Assembly: GCA_029003235.1 (NCBI GenBank)
Contig: JAQYBZ010000066.1
Coordinates: 1 to 37,513, forward strand
Origin: Bacillota bacterium
GTDB taxonomy: Bacteria > Bacillota > Clostridia > Oscillospirales > Oscillospiraceae
Reading direction: 5' to 3'
DNA length: 37,513 nt
Made by a program: the position numbers and the translations under genes. Of this stretch, positions 1 through 37,513 are shown one piece after another; within the stretch, counting starts at the first letter, position 1, and each line of letters starts with the position of its first letter. The notes below the pieces were generated by a model. It had not been told where the DNA came from and made no database searches. It saw only the letters and a list, made by a program, of their open reading frames with translations.

Positions 1-33
1 TTACCGGCTCTGCTTTTTCTGCGGCAAAAATCC

Positions 34-62
34 TTGCCAAACCCGGCGCTTTGGGCTATACT
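34..62 (+). promoter_or_regulatory. Putative sigma-A promoter upstream of HD-domain gene (TTGCCA-17-TATACT)
   Basis: TTGCCA at 34-39, 17-bp spacer, TATACT at 57-62. Confidence 0.5.
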
Positions 63-189
63 GGAAATGTATTTGCAAACTGTGGGCGGTGGCCTCCTGT
101 CGGCGGTGCGCCGCCCAAGAGCGCCCGGCCGCTTTCAACGCCAAAAGACTGTCGTCCGGCCACGGACGAAGCACAAAGGAGAACAGAAT

Positions 190-771
190 ATGGATGCCAA
201 GGAACGCTTTATCGCCGTCTACCGCCAGTACATCACCCGCCCCGGCGCGGACAAGCTGCTGGAATACCTGAATACCTCTGACTTTTTTGTTGCGCCCGCC
301 AGCGCCCGGTATCATTCCAGCTATGCCGGCGGCCTGTGCCAGCACAGCCTCAACGTCTACGACTGCCTGAAGGCGTACATGGAGCGGGAGCGGGTACAGA
401 AGGACTATGGCCTGACCGGCGAGGAATACACCGATGAGTCCATTGCCATTGTGGGGCTTTTGCACGACCTGTGCAAGATCGGCTGCTACCGGGCGGGCTT
501 CCGCAACGTCAAGGACGCCAACGGTGTCTGGCAGAAGGTGCCCACCTTTAATTTTGAAGACAGCCTGCCCTACGGCCACGGGGAAAAGTCCGTGTTTATC
601 ATCTCCCGTTTTATGCGCCTGACGGTGCATGAATCCTTTGCCATCCGCTACCATATGGGCTTTTCCGGCGACGAGGACAACCGGACGGTGGGACAGGCGC
701 TGGCCATGTTCCCGCTGGCCTTTGCCGTTTCCGTGGCGGATTCCGAGGCCACCTATTTTCTGGAAAAATAA
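190..771 (+). CDS. HD-domain hydrolase family protein
   Basis: In-frame ATG at 190 after AAAGGAGAAC RBS; HSLNVYDC...GLLHDLCKIG HD-type motif. Confidence 0.8.
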   Translation: MDAKERFIAVYRQYITRPGADKLLEYLNTSDFFVAPASARYHSSYAGGLCQHSLNVYDCLKAYMERERVQKDYGLTGEEYTDESIAIVGLLHDLCKIGCYRAGFRNVKDANGVWQKVPTFNFEDSLPYGHGEKSVFIISRFMRLTVHESFAIRYHMGFSGDEDNRTVGQALAMFPLAFAVSVADSEATYFLEK

Positions 772-905
772 CTTGCGTTTTTCGCGGATTTTGCATATAG
801 TAATAAGAGTGTCAAGTTGAGTTTGCCCCGAGGTCAGGGGCGGAAAATGGGCTTTTTCCGGCATCGCGCCGGGCAAGACCGGCCCACCAAAAGGAGGCGC
901 CCGCA

Positions 906-2855
906 ATGTGTGAGCACGAAAGAGAAAAGTTTTATATTACCACACCCATTTATTACCCCTCCGACTACCTGCATATCGGCCATGCCTATTGCACGGTGGC
1001 GGCGGACGTGATGGCGCGGTATAAAAGGATGCAGGGCTATGACGTCATGTTCCTGACCGGCACCGACGAGCACGGCCAGAAGATCGAAGCCCGCGCCAGA
1101 GACGCAGGCTGCACCCCCCAGGAATTTGTAGACCGGATTGTGGAGGGACCCAAGGGCGTCAAGGATCTGTGGAAGCTCATGAATGTGTCCTACGACCGTT
1201 TCATCCGCACCACGGACGCCCACCATGTGCAGGCCGTCCAGAACATCTTCCGCAAAATGTACGAAAAGGGCGACATTTACAAGGGCGTCTACAAGGGTAT
1301 GTACTGTACGCCCTGTGAATCCTTCTGGACGGAGACGCAGTTGGTGGACGGAAAGTGCCCGGACTGCGGCCGGGAGGTCAAGCCCGCCGAGGAGGAGGCC
1401 TATTTCTTCCGCCTGTCCAAGTACGCCGACCGGATTCAGGCGCTACTGGAGACGCCGGGATTTTTGGAGCCTGCCTCCCGGGTCAAGGAGATGATCAACA
1501 ACTTCATCAAGCCCGGTCTGGAGGATCTGTGCGTGTCCAGAACCTCCATCAAATGGGGCATTCCTGTGGATTTTGACCCGGAGCATGTGGTCTATGTCTG
1601 GGTTGACGCCCTGTTTAACTACACCACGGCGCTGGGCTTTATGAACGGACAGTACGACGACTATGAAAAATACTGGCCTGCCGACGTCCATTTCGTGGGC
1701 AAGGAGATCGTCCGGTTCCATTCCATCATCTGGCCTGCTTTCCTCATGAGCATGGATATGCCCCTGCCCAAGAAGATCTATGGCCACGGCTGGCTGAATC
1801 TGAACGGGGACAAGATTTCCAAGTCCAAGGGCAATGTGGTAGACCCCTATCTGCTGGCGGAGCGCTACGGCGTGGACGCCCTGCGCTTCTTTATGCTGCG
1901 CACCTTCCCCTTTGGCTCTGACGGCAATTTCACCAACGAAGCTCTCATTGGCTGCATCAACACCGACCTTGCCAACGATTTGGGCAATCTGGTGTCCCGC
2001 ACTGTGGCCATGGTGCAGAAGTATTTCAATGGCCAGCTTCCGCTGGAGCAGCAGGAGGATCCGGAAAAGGATGACGAGCTGATTGCCATGGCCTGCCGGC
2101 TCAACCACAGCTATGTGGAGCAGATGGAGAAATACGCGTTCCAGAATGCACTGGCAGAGGTCTTTAAGGTGATCTCCCGTGCCAATAAGTATATCGACGA
2201 AAACGAGCCGTGGAAGCTGGCCAAGGACGAGGCAAACCGCCCCCGGCTGGCGCGGGTCATGTACAACCTGCTGGAGACCATTCGTATCTGCGGCGGCTTC
2301 CTGCAGCCCTTTATGCCCGACACCAGCGCCGCCATTATGGAGCGCATCGGCGCACAGGATCATAGCTGGCAGTCGCTGGCCTTCTTCGGCACGCTGCCCC
2401 GTGACGCCAGGGTGCAGGGCGGTGCGCCCCTGTTCCCCCGGATTGACGCAGCCAAAGAGCTGGAAGCGCTGGCCAAGCTGAGCCAGGCCGACCAGCAGCC
2501 GGAACAGCCGCCCCTGCCGGAACCGCTCTCGCCCATTGCCTTTGACGACTTCTCCAAGGTGGAGATGACCGTGGTCAAGGTGCTTTCCTGTGAGGCTGTG
2601 AAAAAATCGGAAAAACTCCTGCGTTTCGAGCTGGACGACGGCAGCGGGACGCCGCGGCAGATTCTGTCCGGCATTGCCAAATATTACAAGCCGGAGCAGC
2701 TCGTGGGCAAGACGCTGGTGGCTGTGACCAACCTCAAGCCCCGGAAGATGATGGGCTACGAAAGCTGCGGGATGCTTTTGTCCGCCGAACGGGGAGAAGC
2801 GCTCCATCTGATCATGGTGGACGACCGGATTCCCGCCGGCAGCCGTCTGGTTTAG
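906..2855 (+). CDS. metG: Methionyl-tRNA synthetase with C-terminal EMAP/tRNA-binding domain
   Basis: YYPSDYLHIGHAY, CTPCE...CPDC zinc motif, KISKSKGN signature, C-terminal tRNA-binding domain. Confidence 0.97.
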   Translation: MCEHEREKFYITTPIYYPSDYLHIGHAYCTVAADVMARYKRMQGYDVMFLTGTDEHGQKIEARARDAGCTPQEFVDRIVEGPKGVKDLWKLMNVSYDRFIRTTDAHHVQAVQNIFRKMYEKGDIYKGVYKGMYCTPCESFWTETQLVDGKCPDCGREVKPAEEEAYFFRLSKYADRIQALLETPGFLEPASRVKEMINNFIKPGLEDLCVSRTSIKWGIPVDFDPEHVVYVWVDALFNYTTALGFMNGQYDDYEKYWPADVHFVGKEIVRFHSIIWPAFLMSMDMPLPKKIYGHGWLNLNGDKISKSKGNVVDPYLLAERYGVDALRFFMLRTFPFGSDGNFTNEALIGCINTDLANDLGNLVSRTVAMVQKYFNGQLPLEQQEDPEKDDELIAMACRLNHSYVEQMEKYAFQNALAEVFKVISRANKYIDENEPWKLAKDEANRPRLARVMYNLLETIRICGGFLQPFMPDTSAAIMERIGAQDHSWQSLAFFGTLPRDARVQGGAPLFPRIDAAKELEALAKLSQADQQPEQPPLPEPLSPIAFDDFSKVEMTVVKVLSCEAVKKSEKLLRFELDDGSGTPRQILSGIAKYYKPEQLVGKTLVAVTNLKPRKMMGYESCGMLLSAERGEALHLIMVDDRIPAGSRLV

Positions 2856-2929
2856 AGAATCCTGAAAAAGTACGGTTCTATAATAATTGTTGGGGCCAGG
2901 CGATGAGCCCAATGTCATTAAGTTAAGGA

Positions 2930-2966
2930 AACTGGACATCACAAAAAAGTGGTGTCCAGTTTTTTG
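2930..2966 (+). terminator. Rho-independent terminator downstream of metG
   Basis: AACTGGACATCAC-AAAAAA-GTGGTGTCCAGTT (12/13 paired) followed by T run. Confidence 0.75.
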
Positions 2967-3009
2967 TATTTTTTTGAAAATAGGACTTGACGAATAGCGG
3001 AAAATGTGC

Positions 3010-3043
3010 GGCCTTTTTGCTAACTTCGGTTAGCAAAAAGGCC
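3010..3043. repeat. Perfect 15-bp inverted repeat with TTCG tetraloop
   Basis: GGCCTTTTTGCTAAC-TTCG-GTTAGCAAAAAGGCC; terminator-like or part of a structured RNA. Confidence 0.8.
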
Positions 3044-3469
3044 TTTGTAATTAGAAGTGTTTCCGCACCGATAATTACAAGGAGGTTTTCCTGAGTCAAA
3101 AGAAATGAATGCTGTCAAAAGAAAACTGGATGATGCTATTACACAGCTATCCTCTTCTGGCATACATAAAAATCGTGCCGGAGCTTTCACCCCGACATGA
3201 CTTGCGCCCGACACGACTTGCGATTATTTCTTTTTTATCTCTACTCCAACGATTGACATAGAGCCTTTTTATCATCACCATCCCGGGGAGACGAAACAGC
3301 CGTTCTCTCCGAGGCGTTTTTTGTTTTCACTCCGGGCGTCCCTGCCTGGGTCAGGGGCGTTTTCTTTGGCGCCGCCGGAATAATTTGGGGCAAAGCGCAC
3401 AAAACTATACCGAGCCGGAATGTCCGGCAGTCTGCCGGGGCAGACATTCTTTTCGGCTGGGGGCTTTCT

Positions 3470-4069
3470 ATGGACGGACAGCGTCTTATACACGATCTGG
3501 AGCGGGTTTTGTTCACCCAGGAGCAGATCGCCCATCGGGTGACCCAGCTTGCCCGGATCCTCACCCGGCGCTTTGGGACGCTGCGGCCGGTTCTGGTCTG
3601 CGTTTTGAAAGGCGCGTGCTTTTTCTATGTGGATCTGTGCCGCAGCATGGACTGCGCCATAGACATGGACTTCATCTCCGTCTCCAGCTACGGTCTCAGC
3701 GCCCGCTCCACGGGCGTGGTACGGCTCAACCGGGATCTGGATCAGCCAATTACCGGCCGCCACGTCATTCTTGTGGAGGACATCATCGATTCCGGGCGTA
3801 CGCTGGAGTATCTCAAAGCCCTGTTCGCCGCCCGAAAGCCGGCCTCCGTTACGACCGTGGCACTGCTGGAAAAGCAGGGCTGCCACAGCGCCCGATCCGC
3901 TGCCGATCTGTACGGCTTTCCCATTGGCGGCGAATTTGTGGTGGGCTACGGACTGGACTACGCCAATCAATACCGCAATCTGCCCTATCTTGCCGTTCTC
4001 AAGCCGGAGCGTTACACCTCCGGCGCGGCTGACTCTACACAGGAAAGGAATCCACAACATGAAACATGA
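3470..4069 (+). CDS. hpt: Hypoxanthine phosphoribosyltransferase
   Basis: PRPP-binding motif VILVEDIIDSGRTL; ~200 aa type I PRTase. Confidence 0.88.
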   Translation: MDGQRLIHDLERVLFTQEQIAHRVTQLARILTRRFGTLRPVLVCVLKGACFFYVDLCRSMDCAIDMDFISVSSYGLSARSTGVVRLNRDLDQPITGRHVILVEDIIDSGRTLEYLKALFAARKPASVTTVALLEKQGCHSARSAADLYGFPIGGEFVVGYGLDYANQYRNLPYLAVLKPERYTSGAADSTQERNPQHET

Positions 4070-5258
4070 GCAAAGAAGAACCGGAACCGTCTGCCGGGGC
4101 ATCCGCTGCCCCATTATCCGGCAGGGAGACGATCTGGCGGCCATTGTTACCGACAGCGTCCTTCAGGCCGGGCAAAGCGAGGGCTTTTCCCTGCGCGACC
4201 GGGATGTGGTGGCCATCACCGAGTCCATTGTCGCCCGCGCACAGGGCAATTACGCCTCCGTGGACGACATTGCAGCCGACGTGACCGCCAAGCTGGGCGG
4301 CGGAACCATCGGTCTGGTGTTTCCCATTTTATCCCGCAACCGCTTTGCCCTGTGTCTGCAGGGCATCGCCAAGGCCGCCGAAAAGATTGTGTTACAGCTC
4401 AGCTATCCCGCCGACGAGGTAGGAAACCGTCTGATTTCTCAGGACGCGCTGGAGCAGTCCGGGGTCAACCCCTATTCCGACGTGCTTACCCTCAGCCAAT
4501 ACCGGCAGCTTTTCGGCGCGCCCCTGCATGAATTTACCGGCGTGGACTATGTGCAGTATTACGCCGACCTGATTCAGGACGCCGGCGCAGAGGCGGAGAT
4601 CGTGTTTTCCAATCAGGCGGATACCATTGTGCAATACGCCGACCGGGTCATCTGCTGCGACATCCACACCCGCGCCAGAACCAAACAGCGGCTGAAAGCC
4701 GCCGGGGCTTCCGTCGTGCTGGGGCTGGACGAGCTGCTCACCGCGCCTGTCAACGGCAGCGGCTGCAACGAACGCTACGGCCTGCTCGGCTCCAACCGCG
4801 CCAGCGAGACCACCGTAAAGCTCTTCCCCCACGACGCCCAGCCCCTGCTGCTGGAGATACAACGGCGGCTTCTGGATGCCACGGGAGCAAAGGTGGAGGT
4901 CATGATCTACGGCGACGGCGCCTTCCGTGATCCGCAGGGTCAGATCTGGGAGCTGGCCGATCCGGTGGTATCCCCCAACTATACGGACGGCCTGAAAGGC
5001 ACGCCCAACGAACTGAAGCTCAAATATCTTGCGGACAACGACTTCCGCGCCCTGTCCGGCGAGGCGCTGGAGCAGGCCGTGGCCGACAGCATCCGCGCCA
5101 AGAAGGCGTCTGCCGCAGGCACCATGGCCGCTCAGGGCACCACGCCCCGGCAGATCACCGATCTGCTTGGCTCCCTGTGCGATCTGACCAGCGGCTCCGG
5201 CGACAAGGGCACCCCCGTGGTTCTGGTGCAGGGATATTTTGACAGCTACGTTTCCTGA
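4059..5258 (+). CDS. Coenzyme F420-0:L-glutamate ligase-like (CofE/F420_ligase family) protein
   Basis: MKHEQRRTGTV... start at 4059 overlapping the hpt stop by 11 bp; DVVAITESIVARAQG and later motifs typical of the F420_ligase family. Confidence 0.75.
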   Translation: MKHEQRRTGTVCRGIRCPIIRQGDDLAAIVTDSVLQAGQSEGFSLRDRDVVAITESIVARAQGNYASVDDIAADVTAKLGGGTIGLVFPILSRNRFALCLQGIAKAAEKIVLQLSYPADEVGNRLISQDALEQSGVNPYSDVLTLSQYRQLFGAPLHEFTGVDYVQYYADLIQDAGAEAEIVFSNQADTIVQYADRVICCDIHTRARTKQRLKAAGASVVLGLDELLTAPVNGSGCNERYGLLGSNRASETTVKLFPHDAQPLLLEIQRRLLDATGAKVEVMIYGDGAFRDPQGQIWELADPVVSPNYTDGLKGTPNELKLKYLADNDFRALSGEALEQAVADSIRAKKASAAGTMAAQGTTPRQITDLLGSLCDLTSGSGDKGTPVVLVQGYFDSYVS

Positions 5259-6427
5259 AGCGGATGGTCGCTGAGCCAGCGGCTGGCGCAGTGGGCAAAG
5301 GCGGCCGCGCCGAAGGGCAGCACTTCCTCATTGAACACTACCGTGGGGCTGTGGCTCTGCCCCGGCGCCCGATCCGGAAAGCCTGCGGCAAGGAACAGAT
5401 AGGCGCCGGGCACCCGGTCGGTGACTTCCGCGAAATCGTCGGAGCCGCTGGACTCGATGCCCGGCAGCGCCATACGGTTGGGGGCGGGAATCTGCTCCAT
5501 ATAACCCAGAATCTCACGGATAAACACAGGGTCGCAGATCAGCGGCGGCACCTGGGAGAGCATCTCCACCCGTGCCTGGCCGCGGAAGGTCTGCGCCGTC
5601 TGTTGGGCAATCTCTTTCATGCGGGACGTCAGAAGCGTCCTGCCTTTTTTGGAATTGGTGCGGATGCTGCCCTCCAGCACGGCGGTATCGGGAATGATGT
5701 TAAAGGCCGTACCCGCCGCAAAGCGCCCCACGGTCAGGGTCGCGCGGTCTGCGGGGTCGCTTTCTCCGGCAATCAGCTCCTGCAGCGCCGTGTGGATATG
5801 CACGGCGATGTTGATGGGGTCAACGGACATATGGGGGTATGCGCCGTGGGCGCCTTTGCCCTCCACCGTAATGCGGAAGCCGTCACAGGAATTCATCATG
5901 GTGCCCCGGTCGTTATAGAAATAGCCCCCCGGCGTTCCGCCGGGCCCCACATGGAAGGACAAGGCCGCGTCCACCCTGGGGTTTTCCAGAATCCCCGCAG
6001 CGATCATATCCTTTCCGCCCTCAAAGGTCTCCTCCGCGGGCTGGAACATGAGCTTGACCGTTCCTTTCAGTTCCTGTTCCTGCTCTTTTAGCATCCGGGC
6101 AGCCGTCAGCAGCATGGCGGCATGAAAGTCATGGCCGCAGGTGTGGGCTTCCGTCCCCGTGGGACAGGCAAAGGGCAGGCCGCTTTGCTCCGCCATGGGC
6201 AGGGCGTCCATATCCGCCCGCAGAAGCAGCACTCTACCGCCGCTGCCGATGGTGGCGGTAATGCCATGACCGCACCTCCGGGGCGTAATGCCGTACTGCC
6301 GCAGTTTTTCATCGATATATTGGAGCGCCTTGGGCAGATTCAGTCCCACTTCCGCGTGGGCATGGAAGTATCTGCGGTTGTCTACCGTGTCCTGATTCAG
6401 TTCCTGCGCCCGTTTCCAAAAATCCAT
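5246..6427 (-). CDS. M20-family amidohydrolase/peptidase
   Basis: LRADMDALP, HTCGHDFHAAMLL, PAEE, SGSDDFAEV motifs; start MDFWKRAQ at 6427 with GGAGG RBS. Confidence 0.9.
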   Translation of the reverse strand: MDFWKRAQELNQDTVDNRRYFHAHAEVGLNLPKALQYIDEKLRQYGITPRRCGHGITATIGSGGRVLLLRADMDALPMAEQSGLPFACPTGTEAHTCGHDFHAAMLLTAARMLKEQEQELKGTVKLMFQPAEETFEGGKDMIAAGILENPRVDAALSFHVGPGGTPGGYFYNDRGTMMNSCDGFRITVEGKGAHGAYPHMSVDPINIAVHIHTALQELIAGESDPADRATLTVGRFAAGTAFNIIPDTAVLEGSIRTNSKKGRTLLTSRMKEIAQQTAQTFRGQARVEMLSQVPPLICDPVFIREILGYMEQIPAPNRMALPGIESSGSDDFAEVTDRVPGAYLFLAAGFPDRAPGQSHSPTVVFNEEVLPFGAAAFAHCASRWLSDHPLQET

Positions 6428-6570
6428 GGAAATTCCTCCTGACGTTTCGTAAATTTCCGCGCAGCACACCTCCCGGAGCCCGCCTTCTGGCTCTGCTCTG
6501 CGCCGGTAAACCGTTTTTTTGAGTATATCGCACCGGCTTGCCCATTGCAAGCCGGTCAGACAAATATTTG

Positions 6571-6595
6571 CGCCCCCGGCCAAGCGCCGGAGGCG
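6571..6595 (-). terminator. Hairpin downstream of M23 peptidase gene
   Basis: CGCCCCCGGC-CAAGC-GCCGGAGGCG inverted repeat (9/10). Confidence 0.45.
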
Positions 6596-6601
6596 TACTT
6601 T

Positions 6602-7567
6602 TTACGTTTCCGCATCCAGATCCCGATAGGGATAGACCCGCTCCCATACGCCTGTATCGGCATTCTGCACCACCGTGCTTCTGTGGGATGACAGCAGCCG
6701 CACGATGGGGTAGGCATTGACCCAGATCTCCGAGTCACATTCCTTCTGGCTTTCGTCGAAGATGAGCTGCAGGCCAAAGTGCAGGTGCACGGTTTCAATA
6801 TTGTTGGTGTTTTCCCGGGTGGAGTAGCCGGTTCTGCCCATGAAGCCAATGACTTCTCCGGCGCTGACAAAGTCTCCCTCCTCCAGTCCCGGTGCGTAAG
6901 GCGTATCCTTGCGCAGATGGGCGTAGTAGTAATACCGTTTTTTGTCCAGCGAACGGATGCCCACGCGCCAGCCGCCGTACTGGTTCCAGCCCAGCGCCTC
7001 CACCGTCCCCGACTCCACGGCGATAATGGGCGTGCCAAGACTGCCCATGAGGTCGTTGCCCAGATGCCTGCGGCGGAAGCCGTAGCTTCGGCTCACGCCG
7101 AAGTCGTCGCAATGGCTGTACCAATAGCCCGCCGCAATGGGAGAAAAGGCCTTGATGCCGTAGGCCGCCTGCCAGCTCCCGTCGGGCTTCTGGATGGCAT
7201 AGTTTCCCACAAGACCGCCCAGTACCGCCCCATAGGCCTGCTGGTAATACTGAAAATATTGGTACTGCTCCCCCAGAAACTCCTTGGGCGACTGGTCTTT
7301 CGCCAGCTCCGCCGCAGCCTGCTGCACCGCCTTTACGGAAAATTTTCCGCTACCGCAGCGAGTGGCCGCCAAGGCCAGAATGTCAATCCAGGAAAGGGCT
7401 TTCTCCTCCCCCTGAGTGCGGATGTCGATGGCCAGCGCCGCCTCCATGGCCTCATAGCTCACATCAAAATCCACCCATTTAATATAGTCCTGCTGGGCAA
7501 AGCACTGCCCCGTACACAGGATCAGCAGCAAAATACAGCAAAACAGCCTTCTTTTCACCAAATCCAC
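6602..7567 (-). CDS. Secreted M23/LytM-family metallopeptidase
   Basis: N-terminal signal sequence; RRHLGNDLMG and HLHFG zinc-ligand motifs. Confidence 0.85.
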   Translation of the reverse strand: MDLVKRRLFCCILLLILCTGQCFAQQDYIKWVDFDVSYEAMEAALAIDIRTQGEEKALSWIDILALAATRCGSGKFSVKAVQQAAAELAKDQSPKEFLGEQYQYFQYYQQAYGAVLGGLVGNYAIQKPDGSWQAAYGIKAFSPIAAGYWYSHCDDFGVSRSYGFRRRHLGNDLMGSLGTPIIAVESGTVEALGWNQYGGWRVGIRSLDKKRYYYYAHLRKDTPYAPGLEEGDFVSAGEVIGFMGRTGYSTRENTNNIETVHLHFGLQLIFDESQKECDSEIWVNAYPIVRLLSSHRSTVVQNADTGVWERVYPYRDLDAET

Positions 7568-7610
7568 CTCCAGGGTAGTATGTGAAAAGAAAGCTGTTTT
7601 TATCAGTCCG

Positions 7611-8771
7611 TCACGGCGTCAGCACCAGATAGGCCAGATCGCCGTCCACAGGCTCATAGTGTTCCTCGGGGAAAAACAGCGCCCAGTTGTCGCCGGTCTT
7701 CCACTTTTCATTCCAGTCCTCCGGCCAATCCTCCGGCCACTGGTCGATCTGCAGTTCTTCCGGGAGCCGGATCAGTACCGACGCCAGATAGCCGCTCTGG
7801 GGATCCAGTTCCAGTACCCGCTGCCAGCCTATCTGCTCAAAGCCCTCTGTCGCTTCCTGTGCGGTCTGCCCTTGGGTGGTCTGCTCTTGGGTGGTCTGTT
7901 CCTGAGAGGTTTCTTCCTCATCCTGGGGCGAAAGGGCAAGCAGGAACCACTCCTGAATGGCCATGATGGTGTCATAGTCCGTTTCGTACACCAACGTGCC
8001 GTCGTCCTGCACCTCCGGCTCTAAATCCTGAAGCCGTTCTCCCAACGCAGGCTCCAGCAGCGCCATCTGCTCGGGGAACGCTTCGCTCAGTCCGTCCAGC
8101 AGCAGCACGGCGCAGGTGTTATCCCCCGACAGGTCGACGCAGAATCTGCGCTCCTGCTTGGTAATTTCCGTCTCCTCAGGCTTGCGCTTGCCGGTATCGG
8201 TGTTCTGCGCGCCCTGTAAAAGCGTCTCCTCCCCCTCTCCCGCATAGACGTAGTCCGGTGAATCTGCCGCCGATGTGGGCAAAAGCGCGTCTGCGCCCAC
8301 AGCCTGAAGCAGCTGCTCCGGCTGAGCGTTGTAACCGTCCAACGCCTCAGGCTGCGCCTGTTTGTCGTCCTCTATGACGGCGGCAGTGGTAGCCGCCTGG
8401 GACGCGGGCTGGGCGCCGGCGTCGGCGGTGTTGGCCTTCAGCCCCGGCACCTGCACCTTTCCGGTGCCTACCATCAGCACAAGGATTGCCGCCACAATGC
8501 CCACGGCCGTCCCCGGCCCAATGAACCATTTGCGTTTTTTCTTCTGGGGCTGCTTTTGGGTCTGGATGCGGTACATTACGCCCTCTTTCAGCCCCTCCGG
8601 TGCTTCCACATTCAGTTTTGCGACCTGCCGGTCAACTCCCTCGTACGCCTCCAACAATTCCTTGCAGGCAGGGCATATGGAGAGATGCGCCCGCAGTTTT
8701 TCTTCTTCCTCCGGCGTGTTCTCGCCGTCCATATGTCCGCTCAGCAGCGGCCATGCTTCTTCACAAGTCAT
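7611..8771 (-). CDS. Anti-sigma factor with zf-HC2-type N-terminus, TM helix and Gln/Thr-rich linker
   Basis: HLSICPACKELLEAY zinc-finger-like motif; TM segment (GTAVGIVAAILVLMVGTG); adjacent to sigma gene; start 8771. Confidence 0.8.
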   Translation of the reverse strand: MTCEEAWPLLSGHMDGENTPEEEEKLRAHLSICPACKELLEAYEGVDRQVAKLNVEAPEGLKEGVMYRIQTQKQPQKKKRKWFIGPGTAVGIVAAILVLMVGTGKVQVPGLKANTADAGAQPASQAATTAAVIEDDKQAQPEALDGYNAQPEQLLQAVGADALLPTSAADSPDYVYAGEGEETLLQGAQNTDTGKRKPEETEITKQERRFCVDLSGDNTCAVLLLDGLSEAFPEQMALLEPALGERLQDLEPEVQDDGTLVYETDYDTIMAIQEWFLLALSPQDEEETSQEQTTQEQTTQGQTAQEATEGFEQIGWQRVLELDPQSGYLASVLIRLPEELQIDQWPEDWPEDWNEKWKTGDNWALFFPEEHYEPVDGDLAYLVLTP

Positions 8772-9375
8772 TGCGCATCCTCCTTCCTGTCTTAGTTGAC
8801 GATTTATGTATCGATTTGTTCCCAATCTGTAACACTTTTTTTCTGAGCCGCTCTCTGGCTCTGAACAGGCGGGATTTCACGGTACCCTCCTTGACGCCCA
8901 GAATCTGGGCGATCTGGGTATAGCTCAGATCGTCAATGACCCGCATGGTGATGATCTGCCGGTATTCGGGCTCCAGCTCGTTAAGCGCCTGCTCCAGTAC
9001 CCGCTGCTCCTCCGCCGCCAGCACAACGGCCTCCGGCTCCGGATGGGGATCGGGCAGATCGTACTGCTTTTCCTCCCCGTCCTCTTCAAACACCAGCGGT
9101 ACGGTACGCCGTCTTTTCTGGCTGCGCAGAAAATCGATGCACAAATTGCTGGCCAGCCGGTACAGCCAGGTGGAAAAGGACGACTCGAACTGGAAGGTCT
9201 CCAATCCGCGCCACGCGCGCACAAAGGCCTCCTGTGTCATATCAAACGCATCGTCGGCGTTGCCCGTCATGCGCAGCGCCAGATTGTATATTTTATTCTG
9301 GTAGCGGACAACCAGTTCCTCAAAGGCCTGATCGTCCCCGTTCTTAACTTTTTCTATAATGTCCGTATCTGTCAT
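8761..9375 (-). CDS. ECF RNA polymerase sigma factor (SigW/RpoE-like)
   Basis: DAFDMTQEAFVRAWRGL, FSTWLYRLASNLCIDFLR, region 4 YTQIAQILGVKEGTVKSRLFRARERL. Confidence 0.93.
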   Translation of the reverse strand: MTDTDIIEKVKNGDDQAFEELVVRYQNKIYNLALRMTGNADDAFDMTQEAFVRAWRGLETFQFESSFSTWLYRLASNLCIDFLRSQKRRRTVPLVFEEDGEEKQYDLPDPHPEPEAVVLAAEEQRVLEQALNELEPEYRQIITMRVIDDLSYTQIAQILGVKEGTVKSRLFRARERLRKKVLQIGNKSIHKSSTKTGRRMRNDL

Positions 9376-9378
9376 TTT

Positions 9379-10347
9379 TTACCTCAGATCGCGCCGGATT
9401 CCCTTTGCAATGTCATAAATGTCCTCCATGGTGCTGATATGGGAGATTTTTTCTTTATAATAATTGCTGTAGGCCACGCCCCGCAGATACCAGGCAAAAT
9501 GCTTCCGCGCTTCCAGACAGGCGATGTGTTCGCCCTTGTCCTGCCGTGCCAGTTCAAACTGTGCCACCGCCGTATCCACCCGCTGCGCCAGAGGCGGCAG
9601 GTTTGGAATCGTTTGGCCGGCCAGCGCGGCGCTGACCTGTTGAAAAATCCAGGGATTTCCAAAGGCCGCTCTGCCCACCATGAGCAGATCCGCCCCGGTT
9701 CTGTCCCGGCAGCGCAGGGCGCTTTCGGCGCTGTCCACGTCGCCGTTGGAAATGACGGGGATCTGCACGGCCTGTTTCACCTGACGAATCACATCCCAGT
9801 CCGCCGTGCCGGAATAAAGCATGGTCTTGGTGCGTCCGTGGACGGTGATGGCTGCCGCGCCGTTGTCCTGGGCGCACCGGGCAAGTTCTGTCACATTGAC
9901 GCTCCCCTTGTCCCAGCCCTTGCGGGTCTTGACCGTCACCGGCACGGGCACCGCGTCGGCCACGGCGCGGATGATCCGCCCGGCCAGCGGCACATCGCGC
10001 ATCAGGGCTGCGCCGTCGCCGTTGTTGGTAATTTTGGGCATGGGGCAGCCCATATTGATGTCGATAAAATCACAGTGGGAGGCCTCCAGCGCCAACTGGG
10101 CGGCGTCGGCCATGACCGCGGGATCGTTGCCGAAGATCTGCACACCGCAGACGCAGCCGAAATTCTTTCCCAGCAGGCTCAGGCTCTTTTTGTCCTGATA
10201 GACCAGCGCCCGGGAAGAGACCATTTCCGTGACGGTCATCACCGCGCCCAGCCGGGCGCACACCGTGCGGAACGCCATATCCGTCACGCCCGCCATGGGC
10301 GCCAGCGCCGCCCCGTTTTCCAATGTCAGATTGCCCAGCTTGATGAT
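9379..10347 (-). CDS. dus: tRNA-dihydrouridine synthase; start codon uncertain (ATC at 10347/10344 or TTG at 10371)
   Basis: LAPMAGVTDMAFR, DINMGCPMPKI, VTVKTRKGW, ITVHGRTK, GNPWIF; no ATG/GTG near the expected N-terminus. Confidence 0.88.
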   Translation of the reverse strand: MIKLGNLTLENGAALAPMAGVTDMAFRTVCARLGAVMTVTEMVSSRALVYQDKKSLSLLGKNFGCVCGVQIFGNDPAVMADAAQLALEASHCDFIDINMGCPMPKITNNGDGAALMRDVPLAGRIIRAVADAVPVPVTVKTRKGWDKGSVNVTELARCAQDNGAAAITVHGRTKTMLYSGTADWDVIRQVKQAVQIPVISNGDVDSAESALRCRDRTGADLLMVGRAAFGNPWIFQQVSAALAGQTIPNLPPLAQRVDTAVAQFELARQDKGEHIACLEARKHFAWYLRGVAYSNYYKEKISHISTMEDIYDIAKGIRRDLR

Positions 10348-10518
10348 ACTCGCCTCCCTACCGCTACCCAATATACCATAAGCGCTGTGAAAAAGCAACA
10401 AATCCCGTGCATCTGAGGAAAATACTTCCACCAGGCGGTATGTTCCGTTGCAATCCTGCAAAAAATATGATATATTTGGTAGCAATAGGCAACAGCACAC
10501 AGAAAGAGGGTGTTTTCC

Positions 10519-11253
10519 ATGCTGGAGCTGCAAAACATCAGCTTTTCCGTGGACAATGACACGGGAAAAAGCGAAATTCTGAAAGATATTTCTCTTACGG
10601 TGGAGGATCGGAAATTTATCGTCATCACAGGCCCCAACGGCGGCGGGAAAACCACGCTGGCCAAGGCCATTATGGGCATCGTCCGCCCCACTGCCGGCAG
10701 GATTCTCTACAACGGCACGGACATTACGGACAAATCCGTGTCCGACCGGGCAAAACTTGGCATTTCTTACGGGTTTCAGCAGCCGCCGCGTTTTAAGGGC
10801 ATGAAGGTGCGGGATCTGTTGTCCATTGCCGCAGGCAAGACCCTGAGCCACGACAGCGCCTGCGCCTATCTGACCCAGGTGGGGCTGTGCGCCCGGGATT
10901 ATCTGAACCGGGACGTGGACGCCAGCCTGTCCGGCGGCGAGGTCAAGCGCATCGAGATCGCCACCATTCTGGCGCGGCAGGCGGAGCTGATGATCTTTGA
11001 CGAGCCGGAAGCCGGCATTGATCTGTGGTCGTTCGCCCGTCTGACGGAGACCTTCAGGGAAATTCACGACCGGCAGCAGGCCACCATCCTCATTATCTCC
11101 CATCAGGAGCGTATCATCCGTCTGGCCGACGAGATTCTGCTGGTGTCCAACGGCATGCTGACAGATCGGGGCACGGTAGATGAAATTTATCCCAAGATCA
11201 TGGCGCAAACCGTGCGCGCCTGCAATCTGCTGGAGGTGGACGGAACATGCTGA
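10519..11253 (+). CDS. sufC: Fe-S cluster assembly ATPase SufC
   Basis: GPNGGGKTT Walker A, LSGGEVKRIEIATIL, FDEPEAGID; typical SufC. Confidence 0.92.
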   Translation: MLELQNISFSVDNDTGKSEILKDISLTVEDRKFIVITGPNGGGKTTLAKAIMGIVRPTAGRILYNGTDITDKSVSDRAKLGISYGFQQPPRFKGMKVRDLLSIAAGKTLSHDSACAYLTQVGLCARDYLNRDVDASLSGGEVKRIEIATILARQAELMIFDEPEAGIDLWSFARLTETFREIHDRQQATILIISHQERIIRLADEILLVSNGMLTDRGTVDEIYPKIMAQTVRACNLLEVDGTC

Positions 11254-12170
11254 ACGACGTGCAAAAACACATTCTCTCCGTTGTGGCGGATATGGCGTCC
11301 ACGCCTGAGGGCGCCGTCAACATCCGCGTGGACGGCAAAAAGGCTCTGCGGCAGAATTCAGAGCATATTACCATCACCTCCAAGACGGACAAGGACGGCA
11401 TCGATATTCGCATTGCCCCCCACACCCACGCCGAATCCGTCCACATTCCCGTGGTGCTTTCGGCCTCCGGCTTCCACGACATGGTCTACAACGACTTTTT
11501 CGTGGGCGAAGGGGCAGACGTGACCATTGTGGCGGGTTGCGGCATCCATAACTGCGGCGACTGCGACAGCGAGCACGACGGCATCCACACCTTTTATGTG
11601 GGCAAGAACGCCAAGGTGCGCTACATCGAAAAGCACTACGGCGAGGGCGAGGGCAGCGGCAAGCGCATCCTCAATCCTCAGACGATTTTATATCTGGAGG
11701 AAGGAGCGTCCGTGACGCTGGAGACCTCTCAGATCCGGGGCGTGGACGACACCAAGCGCTACACCAAAGCCGAATGTAACGGCAAGGACAGCGAGATCAT
11801 CATTCAGGAAAAGCTCCTCACCCACGGTGAGCAGCACGCGGTATCCGAGATGGACATTCTTCTCAACGGAGAAAACGGCCGCACTCAGGTGGTATCCCGC
11901 TCCGTCGCGCAGGACGGCTCCAGCCAGATCTTCTATCCCCGGGTGCAGGGCAACGCCCTCTGCTTTGGCCACGTCCAGTGTGACGCCATCATCATGGGGC
12001 ACGCCAGAGTACGCTCCATTCCCGAAATCACCTGCAACCATGTGGACGCCACTCTCATCCATGAGGCCGCCATCGGCAAAATCGCCGGGGAGCAGATTCT
12101 CAAGCTCATGACCCTGGGGCTGAGCGCCGAGGAAGCGGAGCAGCGGATTCTGGAAGGATTTTTGCGCTGA
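11247..12170 (+). CDS. sufB: SufB/SufD-family Fe-S assembly scaffold (short form)
   Basis: SufBD core: C-terminal HVDATLIHEAAIGKIAGEQILKLMTLGLSAEEAEQRILEGFLR; adjacent to sufC. Confidence 0.88.
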   Translation: MLNDVQKHILSVVADMASTPEGAVNIRVDGKKALRQNSEHITITSKTDKDGIDIRIAPHTHAESVHIPVVLSASGFHDMVYNDFFVGEGADVTIVAGCGIHNCGDCDSEHDGIHTFYVGKNAKVRYIEKHYGEGEGSGKRILNPQTILYLEEGASVTLETSQIRGVDDTKRYTKAECNGKDSEIIIQEKLLTHGEQHAVSEMDILLNGENGRTQVVSRSVAQDGSSQIFYPRVQGNALCFGHVQCDAIIMGHARVRSIPEITCNHVDATLIHEAAIGKIAGEQILKLMTLGLSAEEAEQRILEGFLR

Positions 12171-12652
12171 TGCTGACGGTGACAGTGCTTGCCGTTGGCA
12201 AACTGAAGGAGCCGTTTTATAAGGCCGCCGTGGAGGAATACGCCCGACGGCTGCAAAACTACTGCAGGCTCCGCCTCGTGGAGCTGCCGGAGCATCGTCT
12301 GCCGGAGCGTCCCTCCCGGGCGGAGATCGAAGGCGGTCTTGCCAAAGAAGCTGACCTGATCCGGGAAAAGCTGCCCAAGGGCGCGTGGCTGTGCGTGCTG
12401 ACGCCGGAGGGAGAAAAGCTCTCCTCCGAGGCCTTTGCCCGGACGCTGGCGCAGGTCAAAGGCAGCGGCCGTTCGTCCGTGTGCTTTTTGCTGGGCTCCT
12501 CCTACGGCATCGACCCCCGGATCAAGGCGCAGGCTGACCTTCGCCTGTCCTTTTCCGATATGACCTTTCCCCACCATCTGGCGCGGGTCATGCTGCTGGA
12601 GCAGCTCTACCGGGCAGAGACCATTCAGGCCGGGACAGCGTATCACAAATAG
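12170..12652 (+). CDS. rlmH: 23S rRNA (pseudouridine1915-N3)-methyltransferase
   Basis: CFLLGSSYGIDP..., MTFPHHLARVMLLEQLYRAETI..G..YHK signature. Confidence 0.96.
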   Translation: MLTVTVLAVGKLKEPFYKAAVEEYARRLQNYCRLRLVELPEHRLPERPSRAEIEGGLAKEADLIREKLPKGAWLCVLTPEGEKLSSEAFARTLAQVKGSGRSSVCFLLGSSYGIDPRIKAQADLRLSFSDMTFPHHLARVMLLEQLYRAETIQAGTAYHK

Positions 12653-12826
12653 AAAATCCCGGAAAGCAGTGTGTCCCCAAGGCCGGTTTCTGCCCACAAA
12701 GATGTAAAAAGTTCCGGCTGCATACGCCCATGGTTTTTCCGTATTCCTGCAGGGATGGCCGCCCGGCAATCCCCGGGCACGCGCCAGCATGAGTTCTGTC
12801 CTACACTCCCAAAACACCGTTTTCAG

Positions 12827-12888
12827 AACAACCGCCCTGCGGCAGACCGGCAAGTGTCCGGAACGCCGCAGGGCGGTTGTTTTCTGTT
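12827..12888 (+). terminator. Strong intrinsic terminator downstream of sufCB-rlmH
   Basis: 17-bp perfect IR AACAACCGCCCTGCGGC / GCCGCAGGGCGGTTGTT then TTTCTGTTTT. Confidence 0.85.
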
Positions 12889-13002
12889 TTACGCCGCTGT
12901 AAGGGCAGCCTTATGCTAAAAATGAGTTAAAACTTCAAAACGTTCTAAAAGTCTTAGTATAAAACTGCCGCCTGATACGGGCAGGCGCCTGTAGCGCCGG
13001 AT

Positions 13003-13872
13003 TCAGCGGTTATTGCCCAGATAGAACACGGAGATGGTGTCCGGGCCGGCGTGGGAAGCGATGACCGGGCCGATGTAGCCGATGGTCACCTTTTTCACGC
13101 CCACCTGCTCCAGAAGCTGCTGTTTAAGCCACTGGGCGTCGTCCATACAGTCGCCGTGGCAGATCATGACGTGCTGGGAGGCCGGGTCGATGGCGCCCTG
13201 CTTCATCTTGTCCACCAGCGTCTGCAACGCGGCTTTTCTGCCACGCGCCTTTCCGGCGGGGGTCAGATGCCCAACGGCGTCACAGTGAAGAATGGGCTTG
13301 ATGTTCAGAAGGGTTCCCACCACCGCCGTGGCGGAGGAAACCCGTCCGCCGCGCTTGAGGAAAAACAGGTCGTTGACCGTGAACCAGTGACACATCTTGG
13401 GGGCGTTTTCCTCGGCAAAGCCCTTGGTCTGTTCCAGATCCCAGCCCTCCAGCCGTTTTTCCGCCGTCAGGGTCACCAGCAGGCCAAAGCCCAAAGAGGC
13501 GCAAAGCGTATCCACTGTCTCAATTCTCCGCTGGGGATACTTTTCCCGCAGCTCCCCGGCGGCGATCACGCCGTTCTGGTAGGTGGAGCTTAAAGCCGAG
13601 TCAAAGCCGATATAAAGCAGGTCGTCTCCGGCGGCCAGAATGGCCTCCATGGCGTCGCGCATCTGCCCCACATTGACGGCGTTGGTGGTCACATTCTCCT
13701 GATTGCGCAGACGGGCATAAAACGCCTTCATTTCCTCGTCGCCGTCACCCACCAGATGCTGGTCACTGCCAGGAATGTTTACTTCCAAATTGACCCGTTG
13801 GATCTGGAGCCGGTCGAGCTGTTCCTGCGTCAGATCGCAGGCAGAATCCGTCAAAATCTGAAATGTTTGCAT
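13003..13872 (-). CDS. DegV family protein
   Basis: FQILTDSACDLT, TNAVNVGQMRDAM, FIGFDSALSSTYQNG-type motifs. Confidence 0.93.
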   Translation of the reverse strand: MQTFQILTDSACDLTQEQLDRLQIQRVNLEVNIPGSDQHLVGDGDEEMKAFYARLRNQENVTTNAVNVGQMRDAMEAILAAGDDLLYIGFDSALSSTYQNGVIAAGELREKYPQRRIETVDTLCASLGFGLLVTLTAEKRLEGWDLEQTKGFAEENAPKMCHWFTVNDLFFLKRGGRVSSATAVVGTLLNIKPILHCDAVGHLTPAGKARGRKAALQTLVDKMKQGAIDPASQHVMICHGDCMDDAQWLKQQLLEQVGVKKVTIGYIGPVIASHAGPDTISVFYLGNNR

Positions 13873-14267
13873 AAGGCATATCTCCTGTCCTGTTGAATTT
13901 CAGCCAATGGCCGGTCATCGGCTCGCCGCTGTCGCTGCCTGCCATGGACAATCCCAGCAGAATCGGCATGCGCCGTCTGCGGCGCTCCTGCCTTTCGTGC
14001 TTACGGGAAACACCGGCGGCGGAATCTGGCCGCCTGCAAGCCACAGGTTTACAGGCGGCAAACTACCGCCCGGGGCATTGCTTTTCGGTTTGCCCACAGT
14101 CTAGCACACCCGGCCGCCGCCGTCACGCCACGGGCGCGTTACTGGCTCTATCCGAGGTAGACAGGGACTCTACCCACAGTAGAATCCCAGCATTTTCAAG
14201 GCTTTCCGGCCTCGGTGCTGCACTTCTTCCCGTCCTGGAAAATGGGCGGAATTTTTTTCCTGCGCCA

Positions 14268-14296
14268 TTGCAAGCAGACAGGGGGTGTGGTAAAAT
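14268..14296 (+). promoter_or_regulatory. Putative promoter of M29 aminopeptidase gene (TTGCAA-17-TAAAAT)
   Basis: TTGCAA 14268-14273; TAAAAT 14291-14296. Confidence 0.5.
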
Positions 14297-14357
14297 AAAT
14301 GTAGAAACTGCGGCTATTTTCGCCGTGAAAAATGAAAAATCGCAGGAGGGAGTTATT

Positions 14358-15581
14358 TTGAAAAAGACCGTATTGCGCAGCTATGCCAGACTCATTGCCG
14401 TAGCCGGCATCCATGTCCAGAAGGGGCAGGACGTGCGGATCCTTGCCGATCTGGATCAGCCTGAGTTTGTAAAAATACTGGTAGAAGAGTGCTACCGCGC
14501 CGGTGCCAGACTGGTCACCGTGGAGTGGAACTATCAGCCGCTGACCAAAGTCCACTACAGCAAAGCCTCTCTGCGCGCTCTTTCCCAGGTGCCCCAGTGG
14601 CAGCAGGCGCGCTTGCAGCACTGGGTGGACACCCTGCCCTGTGTCATCCGCCTGCTCAGCGAGGATCCCGACGGTCTTTGCGGCATCAATCAGGAAAAAA
14701 TGGCCAAGGCCGGCCAGAAGCGCTATCTTGTCAGCAAGCCCTATCAGGATCAGATGGAGAACCGCTACCAATGGTGCATCGCGGCTGTTCCCGGCGCTGC
14801 CTGGGCGAAAAAGGTTTTCCCCGATCTGCCCAAGGGCAAGGCCATTGAGCAGCTCTGGCAGGCCATTCTCAGCACCTCCCGGGTGACGGACGACCCCATT
14901 GCCGCCTGGGACGCCCACAACCGGGATCTGCAAAACCGCTGCGACTATCTCAACGCGCTGGGCATCCGGACGCTGGAATACCGCAGCAAGAACGGCACCC
15001 ATCTGAAAGTGGGCATGATCGACGACGCCGAATTCAAGGGCGGCGGCGAAACCAGTCTGCAGGGAATCTATTTCAACCCCAACATTCCCACGGAGGAATG
15101 TTTCATCTCCCCCAAGCGGGGCGAAGCCGAGGGCATTGTCTATTCCACCAAGCCGCTGTCCTATCAGGGGCAGCTCATTGAAAATTTCTCCATCCGCTTT
15201 GAGGGTGGCAAGGCCGTGGAGGTACACGCGCAGAAGAATGAGGCGCTGCTGAAAAAGATGATCTCCATGGACGAGGGCGCCGCCTATCTGGGCGAATGTG
15301 CGCTGGTGCCCTATGACTCTCCCATCCGCAATTCCGGGCTGCTGTTCTACAACACCCTGTTCGACGAGAACGCCGCCTGCCATCTGGCGCTGGGCATGGG
15401 CTTTGCCGACACCATCAAAAACTACGAAAACTACACTCTGGAGGAGTGCCGCGCCAAGGGCATCAACGACTCCATCATCCACGAGGATTTCATGATCGGC
15501 TCCGAGGATCTGGACATTGACGCCCACACCAGAGACGGCCGGATCGTCCCCATCTTCCGCGCCGGCAACTGGGCCTTCTGA
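14358..15581 (+). CDS. M29-family aminopeptidase, TTG start
   Basis: AGGAGGGAGTTATTTTG; C-terminal half with HLALGMGF, DFMIGSEDLDIDAHTRDGRIVPIFRAGNW. Confidence 0.88.
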   Translation: MKKTVLRSYARLIAVAGIHVQKGQDVRILADLDQPEFVKILVEECYRAGARLVTVEWNYQPLTKVHYSKASLRALSQVPQWQQARLQHWVDTLPCVIRLLSEDPDGLCGINQEKMAKAGQKRYLVSKPYQDQMENRYQWCIAAVPGAAWAKKVFPDLPKGKAIEQLWQAILSTSRVTDDPIAAWDAHNRDLQNRCDYLNALGIRTLEYRSKNGTHLKVGMIDDAEFKGGGETSLQGIYFNPNIPTEECFISPKRGEAEGIVYSTKPLSYQGQLIENFSIRFEGGKAVEVHAQKNEALLKKMISMDEGAAYLGECALVPYDSPIRNSGLLFYNTLFDENAACHLALGMGFADTIKNYENYTLEECRAKGINDSIIHEDFMIGSEDLDIDAHTRDGRIVPIFRAGNWAF

Positions 15582-15591
15582 GGAAGCGGCC

Positions 15592-16830
15592 ATGAAGCAG
15601 AGAAAGAAATCCGCCGCCGGTTGGACGGTTTTGTTCGTCCTTCTGGCCGTCCTTTCCCTCCTGTGTACTGCGGCAATCTACCTGCGCGTCTGGGAGCGGC
15701 TGCCTGCTTCTCTGGCCGCACCCACCGGCACCATCGCGCCGGAAACACTGGCGCAGACCGAACCGCCCGTGTCCACCCAGCCAGTCCAAACCACCCAGCC
15801 GGAGCCGACCCAGCCTCAGGTCAGCACACTGACGCTTGTGGCCGTGGGAGACAACCTCATCCACAACATGGTCTACCGTTCCGGCCAGTTCAGTGATGAC
15901 AACTGGAACTATGACCACCTGTACGCTCAGGTCAAGGACGACATTCAGGCCGCCGATCTGGCCGTCATCAATCAGGAGACCATGTTTGTCTCCGACCATG
16001 CCAACGTGTCCAGCTATCCCCTGTTCGGCACCCCCCGGGAGATCGGAGACGCCGTGTACGAGGCCGGTTTTGACGTGATTCTCCACGCCACCAACCACGT
16101 CATGGACATGGGCATCGAAAACATCTACGATGCCATTGATTACTGGAGCGACAAGGACGTGACGGTGCTGGGCATCCACAGAAGCGAAGCCGACGCCCGG
16201 ACGCCCGCCATCGTGGAGAAAAACGGCATCCGCCTTGGGATGCTCAACTATACATACGGCATGAACGGGTTCCAGCTTCCCGAGGATCAGACTTACGCCG
16301 TGGATCTGCTGGACAACGAGGAAAAGCTGCTGGCGGACATTGCCTACTGTGAGGAAAACGCCGATCTGACCGTGTGCTTCCTCCACATGGGTACGGAATA
16401 CGCCACCACCCCCTCTGCTGCGGCAAAGGAGCAGGTGCTGCAATGCGTGCAGGCGGGCGCCGATCTGCTCATCTGCTGCCATCCCCATGTGCTGGAGCCC
16501 TATGAGACCGTCACCGCCGACAACGGCAATCAGGCCGTGGTCTATTACAGTCTGGGCAACTTTATTTCCGCCCAGGATCAGTTCGACCGGCTCATCGGCG
16601 GCATGGCGCAGGTAACCATCCGAAAAACCGTCTCCGACGGCCGGACCACCGTGGAAATCACCGACTACTCCATGACGCCGCTGGTTACCCACACGGCCAC
16701 CGGCACGGACTATGCCGTCTACAAGCTGGACGATTACACCGACGAGCTGGCCGCCAGGAATCTGCTGGTGCACATGACCACTCAGCGGATTTGGCAGAGA
16801 TACCACGAGATCGTTGGGGAGGACGGCTGA
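15592..16830 (+). CDS. CapA-family (PGA_cap-type metallophosphatase) membrane-anchored protein
   Basis: N-terminal TM, Thr/Pro/Gln-rich linker, AVGDNLIHN, HATNHVMDMG, FLHMGTEY, CCHPHVLEPYE. Confidence 0.88.
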   Translation: MKQRKKSAAGWTVLFVLLAVLSLLCTAAIYLRVWERLPASLAAPTGTIAPETLAQTEPPVSTQPVQTTQPEPTQPQVSTLTLVAVGDNLIHNMVYRSGQFSDDNWNYDHLYAQVKDDIQAADLAVINQETMFVSDHANVSSYPLFGTPREIGDAVYEAGFDVILHATNHVMDMGIENIYDAIDYWSDKDVTVLGIHRSEADARTPAIVEKNGIRLGMLNYTYGMNGFQLPEDQTYAVDLLDNEEKLLADIAYCEENADLTVCFLHMGTEYATTPSAAAKEQVLQCVQAGADLLICCHPHVLEPYETVTADNGNQAVVYYSLGNFISAQDQFDRLIGGMAQVTIRKTVSDGRTTVEITDYSMTPLVTHTATGTDYAVYKLDDYTDELAARNLLVHMTTQRIWQRYHEIVGEDG

Positions 16831-16840
16831 GTCTTCGTCC

Positions 16841-16887
16841 TGCAAAAAAACGAGCGCGCTGCGGTTGCAGCGCGCTCGTTTTTTGCA
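16841..16887. terminator. Bidirectional terminator between convergent capA-like and mgtE
   Basis: TGCAAAAAAACGAGCGCGCTGC-GGTT-GCAGCGCGCTCGTTTTTTGCA. Confidence 0.9.
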
Positions 16888-16961
16888 TATTGTGTCGCCT
16901 GCGGTTTCCACCGCGCAGGATGGCCGCAAGTCCATCCCGACATTCTGCGGTTCCAGGACGG

Positions 16962-18359
16962 CTACAGCGGCAAGCATAGGCTGGCGATGCCGAAATAGAC
17001 CAGCAGAGACAGGGCGTCCACAATGGTGGTGATAAAGGGACTTGCCATGACCGTAGGGTCAAAGCCCAGCTTCTTGGCCAGCAGGGGCAGGGCGCAGCCC
17101 ACCACCTTGGCAAACAGCACCGTGACGCTCAGTGTGGCACAGATAACGCCGATGACCAGATAGATGCTGACGCCGGACACCTGCACCTCCTGGAAGCTGC
17201 CCAGCAGCAGGTTGTCCACCAGATAAATCTTGATAAAGCAGACCGCCGCCAGAGACAGGCCGCACAAAACGGCCACCCGGACTTCTTTCCAGATGACTTT
17301 GAAAATGTCGCGGAATTCGATCTCGTTCAGGCTCAGTCCGCGGATGATGGTGACCGACGCCTGAGAACCGGAATTGCCCGCCGTATCCATAAGCATGGGG
17401 ATAAAGGCCGTAAGCACCACCATTTTGCTCAGTGCCGATTCAAAATGAGAGATGATCATGCCCGTAAAGGTGGCCGAGACCATGAGAAGCATCAGCCAGG
17501 GGATACGGTTTTTCCAGATCTCCACCGGCGTCATGCTCAGGTAGGTCTTGTCCGAGGGAGTGATGGCGGCCATCTTTTCGATGTCCTCCGTGGCCTCGTC
17601 TTCCATGACGTCCATGGCGTCGTCGAAGGTCACGATACCTACCAGCCGGTTTTCGTTGTCCACCACGGGCAGTGCCATAAAGTTGTACTTGGAAAACATC
17701 TGCGCCACGATCTCCTGATCGTCGTGGGTAGTGACAGAAATGACGTTGGGTTCCATGATGGATTCAATGGTGGTTCCGTCGTCCTTGGCCAGCAGCAGAT
17801 CTTTCACCGTGGTCACACCCACCAGCCGCCGATCCACCGTCACATAGCAGGTGTAAATGGTTTCCTTGTCCACGCCGGTACGGCGGATGCGGGTAATGGC
17901 GTCCTCCACGGTCATGGACGGCCGCAGGGAAATGTATTCCGTCGTCATGATGGTGCCGGCGGAATTCTCCGGGTAGCGGAGAATCTCGTTAATGGACTGG
18001 CGCATTTCCGGGTCCGCCTGCGCCAGAATCCGGCGGACGACGTTGGCGGGCATTTCTTCCACAATGTCCACCGCGTCATCGACGAACATTTCGTCAATGA
18101 CCTCTTTCAGCTCCGAGTCGGAAAAGCCCCGGATCAGAAGCTCCTGCGCCTCCGGTTCCATCTCCACGAAGGTGTCGGCGGCCAACTCCTTGGGCAGCAG
18201 CCGGAACAGCAGCGGCAGCCGGTCTTCCTCCAGCTCGTCAAAAATAGCGGCGATGTCCGACGGATTCATGGTGACGAGAATATCGCGCAGTGTGTTGTAC
18301 TTTTTGTCACTGAGGAGCGCCAGCAGGGTGCTCTCTACGGTGACGTTGTGTTCTGCCAT
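16962..18359 (-). CDS. mgtE: Magnesium transporter MgtE
   Basis: MgtE_N repeat, CBS domains, C-terminal TM domain with LMDTAGNSGSQAS. Confidence 0.95.
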   Translation of the reverse strand: MAEHNVTVESTLLALLSDKKYNTLRDILVTMNPSDIAAIFDELEEDRLPLLFRLLPKELAADTFVEMEPEAQELLIRGFSDSELKEVIDEMFVDDAVDIVEEMPANVVRRILAQADPEMRQSINEILRYPENSAGTIMTTEYISLRPSMTVEDAITRIRRTGVDKETIYTCYVTVDRRLVGVTTVKDLLLAKDDGTTIESIMEPNVISVTTHDDQEIVAQMFSKYNFMALPVVDNENRLVGIVTFDDAMDVMEDEATEDIEKMAAITPSDKTYLSMTPVEIWKNRIPWLMLLMVSATFTGMIISHFESALSKMVVLTAFIPMLMDTAGNSGSQASVTIIRGLSLNEIEFRDIFKVIWKEVRVAVLCGLSLAAVCFIKIYLVDNLLLGSFQEVQVSGVSIYLVIGVICATLSVTVLFAKVVGCALPLLAKKLGFDPTVMASPFITTIVDALSLLVYFGIASLCLPL

Positions 18360-18424
18360 TTGTCTTTCCTCCTAACTGTGAAAATGAATTAGGAAGTAAG
18401 GCACATCTGGCCGAAAAACTCTGT

Positions 18425-18508
18425 TCAGGCAGGAGTCCATGCACGCAAGGGCACGTCTGCTGCGCTGGTTCGGCCTGTGGATGAGCCGTTACTACTCCCT
18501 GCGTCCAT
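18425..18508 (-). CDS. Candidate 27-aa upstream ORF/leader peptide of mgtE (MDAGSSNGSSTGRTSAADVPLRAWTPA)
   Basis: ATG preceded by AAAGGAGTGAACACA; lies inside the mgtE 5' leader. Confidence 0.45.
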   Translation of the reverse strand: MDAGSSNGSSTGRTSAADVPLRAWTPA

Positions 18509-18556
18509 TGTGTTCACTCCTTTATTTTGTAAAATACGGAAAATCCGCTATTTTTT

Positions 18557-18585
18557 ATAGTATTCCACCCAAAAGGATTTGTCAA
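18557..18585 (-). promoter_or_regulatory. mgtE promoter (TTGACA-17-TACTAT)
   Basis: Minus-strand TTGACA at 18585-18580, TACTAT at 18562-18557; implies a ~190-nt leader. Confidence 0.65.
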
Positions 18586-19916
18586 CCACTTTCCGCCGTT
18601 TTTGGCGGCAGAAAATTTGGAACATACCCTGTTACCACCAGCAGTCTGCGCACGCTGAGGAAGAAATTTATCAGGTGCGTCACGGCAAAACTGATCAGGT
18701 AGCCCGTAATGCCCAGCCTGGGCAGCAGGAAGAACAACCCCACCACGTCCAGAAAGGAGGTCAGGGTGTTATAGCGCACACTGTGCATCTGCTGTCCCAG
18801 CCCCTTGAGCATACCGTCCACAATGGCGTCCAGATAGAGAAACAGCAGCATGGGCGCAAACAGGCGGATATAGTATCCGGCATCGGCGCTGCCATAGACC
18901 AGCGCCCCCAGCGCCGGGCCCGCGGCGTAAAAACAGGCGGCCACGGCCAGCGCAAAGGCGCTGCTGAGGCGAAAGCACCGGTCGGTCAGATACCGGATGC
19001 GTTTGTGCCGTTTCCCGGCGGCGCACCGGGACAGCTCCGGCACCAGCAGATCGGACAGGGCATACAAAATGGACGCCGGCAGCATGATCAGGGGAAAGAC
19101 CATGCCGTGGATGGTGCCGTAAGCCGCGAGCCCCGACCGGCAGGCGCTGTGGCGCGCCAGCCCCCGGGGGATCAGGAACTGTTCAAAGGAGGACAGCCCC
19201 GCCCGCAGGCAGTCGTTGGCCGCCAAGGGCACACATAGACGCACCAGCCGCCTGCCCACACGCAGCCCCCGCAGGGGCGGCGTTAACCGCCGCTGGACGC
19301 AGAACAGGGCGTACAGCACCAGAAAGCTCAGCAGGCTGGACACGGAGCTGCCCGCCATGACGGCGCTGCACATGGCGCCCGTATCCGCTGCGCGGCGCAG
19401 CAGCACCATGGTCAGCCCGATGCCGGAAAAGCGCTCAAAGATCTCCACCGATACCAGCGCTCCCAGCCTGCCGCAGGCCGTACACCAGCCGCTCATAACG
19501 GAATTGAGGCAGGTAGCCGGCAAAAAAGCTGCCATGACGCGCAGGGCGTCGGCGGCACAGGCATTCTGCACCCAGCGGCTGGCCAGCGCATCAGCGCCAA
19601 AATAGAAGCCCAGCCCCACTGCGGTGCTGACAAGCAAGCCGTATTGAAGGCAGCAGCTTACCACCCTGCTGACCCCGCCGGGTCTGCCCCGGCCATACTC
19701 CTGGGCAGTCAGATACATGGCAGCCACCCGTACACCTGCCGAACCCAGCGTCATGGCAAGATAGCCCACGGTGAGGGTGAGCTGCAAAAGCCCCAGCCCC
19801 TCTGCGCCCAGGCGGTTGGACAAAAACACCTGAAACGCCGTGGAGACCGCCCGCAAAAACAGATTCACGCCGGTCAGCAGCAGCGCCCCTTTGGCAATGG
19901 ACAGACCCTTGGACAA
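18582..19916 (-). CDS. SpoVB/MurJ-like polysaccharide flippase (MATE-like), probable TTG start
   Basis: Multi-TM protein; LSKGLSIAKGALLLTGVNLFLRAVSTAFQVFLSNRLGAEGLGLLQLT as in stage V sporulation protein B; TTG at 19916 with GGGGTGA RBS. Confidence 0.82.
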   Translation of the reverse strand: MSKGLSIAKGALLLTGVNLFLRAVSTAFQVFLSNRLGAEGLGLLQLTLTVGYLAMTLGSAGVRVAAMYLTAQEYGRGRPGGVSRVVSCCLQYGLLVSTAVGLGFYFGADALASRWVQNACAADALRVMAAFLPATCLNSVMSGWCTACGRLGALVSVEIFERFSGIGLTMVLLRRAADTGAMCSAVMAGSSVSSLLSFLVLYALFCVQRRLTPPLRGLRVGRRLVRLCVPLAANDCLRAGLSSFEQFLIPRGLARHSACRSGLAAYGTIHGMVFPLIMLPASILYALSDLLVPELSRCAAGKRHKRIRYLTDRCFRLSSAFALAVAACFYAAGPALGALVYGSADAGYYIRLFAPMLLFLYLDAIVDGMLKGLGQQMHSVRYNTLTSFLDVVGLFFLLPRLGITGYLISFAVTHLINFFLSVRRLLVVTGYVPNFLPPKTAESG

Positions 19917-19920
19917 AACA

Positions 19921-19954
19921 TCACCCCTGCCCCAAGTATATGGGACAGGGGTGA
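19921..19954 (-). repeat. Inverted repeat overlapping RBS of SpoVB-like gene
   Basis: TCACCCCTGCCCCA-AGTATA-TGGGACAGGGGTGA (13/14). Confidence 0.8.
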
Positions 19955-20021
19955 ACAAGTGTCGGAAAAATTCTTCGCGCCGTTTCGGCAAACGCCGCCG
20001 CGCGGCGTCCCGGTTTCCCGC

Positions 20022-20753
20022 TCAGAACTCTCCGGCGGCATACATCAAGGCCGCCAGCGCACACAGGGGCGCGGTCTCACAGCGCAGGATCCGGCTGCCC
20101 AGGGTGCAGATACGAATGCCTTTTTCCTCAGCCTGACGCACCTCCTCCGCCTCAAAGCCTCCCTCGGGGCCGGTAATCAGCGCCGCCGTGGCAAAGGGCG
20201 CGGCCTCCATGGCCGCCCGGAAGGTGTTGGCACGTTCGTTTTCGTAAAACAGCACGGACAGCTCCGCCTGTGCCGCCCGGGACAGCGCCTGCTCGTAGGA
20301 GTCCGCCGCCGTGACCGTGGGGATACGTCCCCTGCCGGACTGCTCCGCCGCCGAGGCTGCGATCTTCTGCCAGCGCTCCAGCTTTTTGTCAAGGCTTTTC
20401 CCGTCAGGCCGGGAAACGCACCGGCGGCAGGGAAAGGCCACAATGGCGTCTGCGCCAAGCTCCGTTGCTTTCTGCACCACATGCTCCACCTTGTCCCCCT
20501 TTGCAAAGGCCATGTATACGGTGCAGCGCACCCGTGCCTCTGCCGCCGAGGCATCGGCACTGTGTACCACCAGACTGACGCAGCCATCGGACACGTCCGA
20601 GACCGTGCAGCGGTAATCCGTGCCGCTGCCGTCGCAGACCGTCACGGCGTCGCCGTTTTTCAGGCGCAGCACCCGGGCATGGGCGGCGTTTTCCCCGGTG
20701 AGGGTGACAAAGCCGGTTTTCGGATCAATGGAATCAAGAAAGAACTTTGGCAC
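20022..20753 (-). CDS. rsmE: 16S rRNA (uracil1498-N3)-methyltransferase
   Basis: HARVLRLKNGD, KATELGADAIVAF, ITGPEGGFEAEEV, LGSRILRCETAPLCAL. Confidence 0.95.
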   Translation of the reverse strand: MPKFFLDSIDPKTGFVTLTGENAAHARVLRLKNGDAVTVCDGSGTDYRCTVSDVSDGCVSLVVHSADASAAEARVRCTVYMAFAKGDKVEHVVQKATELGADAIVAFPCRRCVSRPDGKSLDKKLERWQKIAASAAEQSGRGRIPTVTAADSYEQALSRAAQAELSVLFYENERANTFRAAMEAAPFATAALITGPEGGFEAEEVRQAEEKGIRICTLGSRILRCETAPLCALAALMYAAGEF

Positions 20754-20768
20754 GGTCGTCTCCTTTGT

Positions 20769-21644
20769 CTATTCCGTGATGTGGGCGTGGTTGTTGATAT
20801 GGTCAATGCAGTAACAGCGGTAGCCTGCGCATTTGGAGCAATAGCGGAACTCCAGTCCGGGATAGTCCGTGTCCGTCCGGCCGCAGACCGTACACTTAAA
20901 CCGGTAGGGCTTCTGTCCGCCGCCGGTACGGCCGCCGTGCTTGACCCAGTCGGGATAGACCTTTTTGGCCTGTTTGGGACGGCTGGCACGGTAGCGCAGC
21001 TTGTCCGGCAGCAGTGCCGCCGACTCTTTGCCGAAGAAGAGGAAGAAATTTGCAATGGCCAGAATGGGGAACATCCAGCCCAGGTACAGCGAGTGCATCA
21101 TGATCATGGTCACCACGCCCCGGATGGTCTCAATGAGCATAAGGCCAAGGTCGATCCACGCCAGCCATTTGATCTTGATGGGCAGGATAAAATAAAGCCG
21201 CACGGTGAGATCCGGCGCAAGGCAGGCCACCGCCAGGAAAATGGAGAGGTTGAGGTAATAGGCCGTGGCCGTGCCGCCGAAGATGAGAGCCGCCACATCC
21301 ATGATCACAACGCCGGTCAGATAGTAGAGGTTGAAGCGCAGCACGCCCCAATACTGCTCCAGCATCCTGCCGAACTGGAAGTACAAAAACAGGGACAAAG
21401 CGCCCCAGAACACGCCCTGCTCCCACATATAGACGAAAAGAAAGCTCAGCAGCCGCCATACCTGGCCGTGGAGAATGGCCGCGCGGTCAAAGCACAGCAG
21501 CTTGTAGACCGTCAAAGAAGGGTCAACGGCAGTGATAAAATAGACCAGAACATTGCCGATGGCGATATAGAGCATGAGATTTGCCACGCCCTGGTTCCGG
21601 TGGTTGTAAAAAAAGCGGTTCATATTTCGCCGCAAATTGGACAT
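20769..21644 (-). CDS. Rhomboid-fold-like membrane protein with C-terminal Cys-rich zinc-binding tail
   Basis: Six or so TM helices, rhomboid-like HGQVWRLLSFLFVY; no GxSG; tail CTVCGRTD...CSKCAGYRCYCIDHINNH. Confidence 0.65.
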   Translation of the reverse strand: MSNLRRNMNRFFYNHRNQGVANLMLYIAIGNVLVYFITAVDPSLTVYKLLCFDRAAILHGQVWRLLSFLFVYMWEQGVFWGALSLFLYFQFGRMLEQYWGVLRFNLYYLTGVVIMDVAALIFGGTATAYYLNLSIFLAVACLAPDLTVRLYFILPIKIKWLAWIDLGLMLIETIRGVVTMIMMHSLYLGWMFPILAIANFFLFFGKESAALLPDKLRYRASRPKQAKKVYPDWVKHGGRTGGGQKPYRFKCTVCGRTDTDYPGLEFRYCSKCAGYRCYCIDHINNHAHITE

Positions 21645-21712
21645 ACGATCACTTCCCTGGGTCATTGTACCCGCTTTGCCGGCATTTGTCTACCAAAAAA
21701 GTGTAAACTTTC

Positions 21713-21741
21713 TTGCAAACCACGGACAATAATGGTATGAT
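21713..21741 (+). promoter_or_regulatory. ahcY promoter (TTGCAA-17-TATGAT)
   Basis: TTGCAA 21713-21718, TATGAT 21736-21741. Confidence 0.55.
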
Positions 21742-21770
21742 AGGCGCAAGAAATATGGGAGGCTATGTCC

Positions 21771-23030
21771 ATGAGTATCATTAAAGACCCGTCTCTTGCC
21801 GAATCCGGCAGAATGAAAATCAAATGGGTAGAAGACTATATGCCCGCCCTGGGCGCCATCCGCGCCCGGATGGAAAAAGAGCAGACCTTCGCCGGGCTGA
21901 AGATTACCATGTCCATCCACATGGAAGCCAAGACCGCCTATCTGGCCACCTGTCTGCAGGCTGCCGGTGCCGAGGTACACGCCACAGGCTGCAATCCCCT
22001 GTCCACGCAGGATGACGTGGCCGCCGGCCTTGCTTCCCTGGGGGTGCAGACCTACGCAAAGCACGGCGTCAGCGCCGAGGAATACCGGGAGCTGCTGGTG
22101 GCGGCTCTGCGCTGCCGTCCGGATCTCATCATCGACGACGGAGGCGATCTGCTGGAGCTGCTCACCGGCGACTATAAAGAGCTGGGCGAGAACATCATCG
22201 GCGGCGCGGAGGAGACCACCACGGGCATTCACCGCCTGCGTGCCCGGGCAAAGGCCGGGCTGCTGCCCTTCCCCATGATGGACGTCAACGACGCCAAGTG
22301 CAAGCACTACTACGACAACAAATACGGCACCGGCCAGAGCGTGTGGGACGCCATCATGCACACCACCAATCTGCTGGTCGCCGGAAAGACCGTAGTCGTG
22401 GCGGGCTACGGCTACTGCGGCAGAGGCGTGGCCATGCGGGCAAAGGGCATGGGCGCCAACGTCATCGTCACGGAAATCGATCCCATCAAAGCGCTGGAGG
22501 CGTCCATGGAGGGGATGCGCGTCATGCCCATGGACAAAGCCGCCAGCGAGGGTGATCTGTTCATCACCACCACCGGCTGCCGGGACGTGATTACGGCGAA
22601 GCATTTTCAGGTCATGAAAAACAATGCGTTCCTGGCCAACGCTGGGCATTTTAATGTAGAGGTCAACGGCGAAGAGCTGGAACAAATGGCCGTGCGGGTC
22701 TTCCCCCGGCGGCAGGACATTATGGGCTACGAGCTGCCCGACGGCCGGGTGCTGAATCTGCTGGCCGAGGGACGGCTGGTGAATCTGGCCTCCGGAAACG
22801 GCCATCCGGCGGAGATCATGGACATGAGCTTCTCCATTCAGGCGCTGGCACTGGAGTACATGAAGAACCACGGCGCCCATTTGGAAAAGGCCGTCTACGA
22901 CATCCCCCGACAGATCGACGACACCGTATCTCTGCTCAAGCTGCAGGGCATCGGCATGGAAATTGATCACCTGACTCCGGCGCAGGAGCAGTATCTGGCC
23001 GGCTGGGAGGTTCAATTTCCCCAAAAGTGA
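21771..23030 (+). CDS. ahcY: Adenosylhomocysteinase (S-adenosylhomocysteine hydrolase)
   Basis: MSIHMEAKTAYLA, GCNPLSTQDDVAAGL, GGAEETTTGIHRL, YGYCGRGVAMRAKGMGA NAD-binding motif. Confidence 0.95.
   Translation: MSIIKDPSLAESGRMKIKWVEDYMPALGAIRARMEKEQTFAGLKITMSIHMEAKTAYLATCLQAAGAEVHATGCNPLSTQDDVAAGLASLGVQTYAKHGVSAEEYRELLVAALRCRPDLIIDDGGDLLELLTGDYKELGENIIGGAEETTTGIHRLRARAKAGLLPFPMMDVNDAKCKHYYDNKYGTGQSVWDAIMHTTNLLVAGKTVVVAGYGYCGRGVAMRAKGMGANVIVTEIDPIKALEASMEGMRVMPMDKAASEGDLFITTTGCRDVITAKHFQVMKNNAFLANAGHFNVEVNGEELEQMAVRVFPRRQDIMGYELPDGRVLNLLAEGRLVNLASGNGHPAEIMDMSFSIQALALEYMKNHGAHLEKAVYDIPRQIDDTVSLLKLQGIGMEIDHLTPAQEQYLAGWEVQFPQK
23010..23029 (+). repeat. Left copy of direct repeat bounding decayed island (candidate attL)
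   Basis: GTTCAATTTCCCCAAAAGTG; AATTTCCCCAAAAG identical to 25093-25106. Confidence 0.75.
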
Positions 23031-23104
23031 CAGAATATAGATAACATGTTCAAAGGTTGAGTTGCTCAGACAAAACCGAAAGGCAGGCGCCACCCTATCC
23101 GCCT

Positions 23105-23263
23105 ATGAATAAGATAACACAGGACATGCGGTCTAAGCAACAGATGGCAGAGCTGGAGGGTGTTACCTAGAAACTCAACGCAGATAATTAACTGGAATGG
23201 GTTGGTCGGATGAACAACATTCGCAACAGAGCCTCAGAAATAAAAACATCAATTTGATTAACA
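23105..23263 (+). pseudogene. TnpV-like transposon protein remnant with two internal stops
   Basis: Translation MNKITQDMRSKQQMAELEGVT*KLNADN*LEWVGRMNNIRNRASEIKTSI resembles the C-terminal part of clostridial TnpV (from memory). Confidence 0.55.
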
Positions 23264-23277
23264 CCTAAAACAGAAAT

Positions 23278-23308
23278 GGCGGCAGGGGAAAATCCTTGCC
23301 GCCGCTTT
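23278..23308 (+). terminator. Hairpin downstream of TnpV remnant
   Basis: GGCGGCAGGG-GAAAAT-CCTTGCCGCC followed by GCTTTTCC. Confidence 0.55.
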
Positions 23309-23417
23309 TCCGTCTATCATGTTAAAATCCTACCACATACAGTGTAATTGTTTTATCAGTTTGGCGCAAAGGCCGTCAATTCTCAATGAGATCTGGCGGT
23401 CTTTCGCCTTTTAGAAA

Positions 23418-23639
23418 TTAATCATCTTTTTCTTCAGGGCTGTATTCCAGTATATCGCCCGGTTGGCATTGCAGGACATCACATATCGCAGCCAATGTTG
23501 AAAAACGGATGGCACTGATATGCCCGTTCTTCATCTTGGAAAGATTTACATTTGCAATGCCTACTTTTTCCGATAATTCATTCAGGCTCATTTTTCTGTC
23601 CGCCATTACACGGTCAAGTCGTAAAATAATATGTCCCAT
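23418..23639 (-). CDS. XRE/Cro-C1 family HTH regulator (YozG-like)
   Basis: 73 aa; MSLNELSEKVGIANVNLSKMKNGHISAIRFSTLAAICDVLQCQPGDILEY. Confidence 0.88.
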   Translation of the reverse strand: MGHIILRLDRVMADRKMSLNELSEKVGIANVNLSKMKNGHISAIRFSTLAAICDVLQCQPGDILEYSPEEKDD

Positions 23640-23651
23640 TTGTCCGCCCCC

Positions 23652-24413
23652 TTATAATGTTTCGTCCGATTCTTTTTGGAGCCGAACACCGTACTTAAAT
23701 ACAGTTACCAGACACATTGTTACGGCAAAAGCGATTAAAACACCCCACTGGATGCTGATTCCGACGTCTCTTCCGGCAGACAGGAAAGCTGTTGAAAGTG
23801 TTTCGCCAACGGTGGCAAAAATCGCAACGGGAAGAAGCGAAAAACCGAATGCTTTCATCCTTTTCACAAGTTCGTCGCAGAACGGAGAGTCACACTTCGC
23901 AAGCACGGCAAAAAGCCTTTTCAGCATATATAAAGCTGCGGCTACAGAAGCAACAAACAAGGTGAGGAATATAAGAACTGACACCAAATCTGTTGAACGA
24001 TACTCGGCAGGCGATGACTTGGCTTCCATTACCTTTGTATTTCCATCGGAATAGATTTTAGCGGAAGAATATGACTGGTTGAAAAATGATAATTCTGTAT
24101 TAAAGTCCTGATTTTCGGGTGGAGTAATTTTATCACTTTCATCACTTAACATTTCCTCGGGACTTGTGTCTCCCGCATAAGAAAAACTGTCTACAAGAAT
24201 GCCCCAGAGAGAATCGAAATTCTTTTCGTTAATCCTGAATTCAGCATTATTGGTAACACGAACCGTTAGTGCATCCTTGGGAAGTGAAGCCACAAAAATT
24301 GTAGCTGCCAAGCTCACAGCAGTTGCTAAAATTGCTATAACCATCAATACAGTCATTGCAATCTTACCTACTTTACCGAACTTGTGGAAATTTGAAAGAG
24401 TTTTTGAATTCAT
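23652..24413 (-). CDS. DUF2975-like multi-TM membrane protein
   Basis: Multi-TM protein with GISIQWGVLIAFAVTMCLVTVFKYGVRLQKESDETL tail, directly upstream of a small XRE gene. Confidence 0.65.
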   Translation of the reverse strand: MNSKTLSNFHKFGKVGKIAMTVLMVIAILATAVSLAATIFVASLPKDALTVRVTNNAEFRINEKNFDSLWGILVDSFSYAGDTSPEEMLSDESDKITPPENQDFNTELSFFNQSYSSAKIYSDGNTKVMEAKSSPAEYRSTDLVSVLIFLTLFVASVAAALYMLKRLFAVLAKCDSPFCDELVKRMKAFGFSLLPVAIFATVGETLSTAFLSAGRDVGISIQWGVLIAFAVTMCLVTVFKYGVRLQKESDETL

Positions 24414-24445
24414 GAGAATACCTCCTACGCAAAGCGTAAATTATT

Positions 24446-24460
24446 TAACGATTATCGTTA
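24446..24460. promoter_or_regulatory. Perfect palindrome, candidate operator of the XRE regulator
   Basis: TAACGATTATCGTTA just downstream of the -10 element. Confidence 0.65.
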
Positions 24461-24467
24461 TGCCCAT

Positions 24468-24496
24468 AGTATACCCTGTTATCATCGTTTTGTCAA
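24468..24496 (-). promoter_or_regulatory. Promoter of DUF2975-like/XRE operon (TTGACA-17-TATACT)
   Basis: Minus-strand TTGACA 24496-24491, TATACT 24473-24468. Confidence 0.75.
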
Positions 24497-24566
24497 GCGA
24501 TTTTTAATGTTTTTCGTTAAATTTTTTATGTTTTCTTAAATGGCAGTTCATTTTGGACATCAACGT

Positions 24567-24603
24567 AAAGACCGTCAGGTCTCGTTTGCGTCTGACGGTC
24601 TGA
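24567..24603. terminator. Inverted repeat, terminator-like
   Basis: AGACCGTCAG (24569-24578) / CTGACGGTCT (24592-24601), 10 bp perfect. Confidence 0.45.
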
Positions 24604-24674
24604 TTATTCATTGCCCGATCTTAGAAAAAAGAAGGGACAGCTTGAAGCAGCGATATCCAATCCGGTAAAAATCT

Positions 24675-25121
24675 GCGTGACGCAGACGGCAGTCTGAAGC
24701 GCTTTATTCCGGAGGATGTGAAGGTGCTGACCGATGCGCTTGCCGAAACAGAAACGCTACTGCAAAAGTCAGCGGATAATAGGCACAGTCAGATGTACGC
24801 TATCCGTGACATTGTGGAAACTAAGGAAAGACTGTTGTCATTTGGATAGTATGCCGACAATGCCGTACCCGGTGTACTTAAATCGCTGATACAAGTCTTT
24901 GTGGAGCGTATTTATGCTGCCGGAGGAAAATGATACGCAACACTGTCACATCTTCATGAAAGGTTGCTCGAAAGAAGATTATGATGACTTCATCCGGGCA
25001 ACCGGTTACATAGAAAACGCACAGGAACCCGGAGCTGTCACATCCGTTTTTTCTGTGTGTGATTCAGATGAGTGTTGTAACACCTACAGTTTAATTTCCC
25101 CAAAAGCGGCGAAAAGCCTTG
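24675..25121 (+). pseudogene. Decayed C-terminal region of a recombinase-like mobile-element protein
   Basis: LRDADGSLKRFIPEDVKVLTDALAETETLLQKSADNRHSQMYAIRDIVETKERLLSFG*YADNAVPGVLKSLIQVFVERIY then frameshifted HCHIFMKGCSKEDYDDFIRATGYI and ...FNFPKSGEKP*; stops and frameshifts throughout. Confidence 0.45.
25089..25108 (+). repeat. Right copy of direct repeat bounding decayed island (candidate attR)
   Basis: GTTTAATTTCCCCAAAAGCG; 18/20 to 23010-23029. Confidence 0.75.
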
Positions 25122-25146
25122 ACAAGCGGCGAAAAATCGCTATAAT
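25119..25146 (+). promoter_or_regulatory. metK: metK promoter (TTGACA-16-TATAAT)
   Basis: TTGACA 25119-25124, TATAAT 25141-25146, just upstream of the SAM aptamer. Confidence 0.75.
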
Positions 25147-25166
25147 GTAATCGAACAAGTGAATAA

Positions 25167-25259
25167 CCTTATCAAGAGTGGCGGAGGGACCGGCCCTATG
25201 AAGCCCAGCAACCTGCGTAAGAAAGGTGCTAATTCCGGCGAGTAAATCGGCAGATGAGG
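25167..25259 (+). ncRNA. SAM-I (S-box) riboswitch aptamer
   Basis: CTTATCAAGAGTGGCGGAGGGACCGGCCCTATGAAGCCCAGCAACC...GGTGCTAATTCCGGC...GATGAGG; P1 CCTTATC/GATGAGG pairs. Confidence 0.96.
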
Positions 25260-25270
25260 ATTGTATTTTT

Positions 25271-25300
25271 CAGGCTCTGCTGTGGCAGAGCCTGTTTTTT
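25271..25300 (+). terminator. Expression-platform terminator of SAM-I riboswitch
   Basis: CAGGCTCTGC-TGTG-GCAGAGCCTG-TTTTTT. Confidence 0.93.
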
Positions 25301-25319
25301 ATGAAAGGACGTATGTGTG

Positions 25320-26480
25320 ATGATGAAACGTATTTTTACTTCCGAATCCGTGACGGAAGGCCATCCCGACAAAGTATGCGACCAGATCTCCGACGGCGTT
25401 CTGGACGCCATTCTCTCCAAGGATCCCAACGCCCGCGTCGCCTGCGAGTGTGCAGCCACCACCGGCATGGTGCTGGTCATGGGCGAAATCTCCACCAACT
25501 GCTATGTGGACATCCCCAAAGTTGCCCGGGAGACGCTGAAAAAGATCGGCTACGACAGCCCCGAAGCCGGATTCAACGGCAACACCTGCGCCGTTCTGAC
25601 AGCCATTGACGACCAGTCCGCCGACATCGCCATGGGCGTGGACAGCTCCTATGACGAGGCCGACACCACCGGCGCCGGCGATCAGGGCATGATGTTCGGT
25701 TTCGCCTGCGACGAGACGGAAGAGCTTATGCCCGCTCCCATCTATTATGCCCACAAGCTGTGCCGAAAGCTCACGGAGCAGCGCCGGAGCGGCGCTCTGG
25801 GCTGGCTGCGCCCCGACGGCAAGAGCCAGGTATCCGTACAGTACGGTGAAAACGGCCAGGTAGAGCGCATCGACACCGTGGTGGTCTCCACCCAGCACGC
25901 CGCAGACATCTCCATTCAGGATCTGCGTGAGGCCGTGATCGAGCAGGTCATCAAGCCCACTCTGCCTGCCCGCCTGCTGGACAACGACACCCGCTTCTAT
26001 GTCAATCCCACCGGCCGGTTCGTTCTGGGCGGCCCGGCGGCAGATTCCGGTCTGACCGGCAGAAAGATCATCGTCGATACCTACGGCGGCTACGCCGCCC
26101 ACGGCGGCGGCGCATTCTCCGGCAAGGATCCCACCAAAGTTGACCGCAGCGCCGCCTATATGGCCAGATATATTGCCAAGAACATCGTCAAGGCCGGTCT
26201 TGCCCGGAAGTGCCAGATCGAGCTGGCCTACGCTATCGGCGTGTCCCAGCCCGTGTCCGTTCTGGTGGATACCTTCGGAACGGGAACCCTCAGCGACCTG
26301 CGCCTGAGCGAGCTGGTGCGCCAGTGCTTCGACCTGCGTCCGGCCGCCATTATCTCGGCGCTGGATCTGCGCCGTCCCATCTACCAGCAGACCGCCGCCT
26401 ACGGTCATTTTGGCCGCAGCGACCTGGATCTGCCCTGGGAAAAGACCGACGGCGTGGAAAAGCTGCTGGAAAAGGTGTAA
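25320..26480 (+). CDS. metK: S-adenosylmethionine synthetase
   Basis: [51 protein letters not shown]. Confidence 0.97.
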
Positions 26481-26501
26481 ACGTCTCTACTGTTGAAAAA
26501 G

Positions 26502-26540
26502 AAACCCGCTGCAAGACTTTTTCTTGCAGCGGGTTTTCTT
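26502..26540. terminator. Bidirectional terminator between metK and SDR gene
   Basis: AAACCCGCTGCAAGA-CTTTT-TCTTGCAGCGGGTTT. Confidence 0.85.
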
Positions 26541-26546
26541 GCGTCT

Positions 26547-27245
26547 TCAGATCACAAAGCCGCCGTTGACGGGCAGGATCTGTCCGGTGACAAACTGGGC
26601 ATCGGCCAGATAGACCAGCGCCTGGGCGACCTCCTCCGGTCGTCCGATGCGCTCCAGCGGCGTCTGCTGGGCAAGCTCGTCCATTTCCTGCACCGACAGG
26701 TGGCTGTTCATGTCCGTGTCAATCACGCCGGGGGAAACGGCGTTGACCCGGATATGGGAGGGCGCCAGTTCCTTAGCCAGCGCCTTGGTCAGGGCGATGA
26801 CCGCCCCCTTGGTGGCGGAATAGCAGGCCTCGCAGCTTGCCCCCACCTGTCCCCACATGGAGGCAACATTGAGGATACATCCGTCCTGTCTTTCCAGCAT
26901 CCCCGGCAGCGCCGCCCGGACGCAGTTGTAGACGCCCCGTACATTCACGGCAAAGAGCCTGTCCCACTGCGCCGGAGAAATGTCCTGAATCAGCCCCGTA
27001 TGGGACACGGCGGCATTATTCACCAGCACCTGCGCCGTGCCCAGCCGGGCAAAGGCCGCCTCCACGGCGGCGGCGTCGGAAACGTCGCACCGGATGGCCT
27101 GCGCGCCGGTGCGCTGCGCCACCGCCTGCGCTGCCGCAGGGTCGGACGCATAGAAAAAGGCCACCTCATAGCCCTGTTTCCGGAAAGCGCTGACGGCCGC
27201 CGCGCCAATGCCCCGGGAACCGCCGGTAATGACTGCCAGTTTCAT
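26547..27245 (-). CDS. SDR-family oxidoreductase (3-oxoacyl-ACP reductase FabG-like)
   Basis: AVITGGSRGIGAA, YSATKGAVIALTKALAKELA, NAVSPGVIDTDM. Confidence 0.9.
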   Translation of the reverse strand: MKLAVITGGSRGIGAAAVSAFRKQGYEVAFFYASDPAAAQAVAQRTGAQAIRCDVSDAAAVEAAFARLGTAQVLVNNAAVSHTGLIQDISPAQWDRLFAVNVRGVYNCVRAALPGMLERQDGCILNVASMWGQVGASCEACYSATKGAVIALTKALAKELAPSHIRVNAVSPGVIDTDMNSHLSVQEMDELAQQTPLERIGRPEEVAQALVYLADAQFVTGQILPVNGGFVI

Positions 27246-27325
27246 AAAAACCTCCAAACAGGAGGGGCAAAGCACCCGCTCCTCAGAAAAAATTCAGGCC
27301 GCAGCCGGCCTGCCATTCTATAGAA

Positions 27326-27350
27326 AAAAGGCGGAGCTGCTCCGCCTTTT
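27326..27350 (-). terminator. Terminator downstream of yabR-like gene
   Basis: AAAAGGCGGAGCTGCTCCGCCTTTT. Confidence 0.7.
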
Positions 27351-27356
27351 GCTCTC

Positions 27357-27758
27357 TCAGCGCCGCCTGCTGCGGGTCTTGCGCTCATATTGGCGCACCC
27401 CGGCTATCTTGTTGTCCGAGTCCGCCATAAACTGCTTCAGCTTTTCCTCAAAGGTCTGCGGCTCCGTCCGCTGGGGACGCTCCGTTGCCGCCGGTCTGGC
27501 CGGGCGTTCTTTCCGCTGCGGGCGCTCCTGTGCCTGCTTGATGGACAGGCTGATGCGCCCGCCCGTCTCCGCGGAGATGACCCGCACCCGTACCTGCTGC
27601 CCCACCGTTAAAAACTGGTGAATGTCGCTGACGTATGTATTGGCCACCTCTGAGATATGGACAAGGCCGGTCTTTCCCTCCGGCAGCGTTACAAATGCGC
27701 CGAAAGCTGTGATGGATTTTACCGTACCGTCCAGGATTGCGCCCACCGCTAATTCCAT
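27357..27758 (-). CDS. yabR: S1 RNA-binding domain protein (YabR-like)
   Basis: VGAILDGTVKSITAFGAFVTLPEGKTGLVHISEVANTYV; downstream of divIC-like gene. Confidence 0.85.
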   Translation of the reverse strand: MELAVGAILDGTVKSITAFGAFVTLPEGKTGLVHISEVANTYVSDIHQFLTVGQQVRVRVISAETGGRISLSIKQAQERPQRKERPARPAATERPQRTEPQTFEEKLKQFMADSDNKIAGVRQYERKTRSRRR

Positions 27759-27821
27759 AAATGTTTCCGTATCCTTCCGTTCTGTAAAAAAGTAATTGAA
27801 AAACGCCGACGGGCTTTCGCT

Positions 27822-28100
27822 TCAGTCGTCGGAATCGTAAAAGACAATCTCTCCGTCCTCCACCATGCCAAGACGCTCCCGGGCGACTTTGATTACGCCC
27901 TCCTTGGTGCCGATCTTGTCAATATCCTCCTGCAGCTCAAGCTGTTCCTGCTGGGCGGCGGCTACCTGCTGCTCCAGCGCGGCGGCCTGCTTCTGCTTTT
28001 GGAGGATCTGGGTGCGCAGACTGACCAGCGTCACCACGGCATAGACGGCCACTGCCAACAGCAGCAGTTTTGTCAGCAAACGGGTCTTTTTGAACTTCAA
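27822..28100 (-). CDS. divIC: Septum formation initiator, FtsB/DivIC family
   Basis: 92 aa, single TM + coiled coil, ...EGVIKVARERLGMVEDGEIVFYD. Confidence 0.82.
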   Translation of the reverse strand: MKFKKTRLLTKLLLLAVAVYAVVTLVSLRTQILQKQKQAAALEQQVAAAQQEQLELQEDIDKIGTKEGVIKVARERLGMVEDGEIVFYDSDD

Positions 28101-28603
28101 CCGGGACGCCTCCTTCTGCGGGGTTTTGGCCGTTTTTTGCGCCGCCGCTTTGCCGCGGACGGGTACTCTTCGCGACCATGCCTTTTCTTCTCTTTTATAT
28201 TAAACGATTTTTTTGCAAATGCAACTCCCTTTTTTGCGATTTTTTGAAAAAATCCAAAAATTTTCTTTCCCAGCCAGAAAAGCAGCCGCCAGGGCAGAAC
28301 CAAAAGCTGCCAAAAGCCCTCAAACAGCTTTACCGCCAGGCGGCTGAGGGTCAGAAAATAGGCCGTGGCGCCCAGCGCAACGCCGGGTATCATAAATACG
28401 CGGAGCTGCCCGTGCCCCACATACAGCGCAAGCAGCAGAAGCGCGCATAGCACCGTCAGGCAGAACACCGCGTCCAGCAGCGCCGTCAGTTTTTTCGCAT
28501 GGCGGCGCAGCGCCCGCAGCAGGTCGTAGACCAGCCCCAGCCCAACGCCCAGCAGGGCAGACAGTCCGAACTGGACTGCCTGCGCCGTCACCGGCAGCTC
28601 CAT
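28097..28603 (-). CDS. yabQ: Spore cortex biosynthesis protein YabQ
   Basis: Small multi-TM protein in the conserved yabP-yabQ-divIC-yabR order. Confidence 0.8.
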   Translation of the reverse strand: MELPVTAQAVQFGLSALLGVGLGLVYDLLRALRRHAKKLTALLDAVFCLTVLCALLLLALYVGHGQLRVFMIPGVALGATAYFLTLSRLAVKLFEGFWQLLVLPWRLLFWLGKKIFGFFQKIAKKGVAFAKKSFNIKEKKRHGREEYPSAAKRRRKKRPKPRRRRRPG

Positions 28604-28902
28604 CAGCCAAAGAGCCGGCTGAAAAAGCCGCCCTCTCTGCGCAGCTCCTCATAATTCATGGAGCTGACCGTGCCGTCCACCGCCACCTGTCCTCCGTCCA
28701 GAGAGAGGGTCTGCAGGTGAAGCTGCTGCCCGCGGATGACCAGCACGCCTTTGACCGTCTTGAGCACCACCGCGCTCTCATCAAAGCTCACAACCTCCGT
28801 TACCCCCGTGACCGCCAGTCTGCTGCGCTCGTCCAGCGTCAGCTTATGGGGCAGGGACGGCCGCGCCTCCTGCTGCTTCTGCTGTGCCGTATATGTAGCC
28901 AT
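28603..28902 (-). CDS. yabP: Sporulation protein YabP
   Basis: PHKLTLDERSRLAVTGVTEVVSFDESAVVLKTVKGVLVIRGQQLHL; synteny. Confidence 0.88.
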   Translation of the reverse strand: MATYTAQQKQQEARPSLPHKLTLDERSRLAVTGVTEVVSFDESAVVLKTVKGVLVIRGQQLHLQTLSLDGGQVAVDGTVSSMNYEELRREGGFFSRLFG

Positions 28903-29023
28903 GGTATCCTCCTTTGCCGCCGGTTTCCGTAAAACATATTCCCGGTTGTCCCCGCCTATGCCATCGGCCCGGGATTTTTTTGCCGGCGGCACAAAATTGG
29001 CTGCTTCGCTTTGCAAAAACCTG

Positions 29024-29052
29024 TTGAAAAGAACCAAAAAATAGGGTATACT
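29024..29052 (+). promoter_or_regulatory. Putative promoter of MinD-like gene (TTGAAA-17-TATACT)
   Basis: TTGAAA 29024-29029; TATACT 29047-29052. Confidence 0.55.
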
Positions 29053-29087
29053 ACATAGTAACTAAGATGGGATAAGGAGGGCTGCAT

Positions 29088-29828
29088 ATGGGTCAGGTCA
29101 TCGCCGTGACCTCCGGCAAGGGAGGGACGGGAAAAACCACCCTCTGCGCCGGGATCGCCTCCTGCCTTGCCGCCGACGGCAAGCGCGTGCTGTGCATCGA
29201 CGCGGATATCGGCCTGCGCAATCTGGACATCTCTCTGGGTATGGCCGATCTGGCGCCCATTTCCTTTGCTGACGTCATCTTTGGCCGCTGTTCTCTGTCC
29301 GAGGCTGCGCCCCATCCGGACATTCCCGGGCTGTTTCTGCTCACGGCGCCCATTTCCGAAAAGCCGGGGCGCATCACCCCCGGCGGCTTTTCCGGCCTGC
29401 TGCAGCAGGTGCGGCAGGCGTTCGACTTCTGCCTGATTGACGCACCCGCTGGGCTGGGCGAAGGCTTTTGGCTGGCAGCGAACGAGGCCGACAGCGTGCT
29501 GGTGGTCTCCACGCCCGATCCGGCCTCCATGCGCGACGCCGCCTGCGCGGCGGACGCCCTGTTTCTGGCCGGAAAACACGACGTCCGGCTCATCGTCAAC
29601 CGCATCACTCCCAAGCTGTTCCGGCAAATGTCCCTGACGGTGGACGACGTTATGGACAATGTGGGTCTGCCTCTGCTGGGCATCGTGCCGGAAGATCAAA
29701 ACGTGGTTCTCTCCGCCGCCCACAATACGGCGCTGGTGCTGTTTTCCAACCAGAACGCCGCCGTGGCCTGTCTACATATCGCCCGCAGGCTGTGCGGCCG
29801 TAAGGTACGCCTGTTAAGAATCCGATAA
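29088..29828 (+). CDS. MinD/ParA-family ATPase
   Basis: Deviant Walker A GKGGTGKTT, IDADIGLRNLDISLG, LIDAPAGLG; basic C-terminal tail. Confidence 0.85.
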   Translation: MGQVIAVTSGKGGTGKTTLCAGIASCLAADGKRVLCIDADIGLRNLDISLGMADLAPISFADVIFGRCSLSEAAPHPDIPGLFLLTAPISEKPGRITPGGFSGLLQQVRQAFDFCLIDAPAGLGEGFWLAANEADSVLVVSTPDPASMRDAACAADALFLAGKHDVRLIVNRITPKLFRQMSLTVDDVMDNVGLPLLGIVPEDQNVVLSAAHNTALVLFSNQNAAVACLHIARRLCGRKVRLLRIR

Positions 29829-29852
29829 ACCGCAAGAAGGAGGCGCTGTATC

Positions 29853-30269
29853 ATGAATATCACACTGATGGCTCATGACAAGAAAAAAGAACTGATGGTG
29901 CAGTTCTGCACCGCCTATAAAAGCATTCTTGCCAAATATAATCTCTCCGCCACGGCGACCACCGGCCGTCTGGTGGCGGAAGCCACCGGCCTGCCCATCA
30001 CCCTGTTTCTGGCGCACAATCAGGGCGGCCACCAGCAGGTAGACGTGCGCATCGCCTATAACGAGATCGACATGGTGCTCATGTTCACCGACCCCAGCTC
30101 CAAAGACCCCTGGGACAATCAGGCGACGCTCCAGACCCTGTACCTGTGCGACGCCCACAACGTGCCGGTAGCCACCAATCTGGCCACGGCGGAGCTGCTG
30201 GTGCTGGGACTCCAGCGCGGTGATCTGGACTGGCGTGAGCTGCTCCATTCCAAACGGGAGCGCAAATAG
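29853..30269 (+). CDS. mgsA: Methylglyoxal synthase
   Basis: LMAHDKKKELM, ATATTGRLVAEATGL, MFTDPSSKDPWDNQATLQTLYLCDAHNVPVATNLATAE. Confidence 0.95.
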   Translation: MNITLMAHDKKKELMVQFCTAYKSILAKYNLSATATTGRLVAEATGLPITLFLAHNQGGHQQVDVRIAYNEIDMVLMFTDPSSKDPWDNQATLQTLYLCDAHNVPVATNLATAELLVLGLQRGDLDWRELLHSKRERK

Positions 30270-30332
30270 GGCGGCTGCCCTGCCGGACGCTGCCGGCACT
30301 TATTATTTTCCTGTTTTTGAAAGGATATGATC

Positions 30333-31688
30333 ATGGATAAAATCAAACCCAGAACCCTTTCCGGGTTTATGGAGCTGCTGCCTGCTCCCCAGATGCAGAT
30401 GGAGCAGTTTCTTGACGTGCTGCGGCGCACCTACAGTCTCTACGGCTTCACCCCTCTGGATACCCCGGCAGTGGAATCCGCCGAGATCCTGCTGGCCAAG
30501 GCCGGCGGCGAGACGGAAAAGCAGATCTACCGCTTCTCCAAGGGCGACAGCGATCTTTGCCTGCGCTTTGATCTGACGGTGCCTCTGGCAAAATATGTGG
30601 CGCTCCACGCCGCAGAGCTGAGCTTCCCCTTCCGCCGGTTCCAGATCGGCAAGGTCTACCGGGGCGAGCGCGCTCAGCGGGGGCGGTTCCGAGAGTTCTA
30701 TCAGGCGGACATTGACATCATCGGCGACGGCAAGCTGGACATCGCCAACGAGGCGGAGATTCCCGCCGTCATTTATACCACCTTTACAGAGCTTGGCCTG
30801 AGGCGCTTCCGTATCCGGGTCAACAACCGCAAGATTCTCAACGGCTTTTACGCCATGCTGGGTTTGTCAGAGCGGGCTGCCGACATCATGCGCACGGTGG
30901 ACAAGCTGGAGAAGCTGGGCGCGCAGAAGGTGCTGGCGCTGCTGACAGACGATCTGGGGCTTTCCGCCCAGGCGGGCGAGGAGATTCTGAAATTCATCTC
31001 CATTGCCGGCGACAACGCATCGGTTCTGGCCGCGCTGGAGCAATATCGCGGCAAAAATGAAGTCTTTGATACCGGTCTGGACGAACTTGGCACCGTGGTA
31101 AAATATCTGGGCGCTTTCGGTGTGCCTGAGGAATTCTTCGCGGTGGATCTGACCATCGCCCGGGGGCTGGATTACTATACCGGCACGGTCTATGAGACCA
31201 CCATGCTGGATCACCCGGAGCTCGGCTCCATCTGCTCCGGCGGCCGCTATGACAATCTGGCAGGCTATTACACCGACCGGGTGCTGCCCGGCGTGGGGAT
31301 TTCCATCGGTGTGACCCGTCTGTTTTATGTGCTGCAGGAGCAGGGCATGCTCAATCCGTCCCTGTCCACAGCCCCGGCAGACGTTCTGGTGTTGCCCATG
31401 ACGGAGGATCTCTCCGCTGCCGCCGCTGCCGCCACCTATCTGCGCCAGCAGGCGCTGCGCACCCAGTTGTATTGCGAGCAGAAGAAATTCAAGGCCAAAA
31501 TGCAGTATGCCGACCGGCTGGGCATTCCCTATGTGGTCTTTTTAGGCGAGGACGAGATCGCCGCCGGAAAGGTCTCGGTCAAGGACCTGTCCTCCGGCGA
31601 ACAGCAGCTTCTGCCCCTGCCTCAGGCCGCCGCTTTTATTCAGGCCGGCCTTGCCGCCCGCGGCGGCGGCTCCCTGATTCAGGAATAA
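30333..31688 (+). CDS. hisS: Histidyl-tRNA synthetase
   Basis: RFDLTVPLAKYV, RFREFYQADIDIIG, ARGLDYYTGTVYE, SICSGGRYDNL class II motifs. Confidence 0.93.
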   Translation: MDKIKPRTLSGFMELLPAPQMQMEQFLDVLRRTYSLYGFTPLDTPAVESAEILLAKAGGETEKQIYRFSKGDSDLCLRFDLTVPLAKYVALHAAELSFPFRRFQIGKVYRGERAQRGRFREFYQADIDIIGDGKLDIANEAEIPAVIYTTFTELGLRRFRIRVNNRKILNGFYAMLGLSERAADIMRTVDKLEKLGAQKVLALLTDDLGLSAQAGEEILKFISIAGDNASVLAALEQYRGKNEVFDTGLDELGTVVKYLGAFGVPEEFFAVDLTIARGLDYYTGTVYETTMLDHPELGSICSGGRYDNLAGYYTDRVLPGVGISIGVTRLFYVLQEQGMLNPSLSTAPADVLVLPMTEDLSAAAAAATYLRQQALRTQLYCEQKKFKAKMQYADRLGIPYVVFLGEDEIAAGKVSVKDLSSGEQQLLPLPQAAAFIQAGLAARGGGSLIQE

Positions 31689-31717
31689 AACATTTTAATA
31701 TAAAAAGAGGTACTTAT

Positions 31718-33496
31718 ATGTTCCAGAACAGAACGCACACCTGCGGCGAGCTTCGCCTGTCCGATGCCGGAAAGCACGTCCGCATCGCCGGTTGGATGGA
31801 AAATGTCCGCAATGTGGGCAGTAACTTCGCTTTTGTGGTGGTTCGGGATTTTTACGGCACCACACAGGTCGTCGTGCAGACCGAGGACATGATGAACGTC
31901 ATCAAGTCCCTCAACAAAGAATCCACCATCGCCGTAGAGGGCGTGGTGCGTGAGCGCGACTCCAAAAATCCCAAGCTCCCCACGGGAGAGGTGGAGATCG
32001 TCCCGGATAAAATCGAAGTGCTGGGGCGCTGTCAATACCGGGAGCTGCCCTTTGAGATCAACCGCAGCCGGGAGGCCGACGAGACCGTGCGGCTGAAATA
32101 CCGTTATCTCGATCTGCGCAATCCCGCCGTGAAAAACAACATCATCCTGCGCTGCAACGTCGTGGCCGCCCTGCGCAAGGCCATGACGGAACACGGTTTT
32201 CTGGAGATCACCACCCCCATCCTCACCGCCTCCTCTCCTGAGGGCGCCCGGGACTATCTGGTTCCGGCAAGAAAGCATCCCGGCAAGTTCTATGCCCTGC
32301 CGCAGGCGCCCCAGCAGTTCAAGCAACTGCTCATGACCGCCGGTTTTGACCGCTACTTCCAGATCGCCCCCTGCTTCCGGGACGAGGACGCCCGTGGCGA
32401 CCGCTCTCCCGGCGAGTTCTATCAGTTGGATATGGAGATGGCCTTTGCCTCTCAGGACGACGTGTTCGCCGTGCTGGAGGATGTGCTGCCTCCCATTTTC
32501 GCCAAATACGGCAAGTACAACATCGCCTCCACCGCTCCGTTCCGTCGCATTTCCTATAATGACGCCATGGAGCGTTACGGCTCCGACAAGCCTGACCTGC
32601 GCATCGACCTGCTGGTAGACGACATTACCTCTCTGGTGCAGGGCACGGACTTTGCGCCCTTCGCTCCGGGCAACACGGTCAAGGCCATTGTGGTGGAAGA
32701 CTGCGCCCTGGCCAGAAAGGCCATTGATAAGCTCTGCGCCGATGTGGAGGTGCAGGCCGGGCAGAAGCCCTACTGGTTCAAGGTGGACGAAAACGGCGAA
32801 TTTGCAGGGGGCATCGCCAAATTCCTGACCCCCAACAAAGAGGCCGTTACACAGAAGCTCAACCTGAAGCCCGGCTGTTTCGTGGGCGTCACCGCGGGCA
32901 AGAAGTCCGCCGCCCAGAAGACCGCAGGCGTTCTGCGCAACAAGCTGGGCGCGCTGGTGCCCGGCCACATGGACACGGAGCGCTACGAATTCTGCTGGAT
33001 CGTGGACTTCCCCATGTACGAAATCGGAGAGGAATCCGGTGAGCTGGAGTTCTGTCACAATCCTTTCTCCATGCCCAACGGCGGACTGGAGATCCTGCAA
33101 AAAGCGGCGCGGGGTGAGATCGATCCTCTGACCATCACCGCTTATCAGTACGATCTGGTGTGCAACGGCGTGGAGCTGTCCTCCGGCGCTGTGCGGAATC
33201 ACGATCCGGAGATCATGGTGGAAGCCTTCCAGCTTGTCCGTCTGGGCGAGGAGGACGTCAAGGCCAAATTCCCCGCCATGTACAACGCTTTCTGCTACGG
33301 TGCGCCGCCTCATGCGGGCATCGCCCCGGGCGTCGACCGCATGGTCATGCTTCTGGCCGGAGAGGACTCCATCCGGGAGATCATTCCTTTCCCCATGAAC
33401 AAGAACGCCCAGGACGTCATGATGGGCGCTCCCACCGCCGTGGAGCAGAAGCAGTTGGACGAAGTGCATATCGCCGTGGTGCAGGACGAGCTTTAA
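31718..33496 (+). CDS. aspS: Aspartyl-tRNA synthetase
   Basis: N-terminal OB fold, APQQFKQLLMTAGFDRYFQIAPCFRDEDARGDRSPGEFYQLDMEM, GIAPGVDRMVMLL. Confidence 0.97.
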   Translation: MFQNRTHTCGELRLSDAGKHVRIAGWMENVRNVGSNFAFVVVRDFYGTTQVVVQTEDMMNVIKSLNKESTIAVEGVVRERDSKNPKLPTGEVEIVPDKIEVLGRCQYRELPFEINRSREADETVRLKYRYLDLRNPAVKNNIILRCNVVAALRKAMTEHGFLEITTPILTASSPEGARDYLVPARKHPGKFYALPQAPQQFKQLLMTAGFDRYFQIAPCFRDEDARGDRSPGEFYQLDMEMAFASQDDVFAVLEDVLPPIFAKYGKYNIASTAPFRRISYNDAMERYGSDKPDLRIDLLVDDITSLVQGTDFAPFAPGNTVKAIVVEDCALARKAIDKLCADVEVQAGQKPYWFKVDENGEFAGGIAKFLTPNKEAVTQKLNLKPGCFVGVTAGKKSAAQKTAGVLRNKLGALVPGHMDTERYEFCWIVDFPMYEIGEESGELEFCHNPFSMPNGGLEILQKAARGEIDPLTITAYQYDLVCNGVELSSGAVRNHDPEIMVEAFQLVRLGEEDVKAKFPAMYNAFCYGAPPHAGIAPGVDRMVMLLAGEDSIREIIPFPMNKNAQDVMMGAPTAVEQKQLDEVHIAVVQDEL

Positions 33497-33547
33497 GGCG
33501 CACCCTCCCACAGCCCATCTGCTTGAAATCAGCCCAAACAAAAAGCC

Positions 33548-33583
33548 GTCTGCCCTCCTTTGCCAAGGAGGGCAGACTTATTT
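33548..33583 (+). terminator. Terminator downstream of aspS
   Basis: GTCTGCCCTCCTT-TGCC-AAGGAGGGCAGAC perfect 13-bp IR then TTATTT. Confidence 0.75.
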
Positions 33584-33589
33584 GCAAAA

Positions 33590-33624
33590 GAAAAGAGGAC
33601 GGCAATTCTTAAAATTGCCGTCCT
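33590..33624 (-). terminator. Terminator of the tRNA-Gly transcript
   Basis: AGGACGGCAATT/AATTGCCGTCCT hairpin with CTTTTCTTTT tail on the minus strand. Confidence 0.75.
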
Positions 33625-33627
33625 GCA

Positions 33628-33701
<74 letters not shown>

Positions 33702-33867
33702 GTTACCATGAGTATAGCAGACCCGGCGGAAAAATTCAATAGAAAAATTGCGCCGCCGGGAGATTTCTCCCCGGAAAGAGACGCAGTTTTGGAAAACCGC
33801 GCAAAAGCAGTTGTGGGATTTTGAAAAATGTGATACACTGTTTTTAATAAAAAGGAGCGCCTTGTCT

Positions 33868-34413
33868 ATGAAAACACTTTTGCATATCTGCTGTGCCCCC
33901 TGTTCCAATATGTGCATCCAGAGTCTTCGGGAGGAGGGCATAGAAGTCACGGGCTTTTGGTATAATCCCAACATCCACCCCTTCACCGAATACCGCGCCC
34001 GGCGCAACTGTCTGCGGGAATACGCCCAGACCATTGATCTGCCCCTCATAGAGCAGAACGACTACGGCCTGCGCCCCTTTGTGCGCGCCGTGGCTGAGGA
34101 CATCCCCAACCGCTGCGTCAAATGTTATGAAATGCGCCTGTTCCGCGCCGCAGTCGTCGCCCGGGAGCAGGGCTTTGACAGCTTTACCTCCAGCCTGTTT
34201 ATCTCTCCCTATCAGAAGCACGAGCTTATGTGTCAGGTGGCACAGCGTGCCGCCGAAGCAAACGGCGTCCAGTTTCTCTACCGGGATTTCCGTCCGCTGT
34301 TTCGGCAGGGGCAGGAGCGCGCCCGGGAACTGGGCTTTTATATGCAGAAATACTGCGGCTGCGTCTTTTCCGAGGAAGAGCGTTATCTCAAAGCCAGCAG
34401 AATTCTTCCCTGA
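33868..34413 (+). CDS. queH: Epoxyqueuosine reductase QueH (DUF208 family)
   Basis: LLHICCAPCSNMCIQSL, FWYNPNIHPFTEYRAR, RCVKCYEMRL, YCGCVFSEEERY. Confidence 0.93.
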   Translation: MKTLLHICCAPCSNMCIQSLREEGIEVTGFWYNPNIHPFTEYRARRNCLREYAQTIDLPLIEQNDYGLRPFVRAVAEDIPNRCVKCYEMRLFRAAVVAREQGFDSFTSSLFISPYQKHELMCQVAQRAAEANGVQFLYRDFRPLFRQGQERARELGFYMQKYCGCVFSEEERYLKASRILP

Positions 34414-34445
34414 GCCAGCGCCTGGGAAAGAGGATCGGGGTTTTT

Positions 34446-35321
34446 ATGACAGAAAAATTTATTCGCACCCAACTGAAAAAGATGCAGTCTCGCATGGATA
34501 ACGAGCCCATTTCCGTGGAGCGCAAGGGGCAGGAGCTGCTGGGCAGGATTCTGCAAATGCTCCCCCGGGAGGATCTGCAGAACACGGAGATGGAACTGCC
34601 GCGCTGCCGCGCCGCCATGATCCGTCCCAAGACGCCCGACTGTGACGGCGCTGTGCTGTATCTCCACGGGGGCGGCTATTGCTGCGGCGATCTGGCCTAC
34701 GCCAAGGGCTTTGGCTCCGTGCTGGCCGCCCAGTCCAACTGCCGGGTCTTCTGCCCGGCCTACCGCCTCGCGCCGGAGCATCCCTTCCCGGCGGCGCTGG
34801 ACGACGCCATGGACGCCTACCGCTTTCTGCTCGCGTCCTTTGCACCGGAAAAGCTGGTGCTGGCGGGAGAATCCGCAGGCGGCGGACTGATCTACTGCCT
34901 GTGCCTGCGGCTGAAACAGGAGGGACTTCCCCTGCCCGGCGGTCTTGTGGGAATCTCTCCCTGGAGCGACCTCACCGGTTCCGGCCTCTCCTACCGGACA
35001 AATGCAGCCGTGGATCCCTCCATGACGCCCCAGCGCCTGCGCCACTATGCTTCGTTGTACACCGACTGTCCGGAGGCGCCTCTGGCCTCCCCTCTGTTTG
35101 GCGATCTGCGCCAGATGCCCGAAAGCCTGCTCTTTGCCGGTGGAGACGAGATCATGCTGGACGACGCCGTGACCCTCCACGGCAGGCTCCTTGCCGCCGG
35201 ATGCCGCAGCACCCTGACTGTGGCGCCGGGTCTGTGGCACGCCTATGTGCTCTACGGTCTGAAAGAGCGCAAGCAGGATCTGACCGACATTGCCGCTTTT
35301 ATCCGGAGGATCGCAAAATGA
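34446..35321 (+). CDS. Alpha/beta hydrolase (HSL-type esterase)
   Basis: YLHGGGYCCGD, YRLAPEHPFPAALDDA, GESAGG catalytic motifs. Confidence 0.9.
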   Translation: MTEKFIRTQLKKMQSRMDNEPISVERKGQELLGRILQMLPREDLQNTEMELPRCRAAMIRPKTPDCDGAVLYLHGGGYCCGDLAYAKGFGSVLAAQSNCRVFCPAYRLAPEHPFPAALDDAMDAYRFLLASFAPEKLVLAGESAGGGLIYCLCLRLKQEGLPLPGGLVGISPWSDLTGSGLSYRTNAAVDPSMTPQRLRHYASLYTDCPEAPLASPLFGDLRQMPESLLFAGGDEIMLDDAVTLHGRLLAAGCRSTLTVAPGLWHAYVLYGLKERKQDLTDIAAFIRRIAK

Positions 35322-36586
35322 GCAAGCTATGGCTGCGGCTGGACAACGCCGCGCTGATCTTCCCTGCCGTGCGGCGTAAGGGCTGGTCCAATGTGTTCCG
35401 CCTTTCCGCCACGCTGACAGAAGAAATCGACCCGCTGCTCCTGCAGCAGGCCGTCAACGCCCTGAAGCCCCGGTTCCCGTCCATGTATGTGCGCCTGCGC
35501 ACCGGGCTGTTCTGGTATTATCTGGAGGAAGCTGCCGCTCCCGCCGTCCGGCAGGATTACGCCTATCCTCTGGCCTATATGGGGCAGAAAGAGCTGCGCA
35601 CCTGCTGCCTGCGGGTACTGTATTACCGGCAGCGCATCGCCGTGGAATTCTTCCACTCTCTGACCGACGGCACCGGCGGCTCTGTCTATCTGCGTTCCCT
35701 GGTGGCGGAGTATGTCCGCCTGAAATACGGCGCAGCGATCCCTGCCACCGACGGCGTTTTGTCTCCGGAGGAAGCCCCCAGACCGGAGGAGCTGGAAGAC
35801 AGCTTTCTGCGCTACGCCAGCAAATACGCCCTTAGCCGTAAGGAGCCCGACGCCATGCGCCTGAGCGGTACGCCGGAGCCCGACGGATTTCTCCATCTCA
35901 TCACCGGCGTGGTTCCCACCTCGGCGCTGCTGGACGCGGCGCATGCCCATCAGTCCACGGTCACCGTGTTTCTGGCCGCCGTTATGGCGCAGGTAATTCT
36001 GGAAATGCAGGCCGAGCGCACGCCCCTCACCCGGCAGAAGCCCGTTAAGATCACCGTACCCGTGAATCTGCGCCAGCTCTACGGCAGCCGCACCCTGCGC
36101 AATTTCGCTCTGACCCTCAATCCCGGGGTAGACCCCCGGCTGGGCAGCTATACGCTGGACGAGCTGTGCCGCGCCATTGCCGGCCAGCTTGCCGCCGAAG
36201 CCACTCCCCAGCAGATGGCGGGCCGCATGGCCGCCAACGTCAATCCCCAAAAACTGCCGCTGCTGAAAATCGCCCCCCTGTTTATCAAGAACATCGCCCT
36301 GCGCATGGTTTATGCCTCCGTGGGCGAACGCAAGGGTTGCCTGAACATCTCCAATCTGGGCAGGCTGACCCTGCCGGAAGCCCTGCACCCCTATGTGCAG
36401 CGGCTGGAATTTATCATCGGTGTGCAGGCCACCTATCCCAACAACTGCTCCGTGGCCACGCTTGGGGAGACCACCTGCATCAACATGATCCGTAACATCC
36501 GGGAAGCCTCCCTGGAACAGCGGTTTTTCTCCCGTCTGGTAGAGCTGGGGATCCCCGTCACCATCGAAAGCAACAAAAGAAGGTAA
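35318..36586 (+). CDS. Condensation-domain/alcohol acetyltransferase-like CoA-dependent acyltransferase
   Basis: FFHSLTDGTGGSVYL (HxxxDG), VPVNLRQLYGSRTLRNF, ISNLGRL; start overlaps hydrolase stop (ATGA). Confidence 0.72.
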   Translation: MSKLWLRLDNAALIFPAVRRKGWSNVFRLSATLTEEIDPLLLQQAVNALKPRFPSMYVRLRTGLFWYYLEEAAAPAVRQDYAYPLAYMGQKELRTCCLRVLYYRQRIAVEFFHSLTDGTGGSVYLRSLVAEYVRLKYGAAIPATDGVLSPEEAPRPEELEDSFLRYASKYALSRKEPDAMRLSGTPEPDGFLHLITGVVPTSALLDAAHAHQSTVTVFLAAVMAQVILEMQAERTPLTRQKPVKITVPVNLRQLYGSRTLRNFALTLNPGVDPRLGSYTLDELCRAIAGQLAAEATPQQMAGRMAANVNPQKLPLLKIAPLFIKNIALRMVYASVGERKGCLNISNLGRLTLPEALHPYVQRLEFIIGVQATYPNNCSVATLGETTCINMIRNIREASLEQRFFSRLVELGIPVTIESNKRR

Positions 36587-36592
36587 GGAACT

Positions 36593-37282
36593 ATGTATTG
36601 TGTAAAATGCGGCGTGCGTCTGCAGGAAGGCGTCGAGCGCTGTCCTCTGTGCGATACGCCCGTGTGGCGGCCGGAGGAGCCGGCAAAGGAACCGAAAAAT
36701 TATTCCGCCCGCTACCCCAAAGCCCCGGCCAGCAGCCGGATCCCGGTGCTGGCTTTTTTGACCGTGGGTCTCGTTGCCGTGTGCCTGTCCGCTTTGATCT
36801 TCTGTCTGAGCACCTATCACGCGGTGAGCTGGTCGGGTTATGTCATGCTGGGCATTGCGGTACTGTACTGTATTACTCTGCTGCCTTTGTGGTTCGACAA
36901 CCCCCATCCCATGATCTTCGTTCCTCTTGGCTTTGTCAGCGTCTGCGGGTATCTGCTCTATATCTGCCTGTACAACGGCGGAAGATGGTTTTTGTCCTTC
37001 GCCTTTCCCATTGTGATGATTACCGGCGCCATCACCACGGCGACCATTGCCCTGTTTCGCTATGTCAAGCGGGGCAAGCTGTTTATTACCGGGGGTCTGC
37101 TCATCGTCATCGGCTGCAGCTCCATGCTGCTGGAAATGTTTGAGCATATCACCTTCGGCACCAAAATGTTCACCTGGTCTCTGTACCCGGTCAGCGCCTT
37201 TTCCGCTTTCGGCCTGTTTTTAATCCTGGCCGGTGCTATACGGCCTTTGCGGGATTATCTGTCGCGGAAATTCTTCCTTTGA
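36593..37282 (+). CDS. Zinc-ribbon multi-TM membrane protein (DUF6320-like)
   Basis: N-terminal MYCVKCGVRLQEGVERCPLCDTPV then about six TM helices. Confidence 0.7.
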   Translation: MYCVKCGVRLQEGVERCPLCDTPVWRPEEPAKEPKNYSARYPKAPASSRIPVLAFLTVGLVAVCLSALIFCLSTYHAVSWSGYVMLGIAVLYCITLLPLWFDNPHPMIFVPLGFVSVCGYLLYICLYNGGRWFLSFAFPIVMITGAITTATIALFRYVKRGKLFITGGLLIVIGCSSMLLEMFEHITFGTKMFTWSLYPVSAFSAFGLFLILAGAIRPLRDYLSRKFFL

Positions 37283-37288
37283 CCGCCC

Positions 37289-37513
37289 TCAGAGCAGCGC
37301 CTCCAACTGGCGGATGGCCGACGCCACCGCCCCCTGGGCGCAGGGTACGGTTTGGCGGAACCCCATGGCGGCCACGGCCTGCTCGCAGTCCGCAGGGACA
37401 AAGGCGTAGTCCGCCTGACGCAGCATACTCACATCGTTCAGAGCGTCTCCTGCACAGACCAGAACCGGTCTGTGCAGTTTTTCTGCCAGCGCCCGGGCGG
37501 CGCGTCCCTTGGA
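37289..37513 (-). CDS. HAD-superfamily hydrolase, C-terminal portion (truncated by window end)
   Basis: Minus-strand translation SKGRAARALAEKLHRPVLVCAGDALNDVSMLRQADYAFVPADCEQAVAAM...LEALL*. Confidence 0.75.
   Translation of the reverse strand, partial: SKGRAARALAEKLHRPVLVCAGDALNDVSMLRQADYAFVPADCEQAVAAMGFRQTVPCAQGAVASAIRQLEALL

Follow-up and report, generated by a model that had tools for sequence, protein, structure and literature searches.

On a contig from an Oscillospiraceae bacterium (GCA_029003235.1, JAQYBZ010000066.1; we call the whole 37,513-nucleotide stretch that was analysed the window), three genes lie head to tail on the forward strand and encode a hydrolase, an acyltransferase (AT) and a membrane protein. 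A first-pass annotation, made from the sequence alone, suggested that they form an uncharacterised lipid or glycolipid acylation system in which an acyl ester is made and broken next to a membrane partner. This raises the question of whether the three genes belong together and, if they do, what is being acylated. Here we follow the trio across 179 AT loci and use its partners, gene fusions and known relatives to propose what it may do.

Three genes with intact active-site motifs

The open reading frames and their active-site motifs are intact (Table 1), which bears out the layout that had been read from the sequence. The hydrolase and AT genes overlap by ATGA at 35318–35321, and 6 nt (36587–36592) separate the AT gene from that of the membrane protein.

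The hydrolase scores 165.2 bits against PF07859 (Abhydrolase_3; cut-off 25) and carries HGGG, GESAGG and a C-terminal WHAY histidine, as expected of the HSL esterase it was taken to be. Its putative catalytic triad consists of Ser143, an acidic residue in GGDE (Asp234 or Glu235) and His265 of WHAY; in the aligned hydrolase parts of fused relatives, the Ser, Glu and His are invariant and the Asp varies. The closest relatives in the PDB are the HSL esterases Aes72, EstD11, EstE5, E40 and Est8, which have fold and motifs in common with the trio hydrolase at up to 36% identity; bacterial HSL esterases match the hydrolase half of a fused relative (a predicted model) with a TM-score of about 0.9 on the target. 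Unlike these enzymes, the trio hydrolase is encoded in an operon with, or fused to, an acyltransferase. Although it has the GESAG motif, its 208.1 bits against the NCBIfam model GESAG_HSLs (cut-off 430) leave it outside that curated subfamily. In each of three genomes (the window's own, that of Clostridium thermocellum and a third, G215), the trio hydrolase is the sole PF07859 match at E ≤ 1e-15, so its position adjoining the AT is unlikely to be due to chance. Neither the hydrolase nor the AT has an obvious signal peptide in its sequence.

In the AT, His113 and Asp117 of the HxxxDG motif are invariant among 28 aligned homologues, and Gly118 is found in at least 90% of them. The curated matches of the window copy are weak and below cut-off: PapA5 at E = 7.5e-4 (18.5 bits against an NCBIfam cut-off of 396) and PapA_C at E = 0.015. 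Three relatives (L038, L048 and L106) score 24.4–27.6 bits for AATase (PF07247; cut-off 22), and at E ≤ 0.1 AATase is matched by 19 of the 28 family members and PapA_C (PF16911) by 18 of the 28. The motif fits the proposed placement in the alcohol-acetyltransferase, PapA and condensation superfamily, and the profile scores leave it less certain for the window copy. A sequence-profile search of the PDB with the AT found no relative, an hhalign comparison of its profile with the EntF condensation domain was not significant, and the 50 matches listed in a fold search with a model of the fused protein all cover the hydrolase half. The mycobacterial PapA5 and PapA family shares weak profile similarity and HxxxDG with the AT, but the latter falls far under the PapA5 model cut-off and polyketide genes do not recur near it.

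The membrane protein most likely belongs with the Pfam family DUF6320 (PF19845): it scores 27.0 bits over positions 1–184 of 186, just under the cut-off of 29.9, and occupies the genomic slot of relatives that score above it. Its AlphaFold2 model has six long helices (mean pLDDT 89.5), which, with the CxxC-x10-CxxC motif, agrees with the zinc-ribbon integral membrane protein described at first. Most trio copies carry this N-terminal ribbon beyond the Pfam domain. Its four cysteines are invariant across 30 aligned membrane-protein homologues, and the distribution of positive charges in the sequence (positive-inside) suggests a ribbon on the cytosolic side. A PDB sequence search with the protein found nothing, and a fold search of its model against solved structures gave nothing significant (best E = 0.39).

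Upstream of the trio, a QueH open reading frame ends at 34413, and no terminator-like site was found in the 32-nt gap, so that the trio may be co-transcribed with QueH. As nothing beyond the trio recurs around the AT, the link with QueH is not general. A search of the window for an RNA switch controlling the trio found none, the only RNA elements detected being a SAM riboswitch and one tRNA. Elsewhere in the window, a low-GC stretch (about 0.44–0.49) separates the S-adenosylhomocysteine hydrolase gene from the SAM riboswitch and synthetase gene.

Table 1. Positions of the trio, its motifs and other features mentioned in the text (window coordinates unless a locus is named)
Feature	Position	Strand	Remarks
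HSL-type alpha/beta hydrolase (ester hydrolase)	34446..35321	+	291 aa; PF07859 match
HGGG oxyanion-hole motif	34665..34676	+	hydrolase residues 74–77; invariant in 23 aligned fused relatives
GESAG nucleophile elbow (Ser143)	34866..34880	+	read from sequence
AATase/PapA-kind (CoA-dependent) acyltransferase (AT)	35318..36586	+	422 aa; assigned through the C. thermocellum AT homologue
HSLTDG, HxxxDG catalytic motif (His113, Asp117)	35654..35671	+	alignment of 28 homologues
Zinc-ribbon and DUF6320 six-helix membrane protein	36593..37282	+	229 aa; PF19845, AlphaFold2
Zinc ribbon CVKC-x10-CPLC (Cys3, 6, 17, 20)	36599..36652	+	proposed AT docking site
S-adenosylhomocysteine hydrolase gene	21765..23027		
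DUF2975 membrane-type protein	23652..24410	-	inside the low-GC stretch
SAM riboswitch	25166..25260	+	79.5 bits; directly 5′ of the synthetase gene
S-adenosylmethionine synthetase gene	25317..26477	+	
MGS-like domain protein	29853..30266	+	possible methylglyoxal synthase; just 3′ of a MinD/ParA-type ATPase gene
AT–DUF6320 fusion, L163	5683..7536		one frame
AT–DUF6320 fusion, L181	6309..8159		one frame
AT–DUF6320 fusion, L188	6648..8558		one frame
AT–DUF6320 fusion, L197	5575..7410		one frame
HSL gene adjoining AT–DUF6320, G604 contig C27	2597..5644		HSL gene on the opposite strand (divergent)
Trio of L106, Anaerotruncus colihominis plasmid NZ_CP094683.1	11042..14842		human gut isolate

Near-obligate pairing of AT and DUF6320

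Our survey of 179 AT loci covered the window, 80 close relatives, class- and phylum-wide genomes and two plasmids; its counts come from crude ORF calls on draft genomes and MAGs and are likely to contain small errors. AT and DUF6320 proved to be a near-obligate pair. A DUF6320 gene lies directly downstream of the AT in 164 loci and is fused to it in 4 (168 of 179 in total). Starting from DUF6320 instead, an AT was found within 1.2 kb of 93 of the 97 genes in the sampled Clostridia. AT homologues were found in 128 of 393 sampled genomes of the window's class (about a third), many of them from gut and rumen commensals.

The trio's gene order recurs in many genera, and this recurrence, together with the gene fusions, rules out chance neighbours. 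A larger biosynthetic cluster is likewise ruled out, as the module has no other gene family as a recurrent neighbour: genes for GAF-domain, PheST, glycoside-hydrolase and ATP-grasp proteins lie beside it in particular lineages only, and no substrate gene was found to recur in the AT neighbourhoods. The functional coupling of the three genes that the first-pass annotation supposed is strongly supported by their co-occurrence, by fusions of two kinds and by the repeated esterase recruitment described below. A plasmid search returned two distant carriers, one of them annotated and informative. The Anaerotruncus colihominis trio is plasmid-borne, and a gene of the diacylglycerol kinase (DAGK/YegS) family follows it after 22 nt.

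An optional esterase, recruited more than once

An HSL hydrolase gene is present in 87 of the 179 loci (36 upstream, 30 fused and 21 downstream). This count is conservative, because the same-strand rule used for it missed a divergent neighbour in one genome (G604). The remaining 92 loci lack an HSL gene in the operon, as do most of the window's nearest relatives; the esterase is therefore not obligatory, and a cycle that depends on it cannot be general.

Where they occur, the trio hydrolases come from several HSL lineages, between which non-trio HSLs of the same genomes are interspersed. These include a GESAG type that is upstream or fused (as in the window), a separate GESAG type that is downstream, a GDSAG type that is upstream (as in C. 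thermocellum) and others. In four further loci, a gene of the pectin-acetylesterase family (PAE, PF03283) replaces the HSL gene, 3′ of DUF6320; three of these (L120, L198 and L199) were scanned singly, and L201 was assigned by the tally of four and its matching slot. Candidate PAE genes in L141, L146, L150 and L165 were ruled out as MTHFR, ATP-grasp, ATP-grasp and 2-hydroxyacid dehydrogenase, respectively. In L120, the PAE-bearing module is preceded by a GH120-type gene and followed by an alpha-L-fucosidase gene. Because the trio hydrolases span several lineages and PAE fills the slot in four loci, the sequences indicate that an esterase has been recruited repeatedly to the AT–DUF6320 pair, and such repeated recruitment argues for a functional link more strongly than a single inherited operon would.

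Fusions and loss of the zinc ribbon

Hydrolase and AT are encoded in a single open frame of about 720 amino acids in 30 loci, and AT and DUF6320 in one frame in four (Table 1). On an AT tree (FastTree, 177 rows), which has several long branches and gives approximate event counts, the hydrolase–AT fusion requires a minimum of three changes and the AT–DUF6320 fusion a minimum of four. The former probably arose one to three times and was later lost in places.

All four AT–DUF6320 fusions lack the zinc ribbon. The nearest tree relatives of L163 and L197 are unfused and have kept it, and L181 and L188 belong to a clade whose unfused members also lack it. The simplest reading, suggested by the absence of the ribbon from all four fusions, is that the ribbon keeps the AT attached to the membrane protein, a task that falls away once the two are covalently fused. 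Ribbon loss with fusion is not a strict rule, and the ribbon is dispensable even without fusion, because nine loci have an unfused DUF6320 that lacks it. In a literature search largely outside the subscription journals, we found no paper naming DUF6320 and no description of the fusions or of ribbon loss; both, like the near-obligate DUF6320 partner, appear to be undescribed.

An assayed homologue in C. thermocellum

According to the report on it (PMC8112048), the C. thermocellum protein Clo1313_1074 (WP_003519433.1; 50.4 kDa) acetylates 2-phenylethanol with acetyl-CoA, has no activity on linear C2–C10 alcohols and is encoded in an operon with an esterase/lipase; 2-phenylethanol was a trial substrate there, and the in vitro part is given as 'data not shown'. 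We identified genome G588 as C. thermocellum from a scaffoldin CBM3 that is identical over 166 residues to PDB chain 4jo5. Its single AT match (426 aa, 50.45 kDa) lies in a hydrolase–AT–DUF6320 operon, as in the window; aligned over its full length (430 alignment columns, E = 6e-66), it shares 31% identity with the window AT. Its size, operon and uniqueness suggest that it may be the ortholog of Clo1313_1074, although the strain may differ. The esterase belongs to the GDSAG branch in C. thermocellum and to the GESAG branch in the window.

The module, which the first-pass annotation called uncharacterised, is therefore partly known: AT activity and an esterase neighbour have been reported for one species, and the passages of that account that we consulted mention neither DUF6320 nor fusions.

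A proposed membrane-docked acylation module

The linkage, fusions, motifs and family relations observed here, together with the acetyl-CoA-dependent alcohol acetyltransferase activity that the literature gives for one homologue, lead us to propose that the trio is a membrane-docked module for the reversible O-acylation of alcohols, most likely O-acetylation; we put the probability of this reading at roughly 0.5. DUF6320 would serve as an integral membrane platform, with a cytosolic N-terminal zinc ribbon that keeps the AT at the membrane's inner face. The AT would take an acetyl (or another short acyl) group from CoA and esterify with it the hydroxyl of a hydrophobic alcohol in or crossing the membrane, and the HSL esterase, adjoining or fused to the AT, would take the group off again, so that the pair could switch, proofread or recycle the ester. 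Ribbon docking, cytosolic topology, an esterase that opposes the AT, a hydrophobic substrate and a purpose in export or detoxification are the parts that we infer. The earlier picture of an ester made and broken beside a membrane partner fits these observations.

A precedent for such a pair is known from yeast: acetylation by Atf2 destines sterols for secretion, and Say1 removes the acetyl group from those that the cell retains (PMC4076087, PMC8857485). Sterol acetylation has been called yeast-specific (PMC4076087). Like Atf2 and Say1, the trio would pair an AATase-type acetyltransferase with a putative HSL-type deacetylase at the membrane, a works-like comparison for which gene pairing and fusion are what is observed in the trio. 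Family matches are weak on both sides, with PF07247 found in AT relatives and the Say1 family PF10340 matched by the window hydrolase at 38.7 bits, which is far weaker than its general HSL match and not specific. The trio differs in its additional DUF6320 partner and in its fusions. We tentatively suggest, as a possibility rather than an expectation, that bacteria acetylate and deacetylate a membrane-borne alcohol in a cycle of this kind. The deacetylase and the transferase would share a single polypeptide in some lineages, and the ribbon would dock the transferase on DUF6320, which would then be a new type of membrane scaffold or exporter.

The placement of a membrane partner next to the AT, or in one frame with it, could also mean that the trio remodels the acyl chains of a lipid or glycolipid: the hydrolase would remove a chain, the AT would add another and DUF6320 would present the lipid. 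The DAGK/YegS-family gene directly downstream of the A. colihominis trio is consistent with this, as are the AT relatives that score in PapA_C, whose namesake uses long-chain diols. Against it, no lipid gene recurs among 81 surveyed neighbour proteins, the hydrolase is missing from many loci and the sole assayed homologue used acetyl-CoA (PMC8112048). We regard such remodelling as unlikely, and the lipid or glycolipid acylation proposed in the first-pass annotation found no backing in the neighbourhoods, in which that one DAGK/YegS gene is the exception to an absence of recurring lipid-biosynthesis genes.

The same assay, in which 2-phenylethanol was accepted and linear C2–C10 alcohols were not (PMC8112048), would suit a role in making small aromatic or terpenoid esters, either as products or as a means of detoxification, with the AT acetylating plant or fermentation alcohols, the esterase recovering the alcohol and the membrane protein aiding entry or exit. 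The carriers include plant-feeding rumen and gut Clostridia and C. thermocellum itself. However, no aromatic catabolic or regulatory genes recur nearby, and presence in about a third of the sampled class genomes suggests a general role rather than a niche one; we consider this reading quite improbable. Least credible is a role for the 'hydrolase' as a transacylase that is charged from an existing ester and passes the acyl group to a second acceptor, the fusion being a two-step acyl relay: Est8, which is structurally one of the relatives closest to it, was deposited as an 'esterase with transacylase activity', and promiscuous acyltransferase activity in hydrolases including Est8 is the topic of a further report (PMC7383625), but the motifs are ordinary hydrolase motifs, and a slot filled by several esterase families is more in keeping with generic hydrolysis than with a specialised relay. 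A link to bile-acid acylation was dropped for lack of gene evidence.

Implications

AT homologues are common in the window's class, but the module has no assigned physiological role. The fusions offer a testable physical model of how its parts meet, and the C. thermocellum member brings genetics and metabolite profiling within reach. If the proposed cycle of acetylation and deacetylation is true, DUF6320 would gain its first function, and gut bacteria would have a switch that acetylates membrane-soluble alcohols reversibly; sterol-like molecules from the host, plants or bacteria could be among these alcohols. The cycle would then be widespread among gut Clostridia and correspond, in bacteria, to the yeast cycle in which sterols are acetylated for export.
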